Positions 1-41,850 of a stretch of DNA of 41,850 bases are shown piece after piece. The number at the start of each line of letters is the position of its first letter. Position 1 is the first letter of the stretch. The DNA lies in contig JAICIO010000044.1 in NCBI GenBank assembly GCA_025924315.1, forward strand, positions 1-41,850, given 5' to 3'. Below the pieces are notes generated by a model that was not told the origin of the DNA, did no database searches, and saw only the letters and a list, made by a program, of their open reading frames with translations. Position numbers and translations under genes: made by a program. The DNA is from Phycisphaerae bacterium. GTDB lineage: Bacteria; Planctomycetota; Phycisphaerae; Tepidisphaerales; Tepidisphaeraceae.

Positions 1-282
1 GCGCTGATCGAAGCGTGTCGCACCGGCCGCGATCCGTGCGTCGAGCGGTTGCTCCGCGCCGGCGCGAATGTCAACGCGTGCGCGTACGTCTACGGCACTC
101 CGCTCGTCCAGGCAACGATGAACCGCCACGCGACGACCGCGGAGATCCTGCTGAAGCACGGTGCTTCGGCGAATCTGCGCTCGCCGGGGACAAATTCCGC
201 GCTCTGGTGGGCGATGGATTTCGAGGATTCCGAATTGATCCGTCTGTTGTCCCGCTACGGCGGAAAGGCGATTCACGTGTGA
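1..282 (+). CDS. Ankyrin-repeat protein, 3' end only
   Basis: The reading frame is open from base 1 and stops with TGA at 280-282, so only the C-terminal 93 residues are present and the start lies outside the window. Two ankyrin-like units are visible: one around RAGANVNA followed by TPLVQA, and one ending LLKHGASANL, then a closing helix LIRLLSRYGG. Ankyrin repeats act in protein-protein binding, so no enzymatic role can be assigned. The next gene is 108 bases downstream on the same strand. The fragment is too short to judge location or partners. The repeat family call is fairly safe; the function is unknown. Confidence 0.75.
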   Translation, partial: ALIEACRTGRDPCVERLLRAGANVNACAYVYGTPLVQATMNRHATTAEILLKHGASANLRSPGTNSALWWAMDFEDSELIRLLSRYGGKAIHV

Positions 283-390
283 GCGATTTTTCTGTCAGAA
301 CGAATACCTGAGCGACCATAATTAGGCGGAGGAGCAAACTTAGCCAGGGCTTGACAGGTCGCGCGGGCGTTGCCCCGCGGCTAATGCGCT

Positions 391-2046
391 ATGGACGATT
401 CATCGCTGCTCAAAGCGTTTGCACAGGCGGGGGACGAACGCGCGTTCCGAGCGCTGGTGGACCGTCATGTCGACTTGGTGTACGCCGCGGCGCGCCGGCA
501 GGTGCGCGACGACCATCTCGCGGAAGATGTTTCACAGGCCGTTTTCATCGTGCTGGCGCGCAAGGCCGCCAGCCTGCGCGAGGGCGTCGTGCTGCCGGCA
601 TGGCTGGTGATCACGACGCGCAATGTCGCGCGCGACGTGCTTCGCGCGAGGCGACGACGGCAGCATCACGAGCAGCAGGCACAGCAGACCATGCAGACGA
701 GCACTTCTTCCGAGCACGATCCATTCGATGAAGTTTCGCCGCTGCTCGACGACGCGCTGGCGCGGCTGCGCGATGCGGATCGCGAAGCGGTGACACTTCG
801 TTATCTCAAAGGGATGCCGACGAGCGCCGTCGCGGCGGCGTTGGGGATCAGCGTCGCAGCCGCCGAGAAGCGGATCCTTCGCGCGATCGCGAAAATGCGA
901 GACTCGTTCTCGCGCCGTGGCGTGGTGCTCTCGACCGCAGTGGTGTCGGCATCGCTCGGGCAAGCAATGCAACCCGCGCCCGCGGGGGCCGCGACGCGGA
1001 TTGCAAACGGCGCCCTCGCCGCCGTTGGATCGGGGCCCGTTCAAAGTGCGTGGCGGCGCCAACGCATCCAGCGCCGAGTCATCGGCTTCGCTTCCGCGTC
1101 CGCCGCTTTGCTCCTCTTCAGCGCGTTCATCGTTGCATCCATCACGCAAAACTTCGGTCGGACATCGTCCATCGTGAGCGTGAGCGCGAATGGGAATACG
1201 CAATCGAACGATGAGCAGCAGCCGATTAAGGTAGGAGTGCTTCTTAGCGAATTTACGAAAACCGGTTGGCATACGAGGGCTGACAACCCGTGGGGCTTGG
1301 CCCGCCATCAAACGATTTATGAACGCCTGAAGCATCTGCCTCGCATCCGTCTTTACGCGATCGTCGAGCCGGGGACGAACCCCGAACTGGAGAAGGAACT
1401 TCCCGGATTGATGGAAAATGGATGGCTCCTCGACGGGAGCCAGGCGAAGGCGCTCGAAAAACTCGACGTGATCGTAGCGGACCATGACTGGCACATGCGG
1501 CCCGATGTCCTGAACGCGATGGATGAGGCCGTAAAGAACGGAGTTGGCTTTCTGCATCAGGCCGGGTTTGCGGTGCTCACGCCGTCATTCAATGATCAGG
1601 TATCGTCGATAATCGGAATGAGGGATGCGTATTGGTTTGAGCATACGGGTGATGGAGTCGCGCGCGTTGTCGCGGAACATCCTGTTTTGAAAGGTTTGAA
1701 GGTCGGCGACGAAGTCCATGGATACATGTTTTACGGCGCGATCGGGCGAATCGAGGGCACACCGCTGATTGCAGGATACGGTATGAAAGCAATGGGAGAC
1801 GGCGGATCGACGGAGTTTGCGCAGCACGTCGGTGATACAACGCATCGTCCTTCGACGGTACCTTCGTCAGCGGATTCGTTCAGTGACGGGCCGGTGTTCT
1901 GTCCGGTTTACATCAGTCAGCATGGAAAAGGTCGCGTGATCGGCTGCCAATGGCATAATGAACCGCCGGCGGAACTCGATCCGCACGACACCGGAGTGTT
2001 TTATCTCCGCTGCATCGAATGGCTGGCTGGGCGACCGGTGGAATGA
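391..2046 (+). CDS. ECF sigma factor fused to TM segment and ThuA-like domain
   Basis: A 551-residue protein. Residues 8-90 match sigma region 2 (DERAFRALVDRHVDLVYAAA, then the AEDVSQAVF segment) and 115-172 match region 4, with the helix-turn-helix around PTSAVAAALGISVAAAEKR. A single hydrophobic helix lies at about 230-252. Residues 278-551 form a separate domain ending with a GKGRVIGCQWHNEP motif and a CIEWLAG helix, which resembles the ThuA/class I glutamine amidotransferase-like fold. Such a protein could hold the sigma part in the cytoplasm with the C-terminal domain across the membrane; that is inference. Planctomycetes are known for ECF sigma factors with long C-terminal extensions. 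No anti-sigma gene is adjacent. The ATG at 391 lacks a clear Shine-Dalgarno, but no earlier start fits region 2 better. The sigma call is strong, the ThuA call moderate. Confidence 0.85.
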   Translation: MDDSSLLKAFAQAGDERAFRALVDRHVDLVYAAARRQVRDDHLAEDVSQAVFIVLARKAASLREGVVLPAWLVITTRNVARDVLRARRRRQHHEQQAQQTMQTSTSSEHDPFDEVSPLLDDALARLRDADREAVTLRYLKGMPTSAVAAALGISVAAAEKRILRAIAKMRDSFSRRGVVLSTAVVSASLGQAMQPAPAGAATRIANGALAAVGSGPVQSAWRRQRIQRRVIGFASASAALLLFSAFIVASITQNFGRTSSIVSVSANGNTQSNDEQQPIKVGVLLSEFTKTGWHTRADNPWGLARHQTIYERLKHLPRIRLYAIVEPGTNPELEKELPGLMENGWLLDGSQAKALEKLDVIVADHDWHMRPDVLNAMDEAVKNGVGFLHQAGFAVLTPSFNDQVSSIIGMRDAYWFEHTGDGVARVVAEHPVLKGLKVGDEVHGYMFYGAIGRIEGTPLIAGYGMKAMGDGGSTEFAQHVGDTTHRPSTVPSSADSFSDGPVFCPVYISQHGKGRVIGCQWHNEPPAELDPHDTGVFYLRCIEWLAGRPVE

Positions 2047-2196
2047 GGGCTTAAGGGGTTCGGGTCGCGGATCTTGGAGGGTGGTTTTCAGCGACCCGGT
2101 TATTCCTCCCGAAACCGAAAAACCGGTGCGCTGACGCGCACCCTGCACGAGCCCTACGAGCCGTTAACCCGTGAACGTGGATTGAGGGAGGGCGTC
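2047..2196. other. Intergenic spacer with two short hairpins
   Basis: 150 bases between the sigma gene and the prepilin-motif gene. It contains CGGGTCGC (2060-2067) pairing with GCGACCCG (2090-2097), and a perfect GGTGCG/CGCACC stem at 2125-2142. Either could end the upstream transcript; neither has a clear T run. The frame of the downstream gene stays open through part of this spacer, but the Shine-Dalgarno lies just before 2197. Confidence 0.35.
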
Positions 2197-3648
2197 ATGC
2201 CCGTGGAAGATTTGAAGGTGTGGCATTGGTTGCTGATCGGCGCGGTGCTGGGCGCGCTGGTGGGGTACGCGTCGACCTTTGCGGGGCCGGATCGCGATCT
2301 GGTCATGCGCGCGCCGATCACGACGCAGCAGTTCGCGGATTTGCTCTCGGAGACGGACGGGAATGGTCCGGTCGTGCACGACATCGTGATCCATCCGCCG
2401 CGGGATGGGCAGAATTTTGTGACGGCGACGATTGGTGAATCGCACCACGGCGCGTCGATCGGCTTCTACGCGCCGATTCCGTTTGTCGCGGGGACAAAGC
2501 ACGCCGCCGATGTGCGCGAGTTCGTCGAGCAAGTCGCGGCGAAGAATCCGAAGCTGACGTACTCGTACGCGCTAACCGAAGCGACGTGGTTCGTCATCGT
2601 GTCGCGCACCATTGTGGGGATGATTCTGATCGGCGGGATCTGGCCGGTGCTGCTCAACCTGATGATCGGCGCGGGCCTCGGCCGCAAGAAGCTCGACGAG
2701 ATCGATTACGACCTCGACCGGTTCCAGGGCGAGAAGAAGCCCGAGGCGCCGAAGGTGAACGCCGCTGATCTCGCGCATCTCAACGATGTCGAAGACGAGA
2801 TGGAAGGGAATCTGCAAGGCGCCGGAGCCGCGCAAGCATCGGCCACGACGACGACCGAGCCGGTGCGGCAATTGGACAATGCGCCGGTCGAAGCGGTCGC
2901 GGCGCCTCCGCCGGAGGAAGACAAGGATTATCGCGGCGAGTTTTATCCGGTAGCGCATCCGCATCACGCGCCAAAGAAGAATGGTTTCTCGCTTGTCGAG
3001 CTGATCGTGGTGATGGGGATCATCGCGATTCTGATGTCGATGCTGTTGCCGGCGATCAAGAAAGCCCGCCAGCAGGCGCTCGTCACGCAGTGCGCGAGCA
3101 ACCTTCGCCAGATCGGTATCGCCCTGCAGTCGTATCTCAACGACAACCAGATGATGACCTTCTGGCGTGCGGCGAACATCAACCTCGACGGCATGGATTG
3201 GTACGCGTATGGCGGACGCGAAACGGGCAATGCCAACCTTGACCAGGCGAACTATTTCAACCGCATTATCCCGCGGCCGCTGAACAAGTACGTGCAGAAC
3301 AAGCTCGAGATTTTCCGTTGCCCGTGCGACGACTCAGCGCCGTGGACAACGGACATGACGTTCACGATTTACTTCGCGCCGTCGCAGTATGAATGGGTCG
3401 GCGACAGCTACCAGTTCAACGCGAACGGCTATCCACTGCGACCGCTGCCAAGACACGATCAAGGATTGGACGGCGAGCGCTTCAGCTCAATCAGGAATTC
3501 GAGTCAGACGATCGTCTTCTTCGATGCGTGTTTGTATTACGGCTACGACTGGCATTACGGCCATCAAGCGAATGTCGAGTTCGCGGACGGTCACGTCAGC
3601 TTCATGCCCCTTCCGCCGCAGAATGATCAGTATCGCTGGGATCCGTAA
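2197..3648 (+). CDS. Membrane protein with internal prepilin (type II/IV pseudopilin) motif
   Basis: A 483-residue protein started at ATG 2197, which follows a GGGAGG Shine-Dalgarno at a normal distance; the frame is open further upstream but has no better start. Residues 8-27 and about 132-158 are transmembrane helices around a predicted extracytoplasmic domain. After an acidic, Ala/Pro-rich linker comes a complete class III prepilin signature: Gly263, then FSLVELIVVMGI with Glu268 at +5 and a hydrophobic helix. This leads into a pseudopilin-like domain (SNLRQIGIALQSYLND) ending with FADGHVSFMP, the H-x-DG-type tail common in planctomycete prepilin proteins. Prepilin signals normally sit at the N-terminus, so this looks like an in-frame fusion of a two-TM protein and a pseudopilin. 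Whether a prepilin peptidase can cut here is unknown. Confidence 0.8.
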   Translation: MPVEDLKVWHWLLIGAVLGALVGYASTFAGPDRDLVMRAPITTQQFADLLSETDGNGPVVHDIVIHPPRDGQNFVTATIGESHHGASIGFYAPIPFVAGTKHAADVREFVEQVAAKNPKLTYSYALTEATWFVIVSRTIVGMILIGGIWPVLLNLMIGAGLGRKKLDEIDYDLDRFQGEKKPEAPKVNAADLAHLNDVEDEMEGNLQGAGAAQASATTTTEPVRQLDNAPVEAVAAPPPEEDKDYRGEFYPVAHPHHAPKKNGFSLVELIVVMGIIAILMSMLLPAIKKARQQALVTQCASNLRQIGIALQSYLNDNQMMTFWRAANINLDGMDWYAYGGRETGNANLDQANYFNRIIPRPLNKYVQNKLEIFRCPCDDSAPWTTDMTFTIYFAPSQYEWVGDSYQFNANGYPLRPLPRHDQGLDGERFSSIRNSSQTIVFFDACLYYGYDWHYGHQANVEFADGHVSFMPLPPQNDQYRWDP

Positions 3649-3662
3649 AGGGCAGAGGATTC

Positions 3663-3725
3663 AGGATAGGAAATAGAGGATGGAGAACGGCGCTTGTCCA
3701 TTCTCCATCCTCTACTCTCTATCCT
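3663..3725. terminator. Long inverted repeat between convergent genes
   Basis: Arms 3663-3687 and 3701-3725 pair at 22 of 25 positions around a 13-base loop. The element sits between the stops of two convergent genes (3648 and 3741), so it is well placed as a bidirectional terminator. It also belongs to the wider set of long intergenic palindromes in this window. Confidence 0.6.
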
Positions 3726-3740
3726 GTCTACTTCTTTACC

Positions 3741-4481
3741 TCACGCCGTCGCGGTGCTGGACGCGTCCTGCCGATCTTGTTGCAACTTGTCCAGATCCGC
3801 TTTCACCAGCGCGTCGTCGGCCTTCAGCGTGTTCGTCGCGTCCGTGGTGTCGGTGTGAAGCTGATCGACCAGTGGCCCCAGCGCCGGGTCGAGCTCGATC
3901 ATCTTGTCCCACACCGCCTGCTTGTCGGCCTTGATCTTGTCCTTGAACGGCTGTGCGTCGGCGACGAGCTTCGTGTGCAGATCGTGCAGCTGATTGCTGT
4001 AGTCCTGTCCGTCGGTTTTGAGTTGATCGCGAGCGGCTTGAGCGGCAGCGCTATCCTTCGCGAGCTTGGCGTCGCGAAGCTCTTTTGCATCGGCGCGGAG
4101 GGTGGCCCCAAAAGATTCGCGCAAGGCGACGATCGCCTTGTTGTCGTCCTTAAGCCCGTCGTGCATCGCCTTCGTGTCGTCTTTGATCTGCTGCTTGAGC
4201 GGGGCAAGTTCAGTCGACAGGTCCGTATCGGAGGCGTGCAGCTTGTCGAGCTCGGCGTTGAGCGCCTTGCTGTCCGCGACGACCTTGTCGTGCGCCGCCA
4301 TGGCGTCATCGTGGGCCTGTTTCAGATCTTTCTGCAGCTGATCGAGATCCGCCTGAATGGTCGGATTCGGCGTGTGCACCGGTGCCGTGCCCGCCGCGGT
4401 TGGGTGCGGCGTGACCGACAAAAATGTCCGCGGTTCGAGAGGCTGCATGAGAGACGCGTGTGTGGTTCCCCGAGAGCTCAT
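3741..4481 (-). CDS. LEPR-XLL-type coiled-coil protein
   Basis: A 246-residue protein with PLEPRTFLS at residues 14-22, the N-terminal motif seen on many planctomycete exported proteins. From about residue 40 to the end it is nearly all heptad-like sequence rich in Asp, Lys, Ala, Leu and Gln (for example ADLDQLQKDLKQAHDDAMAA), which predicts long alpha-helical coiled coil with no catalytic motif. It is probably an exported structural or binding protein; that rests only on the LEPR motif and composition. It is transcribed convergently to the prepilin-motif gene. The antisense strand is also open over this region because of the codon bias, but shows no domain. Confidence 0.75.
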   Translation of the reverse strand: MSSRGTTHASLMQPLEPRTFLSVTPHPTAAGTAPVHTPNPTIQADLDQLQKDLKQAHDDAMAAHDKVVADSKALNAELDKLHASDTDLSTELAPLKQQIKDDTKAMHDGLKDDNKAIVALRESFGATLRADAKELRDAKLAKDSAAAQAARDQLKTDGQDYSNQLHDLHTKLVADAQPFKDKIKADKQAVWDKMIELDPALGPLVDQLHTDTTDATNTLKADDALVKADLDKLQQDRQDASSTATA

Positions 4482-4620
4482 AAGCTAACTCCTGATGGTG
4501 GCGAGTGTTCCGACCGCAACTCAGAAGACGCGGGAGCCGCGCGTTGTGCGGTTCCCGATTTAAACAACGTCACGGGTCGCAACTTATTTCAATCTTGGGT
4601 GAGCAGGCGCGCGATTGGGT

Positions 4621-6108
4621 TTAGTCCGGTCGATACGCGTCGAGAATCCGCTTGATGACGTTGCTTGTGCTTCGCCCATCGATCAGCGGCGCAAGTGCCA
4701 CCTTTCCCCCGCATGACTCCACCACATCCCACCCGACGACCTGCTCCTTCCTGTAATCGGCGCCCTTCACCAGCACATCCGGCTTGATGCGGCTGATCAG
4801 CTCGATCGGCGTGTCTTCATCGAAGCGGACGAGATAGTCGATGCTTTCCAGCTCTTCGAGCACGCCAACGCGGTCGTCCTCTTCGATCACGGGGCGTTTC
4901 TCACCCTTGAGTCGCCGGATGCCGGCATCGGTGTTCACCCCGACGACGAGCAGATCGCCCTGAGCTTTCGCCCATTGGAAATACTTAACGTGGCCGAGGT
5001 GAATGATGTCGAAACAGCCATTGGTGAAGACGATGCGTTTGCCCGCGGCGCGATGGCGGTCGAGCTCGGGGATGAGCTGCTCGAGCCTTCGCTCCTTGCC
5101 GAGATGCTCGTGCACTTCGAGCAGCAGGTCCTGCACGATTTCCTGCGGCGTGATCGGCACGCACCCGAGGCGTTCGACTTCGAGACCTGCGGCGACATTG
5201 GCGAGGGCGACCGATTCGCGCCAGCTCGCGCCCGCGGCGCGCGCCATGCACAAACCCGCCAGCAGCGTGTCGCCGGCGCCGGTGCCGTCCGCAACCGCGC
5301 GGGGCCGCGTGTGCAGCCATTCGCGCTCGCCGTCTTTCGTCGCCAGATACGAACCGAGCTCGTTGAGTGTGATCACAACTGCTTCGAGCTCGAGTTTCGA
5401 CAGCAGGCGTTCGGCCGCCGGCTGGTAATGCGACGGCTGGCGCGCGGGAAGGCCGGTCGATCGCTCTGTCTCCGGGCGATTGAGTTTCAGCGCGGTCGCT
5501 CCTTTGTATTTCGAATAGTCCGCGATATTGGCGGGGTCGATGATGACCGGGATGTTTCGCGCTCGTGCGAGCCCGATGAGTTTCTGGCAAACCTCAGGCG
5601 TGAGAACGCCTTTGTTGTAGTCTTCGAGGCAGAGCATCGCGGCGCCATCGAGTGCCGATTCGGTTCGCGCGATGATCTTTTCGGCGAGCGAACCGGTCAC
5701 CGGTGCCGCGTTTTCGAAATCGAGCCGCAGCATCTGGTGCGGCGTGCGATCCTGTGAGGCGCCGAGCAATCGCACTTTCAGCACCGTCGGCCGATCGTCT
5801 GCTTCGATCAGTCCCGAGCTGTCTTCACACCATTCGCCCACGCGCCGGCGAACCTCCGCCCCGGCTTCGTCCTTTCCGATCACGCCGACGAGGTCCACCT
5901 TCGCGCCGAGGGACGCGAGGTTCGCCAGCACGAAGCCGGCGCCACCCAAGCGAAATTCTTCGCGTTGGAAATGCACGACGGGCACGGGCGCTTCGGGACT
6001 CACGCGTTCGGTGCTGCCGAAGATGTAGCGATCCAGCATCAGATCGCCCACCAGCACCACCTTCGCGCAGGGCAGATTCTCGACCAGTTCAATCAACGGC
6101 GTCGCCAT
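4621..6108 (-). CDS. hldE: Bifunctional heptose-7-phosphate kinase / heptose-1-phosphate adenylyltransferase
   Basis: A 495-residue protein of the usual HldE (RfaE) length and order. The N-terminal half is a PfkB/ribokinase-fold kinase: VGDLMLDRYIFG near residue 20, a glycine-rich LGGAG at 54-58, and the anion-hole motif GTGAGDT at 275-281 with catalytic Asp280. The C-terminal half is a cytidylyltransferase-fold nucleotidyltransferase: FTNGCFDIIHLGHVKY from residue 361 (HxGH) and the KGADY motif at 448-452. The enzyme phosphorylates D-glycero-D-manno-heptose 7-phosphate at C1 and later adds AMP, giving ADP-heptose for lipopolysaccharide core or other heptose glycans. Other heptose-pathway genes are not in the window. 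It implies a heptose-containing surface glycan in this organism. Confidence 0.95.
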   Translation of the reverse strand: MATPLIELVENLPCAKVVLVGDLMLDRYIFGSTERVSPEAPVPVVHFQREEFRLGGAGFVLANLASLGAKVDLVGVIGKDEAGAEVRRRVGEWCEDSSGLIEADDRPTVLKVRLLGASQDRTPHQMLRLDFENAAPVTGSLAEKIIARTESALDGAAMLCLEDYNKGVLTPEVCQKLIGLARARNIPVIIDPANIADYSKYKGATALKLNRPETERSTGLPARQPSHYQPAAERLLSKLELEAVVITLNELGSYLATKDGEREWLHTRPRAVADGTGAGDTLLAGLCMARAAGASWRESVALANVAAGLEVERLGCVPITPQEIVQDLLLEVHEHLGKERRLEQLIPELDRHRAAGKRIVFTNGCFDIIHLGHVKYFQWAKAQGDLLVVGVNTDAGIRRLKGEKRPVIEEDDRVGVLEELESIDYLVRFDEDTPIELISRIKPDVLVKGADYRKEQVVGWDVVESCGGKVALAPLIDGRSTSNVIKRILDAYRPD

Positions 6109-6165
6109 AAGCGCGCAATTCTACACGTGGCTGGGGCGGGGCAGAAATGTGGCATGGGTGGCTTC

Positions 6166-6220
6166 CGTTTAGCCCCGCGCTTGCGGCGCGTTGTCCGCCC
6201 GCAAGCGGCCGGGCTAAACG
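6166..6220. repeat. REP-like palindrome (CGTTTAGCCC...GGGCTAAACG)
   Basis: An inverted repeat with outer arms CGTTTAGCCC and GGGCTAAACG and inner arms GCTTGCGG and CCGCAAGC. It lies between hldE and the small membrane protein gene, both on the minus strand, and ends 3 bases from the latter's stop codon. Sequences with the same core (CGGCTAA or GGCTAAA next to CCCGC) recur near 360-384 and inside an ORF at about 33836-33860. Confidence 0.6.
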
Positions 6221-6223
6221 CAT

Positions 6224-6574
6224 TCACAGCAAGAGGAAGTGATTGCTGATCGCGGCGCAGGCGTACAAGATGCCGCAGACGGAGAGGATCACCCCGCACC
6301 ACGGCCGCCACCACGCCGCCACGAGGATGACGAACGCAAGTTGCATCACCTTCGCGATCGGCACGCCCAGTGTTACGCCGACCACCTCGCAGACGATCCG
6401 CTGGGCCAGATGCACCTCGACCGACGGGCCGTAACGGAGCAGGTTGATCACTGTCGTAACGACATCTGCGGTGGCGCCGAGGGCCAGGATCCCCAGCGCC
6501 CAGCGATATTGCCATGCGAAGGTTCGCGGTTGCTTCAGCAGCGTGGGTAGCTCGGTTCGTTGTGGAAGCATCAC
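6224..6574 (-). CDS. Small integral membrane protein, unknown function
   Basis: 116 residues with three hydrophobic stretches, roughly 25-47 (WALGILALGATADVVTTVIN), 60-90 and 92-112, ending ISNHFLLL. I do not recognise a functional motif; the layout is like small planctomycete DUF5658-type membrane proteins, but this is only a resemblance. The gene is divergent from the PEP-CTERM protein gene with 123 bases between starts. A REP-like palindrome follows its stop codon directly. Confidence 0.6.
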   Translation of the reverse strand: MMLPQRTELPTLLKQPRTFAWQYRWALGILALGATADVVTTVINLLRYGPSVEVHLAQRIVCEVVGVTLGVPIAKVMQLAFVILVAAWWRPWCGVILSVCGILYACAAISNHFLLL

Positions 6575-6697
6575 AAAGTTACGTCCGCCGCCGGCGGAAT
6601 TGTGACGTGCGATTTAGCGCGAAATTCCTTTGAAACCCATCGTTTTCCCGGTACAACCCACTACACACCAGGGGAGCACTCCAGCGGAGGCGTCGTC

Positions 6698-7963
6698 ATG
6701 ACGCGAATTCTTCGCCGCCTTGCGGTTTTCGTTGTTCTCACCACCTGCATCGCGCTGATCACGCGCGCCGATGAGATCGTCCTCGGCCCGGCCGATTTCC
6801 TCTCGACCGATCAGCCGCGCGTGACGATCGCGATGGAGTATCCGGTGAATTCCGGCGTGCAGGTCACCGATGGCATCGAGTTCTTCCTCGACACCGGCAC
6901 CAGTGGAATCATGTTCGCGATGGGGTCGTACAACGGAGACCCCAATGCATATCACGTGCAGCATCGCACGGATGGCAGCGTGGTGCAGTACCTGGAAACG
7001 GGCATCGCCGGCAATCAGCTGCTCGACGTCTTCGAGCCACACGACTTTTACTTCGCGGGCGATGATGGCAACCCGTTTGAGCTGCCCAACGTTCGGCCCT
7101 ACGGATCAATCGATGTCGACCTCGGCGACATCAACGGCCTGGCCGGGATGCCGACGATGGTCGGCCGAGTCGTGCACATGGACCTGCGGACGCAGCTTCC
7201 ACAAGGAGATGGTTTTCCGGGCTTGATCACGACCAGCTTCGAAAGTGCTCCGACGGCGCCGGCTTCGAACTCGCAGCGGTATCACGTAGCGCTGCGAATG
7301 GATCCGCCGAGCTTTCCGGGAGTCGATCCGGATCATCCGAGCGATCCCACGCCGACGTTCGCGCACATTCCTTTTGTGACCGGCCTGGGGCATACGTTCA
7401 CCGATCAAAACGGGCAGTCGCATACCGTCTATCGTGATGCACTTCTCGACACGGGCGCGCAGACATCAATCATCTCGCACCAGCTTGCGCTCGATCTGGG
7501 AATTAACTTGAACCCAAACGATCCCAAGACCGACATCGAAGACACCGATGGAGACGGTAAGATTACCGCCGACGATTACTTCCCCATTGGAGGCCTGGGC
7601 GGCGAAGTGAGCATCCCCTTCGTTCACCTCAGCAAGATCAGCATCCCGACGAAAGAAGGACACTACCTCTCGATGACCGATCTGGACGTGGGCGTGTTTG
7701 TCGATCCAGACGGCAACTCGCTGGACATCCCCGGGCTCGATTCCATCTTCGGGATGAACATTCTGACGAGCGGATATTTCAACGCGATCTTCGGCGACGG
7801 CACCGGCGCGCTGCTCAACGAAGTTTCCCTCGACTTTCGCGATTTGAACAACGCGGAAATGCTGCTCGATGTGAATCTGGATGCGCCCGAGCCAGGTGGG
7901 CTGATCGTGCTCGTGGCGTCGTTTGGACTGCTCATCCGACCGAAGCGACGACTTCACGTCTGA
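6698..7963 (+). CDS. PEP-CTERM-like secreted protein with two aspartyl-protease DTG motifs
   Basis: 421 residues from ATG 6698, chosen because GGAGG precedes it by 8 bases and it opens directly with a signal peptide (residues 1-24, cut near TRADE). Two aspartyl-protease-like motifs are present: FFLDTGTSG with Asp65 and ALLDTGAQTS with Asp251, each followed by hydrophobic segments, as in the two lobes of pepsin-like or the repeated unit of retropepsin-like enzymes. Residues 282-293 (DTDGDGKITADD) form an EF-hand-like calcium loop. The C-terminus has PEP at 397-399, a hydrophobic stretch and RPKRR, a PEP-CTERM-type sorting tail. It is likely exported and processed by an exosortase-type system (not in the window). 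Protease activity is inferred from the motifs only. Confidence 0.75.
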   Translation: MTRILRRLAVFVVLTTCIALITRADEIVLGPADFLSTDQPRVTIAMEYPVNSGVQVTDGIEFFLDTGTSGIMFAMGSYNGDPNAYHVQHRTDGSVVQYLETGIAGNQLLDVFEPHDFYFAGDDGNPFELPNVRPYGSIDVDLGDINGLAGMPTMVGRVVHMDLRTQLPQGDGFPGLITTSFESAPTAPASNSQRYHVALRMDPPSFPGVDPDHPSDPTPTFAHIPFVTGLGHTFTDQNGQSHTVYRDALLDTGAQTSIISHQLALDLGINLNPNDPKTDIEDTDGDGKITADDYFPIGGLGGEVSIPFVHLSKISIPTKEGHYLSMTDLDVGVFVDPDGNSLDIPGLDSIFGMNILTSGYFNAIFGDGTGALLNEVSLDFRDLNNAEMLLDVNLDAPEPGGLIVLVASFGLLIRPKRRLHV

Positions 7964-7986
7964 CCGAATCCACCCCTTCAGTAATT

Positions 7987-8025
7987 GCGCCACACGTAGC
8001 CAGGGCAGCTGACTACGTGTGGCGC
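7987..8025 (+). terminator. Perfect 13-bp inverted repeat after the PEP-CTERM gene
   Basis: Arms GCGCCACACGTAG (7987-7999) and CTACGTGTGGCGC (8013-8025) match perfectly around a 13-base loop, 23 bases after the stop codon at 7963. The stem is terminator-like but has no T tract. The rest of the 243-base gap up to 8207 holds no gene that I can see; it probably contains the promoter of the subtilase. Confidence 0.5.
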
Positions 8026-8206
8026 GCAACCTCAGTACTCCCCTGAGTGCATGAAAATCTTGCACGGTTTAGTCTCTTCCCGCCGGAAAATGGGAAATTA
8101 TGCGACTACAAACGTCGTCGCGTGTATGACGTCTGCCTTGAAATCGATTGCCGACTGAGGCGTCTTGTAGGTCAGACCTCTGACTTTGTCCGCCGGAGTT
8201 TGATTT

Positions 8207-10243
8207 ATGCCTAAGCCTTTGTTGTTCAATGGGGTTGAGCCGCTCGAAGTCCGCCGTTTATTTGCCTGGAGCGGCTATGCGCAGCTGGTGCAGCAGGACA
8301 CCGCCGCGTCCGACTTTGCCACCATCGACGGCAAAGGCGTGACCGTCGCCGTCATCGACACCGGCATCGATTACACGCAGCCGTCGCTCGGTGGTGGGAT
8401 CGGAAAGAACTTCAAAGTCCTTGGCGGATACGACTTCTACAGCAACGATTCGGACCCGATGGATACGAGCGGCCACGGCACGAGCGTGGCCGGCGTGATC
8501 GCGGCCAATTCGTACAGCGTCAACGGCCTGCATTACCAAGGCGTCGCGCCGAAAGCGAACCTCGTTGCGCTGCGCGTCGGAACCGAAAGCAACATCCCCA
8601 CCGCCAACATCAAGAAGGCGCTCGACTGGGTCATCGCCAATCACGACAAGTACGGGCCGAACGGCATCAATGTCGTGAACCTTTCGCTCGGCTCGGGCAA
8701 CTACACCGATCCGCAGACGGGTTTCAGTTACTCCGCCGAATTCAAAACGCTGCGCGATATGGGGATCTTCGTCACCGCCGCGAGTGGAAACAGTCACGAC
8801 GTTTCCGGCGGCGCGATCAGCCAGGATGGCGTTGCGTATCCCGCCGCGGATCCGAATGTCTTCGCGGTGGGCGCGGTGGATTCGAACGACGTGATTACGA
8901 CGTGGTCACAACGCGGCGACGAGCTGGATTTGCTCGCGCCGGGTGTGAACATCGTGATGCCCCAGCTCGGCGGCGGATTTACAACGGAAGACGGCACGAG
9001 TTTCTCGTCGCCGTACGTAGCCGGCACGGCCGCGCTGATCAAAGAAGAGAACCTGAGCGCGCAGCCGGGCGACATCGGTTCGATCCTCATGTCGAGCGGC
9101 GTGCCCAATCGCGACGGCGACAACGAAACCGGCGATACCACCGGCCTGATCTTCAGCCGGCTCGACATCGAATCCGCGCTTCAACTCACGCTTCAGCGCG
9201 AAGGCAAGTACAAGACGATGGACCTCGGCACGAGGTACGACACAGCTCTCGATTCGCAGGGTGTGCTGCATGCGGTGCTCTACGACTCGAGCAAGGGTGA
9301 TCTCCTCTACAGCACTCGCGGGATCAACGGCATGTGGTCGAAGTTGCAGGTCGTCGATTCATCGAGCGACGTCGGTTCGCAGCTTTCGATCGCGGTCGAC
9401 ACGATGGGCAAGGACGGCATCGGCTACTACGACGCGACGAACAGCCAGCTGAAATACGCCACGAACAACGGCACGACGTTCTCGACCCGCATCATCGAAT
9501 CCGACAAATCGGTCGGCGAATCGCCGTCGATTGCATTTGACAACGAGGGCAACGCGTATCTCGCGTATTACCGGAAGAGTGGTGGGAACCTCCGACTCGC
9601 GATCCTCGATCGCGACACGAACTCATGGATTCGCCAAACCGTGGATGGCACGACGGACGGCGACGTCGGCGCCGACTTAAGCCTCGATGTGGGCATCGCA
9701 GCGCTACCCACGACGAATGGATTCACCGTCTACGATCGTCAAATTGCCATCGCTTATTCCGACACGACTAATGGCGATTTGAAATACGCGCGGCTCGACG
9801 TCGATGCAAACGACGGTTGGCAGATGTTCACGGTCGCCAATGAACAGGGTGTGAATCACATCGACCTGCAGCTGCACGATGGCTTTCTCAATGCCGGCCT
9901 GCAGGCGCAGATCGTGTATCAGGATACCTTCCACGCGGATGTGAAGTTCGCCTATCGCAACACCAACTGGTTTGTGGAAACCGTCGCATCATCCGGAAAG
10001 CTCGGCGACGATATCGCCCTGGGCTTTGACAGTCAGAACAATCCTGAAGTGATTTACTACGATCGCACAAAACGTGTGCTGTACATGGGCGTGCGCAACG
10101 GCACCGACGACTGGTCGAGCCATCAGTACGCAACCAGCGCCGGCCCGGTGGACATCGCGATCAACGAGCGCACGGGTGAAGAACTGCTCACGGCGCTGAA
10201 TCGTCCCGCAGATGAATCACGCATTCTCGATCTCGTGAATTAA
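8207..10243 (+). CDS. Subtilisin-like serine protease (S8) with LEPR motif and repeat domain
   Basis: 678 residues. VEPLEVRRLFA at residues 10-20 is the LEPR-XLL-type motif. The subtilase triad is complete: Asp51 in VAVIDTGIDY, His90 in TSGHGTSVAG, Ser265 in GTSFSSPYVAG, with the oxyanion Asn195 in AASGNSH. From about residue 330 the protein consists of repeated beta-rich units of roughly 45-50 residues (SIAVDTMGKDGIGYYDATN, SIAFDNEGNAYLAYY), which look like blades of a beta-propeller. No pro-domain like that of secreted subtilisins is obvious, because the catalytic domain starts soon after the LEPR motif. It is probably an exported or surface protease. Its stop overlaps the convergent glycosyltransferase gene by a shared TTAA. 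Confidence 0.92.
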   Translation: MPKPLLFNGVEPLEVRRLFAWSGYAQLVQQDTAASDFATIDGKGVTVAVIDTGIDYTQPSLGGGIGKNFKVLGGYDFYSNDSDPMDTSGHGTSVAGVIAANSYSVNGLHYQGVAPKANLVALRVGTESNIPTANIKKALDWVIANHDKYGPNGINVVNLSLGSGNYTDPQTGFSYSAEFKTLRDMGIFVTAASGNSHDVSGGAISQDGVAYPAADPNVFAVGAVDSNDVITTWSQRGDELDLLAPGVNIVMPQLGGGFTTEDGTSFSSPYVAGTAALIKEENLSAQPGDIGSILMSSGVPNRDGDNETGDTTGLIFSRLDIESALQLTLQREGKYKTMDLGTRYDTALDSQGVLHAVLYDSSKGDLLYSTRGINGMWSKLQVVDSSSDVGSQLSIAVDTMGKDGIGYYDATNSQLKYATNNGTTFSTRIIESDKSVGESPSIAFDNEGNAYLAYYRKSGGNLRLAILDRDTNSWIRQTVDGTTDGDVGADLSLDVGIAALPTTNGFTVYDRQIAIAYSDTTNGDLKYARLDVDANDGWQMFTVANEQGVNHIDLQLHDGFLNAGLQAQIVYQDTFHADVKFAYRNTNWFVETVASSGKLGDDIALGFDSQNNPEVIYYDRTKRVLYMGVRNGTDDWSSHQYATSAGPVDIAINERTGEELLTALNRPADESRILDLVN

Positions 10244-11211
10244 CCAACGACCTTTTTGATGGGCTTGCCTGTGCGTGGAAGCTCGCGGCGGATGCTGAAG
10301 AACTCGCGGATCTGGCCTTCCGTGAAGTTTGCGTCGTTCTTCACGCTGTGGATGATCGAAAATCCGCGCGTGATGAGCTGCTCGGGCGGGTTGGGGAGGC
10401 CCTTGTAGCGTACGCCGAAGACTTCGCCATCGCTGCAATGATCGAGGAGAGTCATTCCCACCGCGCGCGTGAGCATGGGGAGAAGCACGTCTTCGCCGAG
10501 CGCCGTGTCGCGCCAGACGAGCGGGTTGTCGAGCAAGCCGGCGGCGTTCATTTTTCGAATCGCATCGATTGAAACGACGTACGCGCCCCCCTGCAGGTTT
10601 TCGCCCGGTTCGTAACCGTTTCGCAGGGCGAGCTGCGTCGCGCGACGCATCGCGGCGGGAGCACCGAGCAGCGCATGCCGCGAGGGTCGGCCAGCGCGGC
10701 GCTGGCGGGGCCGGTCTTTGATCCAAGCGCGGCCAAGGTCGCTCGCGAGCTCGCGCCACGGAGAAAAATCGCGCCGATCGCCGTTTGGCGTGAAGCGATA
10801 CGCGCCCGCCATTCCGGCCCCCGGGCGATCGTGGAAAAGCCGCGCGAGCTGAGCGGCAAACGGCGCGATCACCAGCGCGTCGGTGTCGATCTTCACGACG
10901 AAATCGATCTCGTTCTCGAACGCGACGCACTGCTTGATGCCCGCGAGGATGCCCGTGCAGAGCCCGCCGAGAATTCCATTGCCACGGCCTTGCCGGGGAT
11001 TGCTGACGCGATCGATCGGGCACGGTCCGGCGGGGAAATCAACCAGCGCGCCGTCGTCTACCACGACCACGCGCGAGAGGTTTGGTTCGTAATGCCAAAG
11101 GCTTGCGAGAAGATCGAAGAGGCGCAGGCGCTCCGCCGCGGCCGGGCCGACAGGGATGACGGCCGCAAACCGACCCGCGCGAGAATTTTCAGGAACAACT
11201 TGGCCGAGCAT
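10240..11211 (-). CDS. Glycosyltransferase-like (GT-A fold) protein
   Basis: 323 residues. The N-terminal half reads like a GT-A nucleotide-sugar transferase: AAVIPVGP at 16-23, VVVVDDGA at 48-55, and a DxD motif (Asp109-Thr-Asp111) in DFVVKIDTDALVI, preceded by GILAGIKQ. A later GENLQGGAYVVS region and GEDVLLPML resemble acceptor-site segments of GT2-type enzymes. It probably transfers a sugar to a surface glycan or lipid in the cytoplasm; substrate unknown. It ends in a four-base overlap with the convergent subtilase gene. There is no good Shine-Dalgarno before ATG 11211. Confidence 0.65.
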   Translation of the reverse strand: MLGQVVPENSRAGRFAAVIPVGPAAAERLRLFDLLASLWHYEPNLSRVVVVDDGALVDFPAGPCPIDRVSNPRQGRGNGILGGLCTGILAGIKQCVAFENEIDFVVKIDTDALVIAPFAAQLARLFHDRPGAGMAGAYRFTPNGDRRDFSPWRELASDLGRAWIKDRPRQRRAGRPSRHALLGAPAAMRRATQLALRNGYEPGENLQGGAYVVSIDAIRKMNAAGLLDNPLVWRDTALGEDVLLPMLTRAVGMTLLDHCSDGEVFGVRYKGLPNPPEQLITRGFSIIHSVKNDANFTEGQIREFFSIRRELPRTGKPIKKVVG

Positions 11212-11295
11212 GGTTTAACTGCTAACACACGCATCGGTCGAAGATCGGCGCGGGTTAAGGGACAATCATTTATCAGACTCTTCACAGCGGTCACT

Positions 11296-11714
11296 TCACC
11301 TTAAGCGGCCCGCGGCACGCTCACGTCGCAAAAGATCTCCGGGCTTCAGAATTGGAAGACCATAGAACTGCGCGCCGAGCAAATCGGCGAAGTCGGCTCG
11401 ATCCAAGGTCAGCAAAACGTCGCTCCAAGCAAACGCGCTGAACAGGATCGGACGGTCCTTTGCATTCGGAAAAACGACAGCCAGTTCAATCGTCAAAATA
11501 TCGGGCACGGATTGAAGAACGGGCCGCAGCGATTGCCACTCTCCCGCTGCGCTTTCGCCTAAAGAGGAAGATTTCGCGTGACTTCTTCGATCACGTACGG
11601 AGAGACGAGAAGCGTCCACTTGTTTGAAGGAGCACGCCGAAATACTTCACGTGATGCGCCAGAATCAGAGCCTGTCGCCGCAAGCACGACGCTGGTGTCC
11701 AGAAAGAGTCTCAC
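11296..11714 (-). pseudogene. PIN-domain toxin (VapC-like), broken by a single-base frameshift
   Basis: Starting at GTG 11714, the frame encodes RLFLDTSVVLAAT with the first PIN-domain aspartate, and then VIEEVTRNLPL, where it meets a TAG at 11561-11559. The next frame continues without a gap as GESAAGEWQSLRPVL, then KDRPILFSAF and LTLDRADFADLLG, the typical C-terminal PIN half with its late aspartate, and stops at 11296. The span is 419 bases; adding one base near 11560-11565 would give exactly 139 codons plus stop. PIN toxins are Mg-dependent RNases. The GTG overlaps the antitoxin stop (GTGA), the usual toxin-antitoxin arrangement. It could be a true inactivating mutation, a programmed or phase-variable shift at CTTCCTCTTT, or a sequencing error. 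Confidence 0.7.
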
Positions 11715-11911
11715 TTCCCTTGGTCGAAGAGTTTGAGATCTTCTTCGTCTTCAGAAATCCAGTTTTGCACCTGTTCGGCAGAAAAGCTTCGTGGTTCGGG
11801 AAGTTTCGCACCCTGGGCGCGCATGCGCTCGACGAGGAACAGGAGCAACTTCTGCTTCTGTTCTGCCGACAGCGCGTCGGCAGCAATCTCGATTTCTTCG
11901 AGCGTGCTCAT
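11711..11911 (-). CDS. Antitoxin-like small protein paired with the PIN toxin
   Basis: 66 residues from ATG 11911 (MSTLEEIEIAADALSAEQKQ), acidic towards the C-terminus (ISEDEEDLKLFDQGK). An ADALSAEQKQKLLLFL segment is typical of small antitoxin-like proteins found just upstream of PIN toxins in planctomycetes and cyanobacteria; the family name is not certain. Its TGA overlaps the GTG of the toxin by four bases, so the two are translationally coupled. The frame is open further upstream to about 12130, but that part overlaps the aminotransferase gene in antisense register and is not used here. The antitoxin frame is intact although the toxin is not. Confidence 0.7.
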   Translation of the reverse strand: MSTLEEIEIAADALSAEQKQKLLLFLVERMRAQGAKLPEPRSFSAEQVQNWISEDEEDLKLFDQGK

Positions 11912-11917
11912 GACAGA

Positions 11918-11923
11918 ACTATA
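11918..11923 (-). promoter_or_regulatory. TATAGT -10 box just before the antitoxin ATG
   Basis: On the minus strand TATAGT ends only six bases before the antitoxin ATG. If used as a -10 element, transcription would begin at or next to the A of the start codon, giving a leaderless message. No convincing -35 hexamer is seen at 16-18 bases. Confidence 0.35.
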
Positions 11924-12005
11924 CCACCGTCGCGCGAGAAAGGCATCGAAATGTCGCTCGGCGCCTCGCCGTGCACCGGCCTGATCGACAACCGGGTCGA
12001 CAGGA

Positions 12006-13211
12006 CTAGCCGAGCTTCTTGAGGAACTCCGCGACGCGGTCGAGGCCTTTGTCGATTTGTTCCATGCTCGTCGCGAAGCTGAGGCGCACGTGGTCGTCGA
12101 AGCCGCTGTCGTTGCCGGGGACGACCGCAACGTGCGCTTGTTCGAGCAATGCGGCGCTAAAGCTCACCGCGTCGGTGATCTGGGTGTCGCCGGCCTTTTT
12201 GCCGATGTACGCGCCGATGTTGGGGAAGCAATAGAACGCGCCCATCGGTTTCACGCAGGTAACCTTCGGCAGCGCCGTGAGGCGCTTGTGCATGTGGTGG
12301 GCGCGCTTCTCGAACTGCTCGCGCATCTGCGCGATGCTCTCGGCGCCGCGCGGATCGTTCAGCGCGAGGGCCGCGGGCATCTGGCAGAAGCTCGTGATGT
12401 GGCTGGTCATCTGGCTGTTGAGCTTGTTGATCGCGTCGATCACGTGCTTCGGTCCGCCGATGTAACCGACGCGCCACCCGGTCATGGCGAAGCTCTTGCT
12501 GTGGCAATTGAAGGTGAGCGTCTGCTCGATCAGCTTCGGGTTGAGCGTCGCGAAGCTCGCGAACTTCAGGCCGTCGTAGATCAGCTTTTCGTAGATCTCG
12601 TCGGAGAAGACGACGACGTTCGGATGCTTGGTGATGACGTCGGCGAGGCCTTTCAGCTCTTCCGGCGTGTACGCATGTCCGGCGGGGTTGCTCGGCGAGT
12701 TGATGATGAAGACTTTGGTCTTCGGCGTGATCGCTTTCTCGAGCTGATCCGGCGTGATCTTAAAGCCGTTCTTCTCTTCGCCCTTGATGATCTTCGGCAC
12801 CCCGCCGGCGAGTTTGGCCTGGTCGGGGTAGCTCACCCAATAGGGGGCCGGGATCAGCACTTCGTCGCCGGGGTTGAGAATGGCCATGAACGCCATGTAG
12901 AGGCAGTGCTTTCCGCCGGCGCCCACGGTGATATTCTCGGGCTTGTAGGGCAGGCCGTTCTCGCGGTTGAACTTGTCCGCGATCGCCTGCTTGAGCTCGG
13001 GAATCGACGGCGTGGGGGTGTACTTCGTCTGACCCTTGTCGAGCGCGGCCTTGGCGGCCTCTTTAATGAACGAGGGGGTGTCGAAATCCGGCTCGCCGGC
13101 GCCGAAGCCGACGACATCGACTCCGGCCTTCTTCAGCGCAGCGGCTTTGGCGCTGACCTTAAGGGTGATCGATTCAGAAACCAGATTCATGCGATCCGCG
13201 AGGCTGAACAT
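12006..13211 (-). CDS. Class I/II PLP aminotransferase, aspartate aminotransferase type
   Basis: 401 residues from ATG 13211, which follows a GGAG and opens with MFSLADRMNLVSESITLKVS, the normal N-terminus of the family; the frame extends 32 codons further upstream without a family match. Fold-type I signatures: FGAGEPDFDTP (36-46), NSPSNPAG with Asn175, VFSDEIYEKL with Asp204 and Tyr207, and the PLP lysine Lys239 in SKSFAMTGWRVGY. This is the aspartate aminotransferase Ib-type (AspB/AatA) layout, moving an amino group between aspartate and 2-oxoglutarate in the cytoplasm; some relatives also use prephenate or aromatic substrates. It is a stand-alone gene on the minus strand. Confidence 0.92.
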   Translation of the reverse strand: MFSLADRMNLVSESITLKVSAKAAALKKAGVDVVGFGAGEPDFDTPSFIKEAAKAALDKGQTKYTPTPSIPELKQAIADKFNRENGLPYKPENITVGAGGKHCLYMAFMAILNPGDEVLIPAPYWVSYPDQAKLAGGVPKIIKGEEKNGFKITPDQLEKAITPKTKVFIINSPSNPAGHAYTPEELKGLADVITKHPNVVVFSDEIYEKLIYDGLKFASFATLNPKLIEQTLTFNCHSKSFAMTGWRVGYIGGPKHVIDAINKLNSQMTSHITSFCQMPAALALNDPRGAESIAQMREQFEKRAHHMHKRLTALPKVTCVKPMGAFYCFPNIGAYIGKKAGDTQITDAVSFSAALLEQAHVAVVPGNDSGFDDHVRLSFATSMEQIDKGLDRVAEFLKKLG

Positions 13212-13378
13212 CCCAATCTCCGCTGAAAACGAGGGCAAAATCGTGGACGGAGAACGGTAGCGATGCCTCGGGTCTATTGCAAGTTCGCATGGTCGGGCGG
13301 TGTGCAAACTTGGGCAAGTTCGTATTACTCTATAAATCGATGCACGTGAATGACTTGTGTCGCTATCGCAACATTTTG

Positions 13379-13406
13379 TTGACGCAAAATTGCCACAGCT
13401 TATAGT
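13379..13406 (+). promoter_or_regulatory. Sigma-70-like promoter for the beta-helix protein gene
   Basis: TTGACG at 13379-13384 and TATAGT at 13401-13406 are separated by 16 bases, in an AT-richer stretch, 48 bases before the start codon at 13455. The 243-base gap 13212-13454 contains no gene that I can see; besides this promoter it should hold the aminotransferase promoter on the other strand. Confidence 0.55.
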
Positions 13407-13454
13407 GCACTCTTACACCTCGCTTGGGCAATCACACGGAATTGGAGAAATGCG

Positions 13455-15788
13455 ATGCGTATACACAAGAGCCGCGGCGCGTTCGTCGAGCCTCTGGAAT
13501 CGCGGCGGCTGTTGACGACGTATTACATCAGCCCGCTCGGTTTGGATACGAATAAGGGCACGTCGGCCGCAAAGCCCTGGGCGGATTTCGTGAACGTCAA
13601 CAACCTGTCACTCAAGGCGGGCGATCAGATCCTGTTGCAGGGCGGGGCAACGTTTCACAGCACAAAGTTGATCCTCGGACCTGATGACAAAGGCACGTCG
13701 GCGCTTCCGATCAAGGTGAGCACCTACGGCACCGGTCGCGCTGCGGTGGATGGCGGGATCGACAGCTGCCTCTACGCATATGACACCGCGGGCGTTGACA
13801 TCTCCAACATTTACTTTTGGAGCGACGACCCCGCCGACCAGGCCATCGGCCGACCGGACGGTGTCGTGTTCTACAACGATCTCCCGAACAACACCAAGCT
13901 CAACTACATCCACATCAATAATTGTGAATTCAACTGGTTCGGCAAAGGCGGATTGAGCATCGGCGGAGCCAACGCCGGCGCCGGCTACAATGACATCCGC
14001 GTCACGAACTGCATCGCCAACAACAACCTCGACTCCGGCGTTTTGATTTATGGCGCGCAGCGGAACTGCAACACGAACGTCTACATTGCGCACTGCCAGT
14101 CGTACGACAACTCCGGCTACGCTGAGGATGCGAGCATCGCCGTGACCGGCCACGGCTTCACACTCGGCAGCTGCGACGGCGCGACAATCGAATACTGCGA
14201 AGCATATAACAACGGCACAATTGGCGACGGCGGGGCGGGCATTTGGACGTACGATTCCAACAAAGTGGTGATCCAGTACAACGAATCGCACAACAATCAC
14301 ACCGCGATGGGCCACGACGGCGATGGATTCGATCTCGACCGCAACACCAGCAATTCGACCATGCAGTACAACTACTCGCACGACAACGACGGCGGCGGGT
14401 TCATGTTGTGCAATAAGGACAACAACACGCTGCACACCGGCAACGTCGTGCGCTACAACATCAGCCAGAACGACGGCCGCAAGAACACTTACGGCGGAAT
14501 TCAGCTGTGGGGCAAGATCATCAACGCTGAGATCTTCAACAACACCGTCTACATGAACCAGTCGCCGAGTGGCACGCACGCGGCGCTGCGCATCCACAAC
14601 GCCAGCATCGAAACCAACGATGTGCAGAGCGTGCACATCCGCAACAACATTTTCGAGACGGAGGGCACGACGCAGCTGGTCCAGGTGACCGCGACTCAGC
14701 TCGATGGCGCGACGGATTTGAAATTCCAAGGCAACACGTACTTCGCCCACAGCGGCGGATTCAAGATCGTGTGGGGCGCCAGCACGCTTACAACGATCAC
14801 GAGCTTCCGCTCGAAGGGCCAGGAAACGCTCAACGGCTCAAACGTCGGTTTCAGCGGCGATCCCCTTCTTGTCTCGCCGGGCACCGCCGGCACCATCGGC
14901 AGCGGAAGTTTGACCAGCATCACCGCATACAAGCTGCAAGATACCTCGGCGTGCATCAACACCGGGCTGAATCTTCTGAGCGCCTTCGGCGTGAGCGTCG
15001 GCACGCACGACTTTTGGGGCCGCGCGATTCCGCAGGGCGCGGGTTACGAAGTCGGCGCGTACGAAGCCGACGCCAGCGCGCCCGGTGGCCCGCCTCCGCC
15101 TCCGCCACCTCCTCCCCCGCCCACCGGTGGATCGATCGCCGGCAAAGTGTGGAACGACGCAAACGGCAACGGAACGCTCGACAGCGGCGAAGTGGGCGTC
15201 GCAAGCATCACCGTCTATAACGATGCGAATAACAACAGCGCCAAAGACTCGGGCGAACTGACCGCGACAACCGATTCCAGCGGCAACTACATCTTCAACA
15301 ATCTCGCTGGCGGCAGCTACAAGATTCGCCAGATTCTGCAGAGCGGGTGGAGTCAAACGTCGCCAGCAAACGGCTTTGGCTGGACGATCACGCTCTCGAC
15401 CGGCCAGGTGCTCACGGGCAAAAACTTCGGTACGAAAGGAAGCAGCGGCGGCGGTGGTTCAACCGGCGGCAGCATCTCGGGCAAAGTCTTCAACGACGCC
15501 AACGGCAACGGCACCATCGACACCGGCGAGCTCGGCATCGCCAACATCACCGTTTACAACGACGCGAACAACAACAATATGTGGGACACCGGCGAGCTGA
15601 AGACGCTTACGGATTCCAGCGGCAACTACACGCTGAGTAATCTCCTCGCCGGCAGTTACAAGATCCGCCAGATCCTGCAGACGGGTTGGTCGCAAACGAC
15701 GCCCGCAAACGGATACGGCTGGACGATCACGCTCGCGACGAATCAAGTTCTTACGAGCAAAAACTTCGGCACGAAGAAAATCGCGTAG
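13455..15788 (+). CDS. LEPR beta-helix protein with two C-terminal SdrD-B-like domains
   Basis: 777 residues; ATG 13455 has GGAG upstream. PLESRRLLTTYYISP (residues 14-28) is the LEPR-XLL-type motif running into the first strand of a right-handed parallel beta-helix (about 22-540) with repeated Asn-rich coils such as IHINNCEF, VVIQYNESHNN and MQYNYSHDND, as in pectate-lyase-like or polysaccharide-degrading proteins. A poly-proline linker (about 545-557) leads to two copies, about 112 residues apart, of an SdrD-B-like beta-sandwich (GSIAGKVWNDANGNGTLDSG and GSISGKVFNDANGNGTIDTG) with Asp/Asn-rich calcium-binding loops. Likely an exported surface protein that binds or cuts polysaccharide; no catalytic residues can be named. 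A paralog lacking the Sdr modules follows at 16001. Confidence 0.85.
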   Translation: MRIHKSRGAFVEPLESRRLLTTYYISPLGLDTNKGTSAAKPWADFVNVNNLSLKAGDQILLQGGATFHSTKLILGPDDKGTSALPIKVSTYGTGRAAVDGGIDSCLYAYDTAGVDISNIYFWSDDPADQAIGRPDGVVFYNDLPNNTKLNYIHINNCEFNWFGKGGLSIGGANAGAGYNDIRVTNCIANNNLDSGVLIYGAQRNCNTNVYIAHCQSYDNSGYAEDASIAVTGHGFTLGSCDGATIEYCEAYNNGTIGDGGAGIWTYDSNKVVIQYNESHNNHTAMGHDGDGFDLDRNTSNSTMQYNYSHDNDGGGFMLCNKDNNTLHTGNVVRYNISQNDGRKNTYGGIQLWGKIINAEIFNNTVYMNQSPSGTHAALRIHNASIETNDVQSVHIRNNIFETEGTTQLVQVTATQLDGATDLKFQGNTYFAHSGGFKIVWGASTLTTITSFRSKGQETLNGSNVGFSGDPLLVSPGTAGTIGSGSLTSITAYKLQDTSACINTGLNLLSAFGVSVGTHDFWGRAIPQGAGYEVGAYEADASAPGGPPPPPPPPPPPTGGSIAGKVWNDANGNGTLDSGEVGVASITVYNDANNNSAKDSGELTATTDSSGNYIFNNLAGGSYKIRQILQSGWSQTSPANGFGWTITLSTGQVLTGKNFGTKGSSGGGGSTGGSISGKVFNDANGNGTIDTGELGIANITVYNDANNNNMWDTGELKTLTDSSGNYTLSNLLAGSYKIRQILQTGWSQTTPANGYGWTITLATNQVLTSKNFGTKKIA
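15131..15781 (+). repeat. Two tandem coding repeats (SdrD-B-like modules)
   Basis: The two units, about 15131-15440 and 15466-15781, encode closely similar modules. Each has a NDANGNGT loop, a SSGNY strand, a GSYKIRQILQ strand and a closing KNFGTK. The high similarity points to recent duplication inside the gene. Confidence 0.7.
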
Positions 15789-16000
15789 CGGACATCTGCA
15801 GACGGCCCTTGGGTCGGGCGCCGCGTTCTGTAGCGATTACAACATTCTGCATTGTATGAAGTTGCCGGCGCTCCTGCCGCTTAATCACTGGCTGGACAGT
15901 TGGTTATATCAATGCGTGCATTATCGGACGTCAGCGAATCGAATTGACCCCTCCGCGCGGAAAGGGCACGCTTGCGGTGCCGTCTCTTGCTGTGGAGAAA

Positions 16001-17608
16001 ATGATGTGTGCTTTGTCCCGCCGCGCGTTCATGGAAGCGCTGGAAGACCGAACCCTCTTTACTACCTACTACATCAGCCCGACCGGGAGTGATGCGAGCA
16101 GTGGCACGTCGACCGGCGCGCCATGGAAGACCTTCGCCAACGTCAACGCGCATTCCTTCGCCGCGGGCGATCAGATCCTTCTGCAGGCGGGCGCGACCTT
16201 CACCGGAAAAATGGCCTTCGCCAGCGACGATAAAGGCACGAGCGCGGCGCCGATCAAGATCGCCGTCTACGACGGAAAGCGCGCCAGCATTAACGCCGGC
16301 ACGAGCAGCGCGATCTACGCGCAAAATAGCGCGGGGATCTCGATCGCCAACCTCACCTGTTATACCAGCACGCCATCGAGCAACCAGACCGACGGCATCA
16401 GCTTCTACAACAATCTCACCAATAACAGCAAACTGAGCACGATCCACATCGACAACTGTGAGGTGTACGGATTTCAATACGGGATCGCCATTGGCGGCGG
16501 CGCGGGCACCAGTGGGTTCAACGACGTGCGCATCACCAATTGTGCGCTGCACGACAATCACAAATCGGGCTTGTTCACCTACGCCGCCGCGCGAAATGTA
16601 AACACCAACATCTACGTCGGACATGTGCGGGCGTACAACAACATGGGTCTGGCGTACGACTCATCAATCGGCGTGACGGGTCACGGTATCACGCTCGGGT
16701 CGGTGAGCGGCGCGACCATCGAGCGCTGTATCGCGCACGACAACGGCGCCATCGGCGACGGCGGGGCGGGCATCTGGACTTACGATTCGACAAACGTACT
16801 CATTCAATACTGCGAGTCATACAAGAATCACACCGCGTTCGCTCACGACGGCGACGGCATCGACCTGGACCGCAACGTGTCGAACTCAACGATCCAGTAT
16901 TGCTACACGCACGACAACGACGGCGCCGGCTATATCCTCTCGCAGCACGACAACAATTTCGATCACAAGAACAACGTCGTTCGCTACAACATCAGCCAGA
17001 ACGACGGTCGCAAGAACGGCTACGGCGCCATCCACATCTGGGGCCGCGTGCGCTACGCGGAGATCTTCAACAACACCGTCTACATGAACCAGGCGCCCAG
17101 CGGCACGCACGCCGCCGTGCGAATTCACAATCTCTCGATCGAATCGCAGTGTGTCGACAATGTGCACGTGCGGAACAACATCTTCGTGACCGCCGGCAAC
17201 ACCGCACTGGTCAGCGTGACCGCGTCGCAGCTCGCGGGGGCGATCGACCTGAAATTCCAGGGCAACACGTACTATTCACAGACGCGGTCGCAGAAGTTTA
17301 TCTGGGGCGATTCAACCTACACGAGCATCAAGCAGTTCCGCGCTTCGGCCGGCCAGGAGATGATCAAGGCGAACGGCGTCGGTTTCTACGGCGATCCGCT
17401 GCTCGTCAGCGCCGGCGGCGGCGGAACGATCGGCAATGCCGACAACCTCGCGAGCCTGAACGCCTATCGTCTGCAATCAACCTCCCCGTGCATCAACAAA
17501 GGGCTCGATCTGGAGCGCATCTGGCTGATCAACCCGGGAACGCACGACTTTTGGAACACCGCGCTACCCCAGGGCGGCGCCTATGACGTGGGCGCTTGCG
17601 AGGTCTGA
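16001..17608 (+). CDS. LEPR beta-helix protein, paralog without Sdr modules
   Basis: 535 residues from ATG 16001; a second ATG at 16004 is equally possible, both being close to GGAG. The frame is open upstream to 15944, without a better start. MEALEDRTLFTTYYISP replaces the LEPR motif of the upstream paralog, and the rest follows it closely: GDQILLQAGATF, GDGGAGIWTYDS, RYNISQNDGRKN and IFNNTVYMNQAPSG all have direct counterparts. It ends in YDVGACEV where the other gene goes on into its Pro linker. It is a tandem duplicate in the same orientation, likely an exported beta-helix protein acting on or binding polysaccharide; the substrate is unknown. Confidence 0.83.
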   Translation: MMCALSRRAFMEALEDRTLFTTYYISPTGSDASSGTSTGAPWKTFANVNAHSFAAGDQILLQAGATFTGKMAFASDDKGTSAAPIKIAVYDGKRASINAGTSSAIYAQNSAGISIANLTCYTSTPSSNQTDGISFYNNLTNNSKLSTIHIDNCEVYGFQYGIAIGGGAGTSGFNDVRITNCALHDNHKSGLFTYAAARNVNTNIYVGHVRAYNNMGLAYDSSIGVTGHGITLGSVSGATIERCIAHDNGAIGDGGAGIWTYDSTNVLIQYCESYKNHTAFAHDGDGIDLDRNVSNSTIQYCYTHDNDGAGYILSQHDNNFDHKNNVVRYNISQNDGRKNGYGAIHIWGRVRYAEIFNNTVYMNQAPSGTHAAVRIHNLSIESQCVDNVHVRNNIFVTAGNTALVSVTASQLAGAIDLKFQGNTYYSQTRSQKFIWGDSTYTSIKQFRASAGQEMIKANGVGFYGDPLLVSAGGGGTIGNADNLASLNAYRLQSTSPCINKGLDLERIWLINPGTHDFWNTALPQGGAYDVGACEV

Positions 17609-17650
17609 CGTACCCGGAAGTCGAGTGGTAAAAAAGTGAAGAAAACCCTC

Positions 17651-17680
17651 GAAAATAAAGGTACCGGGTACCGTTATTTC
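17651..17680. terminator. Near-perfect palindrome between convergent genes
   Basis: GAAAATAAAGGTACC and GGTACCGTTATTTC form a stem centred on GGTACCGGGTACC, flanked by A- and T-rich arms. It lies between the stop at 17608 and the convergent stop at 17728, so a bidirectional intrinsic terminator is likely. Confidence 0.65.
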
Positions 17681-17727
17681 TCTTACCTTTAATTTCTCTG
17701 GCGGGGAGAAGAGGAGCGTCTCGGTGA

Positions 17728-18075
17728 TCAATCGACCCAGTCTTCTTCTTGAGCGGGAACGCTCACCGGCGTGTCGATCATCATCGCCTCGCGTTTCGGC
17801 ATCCCGAGCGCCGCCAGCAAATCGTTCGCGTGCGACTCCAGCGCCTCGCGCCCCGTTCGCGTGAGCGACAGAGTTGTCACCGGTTTCCCCGCCCGAAAGG
17901 TTTTCTCGATCGCCAGCATCCCCGCGGAGTGAAGCCGCTTGGCGTGCGTGCTGAGGTTGCCGTCTGTCAGCTTCGTCGCCTGCCGCAACTGCACAAACTC
18001 CTGCGTCGGCTCCTGCGCGAGCGAAACCAAAATCCGCAACCGACCCGGATTGGCGACGAGTGAATCGAAAGGCAT
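17728..18075 (-). CDS. Winged-helix transcriptional regulator (MarR/HTH_34-like)
   Basis: 115 residues. NPGRLRILVSLAQEP at the start, a recognition helix TDGNLSTHAKRLHSAGML and a wing with KPVTTLSLTRTGREAL match the small winged-helix domain used by MarR/ArsR-like regulators (PF13601 type). There is no effector domain beyond a short acidic tail ending EEDWVD. It likely binds DNA as a dimer; the target genes are unknown. Its stop faces the palindrome at 17651-17680, and a composite intergenic repeat lies upstream of its start. Confidence 0.8.
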   Translation of the reverse strand: MPFDSLVANPGRLRILVSLAQEPTQEFVQLRQATKLTDGNLSTHAKRLHSAGMLAIEKTFRAGKPVTTLSLTRTGREALESHANDLLAALGMPKREAMMIDTPVSVPAQEEDWVD

Positions 18076-18117
18076 ATCTCGGTTATCGGACGCTACAGGC
18101 CAAAAACTGAAATGGAG

Positions 18118-18260
18118 CCGCAGATATACGCAGATAAACGCAGATCAGGAAAAGCGAATTTGAACCAAATACGAACGAATTTCCTCGAATGAATACGATT
18201 CTTATTCGTGTTCATTGGTGTTCATTCGTGGATGATTCTTTTCATCTGCGTGTATCTGCG
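18118..18260. repeat. Composite intergenic palindrome overlapping the GNAT gene end
   Basis: The left arm, CCGCAGATATACGCAGATA and following, pairs with CATCTGCGTGTATCTGCG at 18243-18260. Nested inside are arms made of GAATGAATACGA and TTCGTGTTCATT units. The right arm overlaps the last codons and stop of the acetyltransferase gene (minus strand, ending 18242). Confidence 0.65.
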
Positions 18261-18712
18261 CTCGTGCGCGGTTCCATCTCCTTAATCATCACAAAATGCG
18301 GCCCCGCGGTGGGAATGTCGAACTCCTCTGACACAATCCGCCAGCCCATGCTTTTGTAGAACGGCACCGCCGGCGTGCGCGCATTGCACCAGAGAAAGTT
18401 CGTGTGACCGGTTTGGCGGACGCGCACTTCGAGAAGATCGAGCAGCTGTTTCCCAATCCCGCGCCGATGAAAGTCCCGATCGACCGCCATTCCGCGCAAC
18501 CGATACGCCGGCCGACCGTGGTACGCCTCGCGCATCATCGTCGCGCAGCCAACGTTCCGCCCGCCAACAAATGCTCCGGCGTGCAGCGTCGTTGGTAAAT
18601 CATCCGCAGGGAAAATCCCTTCCTCTCGCGGCAGTCCCGCACGCAGAACCTTGTGCCGCAGATCGACAAGCTCCTCACCGCGAGCGAGGCGGATGATGAT
18701 CGGATCGGTCAT
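18242..18712 (-). CDS. GNAT family N-acetyltransferase
   Basis: 156 residues from ATG 18712 (MTDPIIIRLA); a TTG six codons earlier is possible but weaker. The acetyl-CoA site is visible: RGMAVDRDFHRRGIGKQLL with the R-R-G-x-G-K loop at residues 83-88. NARTPAVPFYKSMGW is the C-terminal motif that completes the fold. GNAT enzymes transfer an acetyl group from acetyl-CoA to an amine; the substrate cannot be told. The last residues (RTSADTRR) and the stop are encoded within the intergenic palindrome at 18118-18260, so the original C-terminus may have been altered by the element. Confidence 0.85.
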   Translation of the reverse strand: MTDPIIIRLARGEELVDLRHKVLRAGLPREEGIFPADDLPTTLHAGAFVGGRNVGCATMMREAYHGRPAYRLRGMAVDRDFHRRGIGKQLLDLLEVRVRQTGHTNFLWCNARTPAVPFYKSMGWRIVSEEFDIPTAGPHFVMIKEMEPRTSADTRR

Positions 18713-18734
18713 AGCCACTGATCTCGTCAAAAGG

Positions 18735-18923
18735 TGTCATCCTGAGAGTCTGTGATTTTTTGCGTGGCGAGGGCGTCTCGCCCTCGCATTTGCGGCTACC
18801 GCCGCGTTCGCGAGGGCAAGATGCCCTCGCCACGCTGAAAAGATCACACGCTCTGACCGAAGCGAAGGATCTCGAAAATGGGAGACGCGCGAAGTCGAGA
18901 TTCTTCGCTTCGCTCAGAATGAC
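18735..18923. repeat. REP element interrupted by a second palindrome
   Basis: TGTCATCCTGAG (18735-18746) and the hairpin CGAAGCGAAGGATCTCG / CGAGATTCTTCGCTTCG followed by CAGAATGAC (18858-18923) together form one palindromic element. A second palindrome with arms GCGTGGCGAGGGC and GCCCTCGCCACGC (about 18762-18835) sits between them. The copy near 38095-38174 has the same outer unit without that inner piece. Confidence 0.65.
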
Positions 18924-18965
18924 ATTTCTCCCTCACGAACCAAAGATATAGTTTGAGTTGGCGTT

Positions 18966-20174
18966 CTATCGCCCCGTCCACACGGGCGCGAGCCACGCGA
19001 TCGGTTTCTTCGCATCCGCGCCCGGTGCATCGCCGCCACCGGCATTCCAGACTCTCACGAAGAAATATTTGCTCGCCGTGTCGTGAATCACCGGCTTCCA
19101 CTCGACCGCATAATCCGGCGACGAGACATCGTATGTCTCCGCAACCTTTCCGCCGTCTGTCACGATGTCGATCTTCGTAATCTTGTCCTTCGCTTTCGTC
19201 GTATCCGGATCGCGGATCGAAATGTCGAACTTCAATTCCTCCGGCCGATCGAGCGTCGAACCCATGATCTGGCCATTCACCGAATATCGGCACTGGATGT
19301 TTCCATCGAGCGACGCGTACGTTCGCCGATGCTTCATCGCGTCGAGAATCGCCGCCTTTGTCTTCTCCGTCGCCAGCATAAACGTGCGCGAGGTGTGATG
19401 CGTGATCCCCCAGAACCCGTGGTTGTCGTTTCCACAAACGGGCGACACCTTCCAGCCATGATCGAGCGCCGCCACGAAGGCGTCATAGTGAATGCGGTTG
19501 TTCGAGTTGATCACCTCGAGCATCGTGATGATGTCGGTGATCTCGTCGTCACGGTACGCCCAATCGTTGTACTGATGCACGCCGGGATGATTGAAGCTGA
19601 CGACGATCGGCCCGTCGCCATTGGGCTTGGCGGTCTTCAGCCAGGTGTAGAGCTTCTGCAGATCCACGCCGGGGGCGAGTGCATTCAAATACTCATCGCT
19701 GTTGATGACGTTGAGATGGCCGGTCCCATTCGGCCCGTTGTTTTCCGAATGCTCGTAACCCGCGATCGCGACGAAGTTCGAATCGGTCGCATCGAGCGCC
19801 GCCTTTTTCGTGTCGAGCCACTTTTCATTCGTCGGGCTCGGCGGTTGCAGATCCGCCTCCTGAGAATGATCGGTCGTGATGTAAAAGTCGTAGCCGTGTT
19901 CCTTCGCGAGTTTGAAGTGCTCCGCCGGCGGACCTTGGAGCGTCTGCCAATCCGGCTTGAGCTTCCGATCCTTCGGCGGACGCTGCGCGCCGTTTTCATC
20001 GTGCTCAAGTCCGCCCTTGTCACCCTTCGCCGGCTTTTCCCATTGATCCCCGTGCGACCACGTGTATGCCGTATGCGAATGCGTGTTCCCCCCGTAAATG
20101 TGGTATTCCGGCTGCGTCGCGGGGGCGGCGCCGAGCGTCAACAACAAGCCCATCAGGAAAAACAATTGCTTCAT
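18966..20174 (-). CDS. Secreted PHP-domain phosphoesterase (CehA/McbA-like)
   Basis: 402 residues from ATG 20174, chosen because it opens with a signal peptide (MKQLFFLMGLLLTLGAAPA); the longer frame upstream overlaps the divergent gene's leader. The metal-binding PHP motifs are in order: GGNTHSH (29-34), ITTDHSQEA (99-107), GYEHSE (139-144), TGHLNV, VSFNHPGVH and GNDNHGFWG. PHP proteins hydrolyse phosphoester or related bonds with two or three bound metal ions; periplasmic relatives with this CehA/McbA-type layout are common in planctomycetes, but the substrate is unknown. The C-terminal part (from about 290) looks like a beta-sandwich. Divergent from the TPR protein, with 91 bases between start codons for the control of both. 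Confidence 0.82.
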   Translation of the reverse strand: MKQLFFLMGLLLTLGAAPATQPEYHIYGGNTHSHTAYTWSHGDQWEKPAKGDKGGLEHDENGAQRPPKDRKLKPDWQTLQGPPAEHFKLAKEHGYDFYITTDHSQEADLQPPSPTNEKWLDTKKAALDATDSNFVAIAGYEHSENNGPNGTGHLNVINSDEYLNALAPGVDLQKLYTWLKTAKPNGDGPIVVSFNHPGVHQYNDWAYRDDEITDIITMLEVINSNNRIHYDAFVAALDHGWKVSPVCGNDNHGFWGITHHTSRTFMLATEKTKAAILDAMKHRRTYASLDGNIQCRYSVNGQIMGSTLDRPEELKFDISIRDPDTTKAKDKITKIDIVTDGGKVAETYDVSSPDYAVEWKPVIHDTASKYFFVRVWNAGGGDAPGADAKKPIAWLAPVWTGR

Positions 20175-20265
20175 TACCGTAATCTTACCGCCGGATCGTG
20201 AAACCTTCGTTATTATGTCGGCATCCCAAATAAAGTCAGGGGCGATCAACGCGAAGGAGGCTCTC

Positions 20266-21912
20266 ATGCCGCGCTTCACTCATCTGTTGTTCGCATTCGC
20301 ACTTTCTATTCCGTCATCCACGTGGGCTCAGCACGAGCATCACGATGAGGCCGCCGCACCACCCGGTGCCTATCAGGCCGATCTCGGCAAGCTGCATCAC
20401 CCGATCACGACGCAAAGCCCCGATGCGCAGAAGGCCTTCGACCAGGGACTGACGCTTGTCTACGCCTTCAACCACGACGAGGCGGTCAACTCCTTCAAGC
20501 GCGCACTGGCGCTCGATCCGAACTGCGCGATGGCGCATTGGGGGATCGCTTACGCGCTCGGTCCGAATTACAACCTCGACGTCGATCCGCCGCGTGAAAA
20601 GCAGGCGTACGAAGAGATCCAGCAGGCGCTGAAGCTCGCGGAAAAAGCCTCCGAGCCCGAGCGCGACTACATCAACGCGCTGGCGACGCGATTTTCAAAC
20701 GACGACAAGCCAGACCTGGAGGCGCTCGCGGAGAAGTATCGCGATGCGATGCGCGAGCTGGCGAAGAAATATCCCGATGACCTCGACGCGCAGACGCTCT
20801 ACGCCGACAGCATGATGGTGCTGCATCCGTGGCAGCTCTACACGCACGACAACAAGCCGCAGTACGAAACTGAGACGATCGTCGCGACGCTCGAATCGGT
20901 GCTCAAGCGCAACCCCGATCACATCGGCGCCAATCACTTGTACATCCACGCGGTCGAGGCTTCGGAGCATCCCGAGCGCGCGATGCCGTGCGCCGACCGC
21001 CTGCCGACCCTGGCGCCGGCGGCGGGGCATCTCGTGCATATGCCGGCGCATATTTACTCGCGCACGGGCGATTACGAATCCGCCGCCACCAGCAACGAGG
21101 CCGCGATTGGCGCGGACGAAGCCTACCTCAAGCTCACCGGCGCGCACGGCTTCTATCCGATGATGTACTACAGCCACAACATGCACTTCCTGAGCTTCGC
21201 CGACGCGATGCGCGGGCGCTTCGACGAATCGAAAAAGGCGGCCGACAAACTCGAGGCGCACACCGCGCCCATGATTAAAGAGATGCCGATGGTCGAAGGG
21301 TTTTCCGTCACCCCGATCTACGTGCTCGTGCGATTTAGCAAGTGGGACGACATCCTGCAGTTGCCAAATGCATCGAGTGACAAGCCGATGACGTCGCGTT
21401 CACTCACCTTCGCGAGAGGAGTCGCCTACGCCGCGAAGGGCGACGTCATGCACGCCAAGCGCGAGCGCGAATTGCTCGACAACGATGTGAAACAGCTTCC
21501 CCCTGATGCGATGTTCGGCGCATTCAACAAGGCAGCCAGCGTCTTCGCCGTCGCGATGAACGTCCTCGACGCGCGCATCGCGATGGCCGAGAAGAATTCC
21601 GACGATGCGATCAAGCTCCTCACAACCGCCGCCGACCTGAATGATAAACTGATCTACGACGAGCCGCCGGTCTGGTGGCTCCCCCCGCGAGAAACCCTCG
21701 GCGCGGTGCTGCTCAAGAAAGGCGATGCGAAGGCCGCAGAAAAAGTCTTCCGCGAAGAGCTCGACAAAAACCCCCGGAGTGGCCGCGCCCTCTTCGGCCT
21801 CATCGAAAGCCTGAAGGCCCAGAAAAACGATTACAACGCGACGCTCATCCAACCTCAGTTAGACCAGGCCTGGCGCGACGCGGATACGAAATTGTCGCTC
21901 GGTGATCTGTGA
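20266..21912 (+). CDS. Secreted tetratricopeptide-repeat protein
   Basis: 548 residues from ATG 20266, preceded by GAAGGAGG at a good distance; the frame is open earlier but that part overlaps the PHP gene. Residues 1-21 (MPRFTHLLFAFALSIPSSTWA) are a signal peptide followed by HEHHDE. TPR-type helix pairs are visible at about 54-87 (FDQGLTLVYAFNHDEAVNSFKRALALDP) and near the end (AVLLKKGDAKAAEKVFREEL), with more divergent helical repeats between. It probably acts as a periplasmic scaffold; no catalytic or heme motif was seen. It shares a short divergent promoter region with the PHP phosphoesterase, and the two may be co-regulated. Confidence 0.8.
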   Translation: MPRFTHLLFAFALSIPSSTWAQHEHHDEAAAPPGAYQADLGKLHHPITTQSPDAQKAFDQGLTLVYAFNHDEAVNSFKRALALDPNCAMAHWGIAYALGPNYNLDVDPPREKQAYEEIQQALKLAEKASEPERDYINALATRFSNDDKPDLEALAEKYRDAMRELAKKYPDDLDAQTLYADSMMVLHPWQLYTHDNKPQYETETIVATLESVLKRNPDHIGANHLYIHAVEASEHPERAMPCADRLPTLAPAAGHLVHMPAHIYSRTGDYESAATSNEAAIGADEAYLKLTGAHGFYPMMYYSHNMHFLSFADAMRGRFDESKKAADKLEAHTAPMIKEMPMVEGFSVTPIYVLVRFSKWDDILQLPNASSDKPMTSRSLTFARGVAYAAKGDVMHAKRERELLDNDVKQLPPDAMFGAFNKAASVFAVAMNVLDARIAMAEKNSDDAIKLLTTAADLNDKLIYDEPPVWWLPPRETLGAVLLKKGDAKAAEKVFREELDKNPRSGRALFGLIESLKAQKNDYNATLIQPQLDQAWRDADTKLSLGDL

Positions 21913-21999
21913 TCGCAGATCGACGTGGAAAAGGACGCGAAATCGCAAGCGGCGCGATCCGTCGCTTGCGATTTCGCGTCTGTTTATGCGAACGCACGA

Positions 22000-24900
22000 T
22001 CACGGTTTCGTTGTCGCCTCCTCCGCGCCGGATTTCTCTGTCACCATCAGGGTGTCGTCCGGCTCGAGGTAAACGTTGTGTTGACTTCCGGGCGTGAAGA
22101 CGTCGCCGATCTCGACGCTCAGCACGTTCTCGGTTTTGCCCTCAGCGTTCCTGCGAAACACGTTCGCGTATTTGCCGTCGTCGTCAGTGCCACCCGAGGC
22201 AATCAGCGCCTGACGAATCGAGATGTGCCGCCCGGTTGTTGAATAAACCCCCGGGCGTTTGATGTGCCCGCCGACGTAGTACTCACCAAGCGGCATCTTG
22301 TCGGGCACCTGGACTGCCGCACCGGCATCATGAGCCGCCGGCGGTTTCGTTTCGCTCGCGATGACCTGATCGTTGAAGTGCAAGAGCGGATCTTCCACTT
22401 TCGCGTTCATCAAATCCTCAATCGTAAAATCGCGAGCTGTCTCCGGCTGGCCGGCTTCCGAGCGGATGAGACGCACGAACTTGGCTTTGTCTTCTACTTC
22501 GGCGGCGATCAGGGCTTGTTTCAATGTAATGTTCCGAGCCGTCTTGGAGTAAACGCCTTCGCGCTTCACCGCGCCCATGACGTAGTATTCGCCCGCGCGT
22601 TGCTGTTCGTCTGCAGATTTGCCGCTCGGTTGTGTGCTCGCTTTCGCATCATCTCCCGCCTTCGATCCCAGCGGATGCACCCCGACATCACTGACATATT
22701 TGAACGACAGCTGACTCGCCAACTGCATTCCGCGACCAACAGCCTCCTGATGCTGCTTGAGCGTCATCTGATCCGACGCCACCGCGACCTCGAGCACCAG
22801 ATCCCCCCGGTTCGGCAGCTTCGCCAGCTCTTCCTTCGCCTTGTCCCACGTCGTCTCTTTCCCTTCGAGCGTCATCTTCTCCGGCCCGACGACGATGCGA
22901 ACCGCTCGATACAGGGGCTGCGTCGCGGGGTGTTGCTCGGAGTAGCGTCGCAGCGCCATCCGCTGCTCGATTGTGAGATTTCGCATCCCCTCTGGTGTGT
23001 AGTGCTTCGTCGGGTCGAAGGGCTCCTCGGGCGCGGGGACGGGGGCTGAGGTGGGAAGCTGGAGATCTCGCGAAAGTGATTCGATCAGCTTTGTCAGCCG
23101 AACCACATTCGGATTATTGTCGTTCACTCCCTGCGATTTCAAATCCTCAAGGTCCAGCTGCGCGTGCACGAGTCGGTCCCGAAGCGCGGCGTTGAGCGCT
23201 TTCGTAAAATCACTTGTTGCAGCCCCACCAGCCTCCGCCTCCGCCGCGGCGCTGATCGTGATCACGCTCTGATCGACTGTGTACCCAAGCTTCACATTGC
23301 TCCCCCCGGCGGATTGAAGCACCATGTCGAGCACTTTGCCGAAGCTGACATTGCGCACACGCAGCGTCACCGGCTCGTTCTTATCGATCCCGGCGGCCTC
23401 AAGCGACTTCCAGTTCACAAAGATATTGGCATTGGTCACATCACGAAGGAAATCGATCACATCCCCGAGGGCGACCGCGTCGAAATTGGCTTCCGGCAGC
23501 TCTTTGTCGAGCAAGGCTTTGGTCTGCACATCAATCAAGGGCGGGGCTTTTGGGACGTCGGGGAGTTTGCTCGGCGCGTTCCCAACATCATTCGCGGGAA
23601 CGTTCCCGCTCGTGCCGACGATCACCATGTCCTTCGGATGAATCACCACGTTGTATTTCAAGTCGCCGCTGGTCAGTTCTTTCAGCGGAACCTGGATGTA
23701 GCGCGGGTCGGCATCCTTGTCGGATGATTTGCGGATGATCGTCGCGGTTTGCGGGGAATCGGTCAGCCCGCCGGCCGTCACTAGCGCATCGAGCAAGCGG
23801 GTCTCGCTTGGCGAGAGGGCGTATTCACCCGCCCGCGCGACATTCCCCAGGATGCTGAAGGTCCGCCCGCGCGCTTCGACGATGCTGACCGCCACCTGCG
23901 GATTGTGGATGATCGATTTGTCCGCGTACGCCTTCGCGATCGACTTCTCGAGCTCGCTCTCGGTCATCCCCGCGGCCTTCACGCGGCCAAGATACGGCAG
24001 CGGAATCTCGCCCTTGTCGCTGACGCGCTCCTGCTTCACCGTCTCGACGCCGGCGCCGGTCAATTCCATGATCGAGACCTGCACGAGATCGCTGGGTTCA
24101 ATCCGATACTCGGTCTTCTCCGCGACCAAATCCTCCGGTCGCACCGCCGCGGAGCGCGTCGTCGTGCTGGACCGCGAGTTGTCTGCGATGGGTTGAGTTG
24201 GAGCAGGGTTTGCGTCGCGAACGATCGGCTGCGGCGCGACGATCATATCCCCGCCGTGAATCACGATATTCACCTTCGGATCCCCAGCCATCAGCTGCTT
24301 CGTCGGTACTTCGATGATTCGCTTACCGCCGGCGACCGAAGGATCGTCGCGAATTACCGAGATCGTTTCCGGCGACCCCGTCAAACCCTTGGCGAGTACA
24401 AGCGCATCAAGCAGGCGAAAGTCGTTTTGCAGAATTGCGTACTGACCCGGATCATGCACGGCCTCCGAGATAATGAATGTTCTGGAGCGCGCCTCGAGAA
24501 CGCTCACCGTGACCTTTGGTTTTTGAGGAAGCTTCTGGCCCTCGTACGCTTTGGCGATTGCCTTTTCGAGATCGGCCGCGGTCGATCCGGCGGCTTTGAT
24601 CGAGCCGACGAGCGGAAGCGAGATACTGCCCTCCTGGTTCACGCGCATGTTCTTAACCGTCTCCTGTCCATCGCTCTTTAGACCGATGGTCGAGACGCTG
24701 ACAAGGTCCCCTGAACCGATGGAGTATTCGTTGGTCGACGCGATCAGATCGGCCGGTCGAATGTTTGAAGCCGTAGTGGTAGATGGCTTCGTCGCGGCTT
24801 CCGCTTCCTCCGCCTTCGCCTTGTGCTGCGCGACGATTAATGGAACAAGCGCGACGATCACGACGACGATCGCAGCGGTGAGGGACCAATTGCGCTGTCG

Positions 24901-25851
24901 CGGGGTTTGCACGCCGAGAAGTCTTCGCACGCGCGGAAGAAGTGAGCCACCTCTGGCTGCTAATACAAGCTCGCCGGGCACCATTCGCAGCTCTTCCATC
25001 GCGGCGAGCGCCTGGACGTACGCGACGCGGTTGCCGCAGACGGTGGCGGCGAGATCGTCGCAGCAGTTCTCGCGCTCCTGGCGGATGCGCTTCGAGAGCC
25101 ACCACGCGGCGGGGTGATAGAACAGCAGCGTTTCGATCACGATCTGCAGGAGGTTCACCAGATAATCGTGCCGTCGAACATGCGCGAGCTCGTGGGCGAT
25201 CAGGCCTTCGAGTTGCTGAGGTGAGAGACCGGCCATTACGCAGGCGGGAAGCAGAATGATCGGTTTGAGATATCCGATGACCGATGGCACCTGCACGAGC
25301 GCTGATTCCGCGATCGCGACGGCGCGCTTCACGTGAAGGCATTCGCATACGCGTGACATCAGCGCATCCCACGGCTCGCCAGTGAGCCGCGTCGCGCCGT
25401 TACGCAGTTGCTGCACGCGCATCCATCCGCCGACGTGACGGATCGAGATCACCGCGATGCCGATGATCCAAAACGCGGCGCATGCGGGAAGAAGTTGCTG
25501 CAACTTCTGCGCGAGCGTCAGTGGCGGTTGATTCTGAATCACGGGCGCGACGTGGATCGGCGTAACCATCACAGCCGCTGCTCGCATGATCGGTTGATCG
25601 GTCGGGGCGACGACGTCCGGCCGCAGGATTGGTCCGGGCAGCACGAAGAACGTCACAATGGGCGCGGCGAGCATCAGCAACAGTGCAGCACAGGCGACGA
25701 CATAGCGCGATTGGGATGATCGACGCCCGAGCATCACCAGCGCGATCGCGACGACGAATGCGACCGCGGCGCCCTGCCAGATCGAGTGCACGAGCGTCCA
25801 GCCCAGCCGCTGAAAGATCGGATGAACGAGCAGTTCATTGAGCGTGTTCAT
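22000..25851 (-). CDS. M56 (BlaR1/MecR1-type) membrane protease fused to Poly_export/SLBB modules
   Basis: 1283 residues. The N-terminal 345 residues are a BlaR1-type unit: membrane helices at about 23-42, 50-71 and 122-139, the gluzincin motif HELAH (220-224) with RRHDY after it, RQERENCCDD near 258-266, and a last helix at 322-341. The usual penicillin-binding sensor is absent. Instead the periplasmic part has two Poly_export/SLBB copies (about 374-540 and 581-745; YSIGSGDLVSVS and YRIEPSDLVQVS), a secretin-like short domain (about 776-868), a helical stretch, then two SLBB-like repeats (EYYVMGAVKREGVYS at 1088 and EYYVGGHIKRPGVYS at 1189). It starts 2 bases after the blaI stop, so the two are co-transcribed. 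Expected to cleave BlaI on a periplasmic signal; the SLBB part as sensor is inference. Confidence 0.88.
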   Translation of the reverse strand: MNTLNELLVHPIFQRLGWTLVHSIWQGAAVAFVVAIALVMLGRRSSQSRYVVACAALLLMLAAPIVTFFVLPGPILRPDVVAPTDQPIMRAAAVMVTPIHVAPVIQNQPPLTLAQKLQQLLPACAAFWIIGIAVISIRHVGGWMRVQQLRNGATRLTGEPWDALMSRVCECLHVKRAVAIAESALVQVPSVIGYLKPIILLPACVMAGLSPQQLEGLIAHELAHVRRHDYLVNLLQIVIETLLFYHPAAWWLSKRIRQERENCCDDLAATVCGNRVAYVQALAAMEELRMVPGELVLAARGGSLLPRVRRLLGVQTPRQRNWSLTAAIVVVIVALVPLIVAQHKAKAEEAEAATKPSTTTASNIRPADLIASTNEYSIGSGDLVSVSTIGLKSDGQETVKNMRVNQEGSISLPLVGSIKAAGSTAADLEKAIAKAYEGQKLPQKPKVTVSVLEARSRTFIISEAVHDPGQYAILQNDFRLLDALVLAKGLTGSPETISVIRDDPSVAGGKRIIEVPTKQLMAGDPKVNIVIHGGDMIVAPQPIVRDANPAPTQPIADNSRSSTTTRSAAVRPEDLVAEKTEYRIEPSDLVQVSIMELTGAGVETVKQERVSDKGEIPLPYLGRVKAAGMTESELEKSIAKAYADKSIIHNPQVAVSIVEARGRTFSILGNVARAGEYALSPSETRLLDALVTAGGLTDSPQTATIIRKSSDKDADPRYIQVPLKELTSGDLKYNVVIHPKDMVIVGTSGNVPANDVGNAPSKLPDVPKAPPLIDVQTKALLDKELPEANFDAVALGDVIDFLRDVTNANIFVNWKSLEAAGIDKNEPVTLRVRNVSFGKVLDMVLQSAGGSNVKLGYTVDQSVITISAAAEAEAGGAATSDFTKALNAALRDRLVHAQLDLEDLKSQGVNDNNPNVVRLTKLIESLSRDLQLPTSAPVPAPEEPFDPTKHYTPEGMRNLTIEQRMALRRYSEQHPATQPLYRAVRIVVGPEKMTLEGKETTWDKAKEELAKLPNRGDLVLEVAVASDQMTLKQHQEAVGRGMQLASQLSFKYVSDVGVHPLGSKAGDDAKASTQPSGKSADEQQRAGEYYVMGAVKREGVYSKTARNITLKQALIAAEVEDKAKFVRLIRSEAGQPETARDFTIEDLMNAKVEDPLLHFNDQVIASETKPPAAHDAGAAVQVPDKMPLGEYYVGGHIKRPGVYSTTGRHISIRQALIASGGTDDDGKYANVFRRNAEGKTENVLSVEIGDVFTPGSQHNVYLEPDDTLMVTEKSGAEEATTKP

Positions 25852-25853
25852 GA

Positions 25854-26249
25854 CTATCCCCGTTTGGATGAGTTGTGGTTCGCTTCGTCGATGAGCTTGC
25901 GGATTTCCTTGAGCTCCTGCGGGCTCGTGCGAGCGGCCGACAACGCCTGCATCACCAGTTGCTTGGCCGAACCACCAAACGCGCGGTCGAGTAGATCTTT
26001 GACGAGCTGCTTCTGCGTCGATTGCTGCGAGGGCTTCGCGGTATAGACGTGGCTCCGCTGCGATTCATCGCGCTCGAGGAGGCCCTTCTCGTGCATGATC
26101 TGCATGAACTTCAGCACGGTGGTGTAGCCCGTCTTGCGATCGGCGTTCAGCGCATCGTGCACCTCGCGAACGGTGGAAGGCCCGCGATCCCAGAGCACGC
26201 GAAGAATGGCGAGTTCGCTGTCGGTCGGACGTGGCGGTTCGGTTGGCAT
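25854..26249 (-). CDS. blaI: BlaI/MecI-family transcriptional repressor
   Basis: 131 residues of the usual family length. PTDSELAILRVLWDRGPSTVREVHDAL is the start of the winged helix, GYTTVLKFMQIMHEKGLLERD its recognition helix and following strand, and HVYTA the wing; the C-terminal part (QKQLVKDLLDRAFGGSAKQLV) is the dimerisation domain where BlaR1-type proteases cut. It would repress its own operon by binding the operators at 26259-26299 until cleaved by the M56 protein encoded just downstream. The gene is minus-strand and sits between the serine hydrolase gene and the protease gene. No strong Shine-Dalgarno precedes ATG 26249. Confidence 0.92.
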   Translation of the reverse strand: MPTEPPRPTDSELAILRVLWDRGPSTVREVHDALNADRKTGYTTVLKFMQIMHEKGLLERDESQRSHVYTAKPSQQSTQKQLVKDLLDRAFGGSAKQLVMQALSAARTSPQELKEIRKLIDEANHNSSKRG

Positions 26250-26255
26250 GGCGTT

Positions 26256-26299
26256 GTTCTACGAATGCGTTCGTAGGTTGTCAACGAAAATCTTCGTAG
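26256..26299 (-). promoter_or_regulatory. blaI promoter with two tandem BlaI-type operators
   Basis: Two operators with the same spacing: CTACGAA-N4-TTCGTAG at 26259-26276 (arms perfect) and CAACGAA-N4-TTCGTAG at 26282-26299 (6 of 7 pairs), 23 bases apart from start to start. On the minus strand a consensus TTGACA (26279-26284) and TAGAAC (26256-26261) are 17 bases apart. The first operator covers the spacer and part of the -10; the second overlaps part of the -35. BlaI bound here would block polymerase directly. Confidence 0.8.
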
Positions 26300-26307
26300 A
26301 AAGAAAG

Positions 26308-26419
26308 GGAACCACAGATGGAACACGGATGAACACAGATAAAAAGAGAGATGAGAGGGGAGAAAAGAAGCACTCTCTTTCCTTTTCATCTGTGTTAATC
26401 TGTGTTCATCTGTGGTTCC
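26308..26419. repeat. Intergenic palindrome of ACACAGAT-type units
   Basis: GGAACCACAGATG at 26308-26320 pairs with CATCTGTGGTTCC at the right end, with inner arms of GAACACAGAT and ATCTGTGTT units around an A/G-rich loop. It overlaps the 3' end of the serine hydrolase gene (stop at 26395) and lies just upstream of the blaI operators. Confidence 0.7.
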
Positions 26420-27504
26420 AAGTCTTTGTAAATCGCGTTGTTGATTGAGGTTTGGCGTGCTTGATGCTTTTCTTCGCCGGGCATCCCGTTGCAGACCCAC
26501 GCGACGACGAGCTTTCTTTCCGGATCGGCGAAGGCGCAGCTGCTTTGCGATCCACTGTGGCCGAAGGTGTCGGCGCCGGCACGGTCGCCGTAGCTGTAGG
26601 GAATCGCGCCGTACTGCTTTGAGTTGATGAGAAACCCAAGCCCCCAGTCGATCGTTTGCTTGAATGTCTCGTCGAACATTCCGACGCGCTGCCGGCTTGT
26701 GATGAGCCGCACTTGCTCGGCGGAGACGACGTTCGCGGGCAGTGCGTCGTCTCCTTCAAGTCGCTTCGCCAGAAGCATCTCGTAAAACTTGCCGAGCTCG
26801 CGAATCGGTCCGCGTCCGTTGCCGCTGGGGCGGACGATCGCGGCGTCCTCTTCGCTGTCGCCGGGGGCGGCGCTGACGATTGTGCCACTTGTATTCGTCA
26901 TCAGTGCGATGCGATCACCGTACGCGCGGTATTGCTCCGGCGGAATGCCGATCCAGGAATTGCGCATGCCGATCGGCAGGAAGATCGCTTCACGAATGTA
27001 TTGGTCGAAGGGTCGACCGTCGCGGCGATGCACGATCTCCGCGAGCAGGTACCAGCTCGCGACGGGGTGATAGCCCGCCTTTTGTCCCGGCGGCCAGTTC
27101 GGTTCGGGCCGCGCGTTGATGAGCTTCTCGATCGCCACATCGAACGAATCGCGACGGCTGACATTCACTGCGCGCAGCGGCGAGGTGTGCGTGAGAACGT
27201 GGCGGATCGTGATCTCGTCCTTCCCCTTCGTTGCGAATTCCGGAATGTGATCCGCGATTCGATCGTCGTACGAAACCAGGCCGCGATCGACGAGCTGCGC
27301 GACCGCGACGGCGGTCACCGGCTTGACGGATGACATCCACAGATTGATCGAGTTGATCGACATCGCCACGCCGGGCCGCGCTTCGCCCAGCGCAAAGTCC
27401 GCCAGTGTTTCTCCGTCGCGCGAGACATAGAGCTGCGCGCCGGCGTGGAGACCTTCCGCGATTCCTTCTTCGAGCACCGATCGAGTGCGGGACCAGTCGT
27501 TCAT
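26395..27504 (-). CDS. Beta-lactamase-family serine hydrolase (class C/esterase-like)
   Basis: 369 residues from ATG 27504 (MNDWSRTRSVLEEG). The SxxK motif Ser58-Ser-Val-Lys61 lies in NLWMSSVKPVTA, a tyrosine motif YHP at 145-147 stands in the Y-x-N position, and FGHSGSQSS gives an HSG in the place of KTG, as in R61-type DD-peptidases and EstB-like esterases. Hence it may be a carboxylesterase, a DD-peptidase or a beta-lactamase. No signal peptide is apparent. It lies upstream of blaI and the M56 gene in the same direction, as in bla loci, though a palindrome separates it and it probably has its own promoter. The last residues (LEPQMNTD) and stop come from the palindrome at 26308-26419. Confidence 0.85.
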   Translation of the reverse strand: MNDWSRTRSVLEEGIAEGLHAGAQLYVSRDGETLADFALGEARPGVAMSINSINLWMSSVKPVTAVAVAQLVDRGLVSYDDRIADHIPEFATKGKDEITIRHVLTHTSPLRAVNVSRRDSFDVAIEKLINARPEPNWPPGQKAGYHPVASWYLLAEIVHRRDGRPFDQYIREAIFLPIGMRNSWIGIPPEQYRAYGDRIALMTNTSGTIVSAAPGDSEEDAAIVRPSGNGRGPIRELGKFYEMLLAKRLEGDDALPANVVSAEQVRLITSRQRVGMFDETFKQTIDWGLGFLINSKQYGAIPYSYGDRAGADTFGHSGSQSSCAFADPERKLVVAWVCNGMPGEEKHQARQTSINNAIYKDLEPQMNTD

Positions 27505-27714
27505 GCGAATTCCATTTAACCAGACGGACGGGAATGCTACGATAGGCACGGCCCCGGCAGGGTCAGGAGCGAATGGCCATCAGGTGTTGCCACCACACGC
27601 CTAGCGAAGGTGATTCGGCAGCTACCCATCTGAAAATTCGTACTCCACCTCGGTCCTGCTACGGGGCCTCGAAATTCGATTTGCGAAAACCGCAAATCCA
27701 AAAACCGGCAGCGC

Positions 27715-28578
27715 ATGCGCAAAGAGATCATCATCAAGGACACGCACCGCGGCCTTTGGTACGAGGACGGGGTGCTGAAGAAGATTCTGACGGCGGGGCG
27801 ATATGAGCTGCCCAAGGGGCCGGAGTATGGGTTCTTTGGCAATCGCCGGCATCCGAAGGTCGAAGTCGTGCTCATCGACGTGCGCGAGCGTGAGCTGACG
27901 CTCAAGGGCCAGGAGATTCTGACCAGCGACAAGGTCGCGATCCGGGTGAGCATTATCGTGCAGTTTCGGGTGACGGATCCCAAGGCGGCGCTGCATGAGG
28001 TGGAGAATTACGAGGAGCGGTTGTACAGCGACGTGCAACTCGCGGCGCGACGGTCGCTGGCGTCGATGTCGCTCGAGCAGATTCTCACCAATCGCAATCA
28101 GCTCAGCGAAGACATTCTGAGCGACGTGAAAGAGATCGCGGCGCGGTATGGGGTGGCGATTTTGCGCGCGGACGTGAAGGATCTGATCTTTCCCGGGAAT
28201 CTGCAGGAGATCATGAACAAGGTGCTTGCGGCGGAGCGGATGGCGGAGGCGCAGCTCGTCGATGCACGGACGAAGGCGCAGACTCAGCAGATCGACGCGG
28301 CGTCGCGCGCCGAGACGCAGCGGCTGGAGTCGCAGGCGTATGTGACCGCCCAGCGCGCCAGCGCCGAGGCCGCGGCGGAGGTTCAGCGGATCAAGACCGA
28401 GTCCGAGGTGAAGGCGCTGAAGGAGTTGGAGTCGTCGGCGGAGGCGTATAAGGCGAATCCGGCACTGCTTCGCTTGCGGGAATTGGAGACGTTGCGTGAG
28501 CTGGCGCGAAACGCGAACGCGCGGATTTACATCGGGTTCGATAAACACGCGGAGGATGGCGACGAGGCGAAATCCTGA
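27715..28578 (+). CDS. SPFH/Band 7 (stomatin-like) protein
   Basis: 287 residues. The SPFH domain runs about 45-200, with VEVVLIDVRERELTLKGQEI, IRVSIIVQFRVTDP and SEDILSDVKEIAARYGVAIL, followed by a helical region rich in Ala, Glu and Gln (about 170-260), the usual coiled coil for oligomer formation. There is no N-terminal transmembrane helix, unlike most stomatins, so it may be peripheral or cytoplasmic. SPFH proteins form ring-like assemblies at membranes and often neighbour proteases or envelope genes. A perfect 8-bp hairpin (GATTTGCG/CGCAAATC, 27678-27698) lies 16 bases before the ATG, and the Shine-Dalgarno is weak. It opens the long plus-strand cluster. Confidence 0.85.
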   Translation: MRKEIIIKDTHRGLWYEDGVLKKILTAGRYELPKGPEYGFFGNRRHPKVEVVLIDVRERELTLKGQEILTSDKVAIRVSIIVQFRVTDPKAALHEVENYEERLYSDVQLAARRSLASMSLEQILTNRNQLSEDILSDVKEIAARYGVAILRADVKDLIFPGNLQEIMNKVLAAERMAEAQLVDARTKAQTQQIDAASRAETQRLESQAYVTAQRASAEAAAEVQRIKTESEVKALKELESSAEAYKANPALLRLRELETLRELARNANARIYIGFDKHAEDGDEAKS

Positions 28579-28803
28579 TTTGCGCGTAAATGTTGATCGT
28601 GCCGATGGTTGCATTGATCGAGATGGCGGCTCTGATGTTTGAAAGTTGACATGTGCTGTCCGGCTTGGGCGATGACGGAACATTTGTTTAGCGAGTCCGT
28701 CGAAAGCTTTGTCCGCTGATTCGTTATTTATGTTCTGGTGGTCAGGACATAGAATTCGCGTCGTCTGGTGCGGCTCAAGTTCGCGGTGTGAAAGGGAGGT
28801 CCC

Positions 28804-30792
28804 ATGAGCAGGCTCGATCAACATGTGGCGGGGGTGCAGAACAAGTTGGCTCTTGGGCGGTTTGTGCATGCGCTGGCGTGGACGACGCTCGGCGTGGCGG
28901 GGGCGGTGCTCGTGGGTGTTTTGGTTTTTGAGATTGCGCAGATCTATCCGCCGAAGCCGGTGATCTGGATGAGCTCGGCATTGGCCGTGGCGGCGATCGT
29001 GGCGCTGGTTTGGGCGATTATGCGCCGGCCGTCGAAATATGATGCCGCGGTGGCGATCGACGAGCGGCTTGGTTTGAAGGAGAAGTTCAGCACGGCGCTG
29101 TACATTCGAAGCAATGACGACCCATTTGCCGCGGCCGCGGTGCGCGACGCGGAGCAGACGGCTCAGAACGTCAGCCTTCACAAGCGTTTTCCCCTCGAGT
29201 TTCCGCGACTGTTTTTGATCACGGTTGTCATCGGATTGCTGGCCCTGCTCATCTACTCGTGCATGTCGCCGATGGATCTGCTCGGGCGCGAGGCGCACCA
29301 GAAGCTCATCGCGAAGCAAATGACCGAGCAGGAGCACGCCAAGGCGCAGGTCGAGAAAGCGCTGGCGGTGGTGAACGCGGTGCCGAAGGCGGCGCAAGCG
29401 GACGACGCGATCCGCAATGCCAAGATCGATCTGCAGGCCTTGCTCAACAATCCGATCAAGGATCCGGGCTACGCGAATCGGTCGGCCAAAAAGGCGCTCG
29501 ATCAGGTCGCCGAGGCCCTCTCCAAGCAGATGGAGACGAACCACGAGATGGTCGACGCGCAGAACAGCGCGAAGATGTTCCGCTCGGTGAATCCGAATTC
29601 GAATGAAACCGGTCCGGTGGCGGACGCGCAGCGCGCGATCGCGGAAGGAGATTATTCGAAGGCCGTCGAGCAGCTGAAGAACGCGGTCAACAAGTTCGAC
29701 AAAATGGACGACAAGGAGCAGAAGAAGGCTGCTCAGCAGATGAGTAATCTGGCACAGCAGCTTCAGCAGATGGCGCAGAATCCGCAGGTGCAGAAGCAAG
29801 TCCAGCAGCAGATGCAGAAGATGGGTCTGACCCAGCAGCAGCAACAGCAGATGATGAAGAACATGCAGGCGGCCGCGCAGGGCAACCAGCAGGCGGCCCA
29901 GCAGCTGCAGCAGCAGGCTCAGCAGATGATGCAGCAGATGAACAACGGGCAGGGCCCGACTCAGCAGCAACAGCAGCAGATCCAGCAGATGATGCAGCAG
30001 ATGCAGGCGCAGATGAACAATCAGGCGCAGGCACAGCAGATGGCGCAGGCCGCCCAGAAGATGGCGCAGGCGATGCAGCAGGCGAGCGCGCAGCAGCAAG
30101 GCCAGCAGGGACAGCAAGGCCAGCAACAGCAGCAGGCGAGCGGGCAGAACCAGTCGCAGGGACAGAAGGGTCAATCCGGACAGCAGCAAGGACAGCAGCA
30201 ACAGGCGAACGCTCAGCAGGGCCAGGGCCAGCAAGGTCAGCAACAGGGCCAGCAGGGACAACAAGGCGGCAGCCAGGGCATGCAGGATGCCATGAGCCAG
30301 ATGCAGCAGCAGCTGGATCAGATGGACGCGATGGCCAAGGACGCGCAGGCGATGGCAGACGCGCAGCAAGGCGCGCTGGACGCCGCCGAGGATGCCGGCG
30401 ATCAGCTGAACGACGGCGATCAGAACAGCAAGGGCGACAAAGTTCGCTACAGCAAGAGCACCGGCAAGTGGAAGGCCGGCGACATCAACGGAAAAGGCGA
30501 AGGCATGGGCGGACCCGGCCGCGGCGCGGGTGGCCAGGCATCGCGCGAGAACGCGCCGTTCGCGGTGAAGCACGAGAACGCGCCGTCGGTCGACAACGGA
30601 AAGGGCCGCATCCTCGCGAGCTCGCTCATCAAGGACAACGCGCCCAAGGGCGAAGCGAAGGCCGAGCTGCAGAACGTCATGCAAGCCGCCGAGAAAGACG
30701 CCGCCGACGAAGTCGAAGAAGATCGCGTGTCACGTCAGGCGCGCAACGTCGTGCAGGAATATTTCCAGACGACAACGGACGACGGGAAGTAA
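28804..30792 (+). CDS. Glutamine-rich membrane protein in a MoxR/VWA-type cluster
   Basis: 662 residues; ATG 28804 follows a perfect GGAGGT. Membrane helices at about 25-46, 54-73 and 134-153. Residues 160-300 are helical and charged. From about 304 to 495 the sequence is extreme low complexity, mostly Gln with Met, Ala and Gly (QQMQKMG, GQQGQQGQQQQQ), written largely with CAG codons. The tail (500-662) is charged with Gly-rich parts. I do not recognise an enzyme domain; the layout is like the Gln-rich or DUF4175-like membrane proteins near Bat/MoxR genes. The antisense strand is open over this whole region as a leucine-rich frame, an artefact of the CAG runs. A 225-base gap before it shows no gene. 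Confidence 0.7.
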   Translation: MSRLDQHVAGVQNKLALGRFVHALAWTTLGVAGAVLVGVLVFEIAQIYPPKPVIWMSSALAVAAIVALVWAIMRRPSKYDAAVAIDERLGLKEKFSTALYIRSNDDPFAAAAVRDAEQTAQNVSLHKRFPLEFPRLFLITVVIGLLALLIYSCMSPMDLLGREAHQKLIAKQMTEQEHAKAQVEKALAVVNAVPKAAQADDAIRNAKIDLQALLNNPIKDPGYANRSAKKALDQVAEALSKQMETNHEMVDAQNSAKMFRSVNPNSNETGPVADAQRAIAEGDYSKAVEQLKNAVNKFDKMDDKEQKKAAQQMSNLAQQLQQMAQNPQVQKQVQQQMQKMGLTQQQQQQMMKNMQAAAQGNQQAAQQLQQQAQQMMQQMNNGQGPTQQQQQQIQQMMQQMQAQMNNQAQAQQMAQAAQKMAQAMQQASAQQQGQQGQQGQQQQQASGQNQSQGQKGQSGQQQGQQQQANAQQGQGQQGQQQGQQGQQGGSQGMQDAMSQMQQQLDQMDAMAKDAQAMADAQQGALDAAEDAGDQLNDGDQNSKGDKVRYSKSTGKWKAGDINGKGEGMGGPGRGAGGQASRENAPFAVKHENAPSVDNGKGRILASSLIKDNAPKGEAKAELQNVMQAAEKDAADEVEEDRVSRQARNVVQEYFQTTTDDGK

Positions 30793-30800
30793 ATCAAACT

Positions 30801-30972
30801 CGAAATTCGAAATTCGAAATTCGAAATTCGAAACAAATTCCAAATTCCAATGACCCAAACGTTGTTTTCGCGCGTTTCGAATTTTGAACATTGGACCTTG
30901 TTTCGAATTTCGAATTTCGAGTTTCGAATTTCGCTTCGGGGCTTGTTTCGGATTTCGAGTTTCGAATTTCCA
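30801..30972. repeat. Palindrome of CGAAATT tandem units
   Basis: The left arm has 4.7 tandem copies of CGAAATT (30801-30833); the right side carries AATTTCG copies at 30901-30933 and degenerate ones at 30945-30972. Inner arms CCAATG and CATTGG frame a short centre. The element begins 9 bases after the stop of the Gln-rich gene and runs into the likely start of the next gene. Confidence 0.75.
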
Positions 30973-31968
30973 ATTTTGCCCGTCGTGCTGTTGTTCATTG
31001 CCTGCGTCGCGGGCTGTTCTCGCTCGTCCTCCCCAAGCGTCGTTCTCTACACCAGCGTTGACGAACCGATCGCACGTCCGCTCATCAACGAGTTCACGAG
31101 ACAAACCGGGATTGTCGTCACGCTCGTGACGGACACCGAGGCGAGCAAATCGGTCGGCCTCGCGGAGCGCTTACGCGCCGAGAAGGATCATCCGCAGGCG
31201 GATGTGTGGTGGGGGAATGAGCCGTTTCACACGATCAACCTCGCGGATGAAGGATTACTCGCGCCGTACGACTCGCCGAACGCAAAAGACATCGCGGAGC
31301 GTTTCAAGGATCCGCAGCATCGGTGGACGGGGAATGGATTGCGCGTGCGGGTGATCGCGTTGTATCAGGGTCCGATGACTGCAACTCCGCCGCCGCTTCG
31401 AAAACCAATGACGGGCGTCGAAGATTTCGCGGAGCCTGATCTAAAGGATCGGATTGCAATGGCGCGCCCGACCGCTGGCACGACCGGTGGACACGTCGCT
31501 GCGCTGTACACGGTTTGGGGCGCGGAGACAGCGGATCGTTTCTTTCGCGCCTTGCGTGCGAACAACGTGAAGCTGTTGGGGGGCAATTCTGTCGTCGCTG
31601 AAGAAGTCGCGAAGAATCCGATGCTTTTCGGCCTTACCGACAACGACGACGTCGCATCAATGGCCGACGAATCGCATTCCATTGCAGCGATGCTGCCCGA
31701 TCAGAAGGGAGTGGGCACGCTTGCACTTCCAACGACGGTCGGGCTCGTCACGGGCGCGAGGAATCCGGAAGCGGCGAAGAAGCTGATCGATTTCCTGCTC
31801 ACCAAAGAAACGGAGCAAAAGCTGATCGACGTGAAGTTCGCGATGTTTTCGGCGCGGGCGGACGCGAAGAACGACGCGAAGTTCATGGCGGTCGATTATC
31901 CTAACGTCGCGAAAGGGATGGCGACGGCGGTGCGGCGCGCGACGTCGATTCTGGAAGGGCGCGAATGA
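30943..31968 (+). CDS. ABC transporter substrate-binding lipoprotein (iron-type, FbpA/FutA-like)
   Basis: The body is a class of periplasmic binding protein for ferric iron and similar ligands: VVLYTSVDEPIARPLINEF, DVWWGNEPFHTINLADEGLL, MARPTAGTTGGH, KLLGGNSVVAEEV and NPEAAKKLIDFLLTKETEQ. A lipobox VAGC with Cys25 (TTG 30943 as start) follows the hydrophobic stretch LPVVLLFIACVAGC. The start is uncertain: the open frame reaches ATG 30850, but that part is encoded by the palindromic element and gives repetitive FEFRIS residues; TTG 30976 is another option. It delivers the ligand to the permease that follows after a hairpin. The ligand could also be another small anion or cation bound by this family. 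Confidence 0.82.
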   Translation: MFRISSFEFPILPVVLLFIACVAGCSRSSSPSVVLYTSVDEPIARPLINEFTRQTGIVVTLVTDTEASKSVGLAERLRAEKDHPQADVWWGNEPFHTINLADEGLLAPYDSPNAKDIAERFKDPQHRWTGNGLRVRVIALYQGPMTATPPPLRKPMTGVEDFAEPDLKDRIAMARPTAGTTGGHVAALYTVWGAETADRFFRALRANNVKLLGGNSVVAEEVAKNPMLFGLTDNDDVASMADESHSIAAMLPDQKGVGTLALPTTVGLVTGARNPEAAKKLIDFLLTKETEQKLIDVKFAMFSARADAKNDAKFMAVDYPNVAKGMATAVRRATSILEGRE

Positions 31969-31975
31969 TTGTCGT

Positions 31976-32048
31976 AGGGTCCGCTTTAGCGGACCGGTTA
32001 TTTCTTCGGTTCGAAAAGGCGAGTAACCGGTCCGCTGAAGCGGACCCT
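31976..32048. repeat. Strong hairpin between binding-protein and permease genes
   Basis: Arms 31976-32000 (AGGGTCCGCTTTAGCGGACC and on) and 32024-32048 pair at 24 of 25 positions around a 23-base loop. It starts 7 bases after the stop at 31968 and ends 14 bases before the permease start. It could lower expression of the permease relative to the binding protein, or protect the upstream message; both are inference. Confidence 0.7.
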
Positions 32049-32062
32049 GCGGAAGAGGGAGA

Positions 32063-34747
32063 GTGGTGAAACAGGATTCGGGTCAAATTCACCCTCTCAC
32101 CTCTCAACCTCCTCATCGATCTTTCGAAGACATGCCGCCCCGCGCTGCGCTCTGGGCGGCCGTGACGGCATCCTCGCTGCGCTGGTTTCTCATCATCGCG
32201 ATCTTCGTCTGCTGCGGATTGCCACTTCTTTGGGTCATTTTCCAGATCGCGACGAATCACCATGTGCTTGTGGAACTGAAGGTCGATCCGGGGTTTCGGT
32301 ATCGGCTGCTCGCGCGGACGCTGCTCTACAACATGACCGCGGCGCTGATTGCGGTGGGACTCGCGATCCCGGCGGGGCTGGCGCTGGGACGCGGGCGAGG
32401 GTGGCGCAGCGCGTTGCTTTGGATCGCGCTGCCGATTGGGTTGCTTCTGCCGTCGATTGTGTTTGCGTATGGGTGGAAGCAGATGCTGCGGATCATCGGC
32501 GTGTGGTACGGCCACTCCGGCATCGCGACGCAGAATGCGTTTGATTTCGCGCCGGCGACCGTGCCGGACATTCTGCGGTGTATTTGGACCCTCTCGACCT
32601 GGCTTTGGCCGTTGCCGGCGGCGCTGATGGGGTTGTCGCTGCGGCGGCTCGACACGCAGGTGCAGGAACAGGCGCTGCTCGACGGCGTGCTGTGGCGAAT
32701 CACACTGCGGCATTTGCTCGCGCCGGCGCTGGCGGCGTTTTGCATCTGCACGGTGCTGGCCGTGCAGGAATTCGCGGTATATGAGCCGACGGGGATTTCC
32801 GTCGTCGCGACGGAAACGCGCATGGTGTTCGAGACCGGCGCGTTTTCCTCGCCGAATAATCCGATCACGCAAACGTTCGGTCCCGTCGGAGCGCGCGGGG
32901 AGCGCAGCAGCGAAGAGATCGTGGGAGTAACCGGACAAGCAGCGCGCGCCGCGGCGGCGCTGGCGACGCTGCTTCCGCTGCTTGTGACGATGGGATTGCT
33001 GTCGCTCATCGCCTACATCGCGTCGCGGGGATTGAGCGTCACTGAAGCGGTGCAGGTCGGCCCGTGGCCCCGCGCGCTGAATGCGCGCGGATGGGTCGTC
33101 GCGCTCGCATGGGTGGTCATGGCGTTTACGGTCGGCGTGCCGATGGTGGCGATGTACGTTTCCTTGAAGCGGCACCTCTCTCCAATGGAGGTCTACAACG
33201 AGTTCGCACCGCAGGCGACGGGGTCGCTTGTCATCGCATCCGTCAGCGGAATCGTGGCGTTATTGCTGGCTTTGTCCGGGGCTTTGCGCCGCAGGCCGTT
33301 AGCTATCGTGCTAGGCGGAATCACCTTCTTGATCGGCGGGCAAATGCTCGCCATCGCTTTGATCCGCCTGTACAATCATCCGGCGCTGGATTGGGTTTAT
33401 AACGGCTTGCCAATCATCGTGATGGCGTACGTCGGACGGTTTGGTTGGATGGCCCTGATGGCGGCTGGTTTGAGCTGGTCGAGGCCGTGGCGCGAGCTGC
33501 GCGATTTGGCGTCGGTGGACGGCGCCACCCGGGCTCAAACGGCGTGGCATGTCATCTGGCCGCTCGCATGGCCAATCCTGGGGGCGTCGGCGATGCTCGT
33601 CATGATCCTTTCGCTGACCGAAGTCCCCGCGACGGTGCTGATCAGCCCGCAGCGTCCGCAACCAATGGTTCCCATGCTGATGACGTGGGTGCACATGCTG
33701 CGCTACGACTCGATGATCGAGGGATCATTGTTGCTCTGCGGGATCGTGATCGTGCTGGCGATCGGGGCGTTGTTGCTCACGGTGATCGGATCGCGAGCGG
33801 TGCGGGCGATTGCGATCAGATCCGGTGCGGCGCTCCCTGCGGCTAAAGCCGCCGGGCCTCTTATTGGGCTTGTGCTCGTTCTACAACTTGCTGGGTGCGG
33901 ATCCTCGAAGGAGCCGGAGAACATCTGGCTCGACACCGGCACGGGTCCCGGCCAGGTCGCTTATCCGCGCGCCGCGACGTATGACTCGATTGACGACACG
34001 TTCTTTGTCGTCGATCGCGTCGCTCGCGTTCAGCATTTCGATCACAACGGCAAATACCTCAACGAATGGCGGATGCCGAATTGGGAGCATGGGAAACCCG
34101 TCGGGATTTCGGTCGGGCCGGATGGAAATGTGTATGTTCCGGACACGCACTATCAACGCGTGATGGTTTACTCGCCGCAGGGGCAGTTGCTGCGGCAGTG
34201 GGGGAAGATGGGGACGGGGCCGGGCGATTTCATTTACCCAACCGACGTCGCGTTCGATTCGAAGGGAAATGTGTTCGTTTCCGAGTACGGCGACAACGAT
34301 CGCATCCAGGTCTTTAAACCCGACGGCACGTTCCTCTACACCTTCGGCAAAATGGGCCAGGGCGACGGAGAGTTCTCGCGCCCGCAAAGCATGGTGATCG
34401 ATCACGACATTCTCTATGTGACGGATGCGTGTAATCATCGCGTCGTGGTGTTCAAGACCGACGGCACGTTCCTCCGCAACATGGGCAAGTGCGGCAGCGG
34501 AATGGGCGAATTCCGCTACCCATGGGGCCTCGACGAAGACCATGACGGCAACCTCATCGTCTGCGAGCAAGGCAACAACCGCATCCAGAAAATCAACAAG
34601 ATCACCGGCGAGGGTCTGGCGATCTGGGGCAGCGCGGGAAGAGATCCCGGTCAGCTCGCGTATCCCTGGGCGGCGATCGTGGATAAGCGGGATCGGATCA
34701 TAACCGTCGACTCCGGAAACAATCGGTTGCAGGTGTTTGAGTTTTGA
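32063..34747 (+). CDS. Two-domain ABC permease (FbpB-like) fused to NHL beta-propeller
   Basis: 894 residues. GTG 32063 follows GAAGAGGGAG; ATG 32132 is an alternative. About 12 membrane helices in two halves carry the EAA loops of binding-protein-dependent permeases: QEQALLDGVLWRITLRHLLAP (about 203-223) and DLASVDGATRAQTAWHVIWP (about 480-500), as in ferric-iron FbpB-type permeases. The frame then runs through an AAKAAGP joint and a lipobox-like LQLAGC (Cys612) into an NHL domain (620-894) with blades such as VSVGPDGNVYVPDTHY and VIDHDILYVTDACNHRVVVF. A normal NHL lipoprotein would begin at that lipobox, so this looks like two genes joined in frame. No ATPase gene is near. The permease call is firm; the fusion needs checking. 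Confidence 0.85.
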   Translation: MVKQDSGQIHPLTSQPPHRSFEDMPPRAALWAAVTASSLRWFLIIAIFVCCGLPLLWVIFQIATNHHVLVELKVDPGFRYRLLARTLLYNMTAALIAVGLAIPAGLALGRGRGWRSALLWIALPIGLLLPSIVFAYGWKQMLRIIGVWYGHSGIATQNAFDFAPATVPDILRCIWTLSTWLWPLPAALMGLSLRRLDTQVQEQALLDGVLWRITLRHLLAPALAAFCICTVLAVQEFAVYEPTGISVVATETRMVFETGAFSSPNNPITQTFGPVGARGERSSEEIVGVTGQAARAAAALATLLPLLVTMGLLSLIAYIASRGLSVTEAVQVGPWPRALNARGWVVALAWVVMAFTVGVPMVAMYVSLKRHLSPMEVYNEFAPQATGSLVIASVSGIVALLLALSGALRRRPLAIVLGGITFLIGGQMLAIALIRLYNHPALDWVYNGLPIIVMAYVGRFGWMALMAAGLSWSRPWRELRDLASVDGATRAQTAWHVIWPLAWPILGASAMLVMILSLTEVPATVLISPQRPQPMVPMLMTWVHMLRYDSMIEGSLLLCGIVIVLAIGALLLTVIGSRAVRAIAIRSGAALPAAKAAGPLIGLVLVLQLAGCGSSKEPENIWLDTGTGPGQVAYPRAATYDSIDDTFFVVDRVARVQHFDHNGKYLNEWRMPNWEHGKPVGISVGPDGNVYVPDTHYQRVMVYSPQGQLLRQWGKMGTGPGDFIYPTDVAFDSKGNVFVSEYGDNDRIQVFKPDGTFLYTFGKMGQGDGEFSRPQSMVIDHDILYVTDACNHRVVVFKTDGTFLRNMGKCGSGMGEFRYPWGLDEDHDGNLIVCEQGNNRIQKINKITGEGLAIWGSAGRDPGQLAYPWAAIVDKRDRIITVDSGNNRLQVFEF

Positions 34748-34754
34748 AAAGAGA

Positions 34755-34837
34755 TTGTCCACGAATGGACACGAATGAACACGAATAAGGAAGAACTCCG
34801 AATCCATTCGTGAAGATTCGTGTCCATTCGTGGACAA
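34755..34837. repeat. Palindrome of ACGAATGAAC-type units
   Basis: Perfect 22-bp arms at 34755-34776 and 34816-34837, made of ACGAATGGAC, ACGAATGAAC and ACGAAT units in tandem. It starts 7 bases after the permease-NHL stop. The GTG at 34820, a possible start of the next gene, lies inside its right arm. Confidence 0.75.
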
Positions 34838-34846
34838 AAAAAGAAT

Positions 34847-37800
34847 TTGGATTCGTTCGATTTCATCCTCGCCTTCGCGAACCCCATCAAGCTGGAGTAC
34901 TTCTCCGGCTGGCTGGCTTTGGGCATCTTTGTCGCGTGCGCGATTCCGATCGTGCTGCTGGGGATGCGGTCGCTTTCGGGGTTGGGGCCGGTTCGGAAAT
35001 GGGTCGCGATTGTTGCGCGGTTGCTCGTCTTGCTGCTATTCGTGCTCATCATCGGCGGGATTCGGTGGCAGCGGCAGAACAAGATCGTTGAGGTGATGGC
35101 GATCCGTGACGTGAGCCAGTCGACGATGGAGGTTCACGATTATCCGGGCAAGTCGCTGCAGCAATCGATCGACGATGAACTGCAGACCGCCACGAAGGCG
35201 CCGGACAAAGAGCCGGACGATCGCATCGGTCAGGTGAGTTTCAGCAATACGCCGCAGATCGATGACGTGCCGAACATCACGCTGCGGCAGGACACGCACG
35301 CGATTCGCGCCGCCGGCAACGGCACCGACGCCGCGGCGGCGATTCAGCTGGCGCTGGCGACCATGAGCAAGGACGCGATGCATCGCCTGCTGCTCTTCTG
35401 GGACGGCAATGCGACCGCGGGCAACATTGACGAAGCCGTCGCTGCCGCCGCTTCTCAGCATGTTCCCATCGACGTCTTTCCTCTCAGGTACGACATCCAG
35501 CATGAAGTGATGGTCGATCACTTCGTCGCGCCGACGTGGAAGCGCGAAAACGAGCCGTTCACGCTCGACGTGTACCTTAAATCGACCAACGCGCTGCCGG
35601 TGCAGGGCAAGCTCTCCGTCCTGCACAACGACGCGCCGATGGATCTCGACGCCAGCACGCCCGGCGTGCAGGCGACGCGCATTGTCACGCTGCAGCCGGG
35701 GACCAATCACGAGCGCGTCTATGTTCCGGCGCTCCAGGCCTTCGGCATTCACCAGTTCAAAGCGATCTTCGAAGGCGAAAACGTCAGCGCCGAAGTCGGC
35801 CAGCAACCCAAGCCCGGGGAAACGCCAAAGCAAGGCGACACGCTGCTCGACAACAACACCGCCAGCGCGTTCACCTACGTGAAGGGCAAAGGCAAGATCC
35901 TCTACATCGACAACAGCCCGGATCAGCGCGGCGTGATGCTGCGGCAGGCCCTGCAGCGCGCGGAGATCGAGCTCGACAACGAACGCACCGGCGTCGATCA
36001 GTTCCCCGCCAGCCTGATGGAGCTGCAGAACTACGACGCGATCATCCTCGGCAACGTCCCGCGCGGCGCTGGCGGCCTCTCCGACGATCAGCAGAAGATG
36101 CTCGCGGCGTATGTGCACGATCTCGGCGGCGGGCTGTTGATGATCGGCGGCGAAGACACCTTCGGCGCCGGCGGGTGGCAGGGCTCAAAGCTCGAAGAAG
36201 TGTTGCCGGTGAACATGGAGATTCCCGCCCAGCGCGTGATCCCCAAAGGCGCGCTCGTGCTCGTGATGCACAGCTGCGAAATGCCGGACGGCAACTTCTG
36301 GGGCATGCAGTGCGCGTTGAAGGCCGTCGAGACGCTCAGCTCGCGCGATGAAGTCGGCGTGATCACGTTCGGTTGGAACGGCGGGATGAGCAATTGGGAT
36401 TACCCGCTGAGCGAAAAGGGCGACGGCTCGCGCGTGAACGCCGCCATCAAGAACATGCAGGTCGGCGATATGCCGAGCTTCGACGACTCGCTTAACGTCG
36501 CGATGAACGGCATCAATGGGCAAGGCGGGCTCGTGCGCTCGGACGCGCGGCAGAAGCACGTGATCGTCGTCTCGGATGGTGACCCCGCCATGCCGAGCGA
36601 CAAGCTGATGGATCAGTATAAGCAGCAGAAGGTGACGATCTCGACCGTCACGATCTACACCCACACACCCGGCACGCCCAGCCCGCAGATGCAGGCGATG
36701 GCCAAACGCACCGGCGGACGCGTCTACGGCCCGATCGAATCGAACCCTGGGCAGCTCCCGCAAATCTTCATCAAAGAAGCGCGCGTCGTGCGACGCTCGA
36801 TGATCTATGAGGAAACGAAACCGCCGTACATCCCTCTGCGGCGCACGCCCACCAGCAGCGACATGATGAAGGGCCTGCCTGGCGATCTCCCCGCGATCAG
36901 CGGCATGGTCCTCACCAGCCGCAAGCCCAATCCGCAGGTCGAAGTGCCGATCCTCGGCGGGAAGAACAATGATCCCGTCTTCGCACATTGGCAAACCGGT
37001 CTCGGTCGCGCCGCCGTGTGGACGAGCGACGCCTACAACCGCTGGGGTTTCCAGTGGGCCGGGAGCCCACTTTACGACAAGTTCTGGACGCAGGTGGTGC
37101 GCGGCGTCGCGCGTCCGCCGATGAGCACCGACTTTGAAGTGCAGACCACGCAAGTCGGCGACAAGGGGAAAATTACTGTCGAAGCGACGAACAAGGACGA
37201 CGCGTTCCTCAACTTCCTCAGCATCAATGGCGCCGTCGTCGGCCCCGACAACAAGCCGCTGCCGGTTCGCCTCGTGCAGACAGGCCCCGGCACCTACGAA
37301 GGCGAGTTCGATGCGAAAGAGCCGGGCACCTATGCGGCGTCGCTCAGTTACAAGAGCCCGAAAGGCGCCGCGGGGCTGATCGTTTCCGGCATGGCGGTGA
37401 ACGCATCGCCCGAACTGCGCGATCTCAAGAGCAACGAAGCCCTCCTCAAGCAAATCGCGGAGCGCACCGGCGGGCGCTATTATGATCAGCCGTGGCAACA
37501 AGCGACCGCGGGCCTCTTCACGCGCGAAGGACTGCAACCCAGCGCGTCCCCGCTGCCGATCTGGGACATCATGATCCCGATCCTGCTCGCGCTGATCATC
37601 ATCGACATCGCCATTCGCCGAATCGCCTGGGACTGGCAGAGCACCAAGCGCCTGGTCGCCGCCGCCGGTGAACAGATCCGCATGTACACCACGCAGCGCA
37701 AGGTCGAAAGCGCCCCGACGCTCGACGCGCTCAAAAAAGTGCGCGGCGAAGTCGCGGAAACCAAATTCAAAGTCGCGGAAGAGGGAGCACCGTCGCAGCG

Positions 37801-38014
37801 CCCAAATCCGAAAGCCAAGTTCGAAGCCAAGGAAGGCGTCGAAGGCGACATCAGCAAAGTGGTGGGCGGCGCCAGCGACAAACCGATCCCGCCCGCTCCA
37901 AAAGGCAAAGAACCCAAAGGCGGCGTCCCCGAGCAAGGCCATACGAGCAGCCTGCTCGAAGCCAAACGCCGCGCGCAGCAAAAGATGAGAGAACGAGAAC
38001 AAGGAGACCAGTAA
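34847..38014 (+). CDS. VWA/GATase-like membrane protein, copy A
   Basis: 1055 residues from TTG 34847, chosen because it lines up with the start of the neighbouring paralog; GTG 34820 is in frame but inside the palindrome. Helices at 22-41 and 53-71, then a first von Willebrand A-like domain with a DVSQS MIDAS (Asp88-Ser92), a beta-rich spacer, a glutamine-amidotransferase-like region (GGGLLMIGGEDTFGAGGW), a second VWA-like region, and a C-terminal helix near 904-925 followed by a cytoplasmic-type tail ending in SLLEAKRRAQQKM. In the second VWA region the MIDAS DxSxS is replaced by H475-S-C-E-M, so metal binding there is doubtful. MIDAS-type VWA proteins act with MoxR ATPases in assembly or maturation of envelope complexes. 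Confidence 0.87.
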   Translation: MDSFDFILAFANPIKLEYFSGWLALGIFVACAIPIVLLGMRSLSGLGPVRKWVAIVARLLVLLLFVLIIGGIRWQRQNKIVEVMAIRDVSQSTMEVHDYPGKSLQQSIDDELQTATKAPDKEPDDRIGQVSFSNTPQIDDVPNITLRQDTHAIRAAGNGTDAAAAIQLALATMSKDAMHRLLLFWDGNATAGNIDEAVAAAASQHVPIDVFPLRYDIQHEVMVDHFVAPTWKRENEPFTLDVYLKSTNALPVQGKLSVLHNDAPMDLDASTPGVQATRIVTLQPGTNHERVYVPALQAFGIHQFKAIFEGENVSAEVGQQPKPGETPKQGDTLLDNNTASAFTYVKGKGKILYIDNSPDQRGVMLRQALQRAEIELDNERTGVDQFPASLMELQNYDAIILGNVPRGAGGLSDDQQKMLAAYVHDLGGGLLMIGGEDTFGAGGWQGSKLEEVLPVNMEIPAQRVIPKGALVLVMHSCEMPDGNFWGMQCALKAVETLSSRDEVGVITFGWNGGMSNWDYPLSEKGDGSRVNAAIKNMQVGDMPSFDDSLNVAMNGINGQGGLVRSDARQKHVIVVSDGDPAMPSDKLMDQYKQQKVTISTVTIYTHTPGTPSPQMQAMAKRTGGRVYGPIESNPGQLPQIFIKEARVVRRSMIYEETKPPYIPLRRTPTSSDMMKGLPGDLPAISGMVLTSRKPNPQVEVPILGGKNNDPVFAHWQTGLGRAAVWTSDAYNRWGFQWAGSPLYDKFWTQVVRGVARPPMSTDFEVQTTQVGDKGKITVEATNKDDAFLNFLSINGAVVGPDNKPLPVRLVQTGPGTYEGEFDAKEPGTYAASLSYKSPKGAAGLIVSGMAVNASPELRDLKSNEALLKQIAERTGGRYYDQPWQQATAGLFTREGLQPSASPLPIWDIMIPILLALIIIDIAIRRIAWDWQSTKRLVAAAGEQIRMYTTQRKVESAPTLDALKKVRGEVAETKFKVAEEGAPSQRPNPKAKFEAKEGVEGDISKVVGGASDKPIPPAPKGKEPKGGVPEQGHTSSLLEAKRRAQQKMREREQGDQ

Positions 38015-38019
38015 GAAAT

Positions 38020-38247
38020 CCGAATTCCGAAACCCGAATGTCGATTCAATGACCGAATGACCGAATGCCCAGATGTTTTCATGAGCAGGCCGAATGTCAT
38101 CCGGAGCGCAGCGAAGGATCTCGAAATCGGTATACGCGCCCGAACCCGAGATTCTTCGCTTTGCTCAGAATGACGAGGCGCATCGTTCGGTCATTTGGCC
38201 ATTCGGTCATTCGAGCATTGATTCGCCATTCGGGCTTCGGACTTCGG
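38020..38247. repeat. Nested palindromic element between the VWA paralogs
   Basis: Outer arms of about 50 bases, built of ACCGAATG units, at 38020-38070 and 38198-38247. Inside lies a complete second element with arms 38095-38123 (TGTCATCCGGAGCGCAGCG and on) and 38147-38174, the type also found at 18735-18923. The outer arm begins 6 bases after the stop at 38014 and ends 10 bases before the GTG of copy B. Confidence 0.75.
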
Positions 38248-38257
38248 GCTTGAGCAC

Positions 38258-41200
38258 GTGACACCGGCAGCGACAACCATCTTCGATCGACTCGCCTTTC
38301 CGCTGCGGCTGGAATACCTCTCCGTGCCGGCGGCGCTGGGGATCTTCTGCGCGCTGGCGGGGATGGTCGTTTACACCGGATCGAAGTCCCTGCGATGGCT
38401 CGGCCCGACGCGGCAGTGGGTCGCCATCGGTGTTCGATTGTGCGTGATCTGGTTCGTCGTTCTCCTGCTCGCGGGGGCGCATTGGCAGCAGCGCAACAAA
38501 GACGTCGAAGTGATGGTGCTGCGCGACGTTTCCGCCTCCACAAATGCGGCCGGCGATTCCAACGGCGAAAAGTTCGACGACTTCCTTCAGCATGCCGCCA
38601 AGAACAAGCCCGCCGGCGATCGCATCGGCGTCGTGGGTTTCGATTCTCAGGCGATGATCGACGCGATGCCCGACACGTCGCTTCATAAAGATCAGGGCCA
38701 CGCCCAGCACTCCGCCGCCGACGGAACCGACATCGCCGGCGCCATCCAGACCGGCCTCGCGTCATTCCACAGCGACGCGATGAAACGCCTCGTCTTGATC
38801 AGCGATGGCAACGCCACGCAAGGCGCCACCGACGACGCCCTCTCCGCGGCGGCGTCGCTTCACATCCCCATCGACGTCATCCCAATGACCTATCGCATCG
38901 CGAAAGAAGTGATGGTCGAGCGCATCGCCTCACCCACGAGCACGCGCGAGGGCGAACCGTTTTCGATCGACGTATACGTGAAATCGACGAGCGCCTTTCG
39001 GGTTCCGGGCCGATTGAGCGTGACCGATCAGGATGCGCCCCTCGATCTCGATCCGAACACACCCGGTGTGCAGGCGTCAATCCCGGTCGAGCTCGCGCCC
39101 GGCACGAATTCGTTCCGCGTGAAAGTGCCACCGTCGCAAGGCAGCGGAATTCACCTCTTCCGCGCCAGCTTCATCGCCGACAACGCGAGCGACGATCAAC
39201 TCGCCGGCAACAACGTCGCCGAGTCCTTCACGTTCGTCCGTGGACACGGGCAAATTCTTTACGTCGATAACACGGGCACGCCCACGACGGGTTCAGCACT
39301 GATCGACGCGCTGAAATCACAGGGCATCGACATCTCCGCCGATAACCACATTCGCCCGGATCAGTTCCCCTCGCGGTTGGTGGATCTACAACCTTACGAT
39401 GCGGTGATCCTCGCGAATGTTTCGATCGGCGCCGGCGGACTCACCGCGCAGCAGGATCGGATTCTCTCGCAGTATGTGCACGAACTCGGCGGCGGATTGC
39501 TTGTGATTGGCGGGCCGGACACGCTTGGCGCCGGCAACTGGCAGGGCAGCGAGTTGGAAAAAGTCGTGCCGGTGAACATGGAAATCCCCGCCGAGCGCGT
39601 CCTGCCCGCGGGGGCGATCGTGCTCGTGCTCGACCACTCCGGCTCAATGTCCGGCCCGATGCCCGGCGCGCCCGAGATCAGCAAGCAGCAGATCGCCAAC
39701 GAGTCCGCCATTCTTTCGCTGCAGACCCTTCAGCGCGACGACTGGCTCGGCATGATCGCGTTCGACGATCAGCCGACGTGGGTCATCGGCCTCGGCCCGA
39801 ATCACGACGCCGCGCTGAATGAAAGGCGCATCCGCTCGATCGCGCCCGCGGGTGGAACCGCGATCGTCCCCGCGCTCGACGCCGCGTGCGATGCGCTCGC
39901 GAAACTTTCACCCAAAGATGTCGCGTCGAAGCGCATCCTCCTCATGACCGACGGCCAGAGTGAGCCCGGAAACTTCGAAGCGTCGATGAAGCGAGTCCGC
40001 GCGGCAAAGATCACGGTCTCGACCATCGCCGTCGGCGCCGATGCCGATCGCCCGCTGCTCGCGCGCATTGCGCAAGCGAGCGGAGGCGCCGCGTACAGCG
40101 TCGATTCACCGAAACAGCTCACGCAGGTTTTTGTGCGCGAAGCGCGTACGCTTCGCCGCCAGCTCATCAGCGAACCGCCGGCGGGAATCATCGTCGCGCA
40201 AACACACGCGGCCGATCAGCTGATTCAGGGCCTCGCGGGCGAATCGCTTCCGCTGCTCAACGGCATGGTGCTCACGAGCGTGAAGCCGAGCCCACTCGTC
40301 AACACCGCGCTCGTGACGCCGAATCGCTACCGCGATCCGATCCTCTCCGAATGGCAATCCGGCCTAGGGCGCGCCGCGGTGTTCACCGCGGACGCCACCA
40401 AGCGCTGGGCGCCACAGTGGGTCGCCTCGCCCATGTTCGGCAAGTTCTGGGCGCAGCTTCTTCGCACCGTCGAGCGGCCGGCGATGAGCAATGATTTTGA
40501 AGTGCAGACCGTGCGCGAGGGCAATCGCACGCGCCTGATCGTCGAGGCGACCGATCGCGTTGGTGATGCAATTAACTTTTATACCTTCGCCGGTCGCGTC
40601 GCCGGACCGCGCGACACGCCGCCGGAAGATCTCGCGCTCGTGCAGACGGGACCCGGGCGGTATGAAACAACGTTCGATTCGCACGAGCCCGGCGGCCACG
40701 TCGCGGGCATACAATTCAGCGGGCCAAACGGCCAGCGCGGCTCGCTGCTGGCGGGCGTTTCGACTCAGTCGTCGATCGAGCTTCGCGACCTGCAGAGCAA
40801 CGATGCCCAGCTGGCCGACATCGCCAATCGCACCGGCGGGCGATTGCTGCCGTCGTTTGAGCATGGCGCCGCGATGGCGAACCTTTTCACGCGCGACGGG
40901 TTGTCCGAATCGACCAGTTCCCGGCCGATTACTGATGGCTTGCTCATCACGGTCGTGACGATGATCCTGATCGACGTTGCAGTCCGGCGCATCGCGTGGG
41001 ACTGGAAGCACATGAAGCAGATGGCGTTCGCGGGCATGACATACGTTCGCAGTTACACAACCGCCCCGCAGGCGCAGCCGGCGCGGACGCTGGAGAGTTT
41101 GAAGAAAGTGCACGAAGGCATCGCCACAACCACGACCGCGAAGACAACGCCAAATATCCTGGCAAGCGGCTTCGCAGCGCCCGCGGCGGCGAGCGTTTTG

Positions 41201-41329
41201 CGCGACGCGCCGAAGCCCGAGCCCGAGCGTGAAACGCGGCGATCGTTCCACACGGGTGGATTGCTCGAAGCGAAGCGTCGCGCGCAACAGCACATTACCG
41301 ACATGACGAACGATCCGAAGCAGCAGTAG
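38258..41329 (+). CDS. VWA/GATase-like membrane protein, copy B
   Basis: 1023 residues from GTG 38258, directly after the nested palindrome, without a clear Shine-Dalgarno. The domain order repeats copy A: two N-terminal helices (about 23-41, 53-71), a VWA domain with DVSAS (Asp90-Ser94), a beta-rich middle, a GATase-like region (GGGLLVIGGPDTLGAGNW), a second VWA domain and a C-terminal helix with a tail ending in GLLEAKRRAQQHI. Here the second MIDAS is intact, D459-H-S-G-S463, followed by ILLMTDGQSEPG, a canonical metal-ion site. It is a tandem duplicate, and the intact copy probably does the ligand binding. Next to MoxR it suggests a MoxR-VWA module in the inner membrane or periplasm. Confidence 0.88.
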   Translation: MTPAATTIFDRLAFPLRLEYLSVPAALGIFCALAGMVVYTGSKSLRWLGPTRQWVAIGVRLCVIWFVVLLLAGAHWQQRNKDVEVMVLRDVSASTNAAGDSNGEKFDDFLQHAAKNKPAGDRIGVVGFDSQAMIDAMPDTSLHKDQGHAQHSAADGTDIAGAIQTGLASFHSDAMKRLVLISDGNATQGATDDALSAAASLHIPIDVIPMTYRIAKEVMVERIASPTSTREGEPFSIDVYVKSTSAFRVPGRLSVTDQDAPLDLDPNTPGVQASIPVELAPGTNSFRVKVPPSQGSGIHLFRASFIADNASDDQLAGNNVAESFTFVRGHGQILYVDNTGTPTTGSALIDALKSQGIDISADNHIRPDQFPSRLVDLQPYDAVILANVSIGAGGLTAQQDRILSQYVHELGGGLLVIGGPDTLGAGNWQGSELEKVVPVNMEIPAERVLPAGAIVLVLDHSGSMSGPMPGAPEISKQQIANESAILSLQTLQRDDWLGMIAFDDQPTWVIGLGPNHDAALNERRIRSIAPAGGTAIVPALDAACDALAKLSPKDVASKRILLMTDGQSEPGNFEASMKRVRAAKITVSTIAVGADADRPLLARIAQASGGAAYSVDSPKQLTQVFVREARTLRRQLISEPPAGIIVAQTHAADQLIQGLAGESLPLLNGMVLTSVKPSPLVNTALVTPNRYRDPILSEWQSGLGRAAVFTADATKRWAPQWVASPMFGKFWAQLLRTVERPAMSNDFEVQTVREGNRTRLIVEATDRVGDAINFYTFAGRVAGPRDTPPEDLALVQTGPGRYETTFDSHEPGGHVAGIQFSGPNGQRGSLLAGVSTQSSIELRDLQSNDAQLADIANRTGGRLLPSFEHGAAMANLFTRDGLSESTSSRPITDGLLITVVTMILIDVAVRRIAWDWKHMKQMAFAGMTYVRSYTTAPQAQPARTLESLKKVHEGIATTTTAKTTPNILASGFAAPAAASVLRDAPKPEPERETRRSFHTGGLLEAKRRAQQHITDMTNDPKQQ

Positions 41330-41337
41330 TTTGTTTT

Positions 41338-41358
41338 GCACGGGCGAGGCGCCCGTGC
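41338..41358. repeat. Short hairpin GCACGGGC/GCCCGTGC before moxR
   Basis: Arms 41338-41345 and 41351-41358 around the loop GAGGC, 8 bases after the VWA copy B stop and 25 bases before the moxR start. It is a small member of the GC-rich palindromes and could act as a terminator or as an RNA end. Confidence 0.5.
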
Positions 41359-41383
41359 CACGAGAAGAAGAGGACACGAAACA

Positions 41384-41850
41384 ATGGCAGCTCAATCACA
41401 AGTGCAAGGCGTCGATCCGCAAGTCCAGCAGCTTTGCGATGCTTTCAGAAATGACTACCACGCCGTGCAGGCGGAGATCGCCAAGGCCATCGTCGGACAT
41501 CAGGATATTGTGGATGGAGTGCTGACGTGCCTGTTCGTCGGCGGACATGCGCTTCTCGAAGGCGTGCCGGGCCTCGGCAAGACGGCGCTCATTCGCGCGC
41601 TGGCGGATGCGCTTTCGCTCAAGTTCAGCCGCATTCAGTTCACCCCGGACCTGATGCCCGCGGACGTCATTGGCACGAACGTCATCATGGAGACCGAACA
41701 CGGCGGGCGTCAGTTCACCTTCATGGGCGGACCGATTTTCGCCCAGATCGTCCTCGCGGACGAAATCAATCGCGCGACGCCCAAGACGCAAAGCGCAATG
41801 CTCGAAGCAATGCAGGAAAAGCAGGTGACCGCCGGCGGCTCAGTGCGAAC
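41384..41850 (+). CDS. MoxR-family AAA+ ATPase, 5' part
   Basis: The ATG at 41384 has AGAGGA upstream; the gene runs off the right edge after 155 codons. Walker A is GVPGLGKT (residues 60-67) after the MoxR-typical AKAIVGHQDIVDGVL, and Walker B is IVLADEINRA (Asp126-Glu127) followed by TPKTQSAMLEAMQEKQVT, which is characteristic of the MoxR/RavA clade. MoxR ATPases act as chaperones that modify or load cofactors onto VWA-containing and other complexes. It directly follows the two VWA proteins and is likely their partner. Confidence 0.93.
   Translation, partial: MAAQSQVQGVDPQVQQLCDAFRNDYHAVQAEIAKAIVGHQDIVDGVLTCLFVGGHALLEGVPGLGKTALIRALADALSLKFSRIQFTPDLMPADVIGTNVIMETEHGGRQFTFMGGPIFAQIVLADEINRATPKTQSAMLEAMQEKQVTAGGSVR

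Follow-up and report, generated by a model that had tools for sequence, protein, structure and literature searches.

A BlaI-M56 protease pair with a periplasmic arm of exporter-, secretin- and ExbD/TolR-type modules in a Phycisphaerae bacterium

A gene pair of a Phycisphaerae bacterium, located in a 41,850-nucleotide stretch of one contig (the window), encodes a BlaI-type repressor and an M56 protein whose protease half is, by both sequence and fold, a complete BlaR1-type protease. In place of a penicillin-binding sensor, the M56 protein carries a modular arm of about 900 residues, C-terminal to the M56 half, with exporter-, secretin- and ExbD/TolR-type modules (Table 1). BlaR1-type proteases are, to our knowledge, known almost solely as antibiotic sensors. 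In the present pair, that combination of protease and repressor is joined to components of export and envelope machinery, and several such pairs occur per genome. We hold with moderate confidence that the pair works as a switch like BlaI/BlaR1, but one that reads the cell envelope rather than a beta-lactam, cleaving BlaI and derepressing its own operon. If the arm senses the state of a machine or of the wall, this would be a new envelope-to-transcription route in a phylum with unusual envelopes.

Table 1. Features of the blaI-m56 locus (positions in the window; residues of the M56 protein)
Feature	Position	Strand	Basis
26-nt inverted repeat, possible shared terminator between convergent M56 and TPR gene ends	21929..21985	.	
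M56 protease with long periplasmic part	22000..25851	-	1283 aa, one frame
SLBB domain, residues 1174-1270	22042..22332	-	local profiles and SLBB_2
SLBB domain, residues 1084-1164	22360..22602	-	local profiles
ExbD/TolR-type periplasmic domain, residues 982-1060	22672..22908	-	fold (model 975-1074, 22630-22929)
STN domain, secretin-type, residues 776-868	23248..23526	-	local profiles, identity to resident secretin
Poly_export + SLBB unit 2, residues 570-745	23617..24144	-	Pfam, local profiles; PDB sequence match to Wza
Poly_export + SLBB unit 1, residues 364-538	24238..24762	-	Pfam, local profiles
Membrane helices and gluzincin-type M56 protease, residues 1-352	24796..25851	-	Pfam, model, PDB match
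E261xxxD265, equivalent of BlaR1 E242xxxD246	25057..25071	-	alignment
HELAH zinc motif, residues 220-224	25180..25194	-	alignment
BlaI-type repressor, 131 aa	25854..26249	-	Penicillinase_R 2e-28 (Pfam)
Operator dyad 1, TACGAACGCATTCGTA on - strand, nearer blaI	26260..26275	.	conservation
Operator dyad 2, TACGAAGATTTTCGTT on - strand; -35-like TTGACA over inner end	26283..26298	.	conservation

The protease half and its repressor

The M56 gene is a single ATG-started frame containing no N and no internal stop, and its codon-position GC is of the coding type from end to end, including the M56/SLBB junction. A frameshift between the two halves is thereby ruled out. An assembly artefact is likewise excluded, since independent M56-SLBB frames exist in other genomes (G001, G022), where the two parts are likewise fused rather than separate genes; these frames are 45-48% identical to the window protein across the junction.

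Residues 26-278 match Peptidase_M56 (PF05569) with an E-value of 1.3e-27 and 97.2 bits against a cut-off of 31, which bears out the protease half and HELAH motif of the preliminary description. The zinc site is complete (H220-E-L-A-H224 with E261 and D265), and the HExxH and ExxxD motifs are invariant across 42 aligned M56 domains. D229 is also kept, and the BlaR1 residues matching HELAH, D229 and E261xxxD265 have been shown to matter (PMC9834060). A structure model of the M56 half, computed with 41 homologues as input (pLDDT 87), has Staphylococcus aureus BlaR1 (8exs) as its top PDB match, with a Z-score of 19.1 over 247 aligned residues at 3.8 Å, compared with 12.3 for the second-best family. 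BlaR1 is a PDB match of the window protein by sequence as well. By analogy with BlaR1, we infer an inner-membrane protein whose zinc site lies on the cytoplasmic side.

No transpeptidase-type Pfam match was found in the window protein up to an E-value of 1, and the blaR1_generic profile reaches only 90 bits against a cut-off of 400, covering residues 123-269. The earlier reading of a BlaI/BlaR1-type pair with its penicillin sensor replaced by export-type modules stands. The pair resembles BlaR1/MecR1 with BlaI/MecI of S. aureus and B. licheniformis in its gluzincin protease, presumably of the inner membrane, with HExxH and ExxxD, in its adjoining BlaI repressor, in its promoter dyads and in having a predicted sensor part across the membrane. 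It differs in the penicillin-binding domain, which is missing, in the long arm, in the cleavage position of BlaI and in an exact operator that is confined to its own operon.

The blaI gene ends 2 bases ahead of the M56 start codon. Where the staphylococcal BlaI cleavage site has N101-F102, the window BlaI has Q101-A102, and 156 of the 181 relatives have Ala or Leu as their P1' residue. Because the P1' Phe is replaced by Ala, the cleavage site is predicted either to differ from the staphylococcal one or to lie elsewhere. BlaI of B. licheniformis also answers to a cytoplasmic peptidoglycan dipeptide (PMC3305447), and a second, wall-derived input to the window BlaI is thus conceivable by analogy.

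Modules of the periplasmic arm

Pfam recognises the two Poly_export domains (8.7e-37) and three stretches of SLBB_2 (1.2e-21) in the arm. Of the two C-terminal SLBB domains, the last lies barely above the SLBB_2 cut-off and the other under it, and both are clear with local profiles. The STN domain is under the Pfam cut-off (0.099 for the full protein and 0.0032 for the fragment alone), while residues 775-871 share 58% identity with the STN domain of the genome's own secretin. Likewise, residues 357-502 share 53% identity with the genome's own OPX protein, the gene of which adjoins an exosortase gene. In a Poly_export tree with weak forks, four domains from M56 fusions of the window's family group among the OPX proteins of that family, and the Poly_export domain of L080, which is from another family, falls outside them; an STN tree gave no resolution. 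The close counterparts in the same genome, together with these weak Poly_export forks and the unresolved STN tree, suggest that the arm domains were captured from resident machines.

Poly_export followed by SLBB is also the order in OPX proteins such as Wza and EpsE. In contrast to these, the window units are fused behind a membrane protease, have no secretory or lipoprotein start of their own and, with the C-terminus about 13 residues past the last SLBB domain, leave no space for a Wza_C helix. With secretins of type IV pili and type II secretion, the window protein shares the STN domain but not the secretin pore domain. Such a pore domain is present in an M56 relative that adjoins BlaI in G108 (L201, 3009-6071), which is fused to STN and secretin domains (PF00263, 1.2e-8).

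The exporter domains had been read as those of a possible glycan-sensing protease, in which SLBB and Poly_export would bind an exported polysaccharide or a cell-wall fragment, upon which M56 becomes active and BlaI is cleaved. SLBB was described as a beta-grasp superfamily that binds soluble ligands (PMC1796856), the arm holds four copies of SLBB and two of Poly_export, and the resident OPX gene beside an exosortase gene is consistent with exopolysaccharide export. On the other hand, STN and TolR-type domains are no parts of glycan export, and the window revealed no gene recognisable as one for polysaccharide export or polymerisation. In Wza, moreover, the Poly_export/SLBB domains form rings around the passing polymer, and we know of no role for them as high-affinity glycan receptors. 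Glycan sensing thus appears possible but doubtful.

The preliminary description had the Poly_export/SLBB units, the STN domain and the two further SLBB domains right, but overlooked the blaI operator and a module at residues 982-1060. For this module, an ExbD/TolR likeness was first suspected from the sequence pattern, before the fold test; it has no Pfam match. A single-sequence model (pLDDT 76) has the ExbD-type order of strands and helices, and its top three Foldseek matches in the PDB are 8p9r (ExbD), 8pek (ExbD) and 5by4 (TolR), with E-values of 0.004-0.04 and probabilities of 1.00-0.95. Realignment (VIA) gave a Z-score of 8.3 with ExbD over 70-72 residues and a second of 7.4; a Z-score near 8 can reflect a common arrangement, and the weight rests on the agreement of the top matches and on the prior expectation. 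By hhalign, the module reached a probability of 15% against ExbD profiles compared with 0.2-0.4% for controls, the sequence similarity not being significant. PDB profile matches of the module to a short repeat protein and to sigma factors made no sense and were settled by the fold. Unlike ExbD and TolR, the module lacks an N-terminal helix of the ExbD type and is fused to M56.

Of the 397 class genomes, 12 have the ExbD/TolR-type module. In seven of these (G000, G003, G020, G022, G047, G108 and G366), one frame holds both the module and a profile-found M56 domain, and in two others (G109, with four module copies, and G138) the module frame matches an earlier M56 match in length and contig. The remaining three genomes (G111, G264 and G318) have it in proteins without M56. 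The G109 frame (L364, on C107) is 2431 residues long, with an M56 match and four ExbD/TolR-like repeats. Several close M56 relatives have the module too, and it possibly predates the exporter domains. The periplasmic domains of ExbD and TolR contact peptidoglycan (PMC10771500), and the module is at least as suggestive of contact with peptidoglycan, or with a trans-envelope machine, as of a soluble glycan.

Operator and distribution of the pairs

Upstream of blaI, on the - strand, the sequence TACGAAGATTTTCGTTGACAACCTACGAACGCATTCGTA comprises a pair of 6-4-6 dyads, and a -35-like TTGACA overlaps the upstream one (dyad 2 in Table 1) at its inner end. This tandem layout around TTGA(C) also precedes blaI in G001, G022, G003 and G020, and an altered form of it precedes blaI at L080 and L206. 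In the whole 6.57-Mb draft genome, WACGAAN4TTCGTW occurs just at the two window dyads. Tandem patterns of the same design number 20 in the 397 class genomes, as found with a slightly narrower spacer that excludes the window's own site, and a reversed-pattern control gave 0. Eighteen of the 20 lie directly before BlaI-M56; of the other two, one precedes a BlaI-M56 operon in G114 and the last sits at a contig end. In the G114 operon (L355, 2321-9165), BlaI and an M56 protein of 1336 aa come after two pseudopilin-like genes and a third gene, all behind the tandem operator, a layout in which pilin-type genes are tied to a switch of this kind.

Other BlaI-M56 pairs of the window's genome have other dyads (GACGAA-type, TACTAT-N4-ATAGTA and TTCTAA-N4-TTAGAA), and a dyad was looked for at one further pair with none found. 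These differing dyads suggest that the pairs are separate, self-regulating channels. A wider regulon was considered and dismissed: about 16 single ACGAAN4TTCGT sites occur in the genome, and the inspected ones, which do not include C150 and C237, are nearly all intragenic. The single site at C25 lies within an unrelated intergenic palindrome, and that at C122 in the promoter of a BlaI-M56 paralogue. An exact-motif search of the draft genome revealed no dedicated target gene beyond the blaI-m56 operon; further targets could be hidden by contig gaps or lie under looser sites.

A serine hydrolase gene of the class C beta-lactamase/LipE type (26395-27549, - strand; PF00144, 5.6e-59) lies just upstream of blaI and would be an attractive candidate for a bla-type target. 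A shared operon was rejected, the operator separating the two genes; no operator was seen upstream of the hydrolase, and no hydrolase homologue at the other collected loci. Between the two genes lies an intergenic palindromic repeat (26310-26418, CACAGATGGAACACGGATGAACACAGAT ... ATCTGTGTTAATCTGTGTTCATCTGTGG) that resembles a dispersed intergenic repeat.

The protein could alternatively be an effector and not a sensor, namely a component that, anchored in the inner membrane, serves mainly in the structure or assembly of an export machine and whose amount is tuned by BlaI/M56. The confinement of the exact operator to its own promoter would fit, as would tandem operators that lead only into BlaI-M56 operons, the two pseudopilin-like genes in the G114 operon and the redoxin or secretin domains on other M56 proteins. 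We nevertheless regard this as unlikely, as the protease motifs are intact, a purely structural part needs no adjoining BlaI, and there is no room after the last SLBB domain for a Wza_C-type helix.

BlaI is directly upstream in 159 of the 211 distinct M56 frames collected. SLBB or Poly_export domains are borne by six of the 211, from five genera and three families, each adjoining BlaI. Four are from the window's family (the window, G001, where BlaI lies inside an over-extended start of the M56 frame, G022 and G010), and two from two other families (G045 and G108). A marginal SLBB match in the M56 protein of L011 (E-value of 0.004) would be a seventh case. A class-wide junction-spanning profile, which is blind to rearranged fusions, recovered only its four training fusions, and the rearranged fusions L080 and L206 were found only by whole-frame scans. 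A contig scan with generic HExxH patterns gave no new SLBB fusion among the matches listed.

In a quick M56 tree, the window protein, G022 and G001 cluster with M56 proteins that have the TolR-like module but lack exporter units (fork support of 88), and L080, L206 and L052 are placed elsewhere. Independent origins of the M56-SLBB fusions are likely, short of proof, since in a label test the well-supported branches do not require more than one origin.

A scan of 52 M56 proteins showed CarboxypepD (11), LRR (3), secretin (3), Poly_export (3) and HEAT (2) domains in their periplasmic parts, and further fusion partners in these genomes are STN, STN with secretin, TolR-like and redoxin domains. 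One paralogue in the window's genome (L049, 2362-6555, on C45) combines CarboxypepD_reg repeats with an AhpC/TSA redoxin domain at its C-terminus. Since M56 proteins swap so many kinds of periplasmic part, the window protein is a striking member of a modular M56 family, and the term "undescribed system" applied to it earlier was an overstatement. The literature, accessible to us in part, yielded no paper that links BlaR1 to SLBB, and none that brings M56, BlaI and planctomycetes together.

The extreme diversity of M56 C-terminal parts and the rarity of M56-SLBB fusions might also be explained by neutral shuffling, with M56 tails swapping and decaying freely and the SLBB/STN/TolR string lacking a specific function. 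This is very improbable: each arm domain is of full length, in frame and of coding-type composition, G022 retains the M56-SLBB-TolR order at 41-48% identity, and the operators are conserved.

A possible envelope-reading switch

In the switch that we propose, BlaI would repress its own operon by binding to the pair of palindromes placed in tandem around the -35 box, an operator defined by conservation. The M56 half would be inactive until the periplasmic arm changes state. The arm would touch peptidoglycan through its TolR-type module, the rings or partners of a polysaccharide exporter or secretin, or both. Loss or alteration of this contact would activate the M56 protease, which would cleave BlaI and derepress blaI-m56. 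As the exact operator is found only before blaI-m56, the switch may serve mainly to raise the amount of its own sensor protein, possibly along with the products of genes under looser sites.

Contact sensing is favoured over the sensing of a soluble glycan, by analogy, because the arm parts all come from trans-envelope machines or wall-contact proteins. Machine parts are no general rule, though, as other M56 proteins here carry LRR, CarboxypepD, HEAT and redoxin domains. SLBB domains of other proteins bind small ligands, so ligand binding by the arm is also possible (PMC1796856). More tentatively, and with low confidence, a whole family of BlaI-M56 switches could monitor trans-envelope machines through copies of their periplasmic domains (exporter, secretin and Tol motor), with a private variant of the operator insulating each switch, which would be chiefly self-regulating.

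Elsewhere in the window, two neighbouring proteins of 1000 residues with VWA and GATase1-like domains (34820-38014 and 38258-41329, + strand) are encoded downstream of a DUF4175-like gene at 28804. A 551-residue frame at 391-2046 (+ strand) starts with ECF-type sigma factor regions, which are followed by a long C-terminal part.
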